Positions 1 to 64,000 of a stretch of DNA of 64,000 nucleotides are shown here, piece by piece (within the stretch, counting starts at the first letter, position 1; every line of letters begins with the position of its first letter). This stretch comes from Providencia alcalifaciens (lineage in GTDB: Bacteria; Pseudomonadota; Gammaproteobacteria; Enterobacterales; Enterobacteriaceae). The stretch spans positions 682,001-746,000 of the forward strand of contig NZ_OU659204.1 of NCBI RefSeq assembly GCF_915403165.1, read 5' to 3'. The notes beneath the pieces are model-generated. The model was not told the DNA's origin and did no database searches. It saw only the letters and a list, made by a program, of their open reading frames with translations. A program made the translations under genes and the position numbers.

Positions 1-1
1 C

Positions 2-1114
2 GGTGTTTCTAAAGTTATCGGTTACGGTCAAGACGGGATGAGCTTCATCTTCGGTGGTCTAGTTTCCGACAAAATGTTTGAATTATTTGGCGGTGGCGGT
101 TTTATCTTTGCTTTCCGTGTATTGCCTATCATCGTCTTCTTCTCATCTCTGATTGCAGTCCTGTATTATCTCGGCATCATGCAACTGGTCATCAAAATTC
201 TAGGTGGTGGTCTGCAAAAAGTACTGGGAACTTCAAGAACTGAATCACTGTCTGCAACCGCGAATATTTTCGTTGGTCAAACTGAAGCACCTCTGGTTGT
301 TCGCCCTTATATTTCTACCATGACTAACTCTGAACTGTTTGCCATCATGTGTGGTGGTTTAGCGTCTGTAGCGGGTTCAGTATTAGCGGGTTATGCGCAA
401 ATGGGTGTTCCAATGGAATATCTGATTGCGGCATCCTTCATGGCGGCACCGGGTGGATTACTGTTTGCTAAGTTAATGGTTCCTGAAACTGAAGTTGTTA
501 AAGATGATGTGGATGCTAAAGATTTAGTAGCTGAAGCAGATCGTCCAACCAACATCATCGATGCAGCAGCATCGGGTGCAGCATCCGGTATGCAACTGGC
601 TCTGAACGTGGGGGCAATGTTACTGGCATTCATCGCATTAATCGCCTTAATTAACGGTATCTTAGGTGGTGTGGGTGGCTGGTTTAACTATCCACAATTA
701 TCCCTCGAATTATTACTAGGTTGGGTATTTGCTCCAATTGCATACTTAATTGGTGTGCCATGGAGCGAAGCAACAATTGCCGGTTCTTTCATTGGGCAAA
801 AAGTGGTTGTGAACGAATTCGTTGCTTTCATGAACTTCGGTGAATATATGAAAGCAGATGCGGATGTGATTGCGGCTGGCAAGCAAGTTCTGTCTGCTCA
901 CACTAAAGCGATTATTTCGTTCGCTCTGTGTGGTTTTGCAAACTTATCTTCTGTAGCAATTTTGCTGGGTGGCTTAGGTGGAATGGCACCAAACCGCCGT
1001 AGTGATGTCGCTCGTTTAGGTATGAAAGCCGTGATGGCAGGTACACTCTCTAACTTAATGAGTGCGACTATCGCAGGCTTCTTCTTAACATTGACTGCAA
1101 TGACCGCAATGTAA
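2..1114 (+). CDS. nupC: NupC-family concentrative nucleoside transporter (5' end cut by window)
   Basis: Cation-coupled nucleoside uptake protein of the CNT family in the inner membrane. The frame is open from base 2, so about the first 55-60 residues lie outside the window. The visible part resembles the Vibrio cholerae CNT of known structure more than E. coli NupC. It keeps the substrate-binding motifs GQTEAPL in the first re-entrant hairpin, NEFVA in the second, and [12 protein letters not shown] near the end, plus several hydrophobic segments. It lies upstream of deoC on the same strand, which fits supplying substrates to the deo enzymes. A terminator-like hairpin follows, so it is probably not simply co-transcribed with deoC. 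The symbol is the family name; the exact nucleoside range cannot be read from sequence. Confidence 0.9.
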
Positions 1115-1127
1115 TCTCCCTGTTTGC

Positions 1128-1166
1128 AGCGGAAAGGCGATTTGTCTTTCCGCTGTCATTTTCTTT
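1128..1166 (+). terminator. Intrinsic terminator after the nucleoside transporter gene
   Basis: A 9-bp stem (arms 1128-1136 and 1146-1154) is followed by a T-rich stretch. It begins 14 bases after the transporter stop codon. Confidence 0.75.
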
Positions 1167-1256
1167 TGCGATATTCTTTTCCTGGTTTTTATCGTAACTC
1201 TTACTTTTTCAACTATTCTTAACGTAATCAATTTAAGACGAGAAGGCAGCAGCCTG

Positions 1257-1262
1257 TATAAT
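1257..1262 (+). promoter_or_regulatory. Possible -10 box upstream of the deo genes
   Basis: A perfect TATAAT lies here, but the region 17 bases upstream is a poor -35 match. It could be a distal deo promoter comparable to E. coli deoP1. This is a weak call. Confidence 0.3.
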
Positions 1263-1295
1263 GGCTGATAAAGAGTGAGTAATTACCTGTTAAAT

Positions 1296-1311
1296 TGTGA
1301 TATCGTTCACG
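1296..1311 (+). promoter_or_regulatory. CRP-binding site (distal) of the deo promoter
   Basis: TGTGA-N6-TCACG matches the CRP consensus TGTGA-N6-TCACA except for the last base. Its centre is 52 bases upstream of a second CRP-like site. This pairing closely matches E. coli deoP2, where two CRP sites about 53 bp apart sandwich CytR. No clear CytR or DeoR operator was recognised here. Confidence 0.75.
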
Positions 1312-1347
1312 AATATATATTTAATAATGTAACGTTCAGTCGATAAA

Positions 1348-1363
1348 TGTGATTTGTAGCGCA
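1348..1363 (+). promoter_or_regulatory. CRP-binding site (proximal) of the deo promoter
   Basis: TGTGA-N6-GCGCA has one perfect and one degenerate half-site. If it sits near -41 as in E. coli deoP2, transcription would begin near 1396. That would leave a leader of about 175 nt before deoC, containing short inverted repeats around 1459-1478. The remaining sequence to 1560 shows no gene. Confidence 0.55.
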
Positions 1364-1572
1364 TAAAATACCCCGGTTACGTGGTCAAATAGGTAACAGT
1401 AAGTTGCCACGGAACTGATAGTTCATAGAGTCAACTGGCTCTAGGGCATCGTGCGGTGAGATGGATCTCAGCTGCTGAGTTTGGATAACCTAACTAGCAT
1501 CTTTATGGAACAAGCCCGCTCGCCAACAAAGAACGTATCGTTCTGAAAGAATTAACATCGTTGGAGAGTTAT

Positions 1573-2352
1573 ATGACTGATTTAAAAGCAGCAGCGCAAC
1601 GCGCACTGACCCTGATGGATTTAACCACGTTAAATGACGACGACACTGACGCAAAAGTGATCGCCTTATGTCATCAGGCAAAAAGCCCAGCAGGCCACAC
1701 CGCTGCTATCTGTATTTATCCTCGTTTTATTCCTATTGCACGTAAAACCTTGCGTGAACAAGGAACACCAGATATCCGCATTGCGACCGTCACCAACTTC
1801 CCACATGGTAATGATGATATTGAGATTGCTTTAGCCGAAACTAAAGCTGCCATTGCTTATGGTGCAGATGAAGTTGACGTTGTATTCCCATACCGTGCAC
1901 TGATGGCTGGCAATGAAAAAATCGGTTTCGATTTAGTGAAAGCATGTAAAGATGCTTGCGCAGCCTCAAATGTATTACTGAAAGTGATCATTGAAACTGG
2001 CGAGCTAAAAGATGCTGCACTAATCCGTAAAGCGTCTGAAATTTCAATCAATGCAGGTGCTGATTTTATTAAGACATCCACGGGTAAAGTACCTGTGAAT
2101 GCCACTTTAGAAAGCGCAGAAATCATGATGCAAGTCATCCATGATATGGGCGTTGCGAAAAGTGTTGGTTTCAAACCTGCTGGCGGCGTTCGTACCGCTG
2201 AAGAAGCAGCACAATATTTAGCCTTAGCAAGCAAAATCTTAGGCGATAACTGGGCTGATGCTCGCCATTTCCGTTTTGGTGCATCTAGCTTATTAGCGAA
2301 TTTATTAAATACTCTGGGATTTGACGTTAAAAAATCCTCCAGCAGCTATTAA
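1573..2352 (+). CDS. deoC: Deoxyribose-phosphate aldolase
   Basis: Class I aldolase that splits 2-deoxyribose 5-phosphate into glyceraldehyde 3-phosphate and acetaldehyde in the cytoplasm, the last step of deoxynucleoside catabolism. At 259 residues it has the same length as the E. coli enzyme and aligns throughout. The Schiff-base lysine is in [10 protein letters not shown] and the second catalytic lysine in [12 protein letters not shown] chose the ATG at 1573 over an in-frame TTG at 1561 because GGAGAG lies just upstream and MTDLKA matches the known N-terminus. It is the first of four deo genes in the usual order. Confidence 0.98.
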
Positions 2353-2453
2353 TAATCGCAATTATTAGTGACATCAGACTGTTGCCTAATCTGACTTGGG
2401 CAACAGCCGTGACTATTTAGCCGAAGAATTCGATGTGAATTAAGGAGCCTATT

Positions 2454-3776
2454 GTGTTTCTCGCTCAAGAAATTATTCGTAAAAAACGTGATGGCAAACC
2501 ATTAAGCGAAGAAGAGATCCGCTTCTTCATCAATGGTGTGCGTGATAACACTGTTTCTGAAGGTCAGATTGCAGCCCTTGCAATGACCATCTATTTCAAT
2601 GATATGACAACCCCTGAGCGTGTCGCGCTAACGCTAGCGATGCGTGATTCAGGTACCGTATTAAATTGGAAATCGCTGAATCTTAATGGCCCACTCGTGG
2701 ATAAACACTCCACGGGCGGTGTGGGGGATGTGACTTCACTCATGTTGGGACCTATGGTTGCTGCATGTGGTGGTTATGTTCCGATGATTTCCGGTCGCGG
2801 ATTAGGTCATACCGGTGGAACCCTTGATAAGCTCGAAGCTATCCCTGGATTTGATATTTTCCCTGACGATGAGCGTTTCCGTGACATCATCAAAAATGTG
2901 GGCGTGGCGATTATTGGTCAAACCAACTCACTAGCCCCTGCTGACAAGCGTTTCTATGCGACTCGTGATATCACGGCGACCGTGGATTCTATTCCTCTTA
3001 TCACCGCTTCTATCTTAGGTAAAAAATTAGCCGAAGGGTTAGATGCGTTAGTGATGGACGTTAAAGTGGGTTCTGGTGCATTTATGCCAACCTACGAAAA
3101 ATCAGAGCAACTGGCTGAGTCTATCGTGCAAGTCGCCAATGGTGCAGGTTGTAATACCACTGCGCTGTTAACTGATATGAACGAAGTACTGGCATCTAGC
3201 GCAGGTAATGCCGTTGAAGTCCGTGAAGCTGTACAGTTCCTGACGGGTGAATACCGTAACCCACGTTTGTTTGAAGTCACCATGGCGCTGTGTGTGGAAA
3301 TGCTAGTGTCTGGTAAGTTGGCGTCAGATCGTGACGATGCACGTCAGAAATTACAAGCGGTGCTGGATAACGGCAAAGCGGCGGAAGTGTTTGGTCGTAT
3401 GGTTGCGGCACAAAAAGGGCCGAAAGATTTTGTTGAAAATTACAGCAAATATCTACCAACTGCCGTTCTTAGCAAAGCAGTTTACGCACCTCAAGCGGGC
3501 ATTATCACACAAATGGACACACGAGCACTGGGTATGTCTGTGGTAACGTTAGGGGGTGGTCGTCGTAAAGCTTCTGATCCTATCGATTACAGTGTTGGTT
3601 TAAGTGATATCGCAGCATTAGGTAGCAAAGTTGATACCCAAACTCCACTTGCGATCATTCATGCCAATAGCGAAAAATCATGGGAAGAGGCGGCGAAAGA
3701 AGTTCGCGCTGCTATGATTATTGGGGATAAAGCCCCAGAAGCGACACCAATGGTCTATCGTCAAATTAGTGAATAA
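2454..3776 (+). CDS. deoA: Thymidine phosphorylase
   Basis: Cytoplasmic enzyme that converts thymidine and phosphate to thymine and 2-deoxyribose 1-phosphate, which DeoB then isomerises. It has 440 residues, the same as E. coli DeoA. It carries the phosphate-binding motif KHSTGGVGD and the family stretch [11 protein letters not shown]. The start is a GTG preceded by AAGGAGCC; the encoded [14 protein letters not shown] is the expected N-terminus. It lies 101 bases after deoC and 80 bases before deoB, so it belongs to the deo operon. Confidence 0.98.
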
Positions 3777-3856
3777 ACCGATATCCGCATCTTTCACAGA
3801 AGGGTGCGGGTTAGATGACGCGATGAACAGATAAGCTGTATCGCAGGAGAATAAAT

Positions 3857-5080
3857 ATGAAACGCACATTTATCATGGTACTGGATTCTTTCGGGATCGG
3901 CGCTGCAGGTGATGCCCACAAATTCGGCGACGAAGGTTCGAACACTCTAGGTCACATCGCAGACGCTTGTGCTCGCGGGGAAGCAGACAAAGGCCGTAAA
4001 GGTCCATTACACCTGCCTAACTTAACGAAATTAGGTTTAGGAAAAGCAGGGGAAGAATCAAGCGGAAAATTCCCTGCGGGTCTGGATCCAAATTCAGAAA
4101 TTATCGGTGCATATGGTTATGCGAGCGAGTTATCCTCAGGTAAAGACACACCGTCTGGACACTGGGAGATTGCGGGTGTTCCTGTTCTGTTTGATTGGGG
4201 CTATTTCGAAAAACATGAAAACAGTTTCCCGCAAGAATTGCTGGATACGCTGGTAGAAAAAGCCAATTTACCGGGTTACCTCGGTAACTGCCATTCATCC
4301 GGTACAGTCATTCTTGACCAACTGGGTGAAGAGCACATGAAAACTGGCAAGCCAATTTTCTATACCTCTGCGGACTCTGTATTCCAAATCGCGTGTCATG
4401 AAGAGACTTACGGCTTAGACAAACTGTATGAGTTGTGTGAAATTGCTCGTGAAGAGTTAACCAAAGGTGGTTACAACATCGGTCGTGTGATTGCACGTCC
4501 ATTTATTGGTGATAAAGCGGGTCACTTTGAGCGTACGGGTAACCGCCATGATTTAGCGGTTGAGCCACCAGCGCCAACCGTACTGCAAAAATTAGTGGAA
4601 GAAAAACAAGGTGAAGTGGTGTCTATCGGTAAGATTGCCGATATCTACGCTCACGTTGGTATCACCAAAAAAATCAAAGCAACAGGTATTAATGCTCTGT
4701 TTGACGCAACCTTAGAAGAAATGAAAATCGCGGGTGACGATACCATCGTTTTCACTAACTTCGTGGATTTTGACTCTGCATATGGTCACCGTCGTGATGT
4801 TGCCGGTTATGCCGCTGCATTAGAGCTATTCGATAGCCGCTTACCTGAAATGCTGAAACTGGTTAAAGAAGATGACATTCTGATCTTAACCGCTGACCAC
4901 GGTTGCGACCCAACTTGGCCGGGCACAGACCACACTCGTGAACACATCCCTGTGCTGGTGTACGGACCAAAAGTTAAACCTGGTTCTTTAGGTCACCGTG
5001 AAACGTTCGCGGATATTGGCCAGACAGTCGCGAATTATTTTGATTTATCACCAATGGATTATGGTAAGCCGATGTTTTAA
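3857..5080 (+). CDS. deoB: Phosphopentomutase
   Basis: Interconverts (deoxy)ribose 1-phosphate and 5-phosphate, linking the nucleoside phosphorylases to DeoC and the pentose phosphate pathway. It is a metal-dependent enzyme of the alkaline-phosphatase superfamily. Metal-ligand motifs are visible at the N-terminus ([14 protein letters not shown]) and C-terminus ([19 protein letters not shown]). It has 407 residues, the usual length. The ATG follows GCAGGAGAATAAAT, a good ribosome-binding site. A hairpin follows in the gap to deoD. Confidence 0.98.
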
Positions 5081-5101
5081 GCTTGCGACAAGGTGATTTA
5101 A

Positions 5102-5127
5102 AAATAAGGCAGGAAACTGCCTTATTT
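5102..5127 (+). terminator. Intercistronic hairpin between deoB and deoD
   Basis: A perfect 11-bp stem closes on a GAAA tetraloop (arms 5102-5112 and 5117-5127) and is followed by a T-rich but not uniform tract. It may act as a partial terminator or as an mRNA-stabilising element that sets deoD expression apart from deoCAB. Confidence 0.6.
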
Positions 5128-5163
5128 ATTGTGCACAATTTTAATGATTAAAAGGGAATACGA

Positions 5164-5880
5164 ATGGCTACTCCACATATTAATGCAGAAATGGGTGATT
5201 TCGCAGACGTCGTACTGATGCCGGGTGATCCACTGCGCGCGAAGTACATTGCAGAAACTTTCCTTCAAGATGTTCGCCAAGTGAATAACGTACGCGGTAT
5301 GTTAGGTTTCACCGGGACTTATAAAGGTCGTAAAATTTCCGTTATGGGTCATGGGATGGGTATTCCTTCATGCTCCATCTATGCAAAAGAGCTGATCACT
5401 GATTTTGGCGTTAAAACGCTGATCCGTGTTGGTTCATGTGGCGCAGTAATGGATGATGTTAAACTGCGTGACGTGGTTATCGGTATGGGCGCATGTACTG
5501 ATTCTAAAGTGAACCGTCAGCGTTTTAAAGACCATGACTTTGCAGCAATTGCAGATTATGACTTAGTGCATAACGCGGTTGAAGCGGCAAAAGCACGTAA
5601 CGTAAACGTTCGTGTTGGTAACCTGTTCTCTGCGGATCTGTTCTATTCTCCAGACCCGGACATGTTTAAAGTGATGGAAAAATACGGCATCCTCGGCGTG
5701 GAAATGGAAGCCGCAGGTATCTACGGTGTTGCTGCTGAGTTTGGTGCTCGTGCACTGACTATTTGTACCGTTTCGGATCACATCAAAACTGGCGAACAAA
5801 CTACGGCAGAAGAGCGTCAAACCACGTTCAATGAAATGATTGAAATCGCGCTGGATTCAGTTCTGTTAGGCGATAAATAA
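5164..5880 (+). CDS. deoD: Purine-nucleoside phosphorylase (DeoD type)
   Basis: Hexameric-type phosphorylase that cleaves purine (deoxy)nucleosides with phosphate to free base and (deoxy)ribose 1-phosphate. It has 238 residues, against 239 in E. coli. The N-terminus [17 protein letters not shown] holds the conserved His4. Other motifs are the phosphate-binding loop [15 protein letters not shown], and the catalytic aspartate in SDHIKTGEQ. It ends the deo cluster and is followed by a strong terminator. Confidence 0.98.
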
Positions 5881-5911
5881 TCGTTGATTAGCGCTCTAAT
5901 TTGAATACAAC

Positions 5912-5936
5912 AATGCCACTTTCGAGTGGCATTTTT
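5912..5936 (+). terminator. Intrinsic terminator of the deo operon
   Basis: A 9-bp stem with a UUCG tetraloop (arms 5912-5920 and 5925-5933) is followed by a T run. The very stable loop makes this a confident call. Confidence 0.9.
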
Positions 5937-5951
5937 GATTTATAAATCTGC

Positions 5952-6452
5952 TTAAATTTTCGACTTAATTCGACTCATCACAATAGCATCCACATACTCA
6001 CCGTCACGAAAAGCATAATCGCGCAAAATCCCCTCTTGCTTGAAGCCAAATTTTTCATATAGACCCAAGCCATTACCATTAGAGGCAAAGACTTCTAATT
6101 CAATGCGGTGAATATTCAGCCAGTTGTCGCAGTAATCCACCATAACTTGCATTAATTTTGAGCCAATTCCTTTACCTTGATAAGCCTGACTGACGGTAAT
6201 ACCGAAGCTCGCCACATGTCGGCGGCGTATTTGTGCCGGTTGATGCACGACAAGTAACCCAACCACGGCATTATCAAGTGTGGCGACAAATTGAGTTACT
6301 AGCGGGTCATTGGTTCCCAGTCGGGCTTCCCATGTTTTCTCTGTGGGATAAGGCAGTTGCAAAGTGTTGGCATAAGCGGAGTAATCAGCATGCATTTGTG
6401 TGATAGCGTGGACATCGTCCAAAGTGGCTCTACGTATTATTACGTTATTCAC
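5952..6452 (-). CDS. aaaT: GNAT-family N-acetyltransferase (YhhY/AaaT-like)
   Basis: Acetyl-CoA-dependent acetyltransferase of the GNAT fold, 166 residues. It aligns along its length with E. coli YhhY (AaaT), which acetylates some free amino acids. Shared blocks include NTLQ-P near residue 30, the acetyl-CoA-binding loop QAYQGKGIGSKLM, and YEKFGFKQEGILRDYAFRDGEYVDA near the C-terminus (read in pieces). The start is GTG with AAAAGGA upstream. It converges on deoD and appears to be a single-gene unit. The true substrate in this organism is not shown by sequence, and orthology to AaaT is an inference. Confidence 0.8.
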   Translation of the reverse strand: MNNVIIRRATLDDVHAITQMHADYSAYANTLQLPYPTEKTWEARLGTNDPLVTQFVATLDNAVVGLLVVHQPAQIRRRHVASFGITVSQAYQGKGIGSKLMQVMVDYCDNWLNIHRIELEVFASNGNGLGLYEKFGFKQEGILRDYAFRDGEYVDAIVMSRIKSKI

Positions 6453-6639
6453 AAATTTTTCCTTTTATTATCGTTTTTTAGAAGAATATTAATCACACTA
6501 AAAGCAATGTATGTCAACGAAGTAAATAGCTTATCTCCATGGATTAATATTGGAAATATATAAATAGCGATATTTGATATCATAGATAAATTGAAGGATA
6601 TATTATTATTTTTATTTTATTTAAATTAAGGAAGCAATT

Positions 6640-7422
6640 ATGTCTATTATTAAAACTGGTTCAGTTGAGAAGGACAGTAATATATTCTTAAAGAATGACT
6701 TGAATTATAATGTTCAGCAAAAATATGGATTCAAGAATACCTTGAATTCAACGATTGGATGCTTTATTTCATCGGTTAAAAATAAGCTTGATTCAATCAA
6801 TGAAATGGTATGTCGCAAAAAAATCATTAGAAGCTACCATTCAGTTGTTGAAGCTATTGAGCTTAAATCAGCGAATAATGATATTTCAAAAAAATCACTA
6901 AAAAAAATAGAACGTAAAATTTTAGAAATTAACAAAAGTAACTCTTTCCTAGATAGTATAAATATCAAAAAAGCAATTAAATCTAAAATAAAAGGTGCTA
7001 ATGAACCTGTACGTGAGAAAATTAGTACGATGCTTGGACGTAAATTCGGTATCGATATTTATCATAGTGCAGAGAAACCATCTTCAATGCTAACACCCAA
7101 AAACGATTTTACTGATGTTCAAGTTTCAAATAGGACTGTAAATTCAGATATGAACGATACTGAATTTTTGAATTCAGTAAAAAATCATCAAATGATAGCG
7201 GTGGATAAAAAAGAGAATCGAATTAGTAAAGGTAGCTTCATCCTTTCAAAGATAGAGGAAGTTGATGTGGCAGACGATAATGGAAATAACTTGTTAAGTT
7301 TAAAAAAGGATACAGAGGAAACAACTGAAGCACTTTCTAAGTTAAAAATGGAATTTAAAACGAGAGAAAATCAATTAAGTTTGCGCGATGCTTATAAAGT
7401 TAATAAAAATTCATTCAAATAA
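6640..7422 (+). CDS. Uncharacterised A+T-rich orphan gene, 260-residue charged protein
   Basis: I do not recognise this protein. It is hydrophilic and rich in Lys, Asn, Ser and Ile, with no signal peptide or membrane segment. Its N-terminal half is basic and helical-looking (for example KKSLKKIERKILEINK), and its C-terminal part is more acidic. The ATG is preceded by AAGGAAGC, so translation looks real. Base composition and codon use are markedly more A+T rich than the deo genes, which suggests horizontal acquisition. A strong terminator separates it from the next gene, which is similarly A+T rich and charged. Both end in the residues SFK. A secreted effector or toxin is possible but nothing seen proves it. 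Confidence 0.6.
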   Translation: MSIIKTGSVEKDSNIFLKNDLNYNVQQKYGFKNTLNSTIGCFISSVKNKLDSINEMVCRKKIIRSYHSVVEAIELKSANNDISKKSLKKIERKILEINKSNSFLDSINIKKAIKSKIKGANEPVREKISTMLGRKFGIDIYHSAEKPSSMLTPKNDFTDVQVSNRTVNSDMNDTEFLNSVKNHQMIAVDKKENRISKGSFILSKIEEVDVADDNGNNLLSLKKDTEETTEALSKLKMEFKTRENQLSLRDAYKVNKNSFK

Positions 7423-7454
7423 AATACGGGTAAAATAATTTAACTATTTTCAAC

Positions 7455-7496
7455 AGGGCTTATTCTTAATTAACATCAAGAATAAGCTCTTTTTTT
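7455..7496 (+). terminator. Intrinsic terminator between the two orphan genes
   Basis: A 13-bp stem with one G-T pair (arms 7455-7467 and 7478-7490) is followed directly by six Ts. The downstream orphan gene is therefore probably transcribed separately. Confidence 0.85.
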
Positions 7497-7530
7497 AAAA
7501 CTAAACGAGTTTATACAAATAGGAATGTAT

Positions 7531-9087
7531 ATGAAACTTTTTCAAAATCAATCTCAAACTGCTGCATTAATTGATTATTCATTGAATGACATGGTAATGG
7601 CAATAACCAAAAACCCAAAGGTTTTCGAAGGGAAAAGCGATATTATCATCGATAAAATTAAAGTAGCCAAAAACAATGGCGGGGAAGGCTGGACAGAAAT
7701 AAATAATGCATGGGGCATTATGGCGAGCGGGAAAGCGAAAGAAAAAATTGATAAGTATTTTAAGAAAGGCTTGAGGGACGTAAGTAGCGCGGAAAATGAA
7801 TATTTAAAAGTGAGTGTGAAATCGGAACCGAAAGGCGAAAGTGTATCGGATAAATTTCCCGAAGCCTCTTCTGCTGGTGAAAAAAAAACAAAGCCGCATC
7901 GTATGATGGAAAAAATTGAAAGCAGGCTTACTCAGTTTAAATCAGATGTGAAATCAGAAATAAAAAGTAAATTGGACTTAATTAAGATAAAAGAAACACA
8001 TAAAAGTGAGGAGAGTTTAGAGGTAAAAAACACGTATTACAGTAGTTTTGAAGAGTTAATGGATAACTTGAAAAGCGGAGCGAGCTTATCCGAACACGAT
8101 TTGAGCTATATAAAGGTTTTAATTAGCTATATTAGAACGAAAAAAGCCATTGATGGAAATGATCAGGTAAGAACGGAGTTGGAGCATTTTTTCATGGACA
8201 TTGTTGGCGAATTGCACAATGATTTTGATAAAAAAACGGTTCTTAACCTTTTTCAAGAACAACGATTTTTATCAATATATAAATCCTATTATCGGACAAT
8301 GTCTTACTCTATCTTGTCTCTGTTGAAAAAACATCATTACCCAAAGGAAATTACAGCAGAACTCAAAAAGCATATTATGGCCTATTCAAATGAAAATTTG
8401 GACAAGCTTAAATCAAATAAGGCCGATTACATGGAGTCTGTGAGAAATATCAAAGATATAAAAAGTGGTGCTGGTTTTGATGCCTTTAACTCGATTGATA
8501 GTGTAAAAAAAATTACGCTGATTAAAAAAATTCTTTCTGATAATGAATTTACAGGTGAAAAAGGCGAGTGTTTAGCCACGTTGAGTCATGATGTAAAAGA
8601 TGGGCGCATTATTGAGTTTATCAAAGAGAAAATGAATTCAGATATTGAATCATTACAATCTGAATATGATGCCAAACGCGACGAAGAAAAAAGCGTATAT
8701 GATAAGTACATTAAAGAGAAAAATGAGGCTATAGATACTGGGATTAATAGAATTAAATCAATGTTAGTCATGAAATCAATACGTAAAAACATTGTAGACT
8801 CTGTGCTTGAAATTATTAATGAAAAAAGAATCAGCACAAGGATCGACGATTTTTCCTCTAAAATTGACTTAATTATCAACATTCTTCAGTGTAAAAGAAT
8901 TAAAAACAATAAAATCGCTAACGATATTGAACACTATCTGAATATTTCAACGGATAAATTAATATCAGAGATCGAAATAGCGAAATCTAAAAAATCATCA
9001 TTTAAAGAACGCGTATTTTCATTATTTAATGGCTTCAATAATCGAGTGTTAAACTTTATTTATAACGTAAGATATTCATTTAAATAA
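7531..9087 (+). CDS. Uncharacterised A+T-rich orphan gene, 518-residue charged, helical protein
   Basis: I do not recognise this protein. It is lysine- and glutamate-rich, lacks a signal peptide or clear membrane segment, and has long stretches likely to form helices or coiled coil (residues about 130-155 and 380-410). I chose the ATG at 7531 because AGGA lies 6 bases upstream, whereas the ATG at 7525 directly abuts that sequence. The C-terminal region (SSFKERVFSLFNG onward) is basic and aromatic and ends in SFK, like the preceding gene. The pair sits between core genes and a Fus-type locus, so it looks like an acquired islet. Effector, toxin or phage-derived roles are all guesses. Confidence 0.6.
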   Translation: MKLFQNQSQTAALIDYSLNDMVMAITKNPKVFEGKSDIIIDKIKVAKNNGGEGWTEINNAWGIMASGKAKEKIDKYFKKGLRDVSSAENEYLKVSVKSEPKGESVSDKFPEASSAGEKKTKPHRMMEKIESRLTQFKSDVKSEIKSKLDLIKIKETHKSEESLEVKNTYYSSFEELMDNLKSGASLSEHDLSYIKVLISYIRTKKAIDGNDQVRTELEHFFMDIVGELHNDFDKKTVLNLFQEQRFLSIYKSYYRTMSYSILSLLKKHHYPKEITAELKKHIMAYSNENLDKLKSNKADYMESVRNIKDIKSGAGFDAFNSIDSVKKITLIKKILSDNEFTGEKGECLATLSHDVKDGRIIEFIKEKMNSDIESLQSEYDAKRDEEKSVYDKYIKEKNEAIDTGINRIKSMLVMKSIRKNIVDSVLEIINEKRISTRIDDFSSKIDLIINILQCKRIKNNKIANDIEHYLNISTDKLISEIEIAKSKKSSFKERVFSLFNGFNNRVLNFIYNVRYSFK

Positions 9088-9109
9088 GGGTTCGCTTAAT
9101 GTGGCTCTG

Positions 9110-9145
9110 GAAACCAACAGCTTGATAAATGAAGCTGTTGGTTTC
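9110..9145. terminator. Hairpin between the orphan gene and the M16 protease gene
   Basis: A perfect 14-bp stem (arms 9110-9123 and 9132-9145) lies between converging genes, 22 bases after the orphan stop. Neither side has a strong T run, so it may serve both strands weakly or simply protect mRNA ends. Confidence 0.55.
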
Positions 9146-9162
9146 TGACTATATTATGGTGG

Positions 9163-11952
9163 CTATGGCGTCATCATAAATACTTTTTGATTTTGCCCTA
9201 AGTATTTACCAGCCAATTGATTTATCTGCGGGCGTGTTAAGGACTCAATCACCGCTCGTTCTTGCGTTAAGCGCTGATATTGCCCATCATCCGTCGCAAC
9301 TTGCGCGAGGGCTTCAGTCCAATAGCTTGAGCTATCGGTGACTTGCGCATTTTCGGTGAGCCAAATGTTTTTTGCTTCCGTTAACTCTTTTTCCGTCACT
9401 CCCGTTTGGCGCAGCTGCGCAACAGTATTGTGCGCTAAAGTCACCATTTCTGATGCACGTTCTGGTGCAGTGGTGAAATTTAAACGTCCGGTGTAATACG
9501 GCTGTGGTTTTTTCGCTAACATTTGCGAGAAACTCAGGGCATAAATGCCGCTGGCTTTTTCACGTAATTCGCTACGCAGGCGTTGGCTAACAATGGTATC
9601 AATTAGTTGCAGAGCCAGCTGATCTTGCTGAGACCACTGCGCTGGTGCAGCGAACTGAATGCTTACCATGCTCTTATCGCTGCTACTGATCGGATATTGC
9701 TGATTAAAGCTTGCCATCTTCGGCATGATCCCTTGGTTGCGCCATGCCAGTTTGCCATCATGGGCAGGTAGCGTCGCGACCCATTGCTCCAGTAGTGGTT
9801 TCAGCTCGCGGGCATTCATCGCACCGGTGATCACCAATGTCATATCTGAAGTTGAGGTGAGTAACTGACGATTCGCTTGCTGAAGTTGCTGAGCGGTAAA
9901 GGTTTTCCAAGCCCCTTCAGGGGAGATCACGAGAAGCTCGCCATGCTGGTAACTCTGTTGATTAATATGGTCGAGGAATGTGCGCTCTACGGGCATTTTC
10001 GATAAATTCAGTGCGAAAGCCTGTTTTTGTTGCTCGAGTTTCTCTCCGCTAAACTGTGGTGCGGTCAGCTTTAAATTCAGTAACTGCAACGCGGTTTCGA
10101 GATTATCAACGGGGGTTTTACCGCGATAACCGTGGTTAAGCAGCTCGCTATAAGGGCGAACGCTGACCTGATTTTGCTTGGCTAATAACGCCAAATCACG
10201 AGCGCTGTAATTGCCATAACCGCTGCTTTCTGGCAGCTTCATTGCCCAGTCGGTTAAGCCTGCGGTTTGCAGTGTTTCAAGGGAACGTCCACCCGGTAGC
10301 TGTAAGTTAAACTGAATATCATCTTTAAGATTTTTATCCGTTTTAACAATCACTTTAATGCCATTGCTGAGTGTCCACTGTTCCGTTTTTTCGATAGGAA
10401 GTGACGCTTGTTCAGTAATTGTGCCTTTTGCTACAACGGGTAATTTCAGGCTAATGGCTTGAGAACGCAGCGTGAATGGCCCCGGTTGTGTTTGGCGAAT
10501 ACGTTGCCACTGTTCACTGAAGGTTTGTTTGTTCACTGCCTTTTCATCGGTATCAGGGCCAATCAGCGCTAAGCGTGGAGATGCGACCTGTAAAAGGCTA
10601 GCCACATGGCGCTGTAAATCTTGAGGTTGGATATTTTTGGTTAATTGGTAGCTATTATCCAACTGCTGACGTTTGTTCCACATCGGCATCTCATATTCGA
10701 GTGCGGTGGTCAGCTGCCCTGCTAAGTATTCATTACTATAACGCTGCTCGGAACCTGCTTGTTGGCTAAGTTTTTTCAACATGCCTTGTTTAGCGCTATC
10801 CAGTTCTTGCTGAGTCACAGGCTCAGTCGCTAAGCGTTGCAGTTCAGTAAACAGAATTTCGGTAGCGCCCGCGTAATCATTGCCTTTTGGATGGATGATC
10901 ATTAGCTGCTGAAGGCGTTGGTTATCCAGCATTGCCCCTTGTTCATTAATACTAATGGACGGCAAAACACCATTATCCACCATCACGGAAAAACGTTGAT
11001 TCAAGATGGTTAACCATAAATTATCCATCAGGTCGTCGGTTTGACCTTGGCGAGTATTCAGCGGTGCGGAGACATTTTTTTGCAGTGAAAACTGAACGTA
11101 GCGCGCGCCTTGTTCCTTATCAAATACCCCTTGAACGAGCATATTGTTGGAATCGGCAAAGCGCTTCCATTCTGGGGAATCTTGGGAAATTTTTTCAGGC
11201 TTCGGTAATGCAAATAAGGTTTTTACTTCATCACGTACTGTCGATGCGCTGAAATCCCCAATAATCAATAAGCTCATGCGCTGAGGCTGATACCACGTTT
11301 TGTAGTAGGCCTTGGCTTGCTCAATAGGGGCTTGGCGAACCACATCAAGGGAGCCAATAGGGTTACGCTCTACGTAGCGGCTACCGTGGTAACGTAATTT
11401 TTCGAGGCTATCATTAATGCGATAGCCCATACCTTGACGTAAGCGCCACTCTTCAATAATGACTGGGCGCTCTTTTTCAAATGCCTCGGTATCGAAGGTC
11501 ATATTTGCAGCCCAATCTGCCATCACTTGTAACCCAGTACTGACTTGCGCTGGCGTGGCATTTGGCAGTGACAATTTATATAAGGTGCTGTTGATGCTGG
11601 TGATCGCATTAACGTGGCTACCGAGTTTAAGCCCTTGTTGTTCTAATTGCTTAAAGCCTGTGGTACCCGGAAAGTGTTGGGTGCCTTTAAACGCCATATG
11701 CTCAGTAAAATGGGCTAAACCGAGTTGCTGTTCGGTTTCCTGCAATGAACCTGCATTGACCAATAAACGCAGCTCGACCCCGGGTTGGTTGCGTTGAAGC
11801 AGATAAACTTGCAGCCCATTATCGAGTTGATAATGTTGCAAATCTTGACGTACTGGCAGCAATGTTTGTTCGCCAGATTGTCGAGGTGCGCCGTTAACAC
11901 AACCGCCTAAAAGTGCCGCAACAACGGCGACCAAGGTAATTTTACGAAGCAT
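9163..11952 (-). CDS. pqqL: M16 zinc protease, PqqL/FusC-like, predicted lipoprotein
   Basis: Large two-domain M16 metallopeptidase, 929 residues, close to E. coli PqqL (931). The inverted zinc motif HFTEH is at residues 81-85, with a further glutamate near residue 161 in KERPVIIEEW. The second half is the inactive partner domain. FusC of Pectobacterium, in the same family, cleaves imported ferredoxin in the periplasm to release iron. The N-terminus has a hydrophobic stretch ending in LLGGC, a lipobox, which suggests membrane anchoring facing the periplasm. The gene overlaps the end of the ABC-protein gene by 11 bases, so the two are surely co-transcribed. The substrate here is unknown. Confidence 0.85.
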   Translation of the reverse strand: MLRKITLVAVVAALLGGCVNGAPRQSGEQTLLPVRQDLQHYQLDNGLQVYLLQRNQPGVELRLLVNAGSLQETEQQLGLAHFTEHMAFKGTQHFPGTTGFKQLEQQGLKLGSHVNAITSINSTLYKLSLPNATPAQVSTGLQVMADWAANMTFDTEAFEKERPVIIEEWRLRQGMGYRINDSLEKLRYHGSRYVERNPIGSLDVVRQAPIEQAKAYYKTWYQPQRMSLLIIGDFSASTVRDEVKTLFALPKPEKISQDSPEWKRFADSNNMLVQGVFDKEQGARYVQFSLQKNVSAPLNTRQGQTDDLMDNLWLTILNQRFSVMVDNGVLPSISINEQGAMLDNQRLQQLMIIHPKGNDYAGATEILFTELQRLATEPVTQQELDSAKQGMLKKLSQQAGSEQRYSNEYLAGQLTTALEYEMPMWNKRQQLDNSYQLTKNIQPQDLQRHVASLLQVASPRLALIGPDTDEKAVNKQTFSEQWQRIRQTQPGPFTLRSQAISLKLPVVAKGTITEQASLPIEKTEQWTLSNGIKVIVKTDKNLKDDIQFNLQLPGGRSLETLQTAGLTDWAMKLPESSGYGNYSARDLALLAKQNQVSVRPYSELLNHGYRGKTPVDNLETALQLLNLKLTAPQFSGEKLEQQKQAFALNLSKMPVERTFLDHINQQSYQHGELLVISPEGAWKTFTAQQLQQANRQLLTSTSDMTLVITGAMNARELKPLLEQWVATLPAHDGKLAWRNQGIMPKMASFNQQYPISSSDKSMVSIQFAAPAQWSQQDQLALQLIDTIVSQRLRSELREKASGIYALSFSQMLAKKPQPYYTGRLNFTTAPERASEMVTLAHNTVAQLRQTGVTEKELTEAKNIWLTENAQVTDSSSYWTEALAQVATDDGQYQRLTQERAVIESLTRPQINQLAGKYLGQNQKVFMMTP

Positions 11953-13648
11953 ATTCTGGGGCTCCTGTCATAAATGGGGTATTTTGCGTTGTTTCAGATA
12001 AACGCAGATGCTTATCAGCTAATTGGTCAATAAAGCCTTGGTGGCTAACCAAAATGATGCTGCTGGCGGGAAGCTGAGCTTTCAGCATATTCAGTAAAGC
12101 GAGTGCACTCGGCTCATCAAGAGCGGAGGTCATTTCATCCAATAGCATTAACTTCGGTCGATTCAGAAGCAGTCGCGCAAACATAATGCGCTGCTGTTCA
12201 CCGCCAGAAAGTCGGTTGTTCCAATCGGTTTCCAAAGACAGTTGTGAATGAAGTTTTTCCAACCCAACAAGGGTCAGCGCATATTTCAGATCCGCAGCCG
12301 CAAATTGGCTGGCATCTTGTGGGTAAGCCAATAAATTATCTAAACGGCTTATTGGTAAATAAAGCCGTTGTGGGATCCACATTAAGTTATCCGTACGTGT
12401 AATTTTGCCGTCAAAAAATGGCCAATGACCGCTTAATGTGCGCAGTAACGTGGATTTACCAATACCAGAACGACCGGAGATCAACATCAGCTCACCGCTG
12501 TTGATGCTAAGATCAATGGCGCTCAGTAGTAGGCGATGATCTGCCGTAAATAGGCTCAAGTTTGCCGTTAACGGTACGCTATCTTCGTTGATCGTGGCTT
12601 CTGGGGTTTTATCGTTTTCCAATAACACCACGAAGTTATACAGACGCGCGACGGTGGCTTGCCATGCCGCAATCTCTTTATAGGCAAAAATAAACCAACC
12701 CAATGAAGTCGCTACACTGGTGAACGCTTGACGTAGCTGCATTAATCCACCCAGCATAATTTCACCCGCTAAAAACTTAGGTAATGCGAGCAAAACAGGG
12801 GCGAGGGCGGTGACTTGCTGATAGCCAACGGTATAAAACGATAAATTACGTTCGCAGCGAATGAGCTGATTCCAGTTACGAATAATTTCACTGAAACGTG
12901 CCATTAGCTCTTTACGATCTTGGCTTTCACCCCTTTGCCCTGCGATAGCATCCCCATGTTGGCGGCAATTAATCAGTGAACTACGGTAATCGGCTTCACG
13001 ACGCTGTTTATCCATATGCAGGCGGCGCAGTGGGAAACCGATGAGTTGGGTAAATGCGATCCCGATAATGGTGTAAATAATACAGGCCCAGAACATATAG
13101 CCCGGAATGGTCCAATCACTGTCGGCGAAACTCAATGAGAGGCTTCCTGAAAGCGTCCACAAAATCGCAGCAAAGGAGATTAATGTCAGCATTGAGTGCA
13201 GGAAGGTGACTAACAGATTTAATGTGGATTCAATCAGTAAGCGAATATCTTCCGCGATACGTTGGTCTGGGTTATCGGGCTCTTGGGATGCGAGCCTCAG
13301 CATATAGTGCTTACTGTTACTGGAAAGCCAACGACCGAGCACTTGCTCAGTCATGCCTTTACGCCAACGGATAATCAGCATCTGCTTGAGGTAGGTGCCC
13401 ATCACCACCACAAAAATCAGTCCGCTGACTAAAATCACAAAGTATTGCAGCAGCCCATACAGTGCTTGTCCGTCCAGCTTTTGCAGGGCGTTATAGAAAT
13501 CCCCGTTCCACATGTTCATTTTGACATTGAACCAGACGGAAGAAAGAGTAAGCCCTAACGAGGCAAACAGCAGCACCCAGCACAAAAGGGCAGCACGCTG
13601 CCCCCAAAAAGGTTTAACTAAATAGAAAAATTGTTTAATGGTCTTCAT
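11942..13648 (-). CDS. yddA: YddA/FusD-like ABC transporter (fused membrane and ATPase domains)
   Basis: Inner-membrane ABC protein of 568 residues. The N-terminal part carries about six hydrophobic segments and resembles the SbmA/BacA-type membrane domain (ABC_membrane_2). The C-terminal ATPase domain shows Walker A SGRSGIGKST, signature LSGGEQQR and Walker B LMLLDEMTSAL. It aligns with E. coli YddA, whose gene lies with yddB and pqqL, and with FusD of the ferredoxin-uptake locus. The role proposed for the family is clearing or moving peptides after proteolysis, but this is not settled. It lies 47 bases after the receptor gene and overlaps the protease gene. Confidence 0.85.
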   Translation of the reverse strand: MKTIKQFFYLVKPFWGQRAALLCWVLLFASLGLTLSSVWFNVKMNMWNGDFYNALQKLDGQALYGLLQYFVILVSGLIFVVVMGTYLKQMLIIRWRKGMTEQVLGRWLSSNSKHYMLRLASQEPDNPDQRIAEDIRLLIESTLNLLVTFLHSMLTLISFAAILWTLSGSLSLSFADSDWTIPGYMFWACIIYTIIGIAFTQLIGFPLRRLHMDKQRREADYRSSLINCRQHGDAIAGQRGESQDRKELMARFSEIIRNWNQLIRCERNLSFYTVGYQQVTALAPVLLALPKFLAGEIMLGGLMQLRQAFTSVATSLGWFIFAYKEIAAWQATVARLYNFVVLLENDKTPEATINEDSVPLTANLSLFTADHRLLLSAIDLSINSGELMLISGRSGIGKSTLLRTLSGHWPFFDGKITRTDNLMWIPQRLYLPISRLDNLLAYPQDASQFAAADLKYALTLVGLEKLHSQLSLETDWNNRLSGGEQQRIMFARLLLNRPKLMLLDEMTSALDEPSALALLNMLKAQLPASSIILVSHQGFIDQLADKHLRLSETTQNTPFMTGAPEYAS

Positions 13649-13695
13649 GACACTATTTCTTCGTTATGGAGTTTGACATTGCTCACGGCTATCAC

Positions 13696-16470
13696 TTAGA
13701 GATCGTAATTCACTTGCAGCCAGAACTGGCGACCCGGATCATAAGATTTGATCGTGCGGTCATCGAACATAAAGCGGTCTGCAATATTTTTATTATTCAG
13801 TACGTTATTCACTTCAACAGAGAATCCAAAGCCGTAAGCAAAGTCGGGTTTCCAGCCTAGGCGGGTATCCCATGTGTATTTGCTAGCAAAGTTTTGCTTG
13901 GTGTATTTGCGTAACTGACCATATTCAGGATCGGTGTAGTAGGCGTTGTCATAGCGAACGGCTTGATCACGAGAACCCCACCATTGCAGGCGGTTGTACC
14001 ATGTAACGTCATACTCATCCCAAACACTGGTCATCTCTAGGTTAAGCTTAATCGGCGAGTTAAAGCTGGTGGATGGCAGTTTTGATGAATCAATCACTTT
14101 ACCGTCGTACCACACTTTGTTGAGGTTAACTTTATTACCCGGATCGAATGAGTTATAGCCAGAGTCTTTTGGTGTATTACTTTCGCTTTGCTGCCATGTG
14201 AACGAGGCGGTCATAACGTGGGATGCCTCTGCCCATTCCCATGGTTGGCTATTGTTGACAGATAATGTCACGGTATCGTGAGAGCTGCGTCCACCGTTGT
14301 CGTACATACGGATGCTGCGTTTATTTTCATCGCGGCTGTTGTACTTAGTACGGGTACGCACTTCGTCGTAGCCTTCACGGTGAACATACTGTAAGCGCCA
14401 AGTGGTCGATAAGATTTCTTGTTGCAGCGCGAGGGTGAGCTCATCGTTATAAGGGGTTTTAAGGGAGTCGATCCCTTCGTAGTCTTTTTTGTTGTCCCAT
14501 TTATTATTTTCGGGGATCAGTGAGCATGGGTCGAAATATCCTGCACATGTTTGCATGCCACCATTTTGTGCCCCATACAGAGCATAAGTTAGCATTGAGC
14601 GACCGTAATAGCGGTTCGCACCAGCAATTAACAGCGTTTTCTTATCGCCAAATAAGTCATAGGTACCTGAAAGACGAGGGGCAACGTTGGTGCGATTAAC
14701 AAAGTCATCGCGATCAAGACGAACCCCAGGGCGTAAGGTTAATTTTCCGTATTGAATATTGTCATCAAGGAAGATGGCGTAATTGGTATAATCTGCGGAG
14801 TAGCTGCCTTTTTTAAAGCGGCTGATATTCGTTAAGCTCCCAGAGTAGTCATCACCCATAAGATTTCCAGAATAAGTATATTGGAAATAATCATGGTCAC
14901 GGACATAAGTCCCTTTGGTGTAATTGATTTCAGCCCCTGCGGTTGGCTGGTGAGTTAACCCTAAGTTATCTTCTTGCGGATTAAAACGCATAACCGTTTT
15001 CAGACTATGGGTATTTTGTTTCGACTCTAAATCCCCCAGTCCTCCACTATTGCGTTCTGTGGTGCCAAGGTAGTTGTAGTCATCATCGAATTTGATTGCT
15101 CGCACCATCAATGAATATTTTTGATCGTTTTTACGATCATCTTTCAAGCTTTGAGTATTGGCGGTCGCTTCAAATTGACCTAAATCGAATTGATGTTTGA
15201 ATACAGCGGTCAAGCCTAACCCATCATGGGTTGAGTCATAGCCAGAATTACTGATTGATGAAGAAAATAAACGACTATCATAAGAGGCGTAATTGGCTGA
15301 TAAGTCTAATGAGCTCTTCTCTGATAAATTCATCGAATACTTCAAGAAGTAGTTATCGGAGGTACGACGCTGATTTTTTTTACCCGAGTCTGAGTAGATA
15401 GGCTCAATTGTATTATTTTCTAAAACATAGGCTTCGCCACCCGTCACCGTCATCGGAATGTTTGAACTACGGCGAGATGCTGAGAATACCACACCTGAAT
15501 TTTCCGTTACGCCCAATTCAAACCAGCCACCAAAATCATTTTTATCGTAGCGATTCTGGAAACGAGCTGGGTTGGCGGTATCGTTTTTGGTGGTATCGAT
15601 AGACTGGTTAGAATCGTGGAACAGATTATTCCAGCCAGAACGGGTTAAGCGGTAGTATGCGTGAGCGCTATTTTCCCCTTGCCAACGGCGGCTATTTACC
15701 TCAACGGTTCCTCCCGTAAAGCCACCGAATTCCACTGGGATGTTGTTATCATAAACAGCCATGCTATCAATCAAGCGGCTGTCGATGTAAATCCCTTGGT
15801 CGCTGCTGCTGAGTTTGGTGGCGGTTTCCCCTAAACCATTATCGGCAGGGTCAAAGTCATTGTTGAAGCTGACACCGTCAAGGCGATAGGCGTTCTGGTA
15901 GCTACTGGAACCATGAATAGAAATACGTGAAGGCTTAATTTCCCCTTGGTTCATGGAGTTGCTATCGTTATTGGCAAACTGCACCGCAGGGTTGGTTTTC
16001 ATCAAATCGGTAATATTGCCGTCACCAGTATTTTTTTGGCTGATCTCTTCTGAGGTGACATATTGCGGCGCAGACATGACGTCCATGGCAGGGTGATTTT
16101 GCACCACGCCAGACACTTGAGTTTCAGGTAAAACTAACGTGCCTTGGTTTAAATTTTGAGGACGAATAACCAGCATGCCGTTTTCGTTAACCAGCTCTAA
16201 CCCGCTACCAATAAGAATTTTTTGTAATGCGGTTTGTGGGGTATAGCTGCCAGAAAGCGCAGGAGCGCGCAGCCCGTTGAGCTGGCTTTTGTCATACAGA
16301 AGTGAAACCTGACCTTGGCGACTGATTTGATCAATCGCACTTGCCAATCCTTGTTCTGGTAATGAGAAAGTAATTTCTTGGGCGATAGCAGATTGGCTGA
16401 CTAAAGCACTGGTGACCGCCAGTGACAGCGCAATCGGCTTGAATCGACCGAGTGTGAATTGAATTGCCAT
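13696..16470 (-). CDS. TonB-dependent outer-membrane receptor with N-terminal STN signalling domain (FusA-like by context)
   Basis: Outer-membrane receptor of 924 residues. A signal peptide ends near residue 30 (SQSAIAQ). Residues about 31-105 form an STN domain, the part that contacts a FecR-type anti-sigma factor. A plug domain follows (about 130-260) with the usual arginine/glycine-rich blocks, then a beta-barrel ending in QVNYDL. Two cysteines (TCAGYFDPC) lie in a likely surface loop. Location upstream of an ABC protein and an M16 protease matches FusA and E. coli YddB, suggesting uptake of an iron-containing protein. Unlike what I recall of those receptors, this one has the STN domain, fitting the adjacent fecI/fecR genes. 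The ligand is unknown. Confidence 0.85.
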   Translation of the reverse strand: MAIQFTLGRFKPIALSLAVTSALVSQSAIAQEITFSLPEQGLASAIDQISRQGQVSLLYDKSQLNGLRAPALSGSYTPQTALQKILIGSGLELVNENGMLVIRPQNLNQGTLVLPETQVSGVVQNHPAMDVMSAPQYVTSEEISQKNTGDGNITDLMKTNPAVQFANNDSNSMNQGEIKPSRISIHGSSSYQNAYRLDGVSFNNDFDPADNGLGETATKLSSSDQGIYIDSRLIDSMAVYDNNIPVEFGGFTGGTVEVNSRRWQGENSAHAYYRLTRSGWNNLFHDSNQSIDTTKNDTANPARFQNRYDKNDFGGWFELGVTENSGVVFSASRRSSNIPMTVTGGEAYVLENNTIEPIYSDSGKKNQRRTSDNYFLKYSMNLSEKSSLDLSANYASYDSRLFSSSISNSGYDSTHDGLGLTAVFKHQFDLGQFEATANTQSLKDDRKNDQKYSLMVRAIKFDDDYNYLGTTERNSGGLGDLESKQNTHSLKTVMRFNPQEDNLGLTHQPTAGAEINYTKGTYVRDHDYFQYTYSGNLMGDDYSGSLTNISRFKKGSYSADYTNYAIFLDDNIQYGKLTLRPGVRLDRDDFVNRTNVAPRLSGTYDLFGDKKTLLIAGANRYYGRSMLTYALYGAQNGGMQTCAGYFDPCSLIPENNKWDNKKDYEGIDSLKTPYNDELTLALQQEILSTTWRLQYVHREGYDEVRTRTKYNSRDENKRSIRMYDNGGRSSHDTVTLSVNNSQPWEWAEASHVMTASFTWQQSESNTPKDSGYNSFDPGNKVNLNKVWYDGKVIDSSKLPSTSFNSPIKLNLEMTSVWDEYDVTWYNRLQWWGSRDQAVRYDNAYYTDPEYGQLRKYTKQNFASKYTWDTRLGWKPDFAYGFGFSVEVNNVLNNKNIADRFMFDDRTIKSYDPGRQFWLQVNYDL

Positions 16471-16553
16471 GGATATCCCTTATTCTTAAGCTGCACGAAA
16501 AATGTGCTAAAAAGTCGTCAATAAAAATGAAGCTACTTAAGAAGAGGGTGAAA

Positions 16554-16568
16554 TGAGAATTATCCTCA
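16554..16568. promoter_or_regulatory. Fur-box-like palindrome before the receptor gene
   Basis: TGAGAATTATCCTCA fits the 7-1-7 Fur palindrome (TGATAAT-N-ATTATCA) at 11 of 14 positions. It lies in the 118-base gap between the fecR-like stop and the receptor start, where a receptor promoter would be expected. Confidence 0.5.
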
Positions 16569-16588
16569 CCTGCAAATGAAAATATTTT

Positions 16589-17590
16589 TTATTTATTTTT
16601 TTTGTTTTGGATAATCAAAAGGTTATTTTTATCCTGATACACGACTTGCACAGGAAGGAGGGAGGGAAGAGCCTGAAAAAAGGTATCTGGCTGTTGAAGG
16701 TTGATGCGTCCAGATATTTTCCGGTTAGCTAAATTGCTCGGGGAGAGTTCAACCTGAAAGTCGGAATAGGTTTTTAATTCAGACAGGACTTCACCAAGGG
16801 GTTTATCCACAAAGCTGAGTTCACCAAAACGCCATCTTGCCACCTCTTGTGGGATGACTGAATTGAGCGCGATTTTGCCATTGATATTTGGGCTTAGCGC
16901 ACTTTGCCCAGCAAGCAGTAATACGGGTTTTTGATGGTTGAGGCTTTGAAAGCTTACAATCCCTTGGCTGACATTGACCGCTACCTGCTCGCCTTTTTTA
17001 TTCACTTCAAATTCCGTACCCACCACTTGAATTCGTCTCTGATCGACGTTGATAACAAACGGGCGATAAGGATTGGACTTCACTTTAAAGTAAGCGGAAC
17101 CTTGGTCTAAATAGAGCTGGCGGATCGGTGTTTCATAAGCGACTCGAATGCGGGTATCGCGATTGAGAAAAAGCTGAGAGCCATCCGACAACGTCACCTC
17201 TTTGGTGGAGTCAGTGGAAACCAGCGTCATGTTATTGAGCAACATGGAGGGAAGCTGGCTGTAAGGTAAAAACAGGACCGCGGCGATAAAACAGGCGGCA
17301 ACGAGATGGCCGAGAGGCTTCCAAAACGATGAAAAGCCGAATTTTGAAGTCGTCTGTTTAACAGGCTCAGGGCGTGGAACTTTTTCAATATCTTGCCAAA
17401 TTCCCGCGATTGCCTCATAGGCATCCTCATGGGTTTTTGAAGCACGTAACCAGGTTTTAAATTCTTGAGATTGTTGGTCACTGAGCCGTTGGCTATGGAC
17501 ACGGGTAAACCACAGCGCCGCATCTTCGTCGATACGTTGTTGCTCGACTGACGAGGTATTTTCTGGCTGCTGGGTTTGGTTATTTGCCAT
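16589..17590 (-). CDS. FecR-like anti-sigma factor
   Basis: Single-pass inner-membrane regulator of 333 residues. The cytoplasmic N-terminal part has the typical FecR start, EDAALWFTRVHSQRLSDQQ, followed by a tryptophan-containing FKTWL segment. A membrane segment lies at about residues 90-112. The periplasmic FecR domain follows, and the C-terminal region resembles the secretin/TonB-interacting domain. Proteins of this type hold or activate a FecI sigma factor after receiving a signal from the STN domain of a loaded receptor. The start ATG shares one base with the stop of the sigma gene, so translation is coupled. It is probably the regulator of the downstream import operon. Confidence 0.85.
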   Translation of the reverse strand: MANNQTQQPENTSSVEQQRIDEDAALWFTRVHSQRLSDQQSQEFKTWLRASKTHEDAYEAIAGIWQDIEKVPRPEPVKQTTSKFGFSSFWKPLGHLVAACFIAAVLFLPYSQLPSMLLNNMTLVSTDSTKEVTLSDGSQLFLNRDTRIRVAYETPIRQLYLDQGSAYFKVKSNPYRPFVINVDQRRIQVVGTEFEVNKKGEQVAVNVSQGIVSFQSLNHQKPVLLLAGQSALSPNINGKIALNSVIPQEVARWRFGELSFVDKPLGEVLSELKTYSDFQVELSPSNLANRKISGRINLQQPDTFFQALPSLLPVQVVYQDKNNLLIIQNKKNK

Positions 17591-18126
17591 TACGGATGAT
17601 TGCTCTGATCGTCTAGATATTTTTTACAATGCACTAATGCCGCTGCAATATGTTTTTCCACCATACTGATAGAAATTTCCATACGCTCTGCAATTTCACT
17701 TTGAGATAACCCATCAAAGCGATACAGCAAAAAGGCTTCTTTACGTCGTGGAGGCAAAAGATCAATCGCCTCGCCAAGTCGCGCAATCCGCTGTTGGTGC
17801 TCTAAAATTTCGCTAGGATCGGCAGTGGTTTGCTCAAAACTTTGTTCGTGCACCACTTCATCAATTGAGGTATGAGACTGGCTCTGTTGATGATTCCGTC
17901 GCCAATGGTCAATTAACACATTGCTAGCGATTTTAAACAGATAAGCACGGTTCTCCTTCACAGGATCCTGTGCTTTACGGTTTAGCCATAGTGTAAACAC
18001 ATCCTGTGATAAATCATCCGCATCGTTACTATTACCTAGTCGACTGCGGAAAAATCGCACAAGCTGACCGTAGGTTGATTGATATGCGCCGCTTATTTTG
18101 CGGGCAAGGGATTTATCGATAGTCAT
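17590..18126 (-). CDS. FecI-like ECF RNA polymerase sigma factor
   Basis: Extracytoplasmic-function sigma factor of 178 residues. Sigma region 2 spans roughly residues 10-85, including DADDLSQDVFTLWL and the DNA-melting stretch ending in NVLIDHWRR. Region 4 is visible in LPPRRKEAFLLYRFDGLSQSEIAERM. By analogy with FecI it should direct transcription of the receptor operon when FecR transmits a signal from outside. It faces the tonB-like gene across a 165-base divergent region that carries a good Fur-box match, so iron starvation is the likely trigger. Confidence 0.9.
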   Translation of the reverse strand: MTIDKSLARKISGAYQSTYGQLVRFFRSRLGNSNDADDLSQDVFTLWLNRKAQDPVKENRAYLFKIASNVLIDHWRRNHQQSQSHTSIDEVVHEQSFEQTTADPSEILEHQQRIARLGEAIDLLPPRRKEAFLLYRFDGLSQSEIAERMEISISMVEKHIAAALVHCKKYLDDQSNHP

Positions 18127-18223
18127 TTTCTGGTGTCAAAAGTGAAAATAGTTTAATAATTAGCTCAAATTGACTTTATAAATTAAATCAATGCCTTGTA
18201 GTTACTATTGTTATTTTATTAAT

Positions 18224-18242
18224 AATAATGAATATCATTTTG
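18224..18242. promoter_or_regulatory. Fur box between the fecI-like and tonB-like genes
   Basis: The 19-base sequence matches the classical Fur consensus GATAATGATAATCATTATC at 14 of 19 positions. It lies midway between two divergent starts, so one bound Fur dimer could repress both directions. Confidence 0.65.
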
Positions 18243-18291
18243 ATTTGTATTATGCCTATAATCAGCGAAAAATAAAGATGTGAGGCAAAAT

Positions 18292-19074
18292 ATGAACAGC
18301 AGTGTGGGGCAGCTGGGAAGCCCAATTTTTCGTCCTCTGGGCGGTTTATGTGGAAGTCTTGTTTTCCATGGAATACTGGCAATGCTTTTTATTGGGTGGT
18401 TTACAGCAAACCTACCCAAAACTGGGGTTTTACCACCCGCAATCTCTTTACAATTAGGGCTTTATCAACTGGAGCAGCAGCGGGAGCCAGAGGTTAATAA
18501 TGCGCCTAAACAGCAGATGGCAACACGAGAAGAAATTGAGCCTGAAGTCGTTGAAAAAGCAGAAAAGTTACCCCAAACACCACTGGTTGATAACGGAACA
18601 TTGACGCGCGTCACCGAGAAAAAACGCCCGCCAAAGAAAAAGCCAGTTCAAGAGAAAAAAGTGGTGGAAGAAGCCCCCGTTTCGACTCAAGAATCCGAAG
18701 TGACTTCGGTGCCAACTTCTGGCAGCGCTTCTAATAGCAGTGCGAATTTTGCGAGCAGTGCCGCTGCACCTGTCAGTGGTGATAATGGGTGGGAAAGTGA
18801 AGTTCATCAACGGTTAGCGAAAGTAAAGCGATACCCACGCGCTGCATTGCGTTTTCGTTCAACGGGCGTTTCTCAAGTCAAAATTATTGTGGATAACCAA
18901 GGCAAGTTAGTGAGTGCCAGCTTGATTAACTCGTCAGGCACCAAAATCCTTGATAAAGAAGCGCTAGCCACTATAGAACGAGCAGCACCGTTTCCAATGC
19001 CACCCGAAACTTTGTTAGCTAACGGAAAAGTGGAGATTATTGCACCGATCTCGTTTGATACGACGTCAATCTAG
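18292..19074 (+). CDS. TonB-like energy transducer (FusB-like by context)
   Basis: TonB-family protein of 260 residues that would pass inner-membrane energy to the neighbouring receptor. One N-terminal membrane segment lies near residues 18-40. A Pro/Glu/Lys-rich periplasmic linker follows (KKRPPKKKP region), then the C-terminal TonB domain from about residue 165 (HQRLAKVKRYPRAALRF ... FPMPPETL). I chose the ATG at 18292 because GAGG sits six bases upstream; an in-frame GTG at 18280 is less likely. Its position beside the FecI/FecR-receptor-ABC-protease genes parallels FusB, a dedicated TonB protein of the Pectobacterium ferredoxin system. It is not the housekeeping tonB by context. Confidence 0.85.
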   Translation: MNSSVGQLGSPIFRPLGGLCGSLVFHGILAMLFIGWFTANLPKTGVLPPAISLQLGLYQLEQQREPEVNNAPKQQMATREEIEPEVVEKAEKLPQTPLVDNGTLTRVTEKKRPPKKKPVQEKKVVEEAPVSTQESEVTSVPTSGSASNSSANFASSAAAPVSGDNGWESEVHQRLAKVKRYPRAALRFRSTGVSQVKIIVDNQGKLVSASLINSSGTKILDKEALATIERAAPFPMPPETLLANGKVEIIAPISFDTTSI

Positions 19075-19087
19075 ACGGAATTGGCCG

Positions 19088-19849
19088 TTACTGCTTTTCT
19101 GATAATTTGCGTGCCACCCGTCTTGGTCGATGTGGGCTTGGATCTTTTCGGCGTTTGGCGCGTGGTGATTTTAAGGGGTTACGTGTATTTTTAGCCCCTT
19201 TTGTCCCATTACTCTGCACTTCGGGCTTATCTTCATTCTCTTCCGTGTTTTCATCAGGTTCGATAATCAATTGCTGCTGACCTTTCTTTTTCTTCAGGCG
19301 CATTAGGGTGTTCGCCAAAATAAAGCCAATACATAAAGATAATAAAATAAATACGCGCATGATATTAACGGTGTTATCGGCTTGCTGAAGATCGGTGGTC
19401 AGTGATTCCGTATCGATGGTTAGGCGTAAATACCCTTTGGGTTCTTGTGCGCCCTGTACGGGTACCACTAATTGATAATGAAAATTTTGTAGCTCTGACT
19501 TTCCATCAAGGGAAAGCCGTTCTTTAACGCTTGCAGGCTCTCCGACTTGGGTGATTAGTGCGCCAGCCGCCGTGTACAAACTTGCATCCAAAATATAGTG
19601 ATCTTTAGCTAGATGATTTAAATTGGCATTAATTCGTTCTAAATTAAAATCTTTGCTGCCGGGAACCATATAATCGGATAAGCTGAATGCCACTTGCTCA
19701 GCTAATACTTGAGTTAATTGCTTAAATTGCTCCAGCCGGCTTTGACTTTGGCTATATCCTAAGTATGAAACCCCATGCATTAAGAAGGTTATCAGCGCAA
19801 CGCAAACAATGATAATAACGGTTTTGTGCAGCCTAAATGGGAGTTTCAT
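19088..19849 (-). CDS. smp: Smp/YtjB membrane protein
   Basis: Inner-membrane protein encoded divergently from serB, as in E. coli (Smp, also YtjB). There are two membrane segments, near residues 8-30 and 165-185, flanking a periplasmic domain of about 130 residues. Conserved blocks are GYLRLTIDTESLTTD and QADNTVNIMRVF. The start at 19849 gives MKLPFRLHK, matching the E. coli N-terminus; a longer reading from 19897 adds 16 unmatched residues, and neither start has a strong ribosome-binding site. The C-terminal tail is unusually long and basic (KSPRAKRRK, PHRPRRVARK), making 253 residues against 214 in E. coli. The function is not established. Confidence 0.85.
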   Translation of the reverse strand: MKLPFRLHKTVIIIVCVALITFLMHGVSYLGYSQSQSRLEQFKQLTQVLAEQVAFSLSDYMVPGSKDFNLERINANLNHLAKDHYILDASLYTAAGALITQVGEPASVKERLSLDGKSELQNFHYQLVVPVQGAQEPKGYLRLTIDTESLTTDLQQADNTVNIMRVFILLSLCIGFILANTLMRLKKKKGQQQLIIEPDENTEENEDKPEVQSNGTKGAKNTRNPLKSPRAKRRKDPSPHRPRRVARKLSEKQ

Positions 19850-19989
19850 AGGAATAATCGTGCTCTTTGTCTGTTTTATCGCAATTAGCAAAGTCATGAA
19901 GCGTTAACTTGCTGGAAAATTTAAGTATAGTAATTTTATGCAGGGTATACATTATAAAAAAGTTGTATCCACAACAGGAGCTAATTTTC

Positions 19990-20967
19990 ATGCCAACGAG
20001 TTTGACCTACTGTTATCTGCCTGATGAAATTCAAAAATGGCCGGGTTTACCCTTATCGCTAAGTGGTGAAGAAGTGATGCCATTGGATTATCGTGCAGGG
20101 GACACTGGGTGGTTGTTATATGGTCGCGGTTTAGATAAAGCGCGTATCAGTGATTTCCAGCAGCGTTTAGGGATAGCGATTGTGATTGTCTCCTCTTGGC
20201 GCATTGATGATTACCAAGTTGTCCGTATCGCAGGCAGCATTACCCCTCGCATCAAAAAACTGGCGGATGAAAGCCAGCTGGATGTAGTACCACTCGGTAA
20301 AATTCCACGCCTGCGATCCCCTGGGATCTTACTCATGGACATGGACTCTACCGCGATCCAAATAGAATGTATCGATGAAATTGCTCGTCTGGCAGGGGTC
20401 GGCGATCAAGTTTCTGAAGTCACTGAGCGCGCCATGCAAGGGGAGCTCGATTTTACGGAAAGTCTACGTGCTCGTGTGGCGCTACTCGAAGGTGCTGATG
20501 CCGCTATTCTCGACCAAGTCCTTGAAACCCTGCCGTTAATGCCGGGGTTAACCAGCTTAGTTCGTAAACTACAAGCGATGGATTGGCATATTGCTATTGC
20601 TTCCGGCGGATTCACGTTCTTTGCCGATAACCTACGCCAGCGATTAAAACTGGTCGCGGCAGTTGCCAACCACCTCGAAGTCAAAAATGGCAAACTGACA
20701 GGCAAAGTCAAAGGGGCAATTGTCGATGCAAAATACAAAGCGCAAACCCTCGTTAAACTAGCAGAAAAACTGAACATCCCAATGGAGCAAACCGTCGCCA
20801 TCGGTGACGGAGCAAACGACCTGAAAATGCTCAGAAAAGCAGGGTTGGGGATAGCGTACCACGCGAAACCAAAAGTGTTTGCAAGGGCGAAAGTGGGGAT
20901 TAAGCATGCAGACCTCATGGGAGTCTTATGCGTCCTAAGTGGTGGCCTCAAGCACGAGGAGCGCTAA
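19990..20967 (+). CDS. serB: Phosphoserine phosphatase
   Basis: HAD-superfamily enzyme that removes phosphate from O-phosphoserine, the last step of serine synthesis. It has 325 residues and aligns throughout with E. coli SerB (322). Motif I is MDMDSTAIQ, motif II SGGFTFF, and the C-terminal metal motif GDGANDLKML. The N-terminal part is the ACT-like regulatory domain. The ATG at 19990 is preceded by AGGAG at the right distance; an upstream in-frame ATG at 19909 would add 27 unmatched residues. An ERIC repeat lies between serB and radA. Confidence 0.98.
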   Translation: MPTSLTYCYLPDEIQKWPGLPLSLSGEEVMPLDYRAGDTGWLLYGRGLDKARISDFQQRLGIAIVIVSSWRIDDYQVVRIAGSITPRIKKLADESQLDVVPLGKIPRLRSPGILLMDMDSTAIQIECIDEIARLAGVGDQVSEVTERAMQGELDFTESLRARVALLEGADAAILDQVLETLPLMPGLTSLVRKLQAMDWHIAIASGGFTFFADNLRQRLKLVAAVANHLEVKNGKLTGKVKGAIVDAKYKAQTLVKLAEKLNIPMEQTVAIGDGANDLKMLRKAGLGIAYHAKPKVFARAKVGIKHADLMGVLCVLSGGLKHEER

Positions 20968-20973
20968 AATTTT

Positions 20974-21089
20974 CGTCATATTTCGGGTTGTAGGGGTGTT
21001 GGCTTCTTTCGGCTATCCTAGTCACATACTTGTGTATGCTCCTAGGAGTATCCTAAATTGCCGCCTGCCTACAACGCCGAACTATTTAG
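20974..21089 (-). repeat. ERIC-type repeat (inverted copy) between serB and radA
   Basis: About 116 bases whose reverse complement aligns along its length with the tandem repeats before talB at 52043-52281. The central part matches the ERIC core (CCTAGGAGCATACACAAGTA and neighbours, compared with ERIC primer sequences). It begins seven bases after the serB stop. The outer arms can pair, so the transcript would fold into a long hairpin between serB and radA. Confidence 0.85.
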
Positions 21090-21174
21090 AAAATTGGTGG
21101 AAGTTGAAGGTCAAAGAATTAAAGATTTAAAAATAAAGCGTTAAACATTTTTATTGGGTGATTAAGGAGTGGCT

Positions 21175-22557
21175 GTGGCGAAAGGTGCGAAAAGGGCATT
21201 TGTGTGTAATGAGTGTGGGGCGGATTATCCGCGCTGGCAGGGGCAGTGTAGTGCCTGTAATGCATGGAATACCATTACGGAAGTGCGTTTGGCATCGACG
21301 ACTGCGGCGCGTACGGATAGGCTGACGGGGTATGCGGGAAATGCGGCGGGCGTTAGCAAAGTCCAAAAACTCTCTGAGATTAGCCTCGAAGAACTGCCGC
21401 GCTTTACCACTGGGTTTAAAGAATTTGACCGCGTGCTGGGTGGTGGGGTTGTGCCGGGCAGTGCCATCCTGATCGGGGGAAACCCTGGAGCGGGGAAAAG
21501 TACCTTGTTGCTGCAAACCATGTGCTTACTCTCGCGGGAGATGAAAACCTTGTATGTGACGGGGGAAGAATCCCTACAACAAGTCGCTATGCGCGCCCAC
21601 CGATTAGGGCTACCGACTGACTCACTCAATATGCTGTCGGAAACCAGTATCGAACAAATCTGCCTGACCGCAGAGCAAGAGCAACCTAAGCTGATGGTCA
21701 TCGACTCCATCCAAGTGATGCACATGGCGGATATTCAATCCTCGCCGGGCAGTGTGGCGCAAGTGCGTGAAACCGCTGCCTATCTGACTCGCTTCGCAAA
21801 AACTCGCGGCGTGGCGATTATTATGGTGGGCCACGTCACTAAAGATGGTTCACTGGCTGGACCAAAAGTCCTTGAACACTGTATCGACTGCTCCATTATG
21901 CTCGATGGTGATGCCGACAACCGTTTTCGTACCTTACGCAGCCACAAAAACCGCTTTGGTGCCGTCAATGAGCTGGGCGTATTTGCCATGACGGAACAAG
22001 GCTTAAAAGAAGTCAGCAACCCATCTGCTATCTTTTTAAGTCGTGGGGATGAAGTTACGTCTGGTAGCTCTGTGATGGTGGTGTGGGAAGGTACGCGACC
22101 ATTGCTGGTGGAGATCCAAGCCCTTGTCGACCACTCCATGATGTCCAACCCGCGTCGTGTGGCGGTGGGGCTGGAACAAAACCGTTTAGCAATTTTGCTG
22201 GCGGTACTGCACCGTCACGGTGGATTACAAATGTCTGACCAAGACGTGTTTGTGAACGTAGTGGGCGGAGTGAAAGTGACGGAAACCAGCGCCGACCTCG
22301 CGCTATTACTCTCTTTGGTTTCCAGTTTTCGTGATCGTCCATTACCTCGCGACCTCGTGGTATTCGGCGAAGTGGGTCTGGCAGGGGAAATTCGCCCAGT
22401 CCCAAGCGGGCAAGAGCGTATTTCCGAAGCCGCAAAACATGGTTTCAAGCGCGCCATCGTGCCTCACGCCAATATGCCGAAAAAGTTGCCGGCCGATATG
22501 AAGGTTTATGGGGTGAAGAAGTTGGCGGATGCGCTCAGTATTCTCGATGAGTTCTAA
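21175..22557 (+). CDS. radA: DNA repair protein RadA (Sms)
   Basis: RecA-related ATPase that promotes branch migration and processing of recombination intermediates. The N-terminal zinc finger is CNECGADYPRWQGQCSAC. Walker A is GGNPGAGKST, the family KNRFG motif is present, and the C-terminal Lon-protease-like domain follows from about residue 280. The GTG at 21175 gives 460 residues, identical in length to E. coli, and has AAGGAG five bases upstream. The in-frame GTG at 21169 overlaps that ribosome-binding site, so I reject it. Confidence 0.97.
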   Translation: MAKGAKRAFVCNECGADYPRWQGQCSACNAWNTITEVRLASTTAARTDRLTGYAGNAAGVSKVQKLSEISLEELPRFTTGFKEFDRVLGGGVVPGSAILIGGNPGAGKSTLLLQTMCLLSREMKTLYVTGEESLQQVAMRAHRLGLPTDSLNMLSETSIEQICLTAEQEQPKLMVIDSIQVMHMADIQSSPGSVAQVRETAAYLTRFAKTRGVAIIMVGHVTKDGSLAGPKVLEHCIDCSIMLDGDADNRFRTLRSHKNRFGAVNELGVFAMTEQGLKEVSNPSAIFLSRGDEVTSGSSVMVVWEGTRPLLVEIQALVDHSMMSNPRRVAVGLEQNRLAILLAVLHRHGGLQMSDQDVFVNVVGGVKVTETSADLALLLSLVSSFRDRPLPRDLVVFGEVGLAGEIRPVPSGQERISEAAKHGFKRAIVPHANMPKKLPADMKVYGVKKLADALSILDEF

Positions 22558-22571
22558 ATTATCGTCATGCT

Positions 22572-22612
22572 CCGCGCTGTCGCGTTGTTGCTTGCGCCTA
22601 GCGACAGCACGG
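22572..22612. repeat. Inverted repeat between radA and nadR
   Basis: Arms 22572-22583 and 22601-22612 pair at 11 of 12 positions around a 17-base loop. No T run follows on either strand, so this is probably not an ordinary terminator. Confidence 0.5.
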
Positions 22613-22689
22613 ATCATTTAGATAATGATGAGATAGCGAGAGAAAAGATTCTCTGTTAAAAAGGGAATAAAAGCGAAAGGACAAATAAT

Positions 22690-23928
22690 ATGGCTGAATT
22701 TGACTATCTAAAAAGCGCCATCAAAGGTGCGGGTTACACATTGCAGCAAGTAGCTGACGCGACCGAGATGACCAAAGGCTATCTCAGCCAGTTAATTAAC
22801 GACAAAATTAAAAGCCCCAGCGCGCACAAAATCGCGGCGCTTCATCGCTTTTTAGGCTTAGAATATCCGCTTCAACAAAAAACCATTGGCGTTGTTTTCG
22901 GTAAATTTTATCCGCTCCATACGGGGCATATCTATCTGATTCAACGAGCTTGTAGCCAAGTGGATGAGCTACACGTAATCCTCTGTCACGATGAGCCTCG
23001 TGATAAAGAGCTGTTTGTGAATAGCTCTATGTCACAACAACCAACCGTCAGTGACCGCCTGCGCTGGTTATTACAAACCTTTAAATATCAGAAAAATATC
23101 CATATTCACTCCTTTGATGAGCAAGGGATTGAACCGTACCCTCACGGTTGGGAAGTGTGGAGCGATGGGATGAAAGGCTTTATGAAAAAGCACAACATCA
23201 ACCCTAGCTTTATCTATTCCGGCGAGCCTCACGATGTGCATCGCTATAAAAAATACCTTGGGATCGAAACCATTCTTATCGATCCTGAACGCACATTTAT
23301 GAATATTAGCGGCAACCAAATTCGCCAAGCGCCATTCCGCTATTGGGAATATATTCCAACCGAAGTGAAGCCATTCTTTGTGCGTAAAGTGGCGGTGTTA
23401 GGCGGCGAATCAAGCGGTAAATCCACCCTCGTCAATAAATTGGCAAACATCTTCAATACCACCAGTGCGTGGGAGTATGGGCGTGATTATGTGTTTAGCC
23501 ACCTTGGCGGTGACGAGATGGCGCTGCAATATTCTGATTACGATAAAATCGCGTTAGGTCATGCTCAATATATTGATTTTGCTATTAAATATGCAAATAA
23601 AGTGGCGTTTATTGATACGGATTTTGTCACCACGCAAGCATTCTGTCTGCGTTATGAAGGGAAAGAACACCCATTTGTGCAGGCGCTTATCGATGAATAC
23701 CGTTTTGACCTTGTTATCTTGCTGGAAAATAATACCCCGTGGGTAGCGGATGGCTTGCGTAGCTTAGGCAGTGATAAAGACAGAATGGAATTTCAAACAT
23801 TACTGATTGAAATGCTGAAGAAAAATAATATTGAGTTTGTGCATGTGGAGTCGTCAGATTATGATTCGCGCTTTTTAGAGTGTGTTTCGTTAGTTCAACA
23901 ATTACTCATGCTAGATAATTCAATGTAA
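22690..23928 (+). CDS. nadR: Trifunctional NAD regulator/NMN adenylyltransferase/ribosylnicotinamide kinase
   Basis: In enterobacteria NadR represses NAD-synthesis genes and also salvages nicotinamide riboside. All three parts are visible in 412 residues. Residues 1-60 form a helix-turn-helix domain (LQQVADATEMTKGYLSQ). From about residue 65 there is an NMN adenylyltransferase domain with GKFYPLHTGHIYLI. From about residue 230 the kinase domain carries the P-loop GGESSGKST. The length matches E. coli (410). It follows radA by 132 bases, as in E. coli, and converges on ettA. Confidence 0.97.
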   Translation: MAEFDYLKSAIKGAGYTLQQVADATEMTKGYLSQLINDKIKSPSAHKIAALHRFLGLEYPLQQKTIGVVFGKFYPLHTGHIYLIQRACSQVDELHVILCHDEPRDKELFVNSSMSQQPTVSDRLRWLLQTFKYQKNIHIHSFDEQGIEPYPHGWEVWSDGMKGFMKKHNINPSFIYSGEPHDVHRYKKYLGIETILIDPERTFMNISGNQIRQAPFRYWEYIPTEVKPFFVRKVAVLGGESSGKSTLVNKLANIFNTTSAWEYGRDYVFSHLGGDEMALQYSDYDKIALGHAQYIDFAIKYANKVAFIDTDFVTTQAFCLRYEGKEHPFVQALIDEYRFDLVILLENNTPWVADGLRSLGSDKDRMEFQTLLIEMLKKNNIEFVHVESSDYDSRFLECVSLVQQLLMLDNSM

Positions 23929-23930
23929 TT

Positions 23931-23957
23931 AAGAAAAACGGCCCCTAAGGGGCCGTT
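23931..23957 (-). terminator. Terminator for ettA (minus strand)
   Basis: A perfect 9-bp GC-rich stem with a 3-base loop (arms 23937-23945 and 23949-23957). On the minus strand it is followed by a T-rich run, so it should end ettA transcripts. It lies only 9 bases beyond the nadR stop. Confidence 0.7.
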
Positions 23958-23960
23958 AGA

Positions 23961-24121
23961 CCATATCCAAATCTATCTGGTTTGGATATGGTTCTTTTGG
24001 GTTGTAAAATTAACAAGGAAAATCAATTTATTGATTTTCGCCTGATAACACAAAGAGGGAAAAAACACGCTTTTATCCCTCTTTGTCACCAACCTTACGG
24101 CACCCAAAAGTGCCGTTTTTT
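23961..24121 (+). terminator. Four further hairpins between nadR and ettA, the last a plus-strand terminator
   Basis: Perfect stems occur at 23961-23971/23981-23991 (11 bp), 24018-24026/24031-24039 (9 bp), 24050-24060/24076-24086 (11 bp) and 24097-24103/24110-24116 (7 bp, followed by a T run). The first and last are plausible nadR terminators. Together with the ettA terminator, nearly all of this 208-base gap can fold. Confidence 0.7.
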
Positions 24122-24136
24122 GATCATAAAAAGGGA

Positions 24137-25804
24137 CTATTTAGTCATCTTTTTGTACTTGATGCGGTGTGGTTGCAGCGCATCCGCACCTAAAGTGCGT
24201 TTCTTATAATCTTCGTACTCAGAGAAGTTACCTTCGAAGAAAGTGATATTGCCTTCATCTTGGTAGTCGATGATGTGCGTTGCGATACGGTCAAGGAACC
24301 AACGGTCATGGGAAATAACCATTGCGCAGCCCGGGAATTCTAACAGGGCGTTTTCCAGTGCGCGTAAAGTTTCAACGTCGAGGTCGTTGGTTGGTTCATC
24401 GAGCAGAAGTACGTTGCCGCCAACTTGCAGCAGTTTTGCCAGATGTAAACGACCACGCTCACCACCAGACAGTTCGCCCACGCGTTTACCTTGGTCAATG
24501 CCTTTAAAGTTAAAGCGACCAACGTAAGCACGGCTTGGGATCTCAAAGTTACCAATGCGCATGATGTCTTGACCGTTGGAAATCTCTTCCCACACAGTTT
24601 TGCTGTCATCCATTGCATCACGGAACTGATCCACAGAAGCAATTTTCACGGTATCACCCAAGGTGATTGAACCAGAATCTGGCTGCTCTTGACCGGAAAT
24701 CATACGGAACAGGGTAGATTTACCCGCACCGTTTGGACCGATGATCCCGACAATCGCCCCTTTAGGGATCGAGAAATTCAGGTTGTCGATCAGAACGCGA
24801 TCACCGTAAGACTTGCTCAGGTTTTCCACTTCGATAACTTTGTCACCTAAACGTGGTCCCGGTGGGATAAACAGCTCGCTGGTTTCGTTACGTTTTTGGT
24901 ATTCAACACTGTTGAGCTCATCAAAGCGAGCCAAACGCGCTTTACCTTTAGACTGGCGACCTTTCGGGTTTTGACGGATCCACTCAAGTTCTTTCTCGAT
25001 GGATTTACGACGAGCGGCTTCTGTTGACGCTTCTTGCGCCAGACGCTCATCTTTTTGTTCCAACCAAGAAGAGTAGTTACCTTCCCATGGAATACCTTCA
25101 CCACGGTCAAGCTCAAGGATCCAACCGGCAACGTTATCGAGGAAGTAACGGTCATGGGTGATCGCCACAACGGTGCCTTCGTAGTCGTGCAGGAAGCGCT
25201 CTAACCAAGCAACGGATTCGGCATCCAAGTGGTTGGTTGGTTCGTCGAGCAGCAGCATGTCTGGTTTTTCCAGTAGCAGGCGGCAGATAGCCACACGGCG
25301 GCGCTCACCCCCAGACAAGTTTCCGATAACCGCATCCCAAGCTGGCAGGCGCAGTGCGTCAGCAGCACGTTCCAGTTGGTTATCTAAATTATGACCGTCT
25401 TGTGCGGCAATAATCGCTTCTAACTCGCCTTGGATTTTCGCAAGTTTGTCAAAATCAGCGTCTGGATCGGCATATTGCGCATACACTTCGTCTAAGCGAG
25501 TTAAAGCGTTCTTCACTTCGCTGACCGCTTCTTCAACGGCTTCACGAACGGTATGTTCCAGATTCAGTTTTGGTTCTTGTGGCAGATAACCAATTTTAAT
25601 ACCCGGTTGAGGGCGAGCCTCCCCTTCGATATCGGTATCAATACCCGCCATGATACGCAGTAACGTTGATTTACCTGCACCGTTGAGACCTAAAACACCA
25701 ATTTTCGCCCCAGGAAAGAAGCTCAGAGAGATGTTCTTTAAAATATGACGTTTCGGGGGAACTACTTTTCCCACTCGATACATACTGTAAACGTATTGAG
25801 CCAA
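24137..25804 (-). CDS. ettA: Energy-dependent translational throttle protein EttA
   Basis: ABC-F ATPase that binds the ribosomal E site and gates the first elongation steps according to ATP/ADP ratio. At 555 residues it has the same length as E. coli EttA. Two ATPase domains are present, with Walker A motifs GLNGAGKST and GPNGAGKST, signatures LSGGERRR and LSGGERGR, and Walker B MLLLDEPTNHLD and VLLLDEPTNDLD. The linker between them holds the arm region typical of this subgroup. There are no membrane segments. It is divergent from slt, as in E. coli. Confidence 0.97.
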   Translation of the reverse strand: MAQYVYSMYRVGKVVPPKRHILKNISLSFFPGAKIGVLGLNGAGKSTLLRIMAGIDTDIEGEARPQPGIKIGYLPQEPKLNLEHTVREAVEEAVSEVKNALTRLDEVYAQYADPDADFDKLAKIQGELEAIIAAQDGHNLDNQLERAADALRLPAWDAVIGNLSGGERRRVAICRLLLEKPDMLLLDEPTNHLDAESVAWLERFLHDYEGTVVAITHDRYFLDNVAGWILELDRGEGIPWEGNYSSWLEQKDERLAQEASTEAARRKSIEKELEWIRQNPKGRQSKGKARLARFDELNSVEYQKRNETSELFIPPGPRLGDKVIEVENLSKSYGDRVLIDNLNFSIPKGAIVGIIGPNGAGKSTLFRMISGQEQPDSGSITLGDTVKIASVDQFRDAMDDSKTVWEEISNGQDIMRIGNFEIPSRAYVGRFNFKGIDQGKRVGELSGGERGRLHLAKLLQVGGNVLLLDEPTNDLDVETLRALENALLEFPGCAMVISHDRWFLDRIATHIIDYQDEGNITFFEGNFSEYEDYKKRTLGADALQPHRIKYKKMTK

Positions 25805-26121
25805 TTTATTTTACCTTTTGTTTTATAAAGGGAATTTTAATTTTTCTCTGTTTTTTATCCTTATCAATTAACGTGACCCATTAACAAGGAAAAACAGCCA
25901 TAAACGGTTTGTCATGAACTATACCCGATCGCCCCTAGGCTGGTCTAGGTTATCCGTGTTGTCAGGGTTAACGAATCGAATAAGTAAAAGATTGTAAACC
26001 CAACCATTTCAAGAAATCTCCTCTGTTGCTGGCTGAAAACTTTAGGTAGCATTAACATTATTGATATATCTAATGAATGCTTTGAGTATGTTTGAGGTCA
26101 ATCTCTAACAAGATTTAAGCG
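25805..26121. other. Divergent intergenic region ettA/slt
   Basis: This 317-base gap should hold the promoters of ettA and slt. I see a short inverted repeat (CCTAG/CTAGG near 25936-25951) but no gene and no confident promoter or operator. Confidence 0.4.
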
Positions 26122-28053
26122 ATGGAGCGAATAAACATGAAAGGTTGGTTAGCGGCAGTTCCGGTCACCATGCTGTTGGTATCCACAACAGTTTGGGCTG
26201 ATTCTCTACAGGCACAACGTGAACGTTATCAGGCAATTAAGGTCGCTTGGGATGCCAATAAGATGGATGAAGTTGAGCGTTTATTGCCAACCTTACGTGA
26301 TTATCCGCTGTATCCGTATTTGGAATACCGCGAGCTGTCACAAGATTTAGACATTATCTCGCCAAAACAAGCGCAAGAATTTATCGACGCATACCCAACG
26401 TTGCCTGTAGCGAAAACTCTCAAAAACCGGTTTGTGAATGAGCTGGCGCGTCGCCAAGAGTGGACATCGTTATTGGCATTTAGCCCTGAGCCGCCACAAC
26501 CTGCTGAAGCGCAATGTAATTTCTATTTTGCGAATTGGGCGACAGGAAATAAACAGGTTGCATGGCAAGGCGCTGAAAAAATGTGGCTCAATGGTAATTC
26601 CATGCCTGCGGCGTGCGACAAACTGTTTACTGAATGGGAAAAAGCCGGATATCTTTCAACGGATATGATTTTGGCGCGTATTCACCTTGCTATCAAAGAC
26701 GGTAACACGTCAACGGCAACTTACCTCGCGAAACGCCTACCAAGCAGCTACAAAACTATCTCTGATGCGTTAGTGAAACTGCAAAATGACCCCGCTTCGG
26801 TTGTCTCATTTGCGAAAACTTTGACGCCGACCGATTTTACGCGTCAAGCCACATTAGCTGGATTTAGCCGCTATGCGCGTCAATCTCCTGATGCTGCACG
26901 CACGGCATTAGCGGGGATTAGCTCTGCTCAGAAAATGAATATGGCAGAAAACCAGCAAATGAAAGACAGCATTGCATGGCAATATATGGGGGGTGATGTC
27001 ACTCCTGAGCAGGCAATGTGGCGTGATGAAGTGATCCGTGAAACCAATTCTGCCGCTTTAAAAGAGCGCCGTGTACGTTTAGCGCTGGGAGAAGGGGATA
27101 AAACGGGTTTAGCCTCATGGTTGCGACAACTGCCGAACGATGTAAAAAATAAGGAAGAATGGCAATATTGGCAGGCTATTACCTTGATTGACCAAGGTAA
27201 AACCGCTGAAGGTGAAAGCATACTGCGAGAATTAACATCGAAGCGTGGTTTCTACCCGATGGTAGCCGCCCAGCAGCTAAAAATGGATTACCCAGTCATG
27301 GTGAATAAAGCCGTGAAACCTGACGCCAGTATTCACAGCATGCAGCAAATTCAGCGTATCCGTGAGCTAATGTATTGGGAGATGGACAATCTAGCGCGCT
27401 CAGAGTGGATCAATTTGGTCTCTTCTATGTCCCCTAATCAACAAGAGCAGCTCGCCCGTTATGCTTTCGATAATAAGTGGGCAGATTTGAGCGTTCAAGC
27501 GACGATCACGGCAAAGTTGTGGGATCATCTGGAAGAACGTTTCCCACTGGCGTGGGAAAAACAGTTTGATAATTACACTCGCAGTAAAATGATCCAAAAA
27601 AGCTATGCTATGGCCATTGCTCGCCAAGAAAGCGCATGGAACCCGCAAGCGCAATCTCCAGTTGGCGCGACAGGCTTAATGCAGTTAATGCCAGCGACAG
27701 CAAAACATACGGCGCAAAAGCAAGGTATCACTGGTTATGTGAATGCAGGGCAACTGACTAACCCTGTGATGAACATTGAGTTAGGTACCGCGTATCTTGA
27801 TGATGTTTATCAGCAATTTGGCAATAACCGTATCTTAGCCAGTGCGGCGTATAATGCCGGTCCATCGCGAGTGACTCGTTGGTTAGGCAACAGCGCAGGA
27901 CGTATCGATGCGGTAGCTTTTGTGGAAAGTATTCCGTTTGCAGAAACCCGTGGTTATGTGAAGAATGTTCTCTCTTACGATTTGTTTTATAAACATTTCT
28001 TAGGTGAAAAAGGCAATGTGTTATCCGCGAACGAATGGAATATGAAGTATTAA
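26122..28053 (+). CDS. slt: Soluble lytic murein transglycosylase Slt70
   Basis: Periplasmic enzyme that cleaves peptidoglycan glycan strands to 1,6-anhydro products. It has 643 residues, against 645 in E. coli. A signal peptide ends near VWADS, followed by the long helical U/L superhelix, then the C-terminal lysozyme-like domain from about residue 470. The catalytic glutamate is in AIARQESAWN, with GATGLMQLMPATA and SAAYNAGPSRV as family motifs. ATG at 26122 matches the known N-terminus; an in-frame ATG at 26137 has GGAG eight bases upstream and is a real alternative. Confidence 0.95.
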   Translation: MERINMKGWLAAVPVTMLLVSTTVWADSLQAQRERYQAIKVAWDANKMDEVERLLPTLRDYPLYPYLEYRELSQDLDIISPKQAQEFIDAYPTLPVAKTLKNRFVNELARRQEWTSLLAFSPEPPQPAEAQCNFYFANWATGNKQVAWQGAEKMWLNGNSMPAACDKLFTEWEKAGYLSTDMILARIHLAIKDGNTSTATYLAKRLPSSYKTISDALVKLQNDPASVVSFAKTLTPTDFTRQATLAGFSRYARQSPDAARTALAGISSAQKMNMAENQQMKDSIAWQYMGGDVTPEQAMWRDEVIRETNSAALKERRVRLALGEGDKTGLASWLRQLPNDVKNKEEWQYWQAITLIDQGKTAEGESILRELTSKRGFYPMVAAQQLKMDYPVMVNKAVKPDASIHSMQQIQRIRELMYWEMDNLARSEWINLVSSMSPNQQEQLARYAFDNKWADLSVQATITAKLWDHLEERFPLAWEKQFDNYTRSKMIQKSYAMAIARQESAWNPQAQSPVGATGLMQLMPATAKHTAQKQGITGYVNAGQLTNPVMNIELGTAYLDDVYQQFGNNRILASAAYNAGPSRVTRWLGNSAGRIDAVAFVESIPFAETRGYVKNVLSYDLFYKHFLGEKGNVLSANEWNMKY

Positions 28054-28066
28054 TTTGTATGGAATT

Positions 28067-28118
28067 TCATCTTGTTGGTAGGTTTGGTTTATCTTCAACA
28101 AGATGAGTACTGTATTTT
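28067..28118 (+). terminator. Probable terminator of slt
   Basis: A perfect 11-bp stem (arms 28067-28077 and 28096-28106) is followed, after a few bases, by TATTTTTA. Confidence 0.65.
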
Positions 28119-28144
28119 TAACTATACGCGATAGTGTTCTGTGC

Positions 28145-28170
28145 TATTATTTGTACTAGTTTAATAGTAT
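28145..28170 (+). promoter_or_regulatory. trpR promoter -10 and Trp-repressor operator
   Basis: TATTAT at 28145-28150 is a plausible -10 box. Immediately downstream, TGTACTAGTTTAATAGTAT at 28152-28170 is a near palindrome of the trp-operator type (CTAG-TTAA core). This placement across the start of transcription fits the known autoregulation of trpR. Confidence 0.65.
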
Positions 28171-28183
28171 GGAAGGGTAGATG

Positions 28184-28501
28184 ATGACTGTAGAATATAC
28201 ACCAGACCCGGCGTTAACCGCCGATGAAAATGCGGATTGGCAACGTTTTGTAGAGCTGCTGCAAATGGCCTTTGAGCAAAATATACAGGATTCGATTCTT
28301 CAGCTATTACTGACACCGGATGAACGGACGGCTTTAGGGACTCGCGTTAGGATTGTTCAGGAATTAATGCGCGGTGAAATGAGCCAGCGTGAATTAAAAA
28401 ATGAGCTTGGCGTAGGCATTGCTACCATTACTCGTGGCTCAAACAGTTTAAAGTCAGCCCCTATTCCGGTAAAAGAGTGGCTGGAATCTAAGCTACTGTA
28501 A
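28184..28501 (+). CDS. trpR: Trp operon repressor
   Basis: Tryptophan-dependent repressor of trp, aroH, mtr and its own gene. The protein of about 105 residues matches E. coli TrpR most strongly in the DNA-reading part: [31 protein letters not shown] and [10 protein letters not shown]. The ATG at 28184 is seven bases after GGAAGG; the adjacent ATG at 28181 is only four bases away and would add one methionine. The operator overlapping its promoter suggests autoregulation. It follows slt as in E. coli. Confidence 0.96.
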
Positions 28502-28605
28502 TTTTTGATTATCTTTTAATACAGCCAATGATTATTCTCAAAAAATAAAAGTGGGGCTCTTATTGCTAAGAGCCCCACATGCATTTTAAATCATTTTGAG
28601 TATAA

Positions 28606-29142
28606 TTAGTCTTCTATGTTATTTAGCTCTTTATAAATTTCGTGTTTAATAGGAACTAAAGCCAGTATTAGCGCTTGTTGATAAACGCTGGTGCGAGTCA
28701 ACACGCCATTGGTGAAAAAGCCAATCGCGCCGCCTTGTTGCTTGATATTATTGATACCAGTAAGGTCAGCCATTTCATCACCCAGTTCACGGCCTTCACG
28801 GATCCCCGCAAGCACTTTTTCTGGGATCATAATACTGGCAGAACGGGATTCTCCACGGATTTGATGGTGCTCAATCACAATCCATGCAAATGTCATGTCA
28901 TCTTCAACACCCGCCTCAATACCCACCCAAAAGTCAGCTTCTGGGCGTACTTGGCGTGATGCCATCACACGTTGTCTTGCTCCTGTACGGGTCTCATTAT
29001 TACCGATAGGTTGCTGTGGAACACTGCTATCGACATTAATATCTTCAATTTGATAACTGCCAGGCCCAAAAACGGCATCGAAAGCAAGATGAATCGCTTT
29101 AATTTTGGCTGGATTCGTCGTTGCAGCTATAACTTGGTACAT
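28606..29142 (-). CDS. yjjX: Inosine/xanthosine triphosphatase
   Basis: House-cleaning NTPase of the YjjX family, which hydrolyses ITP and XTP to keep damaged purines out of nucleic acids. The 178-residue protein shows the family start [11 protein letters not shown], the block [12 protein letters not shown], and [13 protein letters not shown]. The ATG is preceded by AAAGGA. It is divergent from gpmB across 52 bases and converges on trpR, the usual enterobacterial arrangement. Confidence 0.93.
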
Positions 29143-29194
29143 TAATTATTTTCCTTTGAACACATACTTTGTACAGTAATAACGGAACACATCT

Positions 29195-29842
29195 ATGTTA
29201 CAGGTTTATCTTGTTCGCCATGGCGAAACTGAATGGAACGTTGCACGTCGCATACAGGGACAATCTGATAGCCCTTTGACTACTTTAGGTCGTCAACAGG
29301 CAATGCAGGTCGCTCAACGGGTTAAATCCGAAGGTATTACCCATATTATCACTAGTGATATGGGACGCACACTTGAAACTGCACAAATTATTGCACAAGT
29401 GTGCGGGTGTGAAATTATCACAGAACCGCGTCTGCGTGAATTAAATATGGGTGTCTTGGAGCAACGAGAAATTGGCTCGCTGTCTGAACAGGAAGAACAG
29501 TGGCGTCAAAGCCTGATAAATGGTGCCGAAGGTGGCCGTATTCCAGAAGGGGAATCTATGGATGAACTCTTCACGCGTATGTTTGCGGCGTTAAATGGTT
29601 GCCTTGAACTGCCAGAAGGAAGTCGTCCATTATTGGTCAGCCATGGCTTGGCGCTTAGTACATTGTTAAGTCGTATCTTAGGTGTGCCTGCAAACTCGCC
29701 GCGCCGCTTGCGTCTACGTAACTGCTCGCTATCTCGCGTTGATTATCAAAATAGCCCATGGTTAGCCAATGGCTGGATTGTGGAAACGGCGGGGGAGGTG
29801 ACGCATCTTTCTCAGCCTGCCCTTGATGAACAGCAAGGTTAA
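29195..29842 (+). CDS. gpmB: Phosphoglycerate mutase-like phosphatase GpmB
   Basis: Histidine-phosphatase superfamily protein of 215 residues, the same length as E. coli GpmB (YtjC). The catalytic motif is VRHGETEWN at residues about 7-15, and a second histidine lies in VSHG. It is named as a mutase by homology, but E. coli work gives little mutase activity, so a phosphatase role is likely. It is a single-gene unit closed by a strong bidirectional terminator. Confidence 0.93.
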   Translation: MLQVYLVRHGETEWNVARRIQGQSDSPLTTLGRQQAMQVAQRVKSEGITHIITSDMGRTLETAQIIAQVCGCEIITEPRLRELNMGVLEQREIGSLSEQEEQWRQSLINGAEGGRIPEGESMDELFTRMFAALNGCLELPEGSRPLLVSHGLALSTLLSRILGVPANSPRRLRLRNCSLSRVDYQNSPWLANGWIVETAGEVTHLSQPALDEQQG

Positions 29843-29864
29843 GATGTAAAGCAGCGAAAAAGAA

Positions 29865-29899
29865 AAAGGCGTTTCAGTGTATGAAGCGCCTTTGTTTTT
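29865..29899. terminator. Bidirectional terminator between gpmB and rob
   Basis: Arms 29865-29876 and 29882-29893 pair at 11 of 12 positions. T-rich runs follow on both strands, so it can end both converging genes. Confidence 0.85.
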
Positions 29900-29904
29900 G
29901 GTGT

Positions 29905-30807
29905 TTAGTTAGCTTCAGGCTTTTTGATCGGAACATAATAGCTGAATGCTTCAATGTGCGTTCTTGGATCTGTATCCGTTATCTCATTGTGCGTCACATT
30001 TTTGATTTTGTAGTTTTCTACATCATAGCCTGGACGGCGAGTGAGATTCAGTTTTGGCAAGTAGACACCATAAACATGGTAAAGGAACTCTTGCATTCTT
30101 TCTCTCGTCGTCTCACCACGATAATTAAATTTCACATATTCGCCTGCGGGGATCGTAACATGGCTATATTCGGTGTTACTAAAGCTCGCATCTTCGGGTT
30201 TCACTGCGGTGGTATAAAACACCGTTTGCTCATCATCTTTATCGGCACTATGAATCGCATGATGCAAACCAAATACTTCGGAAGCGACTTTGGTGGTGTG
30301 CTCTAAATAATATCGCCAGAAAGACTGACGCATTTGTGAGCAGGCGGTTGACCACTCTTCAAGCACATAGGAACAACTTTGCTCCAAACCAACCAATGGC
30401 TGCTCGACCATCGTGACAAATTCATAATCCAGTGGAGAGTGTTCATCTAACACGATCGGTGGACAAATACCGGTTGCGCACCATTCTTCAGTGCGGCGAT
30501 AAAATGCAGGCGTCAGATTGAACTGTTTTTTAAAAGCGCGAGTGAAAGTTTGTTGTGAATCAAATCGATACTGTAATGCAATATCAAGAATGGGACGGCT
30601 CGTTAAGCGCAGTGCAACCGCGGCACGAGATAGGCGTCTAGCGCGAATATAAGCACCAATTGCTTGGTCGGTCACATCCTTGAACATTCTCTGTAAATGC
30701 CACTTTGAATAACCCGCTCTTGCGGCAACATTATCTAAAGACAATGGTTTATCAAGGTTATCATCTATCCAACGAAGAAGGTCGCGAATAATATTTGTTT
30801 GATCCAT
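29905..30807 (-). CDS. rob: Right origin-binding protein, AraC/XylS-family regulator
   Basis: Transcription factor of the MarA/SoxS/Rob group that activates efflux and stress genes. It has 300 residues (289 in E. coli). The N-terminal 100 residues hold two helix-turn-helix motifs (SLDNVAARAGYSKWHLQRMFK and PILDIALQYRFDSQQTFTRAF, given here as landmarks). The C-terminal part is the GyrI-like ligand-binding domain, which sets Rob apart from MarA and SoxS. It lies beside creA, as in E. coli. Confidence 0.96.
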   Translation of the reverse strand: MDQTNIIRDLLRWIDDNLDKPLSLDNVAARAGYSKWHLQRMFKDVTDQAIGAYIRARRLSRAAVALRLTSRPILDIALQYRFDSQQTFTRAFKKQFNLTPAFYRRTEEWCATGICPPIVLDEHSPLDYEFVTMVEQPLVGLEQSCSYVLEEWSTACSQMRQSFWRYYLEHTTKVASEVFGLHHAIHSADKDDEQTVFYTTAVKPEDASFSNTEYSHVTIPAGEYVKFNYRGETTRERMQEFLYHVYGVYLPKLNLTRRPGYDVENYKIKNVTHNEITDTDPRTHIEAFSYYVPIKKPEAN

Positions 30808-30989
30808 GGATATCCCCAGGCAATACGACTCACAGAACAGATATGAGTAATCAATGAGTGGCTATTCTATAACAAGTTACCTTTTTCGTTTATAGTAAAT
30901 GAGTTGTATTTAATAATTAGTTAATAAACAGAATTATTGCCGTTTAGGTTATTTAAAATTCAGATGTTAAGCTGAAAAGGGAATACTGT

Positions 30990-31496
30990 ATGCGTTCTTC
31001 CAAATTTAAAAAAGGTATTGCGAAAGGTAATACACTGAAAAACCTCATTTTAGGATCAATGTTGTCTATACTATCTTTTATGGCAGTCGCAGAAGAAATC
31101 GGCTCAGTGGATACGGTATTCAAGGTGCTTGGCCCTGACCATAAAATAGTCGTTGAAGCTTTTGATGACCCGGATGTGGACAATGTGACTTGCTACCTAA
31201 GCCGTTCAAAAACGGGCGGGATTAAAGGCGGACTTGGATTAGCGGAAGATACCTCGGACGCGGCCATTTCCTGCCAACAAGTGGGTCCTATTGAGCTAAA
31301 TGACCGAGTGAAACGTAACCCGAAAAAAGGGCAGGTGGTTTTCCAAAAGAGAACGTCACTGGTGTTTAAAAAGCTCCAAGTGGTTCGTTTTTACGACCCA
31401 AAACGTAATGCACTCGTCTATTTGACCTATTCCGATAAGATGATCGACGGCTCGCCTAAAAATGCGTTAAGCGCTGTGCCGATTATGCCGTGGTGA
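30990..31496 (+). CDS. creA: CreA protein
   Basis: Small exported protein of unknown function, 168 residues. The N-terminus is basic and then hydrophobic ([21 protein letters not shown]), a likely signal peptide. The mature part carries the CreA-family blocks [18 protein letters not shown] and [10 protein letters not shown], with two cysteines. In E. coli creA heads creABCD. Here creBCD are absent: the gene is followed by a terminator and then by a defence-type gene on the opposite strand. Confidence 0.93.
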
Positions 31497-31503
31497 TGGG
31501 TTA

Positions 31504-31533
31504 AGATGTCAGTAATACACTTTACTGGCATCT
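31504..31533. terminator. Terminator after creA
   Basis: A 12-bp stem with one G-T pair (arms 31504-31515 and 31522-31533) begins eight bases after the creA stop. The sequence after it is A/T rich on both strands, and it may also serve the converging abi gene. Confidence 0.7.
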
Positions 31534-31575
31534 TATTTAAAATGACTCATGCTAACAATCAGTTCACTTTGATTA

Positions 31576-32532
31576 TTATGACCAGAATGGATCCGCATGC
31601 CATTTTTCCGGGAAGCCTGCGCTATCTAAATAGCTTTTTACGCAGTGGTATTTTCCTATTAATGTTGTTAAATCGTCATATAAATTAATATCTTGTATAC
31701 CTAAAGACAATAATATTCTATGTGTCATTGCGAATGAGGTATAGATGCGATTGTCATTTGTTGGTGAGGTATTAAGTAATCGAATGATATGTGAAGGTGC
31801 CCGTAAGTTTGCGTTCCATAATCGACTATGGTGAGCACAACGATTTCTTATATCTCTAAGTGTTCTAGCCCAAGAACAAAGTATTTTAAAACTAGGCGCG
31901 CCAAATTCTAGTGCCATTGAATCCAATGGAGCACCAGAACGTTGGTTGATAATAGGTGTATTTAAGTTATCGTATATCTTTAATATTGTTCCAATACTGA
32001 GAAACTCACAGGCTATCCAAAATGGAGGTAAAAATTTATAGTTATCATGGGTAGTATTGTAATATTTTGATTTATAATGAGAGGCATACTCTTCTTTTGT
32101 ATTTGAAAACTCATTACTTATCTTGTTACGAATAGAGTCAATAGAGTAGGTATTATTGTTTTTTATATTGAACCATTGATTATCAAGATACCAAAAAGGG
32201 TTACCACTAATAGAGGACATGACTTGATCTAAGCGGCTTCTTAATTTTATTTCAATTCTCGCAATAGCCTTGAAAAGAATAAATCTAATTTGTTCATCAA
32301 ATCGATATATATCAACAGCATCTTCAAAATATTCACCTAGTCTATAGTTTTTTCCTGTAGGGCAACTAGGGTCTAACAAAGGGTGAAGGTAAATTTTAAA
32401 GTGGTAGTAGTTTATTTGAGATAATATTTTCTCTGCGATATTTTCATCAATAAAACTAAGCTGTTTTATTTTTAGATCTGAAATGATGTCCGAAGGTGTT
32501 TTATACGGCTTTATATAAGGGATATAAGGCAT
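31576..32532 (-). CDS. Abi_2-family (AbiD/AbiF-like) HEPN protein, putative phage-defence gene
   Basis: Protein of 318 residues with the features of the Abi_2 (abortive infection) family. Landmarks are an N-terminal Tyr/Pro-rich segment, INYYHFKIYL near residue 40, FDEQIRFILFKAIARIEIKLR near 78-98 and PPFWIACEFLSIGT near 170. The motif RNRCAHHSRLWN at residues 229-240 contains R-x4-H (R229, H234), the hallmark of HEPN ribonucleases. Family members abort phage infection or act as toxins. The gene is A+T rich and occupies the place of creBCD. A compact promoter-RNA-terminator unit lies just upstream on the same strand, so it may be held in check by a small RNA. The start has only a weak ribosome-binding site. 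Confidence 0.8.
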   Translation of the reverse strand: MPYIPYIKPYKTPSDIISDLKIKQLSFIDENIAEKILSQINYYHFKIYLHPLLDPSCPTGKNYRLGEYFEDAVDIYRFDEQIRFILFKAIARIEIKLRSRLDQVMSSISGNPFWYLDNQWFNIKNNNTYSIDSIRNKISNEFSNTKEEYASHYKSKYYNTTHDNYKFLPPFWIACEFLSIGTILKIYDNLNTPIINQRSGAPLDSMALEFGAPSFKILCSWARTLRDIRNRCAHHSRLWNANLRAPSHIIRLLNTSPTNDNRIYTSFAMTHRILLSLGIQDINLYDDLTTLIGKYHCVKSYLDSAGFPEKWHADPFWS

Positions 32533-32564
32533 ATTCTTGCGGTTCCATCGCGATTTTTATTAAT

Positions 32565-32630
32565 AAAAAAGCTCATTACATTCCTAAAAAACGAATGAAC
32601 GTTATAAAAGGAGCATAATGAGCGTTGTTG
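32565..32630 (-). ncRNA. Candidate small RNA upstream of the abi gene
   Basis: On the minus strand, a strong promoter is followed by about 66 bases that end in a stem (GCTCATTA at 32616-32623 pairing with TAATGAGC at 32571-32578) and six Ts. A second small stem (CATTC/GAATG) can form inside it. The unit ends about 32 bases before the abi start codon. No ORF is seen in it. A conserved RNA motif next to abiF genes has been reported, but I cannot test membership here. Confidence 0.55.
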
Positions 32631-32636
32631 TCCCTA

Positions 32637-32664
32637 ATTATGCTTATCTATTTTTTTGTGTCAA
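32637..32664 (-). promoter_or_regulatory. Sigma-70 promoter for the abi-upstream RNA
   Basis: On the minus strand TTGACA (32659-32664) and CATAAT (32637-32642) are separated by 16 bases. Both hexamers are near perfect, one of the best promoter matches in the window. Confidence 0.7.
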
Positions 32665-32700
32665 TATTTTTTCTTATTACTAGATTGAGCTTTAAATGAT

Positions 32701-32762
32701 TTTTTTCAATAAAGGCAATTAATTGTTTTATTGAAAAAAAAACCGGCTTGCGCCGGCTTTTC
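32701..32762 (-). terminator. Terminator region downstream of arcA
   Basis: A GC-rich stem (CCGGC/GCCGG, about 32743-32756) precedes a long T run on the minus strand, as expected after arcA. It is followed by a second perfect 13-bp stem (32701-32713/32727-32739) made largely from that run. Confidence 0.8.
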
Positions 32763-32778
32763 ATTAATCAGAATGAAA

Positions 32779-33495
32779 TCATTCGTCTAAATCACCGCAG
32801 AAACGGTAGCCTTCACCGTGGATGGTGGCAATGATTTCAGGGGTATCTGGCGTAGACTCAAAGTGCTTACGAATGCGACGGATAGTCACATCGACTGTTC
32901 TGTCATGAGGTTTTAACTCACGGCCAGTCATTTTCTTCAGTAAGTCTGCACGAGTTTGGATTTTGCCTGGGTTTTCACAGAAGTGAAGCATTGCACGGAA
33001 TTCACTACGTGGTAATTTGTAGTGTTCACCAGCAGGGCTCACTAAAGAACGGCTATTAATGTCTAATTCCCAGCCATTGAATTTATAGCTCTCAACCAGA
33101 CGGCGTTCTTCTGTACCACCCGCTAAATTCATAGTACGGGACAGTAAGTTACGTGCACGGATAGTTAATTCGCGTGGGTTGAATGGTTTGGTGATATAGT
33201 CATCAGCGCCGATTTCAAGACCAAGAATCTTATCAACTTCGTTATCACGACCAGTTAAGAACATTAATGCAATACTTTCTTGCTCACGTAGTTCACGAGC
33301 CAGCAGTAAGCCGTTTTTGCCTGGTAAGTTAATATCCATGATCACTAAGTTGATGTCATGTTCAGAAAGAACATTATTCATTTCTTCACCATCGGTGGCT
33401 TCATGAACAACATAGCCTTCCGCTTCAAAGATACTTTTCAGCGTATTACGTGTGACAATCTCGTCTTCAACGATCAAAATGTGTGGGGTCTGCAT
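32779..33495 (-). CDS. arcA: Response regulator ArcA (aerobic respiration control)
   Basis: OmpR-family regulator that, phosphorylated by ArcB, represses respiratory and TCA genes when oxygen is low. It has 238 residues, the same as E. coli. The receiver domain spans about residues 1-120, with the phosphoacceptor aspartate in VIMDINLPG. The winged-helix DNA-binding domain follows and ends in [15 protein letters not shown] perfect FNR-type box lies about 260 bases upstream, fitting the known activation of arcA by FNR. Confidence 0.98.
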
Positions 33496-33754
33496 ATTTG
33501 CTACCTAAAGTATTAAAATAAAAATACTGAACCCATAGGCCGTTTCCAGTTAGGTGGTTGTTGGTATGATTATCTGGAAAAACACGTCTATGAGTATAAA
33601 TTTGTCTTTACATTTTTCAGTGACTTAACGTTGCCTATCCATTAGGCAAAATGGCCATAAAACTTACCAAAACTTAAGCACTTTCCCAATATTGGGCTGT
33701 TAACAGCAATATAACAGCTAATACTGCATTTACCACCTAAAAAACTAACTTTTG

Positions 33755-33768
33755 TTGATACATATCAA
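33755..33768. promoter_or_regulatory. FNR-binding site upstream of arcA
   Basis: TTGATACATATCAA fits the FNR consensus TTGAT-N4-ATCAA perfectly. Its distance of about 260 bases from the arcA start implies a long arcA leader, as in E. coli. Confidence 0.75.
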
Positions 33769-33877
33769 AATCAATTGTAGCACGTTAACAATGATTGTTA
33801 GGTAGATAATTATACCAAAATTATTTGTTATAGAGATATCGAATTGACGATAAAAATAATAGAAAAAAGGAGAGATA

Positions 33878-33925
33878 ATGCTCGTTTTTCATCGTGATAC
33901 CGTACAGAAAGGTAGATATGAATAG
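33878..33925 (+). CDS. Possible 15-residue small ORF
   Basis: ATG with AAAGGAGAG just upstream opens MLVFHRDTVQKGRYE and then stops. Only the good ribosome-binding site supports it. No homologue is known to me and no convincing promoter was found. Confidence 0.2.
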   Translation: MLVFHRDTVQKGRYE

Positions 33926-34546
33926 GGATGAAGACATTTGGATTTAACTTAAGCTAAGTCACGTAAGTCATTTTTGCGTCTTCAGAACGCCTTAAAATCG
34001 TCAGAGAGTAAAATTTCGTTTAGCACATCAAAATCGCGTAAAAAAAGTATTTTTAGTTTTTTATAAGAAAAACTAAGTGATTACACTTACTCTCTTTGCG
34101 TGAATCTATTTTGTTTTACAAAAAAATAACAAGAATCCTCAGAAATATCTGAATTAATGTTTGCATGTTTATAATTAACTGAATGACTATTCAGTTTCTT
34201 ATGTGCAATTTTGATCTAAAACTAAGTAGGATTTTTTAAGGTTAGTAAAAATATTGATCAAGATTAATAAGCGGGAGGAAGATAGGTCATTGATAGCAAT
34301 TTATTTCAAATTTACTGTTAGGACATACGGTTAAAATGCCGCCATCAAATTTGAGTTTTGATTGTTTTTTATGCAGATCGTGTGGTTATTTTTCAAATAA
34401 AATTAAAATCTATTAATTTGAGAATTAATAAACTTTAAAACTGAAATTTTGGGGCTATCTCTCTTTTTATGAAGATATTTTTGATGGATACAGTGGATCT
34501 CTGAGCAGAATTGTCGCTACTTCTGGGGGCATAAATGCAAATAAAT

Positions 34547-34552
34547 TTGACA
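34547..34552 (+). promoter_or_regulatory. Possible -35 box of the thr operon promoter
   Basis: A perfect TTGACA lies 40 bases before the thrL start. The matching -10 is poor (TAACCG at 17-base spacing), so the exact promoter is uncertain. Confidence 0.35.
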
Positions 34553-34592
34553 TTATTGTGTGATTACTTTAACCGTATAGGGAGAAACCGAA

Positions 34593-34688
34593 ATGTTCCC
34601 TACGAGACAAACAAATTTTATGCGTAACATCAGCCTGACTACGATTATTACCACCACCACCGTGACCACAGGAAACGGGGCGGGCTGA
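34593..34688 (+). CDS. thrL: thr operon leader peptide
   Basis: Regulatory peptide that controls the thr attenuator. The C-terminal part, ISLTTIITTTTVTTGNGAG, is packed with Thr and Ile codons and ends in the same TTGNGAG as E. coli. Two in-frame starts exist. ATG at 34593 (31 residues) has AGGGAG eight bases upstream; ATG at 34620 (22 residues) is closer in length to E. coli (21) but has no good ribosome-binding site. I prefer 34593. A ribosome stalled at the Thr/Ile codons would free the anti-terminator pairing. Confidence 0.9.
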   Translation: MFPTRQTNFMRNISLTTIITTTTVTTGNGAG

Positions 34689-34747
34689 CGCATCCAAAAA
34701 ATAAAAATGAAAAAGCCCGCATCCTAAAAAGATGTGGGCTTTTTTTT
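34680..34747 (+). terminator. thr operon attenuator
   Basis: The terminator stem (AGCCCGCATC at 34714-34723 pairing with GATGTGGGCT at 34731-34740) is followed by seven or more Ts. The GCGGGCT at 34680-34686, at the end of thrL, can instead pair with AGCCCGC of the stem. This is the alternative fold used when charged tRNA-Thr or tRNA-Ile is scarce. Confidence 0.9.
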
Positions 34748-34772
34748 GGCGCTAATTCAGGAGAGAAATACC

Positions 34773-37232
34773 ATGCGTGTGCTTAAATTTGGCGGTACTT
34801 CAGTCGCAAATGACGAACGGGTACTTAATGTTGCTGATATCGCGGAAAGCAAATTGGCAGATGGACAAGTCGCTTTGGTGCTATCTGCACCGGCGAAAAT
34901 CACTAACCATTTGGTAGCGATGATTGAAAAAACGGCAGCAGGTCAGGATGTCATCACGCATGTGAGTGATGCAGAAATGATTTTTGCTAATCTATTAAAG
35001 GGATTAAAAGAAAAGCAGCCCGGCTTTGAATATGACAAACTGAAAAAGCTGACTGAACACGAATTCGCGCAAATTAAACAAGTACTGCATGGTATTACTC
35101 TTCTAGGACAATGTCCTGATAGCATCAACGCCTCTATTATCTGCCGTGGTGAGAAGCTCTCTATCGCCATCATGGAATCTGTATTAAAAGCTCGCGGTCA
35201 TAAAGTCACTGTGATTGATCCGGTGAAAAGCTTGCTGGCCAAAGGTCACTATCTGGAATCCACCGTCGATATCAATGAGTCTACTAAACGCATTGCGGAG
35301 CTGAACATTCCTAAAGACCATTTCGTGTTGATGGCAGGGTTTACGGCTGGAAATGAGAAAGGTGAACTGGTGGTGCTAGGCCGTAATGGTTCCGACTACT
35401 CGGCTGCGGTATTAGCGGCATGTTTACGTGCAGATTGCTGTGAAATTTGGACAGATGTTGATGGGGTTTATACTTGCGACCCGCGTTTAGTGCCTGATGC
35501 CCGTTTACTCAAAGGGATGTCATACCAAGAAGCGATGGAGCTTTCCTATTTTGGCGCGAAAGTTTTACACCCTCGTACTATCGCTCCAATTGCACAATTC
35601 CAAATCCCTTGCCTGATCAAAAACACCACTAATCCAAGCGCACCGGGTACGCTGATTGGTGATGGTCAAACGGATGCTAGCACGCCAGTAAAAGGGATCA
35701 CTAACCTGAATAATATGGCGATGATCAATATCTCTGGTCCGGGTATGAAAGGTATGGTCGGTATGGCCGCACGTATTTTCTCGGTTATGTCTCGTAAAGG
35801 GATCTCTGTGGTGCTTATTACGCAATCATCGTCGGAATACAGTATCAGTTTCTGTGTGCCGCAAAATGAGCTACAGCGCGCTCGAGGTGCATTAGAGGAA
35901 GAATTTTATTTAGAGCTTAAAGACGGCGCATTAGACCCGTTAGATGTGATGGAGCAACTGGCTATCATCTCCGTTGTTGGGGATGGTATGCGGACGTTAA
36001 AAGGCATCTCCGCACGTTTCTTTTCAGCATTAACCCGCGGCAATATCAACATCGTTGCTATCGCACAGGGCTCGTCTGAGCGTTCAATTTCTGCGGTGAT
36101 CGCCAATGAGTCAGCCACTTCAGCGGTGCGTTTATGTCACCAAATGTTGTTCAATGCGGAGCAAGTGATTGAGGCCTTTATTGTCGGTGTAGGCGGCGTA
36201 GGTAATGCATTGATCGAACAGATCCACCGTCAACAACAGTGGCTGAAGCAAAAACATATTGATCTACGTGTCTGTGGGATAGCGAACTCAAGAGCGATGC
36301 TGATCAATATGCAAGGAATTGATTTAGATAATTGGAAAGCAGAATTAGCCGAAGCCAAAGAGCCGTTTAGCCTCAGCCGTTTGATCCGTTTAGAGCGTGA
36401 GTATCACTTTTTAAACCCGGTGATCATCGACTGTACGTCCAACCAAGAGATTGCGGAGCAATATGCTAGCTTCTTAAAAGACGGCTTTAACGTCGTTACG
36501 CCGAACAAAAAAGCCAATACATTGTCGATGGATTATTATCATCAACTTCGTACCGCTGCCGAAAGCTCAAAACGTAAATTCCTTTATGATACCAACGTAG
36601 GGGCGGGTTTACCGGTTATCGAAAACCTACAAAACTTACTGAACGCAGGGGATGAATTAGTTCATTTCAGCGGAATTTTGTCAGGCTCCCTGTCATTTAT
36701 TTTCGGTAAATTGGATGAAGGGATGTCCTTATCAGAAGCGACAACGCTCGCGAAGGAAAAAGGCTTCACAGAGCCAGATCCTCGCGACGATTTATCCGGC
36801 ATGGATGTGGCGCGTAAATTACTGATTTTAGCCCGTGAAGCGGGTTATGAATTAGAACTTAGTGACATCAATATTGAATCTGTACTCCCTGCTGATTTCG
36901 ACAGTTCAGGCAGTGTTGCTGAGTTTATGACTCGTTTACCACAACTTGATGCCCAATTTGCTGCGCGGATAAAAGCGGCAGAAGCAGAAGAAAAAGTGTT
37001 ACGCTATGTGGGTCTTATCGAAGAAGGTCGCTGTCAGGTGAAAATGGTTGCTGTTGACGGAAATGACCCACTGTTTAAAGTAAAAAATGGCGAAAACGCA
37101 CTGGCATTCTACACACGCTACTATCAACCAATTCCTTTAGTTCTCAGAGGTTACGGTGCTGGTAATGATGTAACTGCAGCGGGTGTATTTGCGGATATGC
37201 TGCGTACCCTATCATGGAAATTGGGAGTTTAA
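34773..37232 (+). CDS. thrA: Bifunctional aspartokinase I / homoserine dehydrogenase I
   Basis: Catalyses the first and third steps of threonine synthesis from aspartate; E. coli ThrA is threonine-inhibited. It has 819 residues (820 in E. coli). The kinase domain starts [12 protein letters not shown], two ACT-type regulatory domains lie at about 310-460, and the dehydrogenase Rossmann motif is [13 protein letters not shown] near 470. The ATG at 34773 has AGGAGAG upstream; an in-frame ATG at 34734 lies inside the attenuator and is rejected. It is the first gene of thrABC. Confidence 0.98.
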
Positions 37233-37235
37233 GAA

Positions 37236-38165
37236 GTGATCAAAGTTTATGCACCCGCTTCAATTGGTAATGTGAGCGTTGGATTTGATGTGCTAGGCGC
37301 AGCAGTCTCCCCGGTTGATGGTTCACTGCTCGGTGACTGTGTCAGCATTGAAGCGGCAGAGACATTTTCATTAGAAAACCAAGGTCGATTTGTTTCTAAG
37401 CTACCGAAAAAAATGGAACACAACATTGTTTACCAATGCTGGGAACTGTTTTGCGAGCGCCTTGGTAAAAAACTGAACGTGGCAATGACCCTTGAAAAGA
37501 ATATGCCAATTGGTTCGGGTTTAGGTTCAAGTGCTTGCTCTGTCGTCGCTGCGCTGATGGCGCTCAATGAGTTTGCAGATAAGCCATTTGACCAAACGGC
37601 ACTGCTTGGCATGATGGGCGAGCTAGAAGGGCGTATTTCAGGCAGTATTCACTATGACAACGTCGCGCCTTGCTACTTGGGGGGCTTACAGCTGATCATC
37701 GAGCAAAATGGCATTATTTCTCAGCCTGTCCCTGCGTTTGAAAATTGGTATTGGGTGATGGCCTATCCGGGAATTAAAGTTTCCACCGCGGAAGCGCGAG
37801 CCATTTTACCTGATAGCTATTCTCGTCATGACATTGTTAACCATGGACGCTATTTATCCGGCTTTATCCATGCATGTCATACTCATCAGCCTGAATTAGC
37901 GGTCACGATGATCAAAGACGTCGTCGCAGAGCCATACCGTACTCAGTTGCTGCCGGGTTTTGCGAAGGCGCGTGAACATGCGAAGAAAATTGGTGCGCTG
38001 GCATGTGGAATTTCGGGGTCAGGACCCACAATTTTTACTATTTGTGATGATAAAAAAATCGCAGAAGAGATGGTGCAGTACCTACAACAACATTACATTC
38101 AAAATGATGAAGGCTTTGTGCATATCTGTCGTTTAGATATGGCGGGTGCAAGGACAATAGGGTAA
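37236..38165 (+). CDS. thrB: Homoserine kinase
   Basis: GHMP-family kinase that phosphorylates homoserine, giving the substrate of ThrC. It has 309 residues. The ATP-binding motif is [13 protein letters not shown], with the N-terminal [18 protein letters not shown] block (in part) and the C-terminal GISGSGPT. The start is a GTG three bases after the thrA stop, so the two are translationally coupled. Confidence 0.98.
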
Positions 38166-38168
38166 ACG

Positions 38169-39464
38169 ATGAAACTGTATAATTTAAAAGATAACAACGA
38201 ACAAGTCAGCTTCGCGCAAGCCGTGAAACAAGGGTTAGGTAAGCAACAAGGGTTATTTTTCCCTCAAGACTTACCTGAGTTTAGCGCCAGTGAAATTGAT
38301 GAATTACTGAAGTTGGATTTTGTCACTCGTAGTAGCCGTATTTTGAGTGCGTTTATCGGGGATGAAATTCCGGCAGCGCAGCTCGCTGATCGAGTTAAAG
38401 CGGCTTTTGCGTTCCCTGCACCCGTTTCTAAAGTGGAAGATGATGTGGCAACGTTAGAGCTATATCACGGACCAACATTGGCATTTAAAGACTTTGGCGG
38501 CCGCTTTATGGCACAAGCGCTAGGTCAAGTAGCTGGTGGTGCGCCAGTCACTATCTTAACCGCAACTTCTGGTGATACCGGTGCAGCTGTAGCCCATGCA
38601 TTCTATGGTTTGGATAATGTTCAAGTGGTTATCTTATACCCAGAAGGCAAAATCAGCCCACTGCAAGAAAAACTATTCTGTACGCTGGGTAAAAATATCC
38701 ATACTGTGGCTATCAAAGATGATTTCGATGCATGTCAGGCGATGGTCAAACACGCTTTTGATGATGAAGAACTGAAAAAAGCCCTGTATTTGAACTCTGC
38801 GAACTCCATCAATATTAGCCGCCTATTAGCGCAGATTTGCTATTATTTTGAAGCGGTTGCTCAGATCCCAGCAGAAAAACGCGATCAACTGGTGATCTCT
38901 GTGCCAAGTGGCAACTTTGGGGATTTAACCGCGGGCTTACTGGCGAAATCCATGGGGTTACCAGTGAAACGCTTTATCGCTGCCACTAACGTTAATGACA
39001 CCGTTCCGCGCTATTTAGTCGATGGAAAATGGGCACCGCATCAAACCGTTGCGACATTATCTAACGCAATGGATGTAAGCCAGCCAAATAACTGGCCACG
39101 CATTGAAGAATTATTCCGTCGTAAAGGCTGGTCATTAAAAGAGTTAGGTTATGGTGCAGTGAGTGATGAAGTGACTCAAGAGACTGTACGTGAGTTGGAT
39201 AAAAAAGGTTATTTATCAGAGCCTCATGCGGCGGTTGCTTATCGTGTCCTACGTGATCAACTGCAAGATGGTGAATATGGTTTGTTCTTAGGAACTGCCC
39301 ACCCTGCGAAATTCAAAGAGAGCGTGGAAGCTATCTTAAATAAACAAATTTCGCTGCCAAAAGAGCTGGCGGAACGTGCTGATTTGCCACTGCTTTCTCA
39401 CTTCTTACCGTCAGATTTTGCTCAATTACGCGAATTCTTAATGAAGTTAGCACCGAAGCAGTAA
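38169..39464 (+). CDS. thrC: Threonine synthase
   Basis: PLP enzyme that converts O-phosphohomoserine to threonine. It has 431 residues (428 in E. coli). The PLP lysine lies in LAFKDFGGRF, and the phosphate-binding region includes TSGDTGAAV and SGNFGDLTAG. It starts four bases after thrB and is the last gene of the operon. Confidence 0.98.
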   Translation: MKLYNLKDNNEQVSFAQAVKQGLGKQQGLFFPQDLPEFSASEIDELLKLDFVTRSSRILSAFIGDEIPAAQLADRVKAAFAFPAPVSKVEDDVATLELYHGPTLAFKDFGGRFMAQALGQVAGGAPVTILTATSGDTGAAVAHAFYGLDNVQVVILYPEGKISPLQEKLFCTLGKNIHTVAIKDDFDACQAMVKHAFDDEELKKALYLNSANSINISRLLAQICYYFEAVAQIPAEKRDQLVISVPSGNFGDLTAGLLAKSMGLPVKRFIAATNVNDTVPRYLVDGKWAPHQTVATLSNAMDVSQPNNWPRIEELFRRKGWSLKELGYGAVSDEVTQETVRELDKKGYLSEPHAAVAYRVLRDQLQDGEYGLFLGTAHPAKFKESVEAILNKQISLPKELAERADLPLLSHFLPSDFAQLREFLMKLAPKQ

Positions 39465-39494
39465 TTGAAGTTCGCCGCTAAAGGAAATGTTAAC

Positions 39495-39523
39495 AACGGA
39501 AGCTGAATCGGCTTCCGTTTTTT
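39495..39523 (+). terminator. Terminator of the thr operon
   Basis: A perfect 9-bp stem (arms 39495-39503 and 39511-39519) is followed by a T run. Confidence 0.9.
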
Positions 39524-39533
39524 GATGAGGGAA

Positions 39534-40196
39534 TTAATAGCTGGTACCATCCGTGCCATTTTGCCCACCATTTGACCCACCTTTGCCGCCTTTACCTGCT
39601 TGTCCCCCAATACCTGCATTTCCACCATTCCCGCCATTTCCACTACCGTCACCGTCTCCTCCATTACCACCGTGGCCACCATGACTTCCTCCGTTTCCGC
39701 CATTGCCACCACTACCATTGACGGATCCGTTTCCGCCGTTACCCCCGTTACCTAGGCCATCCCCGTTGCCACCGTGTCCACCGTCACCGCCATTTACACC
39801 ACCATTTCCGCCGTTGCCGCCATTTCCATTACTACCGGAAGTTGCGTGACCTCCATGGTTGCCGTGACCCTGACTACCGCCGTTGCCACCATTTCCACCA
39901 TGTTGACCATTACCTCCGCTGCCACCATTGCCACCGACTCCGCCATTACCGCCGTTCCCTCCACTGCCATGTTGCCCATGAGTGCCATTAACGCCATTAT
40001 CGGAAAGATGGAAATAATAATTTCTGCAATAAAAAGGAACACAAAAATGTGACTGCGAAATATTATCGATAATAATATGTTTATTTAAATGGAATAAATT
40101 GGCTTTATTAATATGAAGGTTGTTGGAGTGACTTAATATTGGTGTTGCTGTGAAAATTAAAATAGAGAAAAATTGAAATAGAGATTGATTAACCAT
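39534..40196 (-). CDS. Secreted glycine-repeat (GGN/GGX) protein, large
   Basis: Unrecognised protein of 220 residues. A signal-peptide-like stretch ([17 protein letters not shown]) is followed by about 45 residues rich in His, Asn and aromatics with two cysteines (CVPFYC). From about residue 68 to the end it is almost entirely repeats of Gly-Gly-X, where X is mostly Asn, Ser or His. Such repeats can form polyglycine-II or loop structures. I chose the ATG at 40196 because GGAGG lies just upstream; the ATG at 40208 would overlap that site. It forms a pair with the similar small gene upstream. The His-containing repeats and neighbouring cus locus make a metal link imaginable, but nothing proves it. 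Confidence 0.65.
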
Positions 40197-40208
40197 TGTT
40201 TCCTCCAT

Positions 40209-40230
40209 CCCCCTTCATGAATGAAGGGGG
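40209..40230. repeat. Palindrome between the two glycine-repeat genes
   Basis: Ten-base arms (CCCCCTTCAT and ATGAAGGGGG) are separated by two bases. It sits 12 bases before the start of the larger gene. No T run follows on the minus strand, so it may be a processing or stability element rather than a terminator. Confidence 0.55.
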
Positions 40231-40254
40231 AAATAATCAAATAATTGGGTTTAT

Positions 40255-40464
40255 TTAATTTCCATTACCACCGTTTCCACCATTGCCTCCATGCCCGCCG
40301 CTACCACCGCTTCCACCATGACCGCCATTACCCCCGTGTCCACCATTACCGCCGTTACTCCATAGATATTCGGTGGCGGTTTGCTGAGAATCGGTCGGTA
40401 CGGTCATGGAAAGAGCTGATAAAGGAAATAATAAGGTAACTAAGATAGTAGATATTTTATGCAT
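40255..40464 (-). CDS. Secreted glycine-repeat (GGX) protein, small
   Basis: Unrecognised protein of 69 residues. It has a clear signal peptide (MHKISTILVTLLFPLSALS), a short linker (TVPTDSQQTATEYLWS) and a tail of eleven triplets of the form X-Gly-Gly, with X being Asn, His or Ser. GAGGA precedes the ATG. The same tail type in the adjacent larger gene suggests a common origin by repeat expansion. Small size, signal peptide and repeats could fit a secreted peptide or surface protein; the function is unknown. Confidence 0.65.
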   Translation of the reverse strand: MHKISTILVTLLFPLSALSMTVPTDSQQTATEYLWSNGGNGGHGGNGGHGGSGGSGGHGGNGGNGGNGN

Positions 40465-40621
40465 ATAAATTCCTCGTTATAAAGTAGATTAATTAAACTG
40501 CAAGGGAAGTTTAATTAATAATCAGTTGTAATCAATATGTGGAATTAGATAACTGATTAATTAAATTTAATGAGGATAAATATTATTTATTAATCTTGAT
40601 GGTTTTAGAGGCGTCAGGTAT

Positions 40622-40667
40622 AAATAAAAACCACCATGATAAAATGATGGTTTTATACATGGTGGTT
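40622..40667 (-). terminator. Terminator after the 138-residue secreted-protein gene
   Basis: A 10-bp stem (arms 40629-40638 and 40658-40667) is followed on the minus strand by TTTTTATTTAT. It lies 53 bases beyond the stop of the gene at 40720. Confidence 0.7.
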
Positions 40668-40719
40668 CAGTTTTATATTTATTTTTGAATTTATTAGTTT
40701 GTTCTTTAATTAATCATTA

Positions 40720-41136
40720 TTAATTATTTTTATGTGAGTTTAATATAACCGTTGCCTTTTCTTCTTTAGTCAAAGTAGAAAAGGTTGTTATGCCATTGAT
40801 TTCATTGGACTGTGCATTAGTAGATTGTTTTTTATGGTCATTTATCATTTTCTCCATGGTTGGAGATGTATTGTTTTTTGAAAAACTGAGGGAAACTGCT
40901 TGTTTTTCATGCTCTTCTAGTTCTGAAAAAGATGAACCAGAATTAATATTTTTTTCTGTATTGATACCAGCTTGATTTAGATGTTGGTTAATTGCCTGCT
41001 GATTTGCTGGTGACGTATTATTTTCATTAAAATTTAATGCAGTGGCAGCATTTTGATGAATATTCGTGTCAGTTTGAGAATAAGCTAGGCTAATGGTGCT
41101 AAGCATGATAGCAACTGTAATAATACTTTTCTTCAT
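40720..41136 (-). CDS. Small exported protein with internal repeats, unknown function
   Basis: Protein of 138 residues with a signal peptide (MKKSIITVAIMLSTISLAYS). The mature part holds two imperfect repeats of about 26 residues, built around LNFNENNTSP and LSFSKNNTSP, each followed by a helical segment with a His, plus a third degenerate copy (VILNSHKNN) at the C-terminus. AAGGA precedes the ATG. It lies downstream of cusS on the same strand, and a sequence resembling half of a CusR box is about 75 bases upstream. It may be a periplasmic accessory to metal resistance, but I do not recognise the family. Confidence 0.6.
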   Translation of the reverse strand: MKKSIITVAIMLSTISLAYSQTDTNIHQNAATALNFNENNTSPANQQAINQHLNQAGINTEKNINSGSSFSELEEHEKQAVSLSFSKNNTSPTMEKMINDHKKQSTNAQSNEINGITTFSTLTKEEKATVILNSHKNN

Positions 41137-41209
41137 GGTAAATCCTTATTAGGTGATATGTTTTGTTAGCATCATAATAAGGTTTTATTTCTGTCTCAAA
41201 GGTGACAGT

Positions 41210-41231
41210 AAAATGACAAAGTAGACATCTA
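41210..41231. promoter_or_regulatory. Degenerate CusR-box-like sequence
   Basis: The left half AAAATGACAA is identical to the CusR consensus half-site, while the right half matches at about 6 of 10 positions. It lies about 75 bases upstream of the gene at 40720-41136 and next to the cusS stop. Confidence 0.35.
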
Positions 41232-41232
41232 T

Positions 41233-42615
41233 TTATTTTTCTGTCGGTATAAATAAGGTAAATCGCGTAGAGTATTCATCGGATGTGACATTTATGGTTC
41301 CTTTATGAGCCAGAATAATGGATTTGACAATCGCGAGACCAATACCACTCCCTTCATTTTTTCTTTGTCTGGATTTATCTACACGATAAAAACGATCAAA
41401 AAGTTTTGGTAAATGTTCTTCAGAGATTTTTTTCCCCGGGTTGCTAATAATGATTTCAACACCATTTTTAACATCAGAGAGATTAATACTTACAGCATCG
41501 CCTTTAGGCGTATAGCGAATCGCATTTGAAATCAAGTTGGTTAATGCGCGTCTGAACATCTCTTTGTCTGCCAATATCGGCTTGGCATTTCCAATTACTT
41601 TTAGCCTAATACCATTATCCTCAGCGAGGAACTCAAAATAATCAAAAATAACAGAGATTTCATTTCTTATATCTATATTTATTTTTTCGGGCAGTAGCAT
41701 ATTGTCATCTGCTTTTGCTAGAAACAACATATCAGAAATCATTCTTGATAGGCGATTATATTCCTCTAAATTAGAGTACAAGACCTCAATGAGTTCTTCT
41801 TTAGAACGATTTTTACTTAATGAAATTTGAGTCTCTGTCATTAAATTAGTAATAGGCGTTCGCATTTCATGAGCGATATCGGCTGAAAAATTAGTTTGTC
41901 GAACAAATACATCTTCAATTTTAATTAACATTTGATTGAAAGAGATAGTGAGCTGCTTGAGCTCTTCAGGAACAGTGTTTGGATCTAAACGAATACTTAA
42001 ATTTTCTGAAGTGACATTCTTAATTTCATCACTGACTTCTTTTAAAGGTTTCAACCCACGAATGACCAGTAAATAAACAATGAAAATACTGAGCACACAG
42101 GTAATTAATGCAGTAATTATTAGATTGTTAATTAATGAGTCTAAGTAGTCATGATGAAAATTTAATGATAATGCAGTGACTAATCTGTATTTATCATTGC
42201 TTTGAGGTAATTCAATAAATGTTTCTGATAATCGATAACTTTCAAAAGGTTGTGGCTTAAGATTCCCACTAGGATGATAGCTTTTTAGTTGGTTGATAAT
42301 GTCTGATGTTGTACTGGATGCCGCTAAAATTTTTCCATTTCTATCTTCTAAATAAAATATAATATCCTGATGCTCATCAATAATCGTTTTTATCTGAGAT
42401 AGCATTTCAATGCTATTGCCATTATTTTTAGTGAGAAGGCTATGGATCGTTAAGTTTATTTGATTTATTGAATACTCATCTTGCTGTTTGAAATGAATAA
42501 CAACAGATTTTATCATGATAGCGCTAAATATAAATAGAGCAATGGAGAGGGTAATACTTATTGAAATAATAAGACGTGCAGAAATTGATGAGGAAAACTT
42601 AAATAATTTATTCAT
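41233..42615 (-). CDS. cusS: Copper/silver sensor histidine kinase CusS
   Basis: Inner-membrane sensor kinase of 460 residues that detects periplasmic Cu(I)/Ag(I) and phosphorylates CusR. Two membrane segments lie near residues 15-37 and 165-185, with the sensing loop between them. HAMP and dimerisation regions follow, with the phosphoacceptor histidine in [12 protein letters not shown]. ATPase boxes are [11 protein letters not shown] and the [11 protein letters not shown] glycine box. I chose the ATG at 42615, overlapping the cusR stop by eight bases; a TTG at 42630 would add five residues. Confidence 0.93.
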
Positions 42616-43291
42616 CTTGAGGTAGCTCAAATAAGTAACCCATTCCTCTTATTGTATGGATCAATTTTGGTTCATAGTTGAGATCTATTTTCGATCTAAG
42701 TCTTTTTACTGCAACATCGATGACGTTTGTATCACTATCAAAATTCATATCCCATACTTTTGAGGCAATTAAAGAGCGGGATAAAACTTCGCCTTGATGG
42801 AGAGCAAAAAACTCAAGTAATGAAAACTCTTTACTGGTTAAATTTATTTTATCATTAGCGCGAATCACTCGCCTTTTGATTAGATCGATTTGTAAGTCGG
42901 CTATGGTGAAACGTGTTTTTTGTATGGCATTATTTCCACGGCGTAATAATGTTCTAACTCGAGCGAGTAACTCAGAAAAGTCAAAAGGCTTGATTAAATA
43001 GTCATCTGCACCTAATTCTAAACCTTTAACACGATGTTCAACATTTCCTAATGCCGTTAACATTAGAATAGGCGTGTTTTTTCCTATGCTTCGTAAATTT
43101 TTTGCGATTTCCCACCCATTGATATCGGGTAACATGACATCAAGAATAATTAAATCATACTCTTCTGTGGAAGCCATATGTAAACCCGTAATTCCATTTT
43201 CAATTGCATCCACAATAAATCCAGATTCAGTTAAGCCTTTGGACAGATACTCTCGAGTTTTTTTTTCATCTTCAACAACGAGTAATTTCAC
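42608..43291 (-). CDS. cusR: Copper response regulator CusR
   Basis: OmpR-family activator of cusCFBA. It has 227 residues, the same as E. coli CusR. The phosphoacceptor aspartate is in [10 protein letters not shown] and the DNA-binding domain ends with [14 protein letters not shown]. The start is a GTG at 43291 with GAGG upstream, giving [12 protein letters not shown] as in E. coli. A longer reading from 43336 has unmatched residues. It is divergent from cusC across the CusR box. Confidence 0.95.
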
Positions 43292-43352
43292 AATAGCCTC
43301 TAAATATATTGGGGATGGAAGGCACATTTTAGTCATCGAATGATTGAAATGT

Positions 43353-43374
43353 AAAATGACAAATTTGTCATTTT
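43353..43374. promoter_or_regulatory. CusR box between cusR and cusC
   Basis: AAAATGACAA, two bases, then TTGTCATTTT: an exact match to the published CusR-box pattern. It lies between the divergent cusRS and cusCFBA genes, 75 bases before cusC. Confidence 0.9.
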
Positions 43375-43448
43375 CATGTCATGAATCTAACAGGATGGAA
43401 TTTCTACACTAGCAAAATATAGATAATCAATAGAGGTATAGCTAGACC

Positions 43449-44828
43449 ATGTATAACCTTAAGGTATTATTGCTAGCAAGTAGCGTAATTTTGACTGGAT
43501 GTATTTCTCTTGAGCCTGAATACCAGCGACCTAAGCTTAATATTCCTGTAAATATAGAACCTAGCTTTACCTCGTTGATGGACGAAAATAAAACAGTATT
43601 TATACTTCCTAGTTGGACAGATTTTATTGTTGACCCTAACATGCAAGAAATCATAAAAATTGCATTGGAAAAAAATACTGATTTATATCTTACTGTTCTT
43701 GATATAGAAGAAGCAAAAATACAGTTCGGCATTACAGAGTCGGAGCTTTATCCTAAAGTAGGAGCTTCTTTAAGTAGTGAGTATAGTAAAAACCTACAAG
43801 GGGAGAGAGCGTTATCTAAAAAATATAGTTCAGGTATTGATATTAGCTATGAATTGGATTTTTTTGGCAAAATAAAAAATTTAACACAAGCAGATAGCGC
43901 TAAATTTTTAGCCTCGAAAGAGTTAAATCGAGCTGCTGAGATTATAACGATTAAAACTGTTGCTCAAGCCTATTTAGATATTGTCTACAACCAAGAGTTA
44001 CTAAGTATAGCGGAAGAGACAAAATCGAGTTATTTAAATAGCCAATCAATTGTGATGCAAAAATTAATAACTGGAAGTGCGACGGCTTCTGATGTCGAAC
44101 AAGCCAAAGGTCAAGTTCAATCTATTAATATAAAAATGGAAAAAATTAAAGTTGAGATAGATAAAAATAAAAATTTATTGAATTACTTAACTAACAATTA
44201 TACTAAAAATATTGATGTAGTATCAGTGAAATATACACCTATTACTATTCCTAAAAATATTCCTTCAGAAATTTTATTGAGTCGCCCTGATGTGATGGCT
44301 GCTGAACAAAATATCATTGCTGAAAATGCAAATATTGGTGTGGCCAGAGCCGCTTTTTTTCCATCAATTTCATTTAATACTGGTTTATCAAGTAGTAATG
44401 AGTCTATTTCAGGTTTGTTTGACTCATCAAATGGTATATGGAATTTTATTCCAAAAATCACATTACCAATTTTTACTGGTAATAAAAATAATAAGAATTT
44501 AGAGCTAGCAAACATTAGAAAAAATAAAAGCATTGTGAATTATGAAAAAAGTATTCAAACAGCTTTTAGGGAAGTTAAAGATTTCATGGCGCTAAAATCT
44601 AGTATTGAAAATCAAGTTAATTCTCAACAAGCTTATGTTGTCACCTTAACTAATATATTAAATCAAAAGCAAGCTGGTTATAAATATGGAAGCTTGAGCT
44701 ACTTAAATGTTCTAGATGCTCAAAGGGATTTGTTTGCTGAAAAACAAAATTTATTAATGCTGGAAATAGAACAGCAAAAAAATGAAATCAATTTATTTTC
44801 TGCCTTAGGTGGCGGGAATATTAACTAA
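43449..44828 (+). CDS. cusC: Copper/silver efflux outer-membrane channel CusC
   Basis: TolC-like outer-membrane lipoprotein of 459 residues that forms the exit duct of the CusCBA pump. The N-terminus has a lipobox (VILTGC) as expected. The protein is helical and repeats the outer-membrane-efflux domain twice. Conserved blocks include LLSRPDVMAAEQ and VARAAFFPSISF. The gene is A+T rich compared with cusA. It is the first gene of the cus operon and ends 10 bases before cusF. Confidence 0.94.
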   Translation: MYNLKVLLLASSVILTGCISLEPEYQRPKLNIPVNIEPSFTSLMDENKTVFILPSWTDFIVDPNMQEIIKIALEKNTDLYLTVLDIEEAKIQFGITESELYPKVGASLSSEYSKNLQGERALSKKYSSGIDISYELDFFGKIKNLTQADSAKFLASKELNRAAEIITIKTVAQAYLDIVYNQELLSIAEETKSSYLNSQSIVMQKLITGSATASDVEQAKGQVQSINIKMEKIKVEIDKNKNLLNYLTNNYTKNIDVVSVKYTPITIPKNIPSEILLSRPDVMAAEQNIIAENANIGVARAAFFPSISFNTGLSSSNESISGLFDSSNGIWNFIPKITLPIFTGNKNNKNLELANIRKNKSIVNYEKSIQTAFREVKDFMALKSSIENQVNSQQAYVVTLTNILNQKQAGYKYGSLSYLNVLDAQRDLFAEKQNLLMLEIEQQKNEINLFSALGGGNIN

Positions 44829-44838
44829 TGAGGTTGTA

Positions 44839-45183
44839 ATGAAAAATTTAAATAAAGCAATAATGGTCATGTCTATTTCTCTTTTTACTACTATTGGATA
44901 TGCCAGCTCTACGGTAGATAGCCATTCATCTCATCATGAAGAGAGTTCAGTATCAATTATTAGTGCAGAAGGAAAACTCATTTCAATAGATAGAGAAAAT
45001 AAAAAACTAACAATTAATCATAATGAAATAAAAAGTATCAATTGGCCCCCAATGACAATGCGATTCACTTATCAAAATGAAAAGATGATTGAAGGTCTTA
45101 GTGATGGTGATAACTTGATATTTTCATTTATTCAAAATGGAAATATTTCATTATTGGAATCCATTGAAAAAAAATTTGAGTAA
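44839..45183 (+). CDS. cusF: Periplasmic copper/silver chaperone CusF
   Basis: Small periplasmic protein (114 residues) that binds Cu(I)/Ag(I) and hands it to CusB. The signal peptide ends near GYASS, and a His-rich stretch follows (DSHSSHH). The metal site residues are present in INHNEIKSINWPPMTMRF: the histidine, the tryptophan and both methionines. I chose the ATG at 44839; the in-frame GTG/ATG further upstream lies inside cusC. It continues directly into cusB. Confidence 0.94.
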   Translation: MKNLNKAIMVMSISLFTTIGYASSTVDSHSSHHEESSVSIISAEGKLISIDRENKKLTINHNEIKSINWPPMTMRFTYQNEKMIEGLSDGDNLIFSFIQNGNISLLESIEKKFE

Positions 45184-45195
45184 ATGGAGGGATCT

Positions 45196-46464
45196 ATGTC
45201 ATTAGTTAATTTAACTAAGGTTATCATACTGATCATTATCTCAAGTATGCTTTCAATCTTTATATATAGATATTTTTTCACGATTGAAAAAAATACGCTA
45301 AAAACAGAAGCTAAAGAGCGTCAGGTTCTGTATTGGTATGATCCTATGTATCCAAGTACTAAATTTGCACAACCGGGTAAATCTCCATTTATGGATATGG
45401 ATTTGATGCCTAAATATGCAGATGAAAATACGGACTCGACTCAACAAAATGGTATCACGATTAATCCTGCACAAATTCAAAACTTAGGACTGAAGACAAC
45501 CGAGGTAACATGGGGGAAGCTAAACTATGACATGACGTTTCCCGCTGAAATTGCATTCAATGATCATCAGTTTGCTGTGGTTCAAGCCAGAGACGCTGGT
45601 TTTGTCGAAAAAGTCTATCCATTTGCAATTGGTGAGAAAATAACAGCAGGAACTCCTTTGGTTGATTTAACGATCCCTGCCTGGGTGGAGGCTCAAAGTG
45701 AGTATCTTGCTTTAAAAACAATTGAAAATAACCCAACAAATTTAAATAGTGTTTTAGAACGTCTACGTTTAAATGGCATGCCTGAAGAATCTATCAAAAC
45801 GTTTGTGAATACAGGAAAGGTTCAAACTCGTTTTGTCATCAAAGCACCTATATCTGGTGTCATTACTGCACTGAATTTGCGGTTAGGCATGAATGTCACT
45901 AAAGATGCTGTTATCGCTCAGATTCAAGGTACGGATCCGCTATGGGTGAATGCATCGCTTTCACAATCTATTGCCGATTTACTTGATAATAATATTAGCT
46001 TTTCTCTGTCCATTCCCGCGTTTCCAACCCATAAATTTGTTGTTACTGATTGGGTTATCTTACCTAGCGCCGATGTTGCCAGTCGTACAATTAATATTCG
46101 TGCCAAAATTGATAACAAGAACAATCTGTTAAAGCCTGGTATGACAGCATATTTGAATTTGATCGCAACAACGAATGAAGCCATATTAATTCCATCTCAA
46201 TCGATTGTTGATTCAGGCAAAGAGCAGCATGTTATTGCGGTTGGTGAGAATGGGGAGTTTATTCCCAAAAAAGTGAAAGTCATTCGCGAATACCAACAAA
46301 TGACAGCCATTTCAGAAGGCCTTGAAGTTGGCGAAAAAATTGTGACTCAAGGTATTTTTCTCATCGATTCAGAAGCCAATATTTCTGGCGCTTTAGAACG
46401 TATGCGCGAAAAAACTGAGGATCACGCCTCCGTCGATCATTCTGCTCATAAAATGTCGGAGTAA
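45196..46464 (+). CDS. cusB: Copper/silver efflux periplasmic adaptor CusB
   Basis: Membrane-fusion protein of 422 residues linking CusA and CusC. An N-terminal membrane segment is followed by the heavy-metal-binding stretch YWYDPMYPSTKFAQPGKSPF and MDMDLMPKY, which holds the methionines that take metal from CusF. Lipoyl/barrel and helical hairpin regions follow. The C-terminus is His/Met-bearing (HASVDHSAHKM). The ATG at 45196 has GGAGGG five bases upstream; the ATG at 45184 would overlap that site. Confidence 0.95.
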   Translation: MSLVNLTKVIILIIISSMLSIFIYRYFFTIEKNTLKTEAKERQVLYWYDPMYPSTKFAQPGKSPFMDMDLMPKYADENTDSTQQNGITINPAQIQNLGLKTTEVTWGKLNYDMTFPAEIAFNDHQFAVVQARDAGFVEKVYPFAIGEKITAGTPLVDLTIPAWVEAQSEYLALKTIENNPTNLNSVLERLRLNGMPEESIKTFVNTGKVQTRFVIKAPISGVITALNLRLGMNVTKDAVIAQIQGTDPLWVNASLSQSIADLLDNNISFSLSIPAFPTHKFVVTDWVILPSADVASRTINIRAKIDNKNNLLKPGMTAYLNLIATTNEAILIPSQSIVDSGKEQHVIAVGENGEFIPKKVKVIREYQQMTAISEGLEVGEKIVTQGIFLIDSEANISGALERMREKTEDHASVDHSAHKMSE

Positions 46465-46467
46465 GCT

Positions 46468-49400
46468 ATGTTGGAATGGATTATTAGGCGCTCAGTAGCC
46501 AATCGGTTTTTAATCATGATGGGGGTGGTCTTCCTCATCATTGGGGGTGTATGGAGTATTAAAAATACGCCTGTTGACGCACTACCTGATTTGTCAGATG
46601 TTCAGGTTATAATCAAAACAACTTACCCGGGTAAGGCCCCCCAGCTTGTTGAAAATCAAGTGACCTACCCGATTACAACCACAATGCTATCTGTCCCAGG
46701 TGCAAAAACAGTTCGCGGCTTTTCTGCATTTGGAGACTCCTACGTCTATGTTATTTTTGAAGATAACACCGACCTATATTGGGCGAGATCGAGAGTTTTA
46801 GAATATTTAAATCAAGTTCAAACAAAATTACCTCAAGGTGCGGTCTCGTCAATTGGACCAGATGCCACAGGTGTTGGTTGGATTTTTGAATATGCTCTGG
46901 TTGATAAGAGCGGAAAGCATAATTTAGCCGAACTACGTGCTTTACAAGATTGGTTTTTAAAGTATGAACTAAAAGCCTTACCTAACGTATCAGAAGTCGC
47001 TACGGTCGGTGGGGTAGTTAAGTCTTACCAGATTATTGTCGACCCCCTAAAACTGGCACAGTTTTCAATCACACTTCCTGAAATTAAGCAGGCCGTTGAT
47101 GCCTCCAATCAAGAAGCGGGTGGATCATCAATAGAAATTGCAGAAGCCGAATATATGGTGAGGGCGACAGGTTATCTTCAATCCTTAGATGACTTTAATA
47201 AAATATATCTCAAAATGTCAGAAAATGGCGTTCCACTTTATTTACGGGATGTTGCTCGCATTCAAGAAGGACCTGAAATGCGAAGAGGTGTTGCGGAATT
47301 AAATGGTGAAGGTGAGGTCGTTGGTGGTGTTATTCTGCTTAGGTCGGGAGAAAATGCGCGGGATGTGATTCGAGATGTAAAACAGAAATTAAACGATTTA
47401 AGCAGCAGCTTACCTGACGGTGTACAAATTGTAACGACCTACGATAGAAGCATACTGATTGATAATGCGATAGATAATTTAAGTTATAAATTACTTGAAG
47501 AATTTATTGTCGTGGCATTGGTTTGCGCTATTTTCTTATGGCATTTTAGGTCGGCATTAGTCGCGATAATATCCTTACCTCTTGGGCTTTTTATTGCGTT
47601 TATCATCATGCGTTATCAAGGCATAAATGCAAATATAATGTCTCTTGGTGGTATTGCTATTGCGATCGGAGCCATGGTAGATGCCGCTATTGTCATGATT
47701 GAGAATGCACATAAAAAATTAGAGCATTGGCAGAACGAGAACGAAGGAAAAAACCTTGAAAATGCTCAGCGTTGGAAATTAATTACAGACTCTGCTGTTG
47801 AGGTTGGACCTGCATTATTTATTAGCTTATTAATTATTACATTATCGTTTATCCCTATTTTTACCCTCGAAGGGCAGGAAGGGCGTTTATTTGGTCCTCT
47901 GGCATTTACTAAAACGTATGCCATGGCTGGTGCCGCTGCATTGGCGCTGATTGTGATTCCTATTCTTATGGGGTATTGGATTCGAGGAAAAATACCGAGC
48001 GAAACCAAAAATCCTTTAAATCGTTGGTTGATTTCTATCTATAGCCCGATTCTATTAAAGGTTTTATCTTGGCCAAAAACGACGTTATTCATCGGTATTT
48101 TGGCTTTATTTACTGTTATATGGCCATTAAAGAACCTCGGTGGTGAGTTCTTACCTTCAATTAATGAAGGGGATTTACTTTACATGCCTTCGACATTACC
48201 GGGTGTCTCTCCTGCTCAGGCGGCTTTTTTATTACAAAATACGGATAAACTAATTAAAAGTATTCCAGAGGTTGATACCGTTTTCGGTAAGGTAGGTAAA
48301 GCGGAAACGGCTACAGATTCAGCCCCTATGGAAATGATAGAAACAACGATTCGCTTAAAACCTAAAGATGAATGGCGTCAAGGAATGACGTTAGAAAAAA
48401 TTATTGAAGAGTTGGATGAAACGGTGCGTTTACCTGGGGTAGCAAATCTATGGGTTCCACCGATACGAAATCGTATTGATATGCTTTCTACAGGCGTAAA
48501 AAGCCCTATTGGCATTAAAGTCTCAGGGAAAGATCTACAGGAAATAGACGCATTTGCACAAGAGATTGAGAAAGTCACGAAAACCGTACCCGGTGTTGTT
48601 TCTGTTTTAGCGGAAAGGCTAGTCGGAGGACGCTATATTGATGTGAAGATTGATCGCGAAAAAGCCGCTAGATATGGAATGAGTATTAGCGATGTGCAAG
48701 CTTATATTTCTATGGCGACGGGAGGCGAAATGATTGGTGATACAGTTGAAGGAATAGAGCGTTACCCTATTACGCTTCGTTACCCCCAAGATTACCGAAA
48801 TAGTGTTTCTGCTCTGCAGCTATTACCTATTTTGACCCCGAATAAGCAGCAAATTGTTTTAAGCGATGTCGCGGATGTAGTCATAAATATTGGTCCGCCG
48901 ATGCTGAAAACTGAAAATGCACGTCCAACGAGTTGGATCTATATTGATGCTCGAGGGCGAGACATGGTTTCTATTATTTCAGATATCGATACCGCGATAA
49001 AAAATAATGTTCAAATAAAGCCAGGAGTTAGCTATTCATTTACTGGGCAATTTGAGTTGCTTGAAAGAGCCAATCAAAAACTCATGCTTATGGTTCCTGC
49101 AACAATCATGATTATTTTTGTATTACTTTATTTGGCGTTTAGGCGTTTTAGTGAAGCCTTACTGATTTTACTCAGTCTTCCTTTTGCATTAGTTGGCGCA
49201 GTTTGGTTTTTATATTGGATGAACTTTAATTTATCCGTGGCGACAGGAACAGGATTCATTGCCTTAGCTGGGGTTGCTGCTGAATTTGGTGTCGTGATGT
49301 TGATTTATTTACGGCATGCAATTGAAGATCAGGAAAAAATGCAAGGTACTCATAAACTGTCAGCGGTAGATTTAGATAATGCGTTATATGAAGGTGCTGT

Positions 49401-49605
49401 ACTAAGGGTTCGACCAAAAGCAATGACTGTGGCTGTTATATTGGCAGGCTTATTACCTATATTATTGGGAACTGGAGTGGGTTCTGAAGTCATGAGTCGA
49501 ATTGCAGCACCAATGATTGGTGGAATGATCACAGCACCATTGCTCTCATTATTTATTATTCCAGCTGCATACAAGTTAATTTGCCAGTTTAGATATAAAA
49601 AGTAG
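46468..49605 (+). CDS. cusA: Copper/silver efflux RND pump CusA
   Basis: Heavy-metal RND transporter of 1045 residues (1047 in E. coli) that uses proton flow to pump Cu(I)/Ag(I) through CusC. The usual layout is visible: one N-terminal membrane helix, a large periplasmic loop, membrane helices, a second loop and a final bundle. Metal-pathway blocks include [14 protein letters not shown] and [17 protein letters not shown], and [17 protein letters not shown] is conserved near the C-terminus. It is the last gene of cusCFBA. Confidence 0.97.
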
Positions 49606-49623
49606 TTTCATTCAAGACGAAAA

Positions 49624-49665
49624 GAGTGTCTCAATTACACAGTACGAACCGTGGTTGAGACACTC
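49624..49665. terminator. Hairpin between cusA and the converging reductase gene
   Basis: A perfect 11-bp stem with a 20-base loop (arms 49624-49634 and 49655-49665). No T run follows, so terminator strength is uncertain. Confidence 0.5.
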
Positions 49666-49691
49666 ACTTAGGAACTAAAATATGATTGAGT

Positions 49692-50705
49692 TTACTGCTC
49701 GTTATTTAATACATACTCGTCATTTAAGATTAGCTCGATAGCTTTGAGCTCATGCTGGCTAAAATCACGATTTTCCATCATGCCAAGTGCATCATCGATT
49801 TGGCTGATACGGCTTGCGCCGATAAGTACGGAAGTAATGCGGTCATGGCGCAGCAACCAAGCTAATGACATTTGACTCAATTTTTGTCCACGATTTAAGG
49901 CTAATTCATTGAGTTTTTTCACTTTTGCTAAAGTAGCAGATGTAAGCCTTTCTGGCGGTAGTGATGGGTTACCTGCTGCGCGGGAATCAGCGGGAATACC
50001 ATTGAGATAGCGATCCGTTAAAATACCTCCGGCAAGTGGTGAGTAGGCAATCGAGCCGACACCTTCCTCTTCGAGCAAATCGAGGAGACCTTCTTCAGGG
50101 GTACGTTCTAGCATGGAGTATTTAGGCTGGTGAATAAGGCAAGGTGTGCCCAGTTGATCGAGTATACGGATAGCTTCTTGCGCCGTTTCTGCGGGATAAT
50201 TCGAAATTCCCACATAAAGCGCTTTACCTTGTCGAACGATCAAATCAAGGGCGGCCATGGTCTCTTCTAGCGGGGTCTGAGGATCGGGCCTATGGTGATA
50301 GAAAATATCCACATAATCGACCCCAATTCTTTTTAAACTTTGATTGAGGCTGGCAACTAAATATTTTTTACTGCCCCAATCACCATAAGGACCTTCCCAC
50401 ATGGTGTAACCTGCTTTGGAGGAGATCACCATTTCATCGCGATAAGGGCGAAAATCTTGTTGTAGGATGCGACCAAATTGTTGTTCTGCAGAGCCAGGAG
50501 GCGGTCCGTAATTATTGGCGAGATCAAAATGGGTGATCCCATGATCAAACGCATGCCTTAACATTGCTCGGCAGTTATCAATTGGCTTGTTGTCACCAAA
50601 ATTATGCCAGAGCCCTAAAGAGACAAGGGGGAGCTTTAATCCACTCCGACCGCACTGACGATATTCCATATCTGTGTAACGATGTGACGCAGCAGAATAT
50701 GGCAT
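49692..50705 (-). CDS. yghZ: Aldo/keto reductase, YghZ-like (L-glyceraldehyde 3-phosphate reductase)
   Basis: NADPH-dependent TIM-barrel reductase of 337 residues, similar to E. coli YghZ (346), which detoxifies L-glyceraldehyde 3-phosphate and methylglyoxal. Family landmarks are SLGLWHNFGD, ITHFDLANNYGPPPGSAE with the catalytic Asp/Tyr, the lysine in VISSKAGYTMW, YVDIFYHHR with the active-site His, and SVLIGAS. GGAGGT lies seven bases before the ATG. It appears to be a single-gene unit. Confidence 0.88.
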   Translation of the reverse strand: MPYSAASHRYTDMEYRQCGRSGLKLPLVSLGLWHNFGDNKPIDNCRAMLRHAFDHGITHFDLANNYGPPPGSAEQQFGRILQQDFRPYRDEMVISSKAGYTMWEGPYGDWGSKKYLVASLNQSLKRIGVDYVDIFYHHRPDPQTPLEETMAALDLIVRQGKALYVGISNYPAETAQEAIRILDQLGTPCLIHQPKYSMLERTPEEGLLDLLEEEGVGSIAYSPLAGGILTDRYLNGIPADSRAAGNPSLPPERLTSATLAKVKKLNELALNRGQKLSQMSLAWLLRHDRITSVLIGASRISQIDDALGMMENRDFSQHELKAIELILNDEYVLNNEQ

Positions 50706-50912
50706 GGCTCACCTCCAAAATAAATGGCAAAGATTTACTCGGATTTTGGCATAACTCTGTCGAGCTCACTGGTGAAAGAATGCTATACAGCTTAAGGAAT
50801 GATTATTTTATCGCCAGATTGTGACGGGGATTTGAAATAAGATATCGTATGTTGAGTATGAGGCTTATAGGGTGTGATGCATTTCCCATAAGCCAACAAA
50901 GTGAGTCTATGA

Positions 50913-51689
50913 TTAGGCGTGTTCAGGGCGAGTAAAGACTAATTCATTACCTTTCGATTGCGCTTGATCAAATTGGTAGCCTTCTAAATTAAAGTCAGAT
51001 AGCTGTTCGGATTTAGTCAGTTTATTTTGAATAATAAAACGGCTCATTAATCCGCGCGCTTTTTTTGCATAAAAACTGATGACTTTATATTTACCATTTT
51101 TCTCATCTAAGAAAACGGGTTTGATAATTTCAGCGTCCAATTTTTTGGTATTCACAGACTTAAAATATTCATCAGAAGCTAAATTAACGAGGATATTATC
51201 CCCTTGGGCTGCCAGTGCTTTATTTAAATGCTGAGTGATGATATCTCCCCAGAATTCATATAAGTCTTTGCCTCGACTGTTTTTAAGGCGAATCCCCATT
51301 TCTAAGCGATAAGGCTGCATTAAGTCTAATGGACGCAGTACCCCATATAGGCCAGACAACATACGTAAATGCTGCTGAGCAAATTCAAAATCAGCGGGAG
51401 AAAATGTTTCGGCTTGCATGCCGGTATACACGTCCCCTTTGAAGGCTAGGATGGCTTGGCGTGCATTATCTGGGGTAAAGTTTGGCTGCCATTCACCGAA
51501 ACGTGCCGCATTCAGCCCAGCAAGTTTGTCGCTAATTTTCATTAAGCTTGCGATATCCGCTGGTGTGAGTGTTCGGCATGTTTTAATCAGTTTCTCAGAC
51601 TCAGAGAGTAGCTCGGGTTGAGTAAACATGTCGATGGCGAGCGGGCTTTCGTAGTCTAATGTTTTGGCAGGTGAAATAGTAATCAGCAT
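50913..51689 (-). CDS. yaaA: Peroxide stress protein YaaA
   Basis: DUF328/UPF0246 protein of 258 residues. In E. coli YaaA is OxyR-induced and limits free iron and DNA damage during peroxide stress. The family start [16 protein letters not shown] and the block [21 protein letters not shown] (in part) are present, together with [13 protein letters not shown]. No membrane segment is seen. It is divergent from talB across a repeat-filled gap. Confidence 0.95.
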
Positions 51690-51964
51690 AACTTGACCCT
51701 TATGATAGTAAATTTATCCATTACTTTAACAAAAAATCAGATGGAATGGCGAATCGCTGTAATAAGTCGCGCTTATGATGATTATTTGGTTTACTGATGA
51801 GATTATTCTACCTAGCTAAATGCATTCAGTTTCTAGGCATGCTGCGAAAACGATTGCTGATCAAATAGTTGCTTTCCAAGAGATTTCCTCGCTTGCAGCA
51901 ACGTAGATGCGTGATATTATCATGGGACGGTGCGGCGCTAGCCTCAATTCCTTAATAATACACA
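51690..51964. other. yaaA/talB intergenic region before the repeats
   Basis: The left part of the 613-base gap holds no gene I can support. It contains the possible talB promoter at 51893-51920 and should also carry the yaaA promoter, which I could not place. Confidence 0.4.
51893..51920 (+). promoter_or_regulatory. Possible talB promoter
   Basis: TTGCAG and TATTAT with 16-base spacing. If used, the mRNA leader would contain all three ERIC copies. Confidence 0.35.
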
Positions 51965-52034
51965 AAGTAGTTTAAGTTGCAGGTGAGTGGCTAGTCAGCG
52001 TAGCCAACACCGCTACAACTTGAAGTATGACGGA
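51965..52034 (+). repeat. ERIC-type repeat, internally deleted copy A
   Basis: The left end (TAGTTTAAGTTGCAGGT) and right end (TAGCCAACACCGCTACAACT and onward) of the element are joined without the middle, leaving about 70 bases. Short ERIC variants with internal deletions are known. Confidence 0.7.
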
Positions 52035-52042
52035 TTCACCTT

Positions 52043-52158
52043 AAATAGTTCAAGTGGTAGGTAGGCGGCAAGAGAACGAATTCCTAGGTGCATACATAAG
52101 TATGTGACTAGGGCGAGTGAACGTAGCCAACACCCCCTACAATTTGAAATGTGACGGG
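52043..52158 (+). repeat. ERIC-type repeat, copy B
   Basis: Full-length copy of about 116 bases. The middle (CCTAGGTGCATACATAAGTA) matches the ERIC core. It is nearly identical to copy C, at a period of about 124 bases. Confidence 0.85.
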
Positions 52159-52166
52159 TTCACCCT

Positions 52167-52281
52167 AAATAGTTCAAGTGGTAGGTAGGCGGCAAGAGAA
52201 CGAATTCCTAGGAGCATACACAAGTATGTGACTAGGGTGAGTGAACGTAGCCAACACCCCTACAACTTGAAATATGACGGG
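52167..52281 (+). repeat. ERIC-type repeat, copy C, abutting talB
   Basis: Full-length copy ending 21 bases before the talB start codon. A GTG-started reading frame runs through the repeat into talB, but it is repeat-derived. Confidence 0.85.
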
Positions 52282-52302
52282 TATAACAACGAGATTAAAG
52301 AA

Positions 52303-53256
52303 ATGACCGACAAACTAACCTCCTTACGTAGTCTGACCACTGTTGTTGCCGATACTGGCGACATCGAAGCGATGAAGCTGTACAAACCACAAGATGCGAC
52401 GACTAACCCATCGCTGATTTTAAATGCTGCACAAATTCCTGAGTACCGTAAATTAATTGATGAAGCGGTAGAGTGGGCGCGTAAGCAAAGCAATAACCGT
52501 GAACAACAAGTTGTTGATGCATGTGACAAGCTGGCTGTTAATATCGGTTTAGAAATTCTGAAATTAGTCCCAGGTCGTATTTCAACAGAAGTTGATGCTC
52601 GTCTTTCTTATGATGAAGAAGCGTGTATTACGAAAGCTCGTCGTCTGATGAAAATGTACAACGAAGCGGGTATCAGCAATGACCGTATTCTGATCAAATT
52701 AGCCTCTACTTGGCAGGGTATCCGCGCGGCGGAAAAACTGGAAAAAGAAGGCATCAACTGTAACTTAACTTTATTATTCTCTTTTGCTCAAGCGCGTGCT
52801 TGTGCGGAAGCAGGTGTTTACCTGATCTCTCCATTCGTAGGTCGTATCCTTGACTGGTACAAAGCTAACACAGACAAAAAAGAGTATGCGGCTCAAGAAG
52901 ATCCAGGTGTAGTTTCAGTTACTGAAATCTACAATTTCTACAAAGCTCACGGTTACAAAACGGTGGTTATGGGAGCAAGCTTCCGTAACGTTGGCGAAAT
53001 CATTGAGCTGGCAGGTTGTGACCGTCTGACTATCTCTCCAGCGTTGCTGAAAGAGCTGTCTGAGTCTCAAGGCGAATTGGTTTGTAAACTGAAAGATGAA
53101 GGTAAAACTCAAGAGCCAGGCGCTAAACTGACTGAAGCTGAGTTCTACTGGCAGCATAACCAAGATCCAATGGCGGTTGATAAACTGTCTGACGGTATCC
53201 GTAAGTTTGCTGTAGACCAAGAAAAACTGGAAAAAATGATCGCAGCTCTGCTGTAA
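52303..53256 (+). CDS. talB: Transaldolase B
   Basis: Pentose-phosphate enzyme that moves a dihydroxyacetone unit between sugar phosphates. It has 317 residues, the same as E. coli TalB. The Schiff-base lysine is in [15 protein letters not shown], and DATTNPSLI and EVDARLS are family motifs. The ATG at 52303 gives [10 protein letters not shown], the known N-terminus; an upstream GTG at 52228 would add 25 residues encoded by the ERIC repeat. The ribosome-binding site is weak (TAAAG). Confidence 0.98.
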
Positions 53257-53281
53257 TTATCATTTATTACCATTTTTCGTT

Positions 53282-53313
53282 AAAGACCCAGTCAATTGAC
53301 TGGGTCTTTTTAT
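53282..53313 (+). terminator. Terminator of talB
   Basis: A perfect 13-bp stem with a 2-base loop (arms 53282-53294 and 53297-53309) runs into a T tract. Confidence 0.92.
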
Positions 53314-53488
53314 GCTGTTTTTTCATTGATTAAACTCTCAATTCCACATTTAGACACAAACACAACGCTGTCAGGCATTCGACCTCATGGTATGATGCAC
53401 CATGTTTATCATTATTGGCTTGGTATTAATTGAGTTAGTACTTTCTTGCCAAATGAACGAATTTAAATGATCAATTTTTGAGGTTTGT

Positions 53489-54073
53489 ATGAATGAGTTG
53501 CGCATAGGTCTGGTGTCGGTTTCTGATCGTGCTTCAGGCGGTATCTACGAAGATAAAGGGATTCCAGCACTGGAGGAGTGGTTAACGAAAACCATCACCA
53601 CCCCTTTTCGTTTAGAAACTCGTTTGATTCCTGATGAGCAAGTCATGATAGAGCAAACGTTGTGTGAGCTGGTGGATGAATTTTCGTGCCATTTAGTCCT
53701 GACCACTGGCGGTACGGGGCCTGCTCGCCGAGATGTCACTCCAGATGCAACGCTTGCGGTTGCTGATCGCGAAATGCCTGGGTTTGGTGAACAGATGCGC
53801 CAAATTAGCCTTAAATTTGTACCAACGGCGATTTTATCTCGTCAAGTCGGCGTGATCCGCAATCAGTCACTGATTTTAAACTTACCGGGGCAGCCAAAAG
53901 CAATTGCTGAAACCTTAGAAGGGCTGAAAGATAAAGAGGGAAATGTGCTGGTATCCGGCATTTTTGCGAGTGTGCCATACTGCATTCAATTACTCGATGG
54001 CCCTTATATTGAAACAAACGAAAGTATCGTTAAAGCTTTCCGGCCAAAGTCGGCTATTCGTACTGCCGAGTAA
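53489..54073 (+). CDS. mog: Molybdopterin adenylyltransferase
   Basis: Activates molybdopterin with ATP to give adenylylated molybdopterin before metal insertion by MoeA. It has 194 residues (195 in E. coli). The nucleotide/cofactor-binding motif is TTGGTGPARRDVTPDA, with VSVSDRASGG near the N-terminus and LNLPGQPKA near the C-terminus. It follows talB as in E. coli and is probably transcribed alone. Confidence 0.96.
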   Translation: MNELRIGLVSVSDRASGGIYEDKGIPALEEWLTKTITTPFRLETRLIPDEQVMIEQTLCELVDEFSCHLVLTTGGTGPARRDVTPDATLAVADREMPGFGEQMRQISLKFVPTAILSRQVGVIRNQSLILNLPGQPKAIAETLEGLKDKEGNVLVSGIFASVPYCIQLLDGPYIETNESIVKAFRPKSAIRTAE

Positions 54074-54081
54074 TCCCTTCT

Positions 54082-54113
54082 AAAAAATCAGGCAGAACGC
54101 CATGTCTGCCTGA
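54082..54113. terminator. Terminator between mog and satP
   Basis: A perfect 9-bp stem (arms 54088-54096 and 54105-54113). On the minus strand six Ts follow it, so it should end satP transcripts; it may also serve mog weakly. Confidence 0.75.
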
Positions 54114-54165
54114 TAATTCTTGTTACAATTTTCTTTTTGTCTATTTAGCTTAACAGCCTATCAAT

Positions 54166-54732
54166 TTAGCTGCGCTGACCAATTGGCAGAATGGTTTTGC
54201 CATACTGTTCATTTAAGATTTCCGCGACAGCCAGATAGAATGCGCTCGCTCCGCAGATAATTCCTTCATAGCCTGCATATTGAAGCAGCGTGGCATCGTT
54301 GGTCAAATTACCCACGGCTAACATTGCAAACAGTACAGTTAGGCTGCCGAAGATAAATTGCAGCACGAAATTTGCCTTGAAGGTGCCTAAGAACATGAAG
54401 AAAGTAAAGATCCCCCATAAAAGAAGGAACATCCCTAAAAATGCGGGGTCAGTTGCTTCGGCTAATCCCATGGTCGGTAAAAACAGCAGACCGACTAACG
54501 CAAGCCAAAAGAAGCCGTAAGAGGTAAATGCTGTCGCGCCGAACGTATTGCCTTTCTTATATTCAATAAGCCCAGCAATCACTTGCGCGATACCACCATA
54601 AAAAATTCCCATACTTAAAATTACAGATGAGAGAGGGAAAAAGCCTGCATTATGAATATTTAGCAGGATTGTTGTCATACCAAAGCCCAATAAACCAAGT
54701 GGGCCTGGATTGGCAAGCGAACTAGATTGCAT
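54166..54732 (-). CDS. satP: Acetate/succinate uptake transporter SatP (YaaH)
   Basis: Inner-membrane AceTr-family transporter of 188 residues, identical in length to E. coli SatP. Six hydrophobic segments are visible. The family signature near the N-terminus is ANPGPLGLLGFGMTTILLN, and GIFYGGIAQ follows. The ATG at 54732 has AGAGG upstream; a longer reading from 54762 adds ten unmatched residues. It is divergent from dnaK. Confidence 0.94.
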   Translation of the reverse strand: MQSSSLANPGPLGLLGFGMTTILLNIHNAGFFPLSSVILSMGIFYGGIAQVIAGLIEYKKGNTFGATAFTSYGFFWLALVGLLFLPTMGLAEATDPAFLGMFLLLWGIFTFFMFLGTFKANFVLQFIFGSLTVLFAMLAVGNLTNDATLLQYAGYEGIICGASAFYLAVAEILNEQYGKTILPIGQRS

Positions 54733-54889
54733 ATAACCTCTGGTAAAGTATTTAAAAATCAAATAGATATAATTGATGCTTGTAGCCCCATAGGACAGGG
54801 AGGCGCATAATACGCAGTTTTAATTGTCGAAACAATGATCAAGAGACGGGTTTTTTTGTATTAAATGTAAAACTTTTTTAGCTTTCCCC

Positions 54890-54917
54890 CTTGATGAATG
54901 AATTTGTGACCCCATCT
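54890..54917 (+). promoter_or_regulatory. Sigma-32 heat-shock promoter 1 of dnaK
   Basis: CTTGAT at 54890-54895 and CCCCATCT at 54910-54917, spaced by 14 bases. The -10 matches the sigma-32 consensus CCCCATNT exactly. Confidence 0.8.
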
Positions 54918-55007
54918 TTAAGACATCAACAGTTATCAATCTAAATTATTGCGAATTGCAAAAAAAATTAAGGTTGCAAAAAAAATCAAGGTTGAAGTAA
55001 AAACTCC

Positions 55008-55035
55008 CTTGAAAATGAAATATTGAGCCTTATAT
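55008..55035 (+). promoter_or_regulatory. Sigma-32 heat-shock promoter 2 of dnaK
   Basis: CTTGAAA at 55008-55014 is a perfect -35 element, and CCTTATAT at 55028-55035 is a fair -10. E. coli dnaK likewise has two heat-shock promoters. Confidence 0.7.
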
Positions 55036-55084
55036 AGATTGATATCGAAATTAAATGAAAAGAATTCCTTTGGAGGCGTTTTAA

Positions 55085-56992
55085 ATGGGTAAAATTATTG
55101 GTATCGATTTAGGTACAACTAACTCATGCGTTGCAATTATGGATGGCACTACTGCGCGTGTTCTTGAGAACAGCGAGGGTGATAGAACTACTCCTTCCAT
55201 CATTGCATATACACAAGATGGTGAAATTTTAGTTGGTCAGCCAGCAAAACGTCAGGCTGTCACTAACCCAGAAAATACATTATTTGCGATCAAACGTTTG
55301 ATCGGTCGTCGTTTCCAAGACGAAGAAGTTCAGCGTGATGTGTCTATCATGCCATACAAAATTGTAGCGGCTGATAACGGTGATGCATGGTTAGATGTGA
55401 AAGGCCAAAAAATGGCACCACCACAAGTTTCTGCTGAAGTTCTGAAAAAAATGAAGAAAACAGCGGAAGACTATCTGGGTGAGCCAGTGACTGAAGCAGT
55501 TATTACTGTTCCAGCTTACTTTAACGATGCTCAGCGTCAAGCAACCAAAGATGCAGGTCGTATCGCTGGTTTAGAAGTAAAACGTATCATCAACGAACCA
55601 ACAGCAGCAGCGCTGGCTTACGGTTTAGATAGAGAAATCGGCAACCGTACTATCGCGGTTTATGACTTAGGTGGTGGTACATTCGACTTATCAATCATTG
55701 AAATTGATGAAGTTGATGGTGAAAAAACGTATGAAGTTCTGGCAACCAACGGTGACACTCACTTAGGTGGTGAAGACTTCGATACTCGTTTAATCAACTA
55801 CTTAGTTGACGAGTTTAAGAAAGAACAAGGTGTTGATCTGCGTAACGATCCACTGGCAATGCAACGTCTGAAAGAGTCTGCTGAAAAAGCAAAAATTGAG
55901 CTGTCTTCTGCTCAACAAACTGACGTTAACCTGCCATACATCACTGCGGATGCGACAGGTCCAAAACACATGAATATCAAAGTGACTCGTGCAAAACTGG
56001 AGTCACTGGTAGAAGATTTAGTTAAGCGTTCTATGGAGCCAGTTAAAGTTGCTCTGCAAGACGCTGGTTTAAGCGTAGGCGACATCAACGACGTTATCTT
56101 AGTTGGTGGTCAGACTCGTATGCCAATGGTTCAAAAAGTCGTTGCTGATTTCTTCGGTAAAGAGCCACGTAAAGACGTGAACCCAGACGAAGCCGTTGCA
56201 ATGGGTGCAGCAGTACAAGGCGGTGTATTAGCGGGTGATGTTAAAGACGTTCTGTTACTAGACGTAACTCCACTGTCTTTAGGTATCGAAACCATGGGTG
56301 GCGTGATGACTTCGTTAATTTCGAAGAATACCACAATCCCAACTAAACACAGCCAAGTGTTCTCTACTGCGGAAGATAACCAAGCAGCCGTGACCATTCA
56401 CGTACTGCAAGGTGAGCGTAAACGTGCGGGTGATAACAAATCACTGGGTCAGTTTAACTTAGATGGTATTCAAGCAGCGCCACGCGGTATGCCGCAAATC
56501 GAAGTGACTTTTGACATCGATGCTGATGGTATCTTGCATGTTTCTGCGAAAGACAAAAACAGTGGTCGCGAGCAAAACATCACCATTAAGGCATCTTCTG
56601 GTCTGAATGACGAGGAAATCGAAAAAATGGTACGCGATGCAGAAGCTAACGCTGAAGCAGACCGTAAATTTGAAGAGTTAGTTCAGGTTCGCAACCAAGC
56701 AGACCAACTGATTCACGGTACTCGTAAACAAATCGAAGAAGCAGGTGACAAATTACCAGCTGAAGATAAAGCGAACATCGAAAAAGCAACTTCAGAGTTA
56801 GAAGCTGCTTCTAAAGGTGAAGATAAAGCTGAAATCGAAGCGAAAATCCAAGCGCTGGTAACGGCATCAGCGAAACTTCTGGAAATTGCACAGCAACAAG
56901 CTCAAGCGGGCACTGCAGGTGCAGAAGCGAAGAAAGATGACGATGTTGTTGATGCTGAATTCGAAGAAGTTAACGACAAAGACAAAAAATAA
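55085..56992 (+). CDS. dnaK: Chaperone DnaK (Hsp70)
   Basis: ATP-driven chaperone that works with DnaJ and GrpE on unfolded proteins and modulates sigma-32. It has 635 residues (638 in E. coli). The N-terminal ATPase domain shows [26 protein letters not shown] and [10 protein letters not shown]. The interdomain linker is [13 protein letters not shown], and the substrate-binding domain and lid follow. The C-terminus ends acidic-basic (EEVNDKDKK). GGAGG precedes the ATG. Confidence 0.99.
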
Positions 56993-57002
56993 GGCCCTTA
57001 GC

Positions 57003-57081
57003 GGGCGCAGTGACTATCGCAATAATGTTAAATAGTGACTGATACCGGACACGGGCGTTGAGGGAACTCTGCGCCCGTGTC
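57003..57081 (+). other. dnaK-dnaJ spacer with two competing hairpins
   Basis: The segment 57072-57081 pairs perfectly with 57048-57057 (10 bp). An overlapping segment, 57069-57076, pairs with 57003-57010 (8 bp, GC-rich). Only one can form at a time. Neither is followed by a T run. Confidence 0.55.
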
Positions 57082-57102
57082 TGCATGTTAAGGGAAAAAT
57101 AA

Positions 57103-58251
57103 ATGGCGAAAAGAGATTTTTATGAGGTTTTAGACCTCGAAAAAAATGCTTCAGAAAAAGACATCAAGCGAGCGTACAAGCGCTTAGCAATGAAATACCA
57201 TCCTGACCGCAATCAGGAAAACAAAGATGAATCTGAAGAGAAATTTAAAGAGATAAAAGAAGCTTACGAAATCCTGTCCGATGAGCAAAAACGTGCCGCT
57301 TACGACCAATATGGTCATGCCGCGTTTGAACAAGGCGGTATGGGTGGCGGCGGTGGATTCGGCGGCTTTGGTGGCGGCGACTTCAACAGTGATATTTTTG
57401 GTGACATCTTCGGTGACATCTTTGGTGGCGGTCGTCGTCAACAGCGCCCAAGCCGTGGTTCTGATCTGCAATACAACATGGAACTGACTCTTGAAGAAGC
57501 AGTCCGTGGAGTGACCAAAGAGATCCGTATTCCAACGCTCGAAAGCTGTGACGTGTGCCACGGTAGCGGTGCAAAACCAGGCACTAGCGCAGATACATGC
57601 CAAACCTGTCACGGTATGGGCCAAGTACACATGCGCCAAGGTTTCTTCTCGGTACAACAACCTTGTCCAACCTGTCATGGTCGCGGGAAAGTCATCAAAG
57701 ACCCATGCAACAAATGTCATGGTCAAGGTCGCGTTGAGAAATACAAAACCTTATCTGTTAAGATCCCAGCAGGGGTTGATACGGGTGACCGCGTTCGTTT
57801 ATCCGGTGAAGGTGAAGCCGGTGCGAATGGTGCACCAGCAGGGGATTTATTCGTTCAAATGCATGTTTTACCTCACGATATTTTTGAGCGTGATGGTAAT
57901 AACTTACATTGCGAAGTGCCAATCAACTTTGCAGCAGCAGCACTGGGCGGCGAAATTGAAGTCCCAACCCTTGATGGTCGCGTTAAACTGAAAATTCCTG
58001 CGGAAACCCAAACGGGCAAAACATTCCGTATGAAAGGTAAGGGCGTGAAGTCGGTACGTGGTGGTATACAAGGTGACTTAATGTGTCACATTGTTGTCGA
58101 AACCCCGGTCAAGCTGAATGAGAAACAAAAAGAGTTACTTAAAGAATTTGGTGAGTCATTAGGTGGCACGGGTGGCGAGAAAAATAGCCCACGTTCAAAA
58201 CGCTTTTTAGATGGCGTGAAAAAATTCTTTGATGACTTAACCAATAAATAA
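57103..58251 (+). CDS. dnaJ: Chaperone DnaJ (Hsp40)
   Basis: Co-chaperone that delivers substrates to DnaK and stimulates its ATPase. It has 382 residues (376 in E. coli). The J domain holds the HPD motif in MKYHPDRNQ, followed by a glycine/phenylalanine-rich stretch. Four zinc-binding repeats are seen: [24 protein letters not shown] and CNKCHGQG. It is 110 bases after dnaK and surely in the same operon. Confidence 0.98.
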
Positions 58252-58275
58252 TGGTTAATCGCTAAGTTAAAGATC

Positions 58276-58314
58276 ATGGCTGATCCAGTGAAATACTGAA
58301 TCAGCCATTTTTTT
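58276..58314 (+). terminator. Terminator of dnaKJ
   Basis: A 9-bp stem (arms 58276-58284 and 58300-58308) runs into a tract of Ts. It overlaps the last base or two of the converging amidohydrolase gene. Confidence 0.85.
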
Positions 58315-59713
58315 ATTTCACTGTTTCACCGCTAGCAACTACGGTTTTACGAACTTGATCCGCAAATTGCAGAGCTTCTTTCACAATCGCATTTTCATCA
58401 ACTGTGAGCACTTTGCGGTCTTCCATTAATAGATTCCCGTCCACAATAGTATGGCGCACATTAGAAGCATTTGCGCCGTAAACCAGTGCAGCATAAGGGC
58501 TATACATCGGTACCATATTTGGTGATTTTGTATCGACAACGATGATATCCGCCAATTTCCCCGCTTCTAAAGAACCTAACTTATCTTCCATGTGAATGGC
58601 TTTCGCGGAGCCTTTTGTCGCTAATTCAACGACGGTAATTGGAGGCATTGCAGCTCTATCTTTATTTTCGAGCTTATGAATTTTACCCACTAAATTTAGT
58701 TCGTTCATGGTCGTTAAGGTATTGCTGGACATCGGGCCATCGGTTCCTAAGCCCACACGAACCCCTTTCGCTAACATCGCAGTCACTGGAGCAACACCTT
58801 TGGCTGATTTGGTATTGGCACTGACATTATGAGCAACACCGACATCGTACTGTTTGAGTAGGTCGATATCCTTTTCATCAACCATAATGGCATGAGCGGC
58901 AATCACTTTGTTATTCAGGGCACCGATATCTGCCATATATTGAACCGGGCTTTTTCCGCCAGTACGTTTAGCAATTTCTTCTTGTTCTCGGTCGGTTTCT
59001 GCTAAGTGGATCATCACTGGAACATTAAGTTCTTGAGAAAGCTTAGCGATTTTCTGTAGATGCTCAGTGGTGTTGGTATAAGGTGCGTGAGGAGCAAAAG
59101 CTGGCGTAATGCGAGGGTGGTCTTTGTATTGGTTGATAAAATTCACGGCATAAGCGATACCTTCATCTGCATTTTTAGCATCAGCAACTGGGAATTTGAT
59201 CACAGATTCCCCAAGGATCGCACGCATACCAATTTTATCGACAGTTTTCGCAACCTCATCTTCGAAATAGTACATATCCACGTAAGTCGTGACGCCGCCT
59301 TTGAGCATCTCGACATTGGCTAAGTTAGCGCCTACTCGCACCATCTCGCGAGAAACCATCTTGCTCTCTAATGGGAAAATATAACGGTGTAAACGGTCAG
59401 GGACATCATCGGCAAGGGAACGAAATACGGTCATTGATGCGTGAGTATGGGTATTGATTAACCCAGGCATGACAATATCGCCATCAACATTTAGCTGTTT
59501 TTTAGCGGTATATTGCGTGGCAAGCTCAGGGCCGCCAACTGCGATAATTTTATTTTTATCAATAACAACGGTTCCATTCTCAATAACTTGATTATTGGCG
59601 TCCATTGTTAAAACGGTACCATCAACAATGATTAAATCCGCTGGAGTGGCGGCAAGTGCCGCGATAGGTGCTGCCATCATCGATATGGCAACGAGAGATC
59701 GGAGTAATGTCAT
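58313..59713 (-). CDS. Exported amidohydrolase (TRZ/ATZ/MtaD-like)
   Basis: Metal-dependent deaminase/hydrolase of 466 residues from the amidohydrolase superfamily. The first metal motif is NTHTHASMTVF, further metal ligands lie in APHAPYT, MIHLAETD and AAHAIMVD, and the last in LGTDGPMSSN. The closest known group is the 5-methylthioadenosine/S-adenosylhomocysteine deaminase-like family. Unusually, it has a signal peptide (LLRSLVAISMMAAPIAALAA), so it should work in the periplasm. I chose the ATG at 59713, just after GAGGT, over a TTG at 59731. The substrate is unknown. E. coli lacks this gene between dnaJ and nhaA. Confidence 0.85.
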   Translation of the reverse strand: MTLLRSLVAISMMAAPIAALAATPADLIIVDGTVLTMDANNQVIENGTVVIDKNKIIAVGGPELATQYTAKKQLNVDGDIVMPGLINTHTHASMTVFRSLADDVPDRLHRYIFPLESKMVSREMVRVGANLANVEMLKGGVTTYVDMYYFEDEVAKTVDKIGMRAILGESVIKFPVADAKNADEGIAYAVNFINQYKDHPRITPAFAPHAPYTNTTEHLQKIAKLSQELNVPVMIHLAETDREQEEIAKRTGGKSPVQYMADIGALNNKVIAAHAIMVDEKDIDLLKQYDVGVAHNVSANTKSAKGVAPVTAMLAKGVRVGLGTDGPMSSNTLTTMNELNLVGKIHKLENKDRAAMPPITVVELATKGSAKAIHMEDKLGSLEAGKLADIIVVDTKSPNMVPMYSPYAALVYGANASNVRHTIVDGNLLMEDRKVLTVDENAIVKEALQFADQVRKTVVASGETVK

Positions 59714-59817
59714 TCTTACCTCATGACTCAATGAAAAATAGGGCTAAAAGTTACTAGTATTAAATATTATGGGTATCAAATATAGGACGTAAAACTCATA
59801 TTCTAAGCACCACTATC

Positions 59818-60666
59818 TTAACTGGATAGTTTCGCCAGTAACACCCCAAGTAAAATCACAACACAGGCAAGCACACGCATTGCGTTAAATTTCTCTTTGA
59901 GAAAGACAATGGAAAGAAACATAGCAAAAAGGACGCTAGTTTCACGAATAGCGGCAACGAGTACGATTGGTGCTTGGCTCATTGCCCAGATTGCAATGCC
60001 ATAACTAATTAGCTGCATCAACCCGCCAAGCAAGCCTGAGCGCCAATATTGCCTAAACCCGTGGAGTAGCGAACTTTTGTATTTCATCACTCCGGGGATG
60101 GCGAGTACCGCGCCATTTAATAAAAACAGCCATAGGGTATAAACAACCGGATCTTGGCTGGCTCTAGCACCATATCCATCTGAGAGGGTATAACAAGCCG
60201 TAAAAAAGGCGGTGCACAGTGCAAAAATAAGCGCTTTACCTTTGATATTCAAAGTGAATTTTCGACCTGCAAACGCGATGGCTACCACGCCTGAAATGAT
60301 GAAAATAATCCCTACAAAACTCATAAATGGTAAGGATTCATTGAATAAAACAATACTTAATAACGCGGTGATTAACGGGGCTGAGCCGCGAGAAATAGGG
60401 TAAATCTGGCTGAGATCGCCATGGTTATAAGCTTGGCTGAGAAAATAGATATAACCGATGTGAAATAATACTGACAAAGCTAGCCATGGGACGGCATCTG
60501 GAGACGGTAGCCCAAACCAAAAGAGGGCTGGAATAGTTAAAATCCCAGAAAAAACGGCAATCATCACCAAACCAAAGAAGCGGTCATTACCAAATTTAAC
60601 CAGAGCATTCCAACTGGCATGGCAAAACGCGGCAAACAGCACAGAAAGCAGAACGTATAGGGACAT
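59818..60666 (-). CDS. EamA/DMT-family transporter
   Basis: Inner-membrane protein of 282 residues with ten hydrophobic segments, arranged as two EamA repeats (about residues 1-135 and 145-282). Repeat landmarks are ISRGSAPLITALLSIVLFNE and AAIRETSVLFAMFLSIVFLKE (in part), each preceding a hydrophobic helix. Members export or import small metabolites; nothing here shows which. It lies on the same strand as the amidohydrolase, 104 bases away, and is divergent from nhaA. Confidence 0.85.
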   Translation of the reverse strand: MSLYVLLSVLFAAFCHASWNALVKFGNDRFFGLVMIAVFSGILTIPALFWFGLPSPDAVPWLALSVLFHIGYIYFLSQAYNHGDLSQIYPISRGSAPLITALLSIVLFNESLPFMSFVGIIFIISGVVAIAFAGRKFTLNIKGKALIFALCTAFFTACYTLSDGYGARASQDPVVYTLWLFLLNGAVLAIPGVMKYKSSLLHGFRQYWRSGLLGGLMQLISYGIAIWAMSQAPIVLVAAIRETSVLFAMFLSIVFLKEKFNAMRVLACVVILLGVLLAKLSS

Positions 60667-61060
60667 AATAGTGAGAGACAGTGATTGCCTAAGAGTGTAT
60701 CGAGTATCACATAAAGCGTCTTTTTTATGAAGTGGCGCACAAGAAAGAGAGGGTGGGGTTTTTTATTTTTGCGAAGGGCTTCGAAAATAAAAAAATAAAC
60801 GATTTTTTTGACTATCTGTAAAGGCCACTTTTCATTAGTCTCTAAAAAAGTTGAACTTTTAAAGCGCTTTACCCAGTAAATTTATTGTTGGTTTTTAGAA
60901 TAGTTGCCTATAGTTAAATTAACGATTTATTATCATTCGTCGTGATCTCGATTGCTAAATATTCGGAAATTACGATCATTAATGGATAAATAAACGATTT
61001 TTTACGAATTAATGATTATCATAATATTAACATTCAAAAATATTTTTTGAGGTTATTCAT
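60667..61060. other. Divergent region before nhaA
   Basis: A 394-base, very A+T-rich gap holding promoters of nhaA and the EamA gene. An imperfect hairpin centred on GCGAAGGGCTTCG lies near 60751-60795. I see no gene and could not place the NhaR site with confidence. Confidence 0.4.
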
Positions 61061-62248
61061 ATGACAGCAATTATTCGTAAATTTTTAAAGTTAGAAGCAG
61101 CAGGAGGGCTACTCCTAATTATTGCTGCCATTGTCGCTTTAATAATGGCTAATACGCCATTACAGGGAGCCTATCAGCAATTTTTAGATATTCCGGTAGC
61201 CATTAAAATCTCAACATTTGAATTAGATAAGCCTCTGATTCTATGGATTAATGATTTCTTAATGGCCGTGTTTTTCCTGGTTGTTGGTTTAGAGGTAAAG
61301 CGCGAGTTATTAGAAGGATCTCTTGCGGGGCGTGATAAAGCGATATTTCCAGCAATTGCGGCTGTGGGTGGAATGATTGCACCAGCGTTAGTTTACTTAG
61401 CGTTTAATGGTGCAGACGATATTACTCGTCAAGGTTGGGCTATCCCTGCAGCAACAGATATTGCGTTTGCGTTGGGTGTGATGGCGTTATTAGGTAAGCG
61501 AGTTCCTACCGAACTAAAAGTATTTTTATTGGCATTAGCAATCATTGATGACCTTGGTGTTATTGTGATTATTGCCTTTTTCTATACCAGCTCAGTTTCT
61601 GTAGTCGCATTGAGTTTAGCTGCACTGTGTGTGGCAATACTCTGTCTAATGAACTGGAGACGAGTTGAAAACACCGCAGCTTACTTGGTAATAGGCCTAA
61701 TTTTGTGGGTTTGTATTTTGAAATCAGGTGTTCATGCCACTCTGGCCGGAGTGATTGTTGGTTTCTTAATTCCATTAAGAGGGACTAATAATACCAAACC
61801 GTCAGAAGAATTAGAGCATGTGCTGCACCCTTGGGTTGTTTATCTTATTTTGCCTATCTTTGCATTTGCAAATTCAGGTGTACAACTCAATGGCGTCACC
61901 CTTGATGGCTTAATGAGCCCATTACCACTTGGCGTTGCAGCGGGCTTGATACTGGGCAAACCAGTCGGTATTTTCTTATTTAGTTGGATTTCGGTAAAAG
62001 TAGGGTTGGCTAAATTGCCTGCATCGATTAACTTGAAGCAAGTGTTTGCTGTTTCTGTGCTTTGTGGGATCGGTTTTACTATGTCTATTTTTATCACAGG
62101 CCTCGCTTTTGAAGGGCTTGATGAAGTGTATAGTACCTACTCGAGACTGGGTATTTTAATCGGTTCAACAACCGCTGCATTGTTAGGGTACTTTATGTTA
62201 AGGGTAGTGTTACCGAAACCAAAAGTTTCGCACAGCGATGCACAATAA
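61061..62248 (+). CDS. nhaA: Na+/H+ antiporter NhaA
   Basis: Electrogenic inner-membrane antiporter that exports Na+ or Li+ in exchange for two protons, giving salt and alkali tolerance. It has 395 residues with about twelve membrane segments. The paired ion-binding aspartates lie in [10 protein letters not shown], and the conserved [11 protein letters not shown] is also present. It precedes its regulator nhaR by 190 bases, as in E. coli. Confidence 0.97.
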
Positions 62249-62438
62249 ACATAATAGACGTAATTATTAGTAAGAATTTTCGAGTTAATCTTCTATGATA
62301 TGCCCGCGGTATGTGTTGCATACTGCGGGTATTTTAACTTATAACTCCCGATTACGGGGTACGGGTAAAGCGTATGGTCAGTATGTACCGAGGTCATTAT
62401 GTACTACGGTCATTATTGGCGATACAAAAGGAATCGAT

Positions 62439-63362
62439 ATGCGGGTTTCACATCTTAATTTTAACCACCTTTACTATTTTTGGCATGTTTGCAAAGAAGG
62501 CTCTGTTGTCGGTGCCGCTGAGGCTCTTTACCTGACTCCACAGACAATTACTGGGCAGATTAAAGCACTCGAAGAACGGTTAGGTGGCAAATTATTTAAA
62601 CGCCAAGGTCGAGGGCTAGTGCCTTCTGAGCTGGGACAACTGATTTTTCGTTATGCTGACAAAATGTTTATGCTCAGCCAAGAAATGCTGGATATCGTCA
62701 ACTACAGTCGAGAATCTAATCTGCTGTTTGATGTGGGGGTGGCTGACGCATTATCGAAACGTTTAGTCAGTCGTGTACTAGAAACAGCAGTTGTAGAACA
62801 TGAGCAAATTCATTTACGTTGCTTTGAATCGACTCATGAGCTGTTACTGGAGCAATTAAGTCAGCACAAGCTGGATATGATTTTATCGGATTGCCCTGTG
62901 GACTCTTCACAGCAAGAGGGGTTGTTCTCCGTTAAATTAGGCGAATGCAGCGTCAGTTTTTTCTGCCGTCAGCCAGTACCGAAGAAACCATTTCCTGAAT
63001 GTCTAGAGGAGCGTAGGTTATTAATTCCGGGGCGTCGCTCGATGCTTGGCCGCCATTTATTAACATGGATCCGTAATAAAAACCTGCAAGTTGAAGTACT
63101 CGGTGAATTTGATGATGCAGCATTAATGAAAGCATTCGGGATGTATCATAATGCAATTTTTGTGGCACCATCTTTATATGCAAAAGATATTTTTGCTGAT
63201 AATGAAGTGCAAGAAATTGGCCGCTTAGATAGCGTTAAAGAAGAGTATTACGTGATTTTTGCGGAAAGAATGATCCAGCACCCAGCAGTACAACGTGTCT
63301 GTAACAAAGATTTTTCTGAGTTATTTTCAGCGCCGTTCGATAATTTAGAACAGAAAGTTTAG
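62439..63362 (+). CDS. nhaR: LysR-type activator NhaR
   Basis: LysR-family regulator that activates nhaA in response to Na+. It has 307 residues (301 in E. coli). The N-terminal winged helix-turn-helix runs from [18 protein letters not shown] through [18 protein letters not shown] (in part), and the effector domain follows. The ATG at 62439 has AAAGGA upstream and gives the known N-terminus; an in-frame ATG at 62295 adds 48 unmatched residues. Confidence 0.96.
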
Positions 63363-63394
63363 AACCAAAAGTGTAAGGCAAGAAATTAGCAGAC

Positions 63395-63422
63395 AAAAAA
63401 ACCGGCCTAAGCCGGTTTTTTA
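63395..63422. terminator. Bidirectional terminator between nhaR and rpsT
   Basis: ACCGGC and GCCGGT (63401-63406 and 63411-63416) form a short GC stem flanked by A and T runs. It can end both converging genes. Confidence 0.9.
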
Positions 63423-63438
63423 TAATCAAGAAGCGAAA

Positions 63439-63699
63439 TTACATTGCTTTGATTTGAGCAACTAAGTTAGCTTTATGACGTGCAGCTTTGTTTTTGTGGA
63501 TCAGGCCTTTGCTAGCGTGGCGATCAACAAGAGGTTGCATGTCATTGAATGCTTTCTGAGCAGCTTCTTTATCGCCTGCAGCGATAGCAAGGTAAACTTT
63601 CTTAATAAAAGTACGTACCATAGAGCGACGGCTAGCGTTGTGCTGGCGACGTTTCTCTGATTGAACGGCACGTTTCTTAGCTGATTTGATATTAGCCAA
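63439..63699 (-). CDS. rpsT: 30S ribosomal protein S20
   Basis: Small basic ribosomal protein (86 residues, 87 in E. coli) that binds 16S rRNA early in assembly. The N-terminus [15 protein letters not shown] and the block [14 protein letters not shown] are diagnostic. It starts with TTG, as in E. coli, where the weak start takes part in control of rpsT translation by S20. Two promoters lie upstream, matching the E. coli arrangement. Confidence 0.98.
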
Positions 63700-63717
63700 G
63701 GTCCAACTCCCAAATGT

Positions 63718-63745
63718 ATTCTATTGAGGACAATTTAAAGGTCAA
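63718..63745 (-). promoter_or_regulatory. rpsT promoter P2
   Basis: On the minus strand TTGACC (63740-63745) and TAGAAT (63718-63723) are spaced by 16 bases. Confidence 0.6.
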
Positions 63746-63747
63746 GG

Positions 63748-63776
63748 AATATGCCCTTTCGCCCTTCATTTGTCAA
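63748..63776 (-). promoter_or_regulatory. rpsT promoter P1
   Basis: On the minus strand TTGACA (63771-63776) and CATATT (63748-63753) are spaced by 17 bases. The sequence from 63777 to the window end is A+T rich and shows no gene I can support. Confidence 0.7.
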
Positions 63777-64000
63777 TGGATTTGTGCAAATAAACATCGT
63801 GTACTTCGATGCCAATGCGTTGTGAATGGTGCAAGATTCTACCAGCAAATATCAGAAGAATACAGATCTGAGCGCGAAAAAAAGCATAATTGATAGAAGA
63901 TATTTTAAATCATTTTTCAGAAAAATTTTTTTTAGTGATATCAAACGTTCATCAAGATGAAATTGAATTATAACTAGAGTGTTTTTTGTACACTTGGGTT

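Follow-up and report, generated by a model that had tools for sequence, protein, structure and literature searches.

The window, by which the whole 64-kb stretch of DNA analysed is meant, carries on its minus strand a unit of about 1.1 kb between arcA (32779-33495) and creA (30990-31496), in which a promoter is followed by a predicted RNA of about 66 nt (a hairpin and six T), a 32-nt spacer and an Abi_2 gene. The sequence-only reading of this DNA had described a near-consensus minus-strand promoter, a leader of about 66 bases, a stem with six Ts ending about 32 bases before the gene and an Abi_2 gene with R-x4-H, and each was recovered where it had been placed, with the ATG of the gene at 32532.

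Features of the unit in the creA-arcA interval
Feature	Position	Strand	Basis
sigma70-type promoter	32637-32664	-	TTGACA, 16-nt spacer, CATAAT; 11/12 consensus bases
-35 TTGACA	32664-32659	-	sequence
-10 CATAAT	32642-32637	-	sequence
Predicted small RNA, ~66 nt: short AACAAC leader, hairpin, six U	32565-32630	-	fold, covariance-model match, covariation in relatives; ends inferred
Hairpin	32571-32623	-	arms 32623-32614 / 32580-32571; minimum-free-energy and centroid folds agree
Inner 4-bp helix of hairpin	32612-32609 with 32585-32582	-	same folds
T-run, six T	32570-32565	-	sequence
Abi_2 (AbiD/AbiF-type) gene, 318 aa	31576-32532	-	PF07751 156 bits; HEPN motif R229-N-R-C-A-H234

The TTGACA/CATAAT pair was the sole match at the 11/12 level in 31400-33000, where the 9/12 level gave 7 matches against a shuffle mean of 6.9 (no excess), and 13 nt separate the end of its -10 from the stem. 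Between the RNA and the Abi_2 gene, no second minus-strand promoter was found among the listed promoter matches. Upstream, arcA closes with a hairpin and T-run of its own (read from the sequence), and expression of the Abi_2 gene from the arcA promoter was rejected because these would terminate arcA transcription. A reading frame of 15 codons (32501-32548, minus strand), which opens 16 nt upstream of the Abi_2 ATG and overlaps the start of the gene out of frame with it, might dampen or couple toxin translation. The whole window gave only two Rfam matches at gathering score, the threonine operon leader and tpke11 (34627-34748 and 57031-57107, plus strand), both ordinary.

The protein was matched by PADLOC to AbiD (190 bits) and by PHROG to PHROG 2158 (147 bits); Abi_2 was its only Pfam match, and a search against NCBIfam gave none. 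A profile of 40 relatives, compared with solved chains, matched 8vz6 ('Abi family protein') over its full length (E 1.3e-57), the sole credible match of the 7 listed (runner-up E 0.02). The AlphaFold2 model (mean pLDDT 93.9) was searched with Foldseek, and 8vz6, there named 'PbAbiF dimer bound to ncRNA', was again found (E 5.3e-17, TM 0.81/0.87) as the only one of 57 matches below 0.001. R229 and H234 are invariant in the aligned relatives (40/40) and align with R210 and H215 of PbAbiF, the double variant of which is described as inactive (PMC12373285). By its sequence the protein is a member of a described defence family, the AbiD/AbiF group, and it is predicted, by analogy, to be an RNA-cutting phage-defence toxin.

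For the RNA, the start was set 7 nt past the -10, and both ends were inferred from the sequence. Its fold (-20.2 kcal/mol, z -5.46) was equalled by none of 200 shuffles. The hairpin was absent from the list returned by a generic terminator scan of the window because its loop exceeds the length which the scan allows. Nearly all of the 'leader' is hairpin, and RNA body and terminator are therefore one element. A tandem-repeat search over 331 bases returned one 22-nt stretch, at the gene start and outside the RNA, in agreement with the earlier statement that the RNA lacks tandem repeats and would not be a classical ToxI. In the hairpin, ten continuous pairs are followed by a mismatch; in type B, the RNA type to which it is assigned below, a bulged A separates six pairs from three, and the head is shorter. 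The bulged A is absent from the RNAs of the window and of L003, and the window's RNA is an outlier within its type. Its own form was seen in two species, in a compared DNA set without the relatives at 61-85% identity (P0002-P0010). The upstream units of the two Providencia species are identical at 146 of 152 compared sites; the 6 differences lie between the -10 and AACAAC and in the hairpin head, and none in the outer helix.

Loci with Abi_2 genes were taken from genomes, plasmids and phages, and the DNA upstream of the starts was inspected. An initial search of genome contigs and a search of viral contigs confirmed no relative, and of the window's unit only a 240-nt stretch was found in 5426 E. 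coli genomes, in 3 of them. The same order of promoter, leader, hairpin, T-run and gene was present in relatives at 33-96% protein identity, with leaders that are mostly AACAAC, AATGAY or AATAAC and an outer helix of the kind GCYYGC/GUGRGC. The toxin clade of the window includes Providencia, Photorhabdus, Klebsiella, Hafnia, Acinetobacter, Shewanella, Marinomonas and others, partly on plasmids. A type-B unit of K. pneumoniae (L123, 1850-2930) was found 100% identical on plasmids in 3 of the 5426 E. coli genomes, and in Thiomicrospira a type-B-like hairpin (L046, 1595-1637) precedes an Abi_2 gene with an interrupted frame.

Covariation upstream of Abi_2 homologues, proposed by the sequence-only reading as a check, was positive in two alignments. 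In alignment A5 (20 RNAs), 91.7% of the 180 cells of the nine-pair core were paired, as opposed to 32-43% in slid controls, in which partners were moved by 1-3; these controls preserve relatedness but are biased towards the structure, which was itself derived from the same rows. Of the nine core pairs, 6 were altered on both sides, and covariation was 0.399 against 0.266 ± 0.022 in shuffles (0/500 as high), an excess of a kind that can arise from relatedness alone. L118, L121 (RNA as in L038), L127 (as in L124), L174 (near L039), L175 and L177 (as in L050 and L048) and L046 were omitted from A5. Alignment A3 (16 rows, without the window, L003, L124 and L176) was paired in 93.8% of 144 cells, with covariation of 0.259 against 0.195 ± 0.015, and RNAalifold returned 12 pairs for it, 6 with double changes. 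The bulged A beside the outer helix is maintained in the relatives' folds; a plain terminator would gain nothing from such a bulge or be impaired by it. Two relatives folded weakly against shuffles (L122, z -1.53; L119, z -2.36). From the end of the -10 to the stem there were 12-13 nt in 18 of 20 RNAs (best promoter within 90 nt upstream), and in the two exceptions, L047 and L124, the best promoter match was poor. This near-fixed spacing would place the transcription start about 6 nt ahead of the stem, and the RNA would then essentially be leader, hairpin and U-run.

Across 125 non-redundant Abi_2 loci (141 with a start, before near-copies and frames below 150 aa were removed), 94 had a hairpin with a T-run no more than 150 nt ahead of the start, compared with 9 of 114 control stretches taken 750-900 nt upstream and with 11.5% of shuffles; the scan requires four G-C pairs and missed the window itself, and some of its 94 hits, such as those at L053 and L079, are hairpins other than the RNA. 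Of 84 RNAs, 74 had AAC or AAT among the 9 nt preceding the stem, with 44.7 expected from shuffled leaders (the remaining 10 scan hits being untyped or listed scan errors); in type S only 1 of 4 had it.

Covariance model R1 was built from 16 relatives with the window excluded. On the 64 kb its best match was 32567-32634 (24.7 bits, E 5.6e-4), followed at 17.7 bits by a terminator-like hairpin in the threonine leader; L003 and L124 were scored at 26.3 and 21.8 bits, and the members from which R1 was built at 45.9-61.3 bits. L046 was not listed. Among 78 sources, six canonical-type RNAs were given 15.5-22.2 bits. When R1 was run over the whole 3.9-Mb genome, with 150 of 1182 first-look candidates scored, the matches listed were three other hairpins (21.0-23.9 bits) and did not include the window's RNA; the model is non-specific at genome scale. 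Given the low score and the genome-wide rivals, the assignment to type B therefore rests on the score together with the position before the gene. An ordinary intergenic intrinsic terminator, unlinked to the Abi gene, would likewise keep a stem and T-run, and the similar R1 scores of other hairpins, as well as the runner-up in the threonine leader, are what it would have in its favour; against the covariation, the promoter spacing and the frequency of such hairpins upstream of Abi_2 genes it is highly improbable. A chance terminator was rejected on the same three grounds and the R1 match, and, as far as sequence can tell, the hairpin is more than that.

The low R1 score and the missing bulged A of the RNAs of the window and L003 would also be expected of a decaying unit, in which the Providencia RNA has drifted from its toxin and the match has been lost. 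Set beside these points is the even lower R1 score of L124. The reading frame is intact, a protein 95.6% identical is encoded at the same junction in a second species, the R...H residues are kept and the outer helix is free of the differences between the two upstream units, all of which make decay most improbable.

A tree was made of 121 Abi_2 proteins of at least 250 aa (quick search, SH-aLRT support only), on which the RNA labels, assigned by visual inspection and by pattern while the sequences were visible, were A in 67 rows, B in 14, P in 14, S in 4, B' in 3 and none in 19. With the 19 untyped rows excluded, the five types required 5 changes (least possible 4), and with these rows as a sixth group 18 changes (least 5; shuffled mean 51). 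A supported set of 15 rows (14 type B, one untyped) contains the window and, together with the three B' rows, forms an enclosing set of 18. Upstream RNA types thus track toxin clades. Further hairpin types occur in other Abi_2 clades, for example in Pseudomonas, Xenorhabdus and Spirochaetes, and comprise P (L055, L065, L007, L057, L074), S (L081, L094) and B' (L128, L125, L049); those of these P-, S- and B'-type loci that were tested scored below the gathering score of RF03085.

RF03085, the covariance model of abiF RNA with which the sequence-only reading had proposed to search, did not match the window, and there was no match at E up to 10 in 32500-32800; the abiF RNA as catalogued in RF03085 was rejected for the window's RNA. 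None of 15 type-B loci was matched, and the positive control, the C. difficile phage locus L126, was given 37.6 bits. When a further 20 loci were searched, the matches at gathering score were 5/10 for the canonical type, 0/5 for type P, 0/2 for type S, 0/1 for type B' and 0/2 for untyped loci. This yield (5/10 canonical, 0/8 loci of other types) suggests that RF03085 alone undercounts such units. RF03085 reportedly stems from Weinberg 2017. A second model, R2, was made from 34 canonical abiF-like RNAs (covariation 0.435 against 0.130 ± 0.018). Among 37 sources it gave 16-26 bits to L044, L045, L124, L127 and L046, which are type B or type-B-like, and it found no match in the RNAs of the window and L003. 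The R2 scores tie type B to abiF RNA, and with the cross-matches of R1 and R2 the RNA types appear as related grades and not as sealed families; from their sequences, the canonical and B types look related.

In the genus, the creA-arcA junction (31497-32778 in the window; L150-L173) is a small variable cargo site. Among 24 genomes it held the Abi_2 unit in 2, a GIY-YIG gene in 3, a phosphoribosyltransferase-like gene in 1 and only 68-228 nt in 18. The GIY-YIG gene of L152 was matched by PADLOC to PD-T4-3 (98 bits), and the phosphoribosyltransferase-like gene weakly to ShosT (30.8 bits). The case for phage defence by the window's unit is circumstantial, consisting of defence-like genes at the same junction in related genomes.

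At the level of sequence, a structured RNA with its own promoter and terminator was found directly upstream of the Abi_2 gene. AbiF-RNA pairs are described as toxin and RNA antitoxin (PMC12373285, PMC12737573). In C. difficile, deletion of RCd22 is reported to raise abiF expression 17-fold, and RCd22 to neutralise in cis and in trans (PMC12373285); in Prevotellaceae, the ncRNA AbiFr is described as the antitoxin bound to PbAbiF (PDB 8vz6; PMC12737573, PMC12373285). By analogy with these, the unit is probably an AbiF-type toxin with its own, divergent RNA antitoxin. The earlier proposal of an RNA that restrains the Abi_2/HEPN protein, with expression of the gene by read-through, is supported, in that it fits the published AbiF systems and the conservation found. 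The promoter would yield the hairpin RNA of about 66 nt, in excess over the toxin through termination, and occasional read-through past the hairpin would give the toxin mRNA. The protein would be a toxic RNase acting as a HEPN dimer, which the RNA would neutralise by direct binding, as in AbiF of C. difficile and Prevotellaceae. One hairpin may be antitoxin body and terminator at once. Phage infection may free the toxin, for example if the short RNA is drained when host transcription stops; in the type III model, the short RNA is lost once the phage stops host transcription.

The hairpin and T-run before the gene could instead be a transcription attenuator or regulated leader which senses phage or host state and from which the released RNA has no antitoxin role, much as the 5' UTR of Lactococcus abiD1 is reported to be acted on by a phage protein and to give a short premature transcript (PMC12373285). 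This is unlikely, since bulge and leader are conserved and unneeded for termination, the RNA type tracks the toxin clade and known AbiF RNAs neutralise in trans (PMC12373285). If the unit is, as preferred here, a toxin with its antitoxin, type B could further be a separate class of AbiF antitoxin. Its hairpin of about 60 nt would bind and block the HEPN toxin, set the antitoxin-to-toxin ratio as a terminator and let the toxin sense its own presence and switch off its gene, with binding stabilising the nascent terminator hairpin; each clade would have its own hairpin key, and the Providencia key would have been re-cut, the irregularity having moved along the stem in step with the toxin. This extended scheme is put forward tentatively, and we are inclined to doubt it as a whole. 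RNA types that track toxin clades, together with an RNA missed by the reference model, make co-evolution and cross-neutralisation testable with small parts. AbiF-RNA pairs are also reported as ancestors of CRISPR-Cas13 (PMC12373285, PMC12737573), so that the range of RNA shapes which AbiF accepts is relevant to how an antitoxin could give rise to a guide RNA.

The designation of the locus as a poorly described system was too strong, as AbiF RNA-antitoxin systems are in print; the part that stands concerns the RNA variant, which lies outside RF03085 and, judged by sequence and within the literature searched, looks new in a kind of system that is already known. Like RF03085, it is a short hairpin directly upstream of Abi_2 genes, with an outer helix of 6-7 bp and, in many, an AAC-type leader; in RF03085, however, there are 3 inner pairs and, on the 3' side, a loop of 6 nt, where type B instead has 3 middle pairs and a single bulged A, and the window's RNA ten continuous pairs. 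With ToxIN (type III) the unit shares the order of RNA gene, terminator and toxin gene, but a ToxIN-type antitoxin was rejected because the RNA is without tandem repeats and the protein, whose sole Pfam match is Abi_2 and not of the ToxN family, is without a ToxN domain. PbAbiF with its ncRNA AbiFr is said to have been studied by Zilberzwige-Tal et al., Cell 2025. It is a homologous HEPN protein over the full length, with R...H aligned, at about 27% identity to the window's protein; the comparison is one of proteins. AbiF-RCd22 of the C. difficile prophage phi027 differs in that RCd22 carries two motifs of the RF03085 type, the terminator being a separate hairpin after them (PMC12373285), whereas the window has one hairpin, with the T-run on the hairpin itself and no RF03085 match. 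Both have a promoter, a short RNA and a terminator before an Abi_2 gene that is, or here would be, expressed by read-through, an arrangement described for AbiF-RCd22 as type III-like regulation (PMC12373285).
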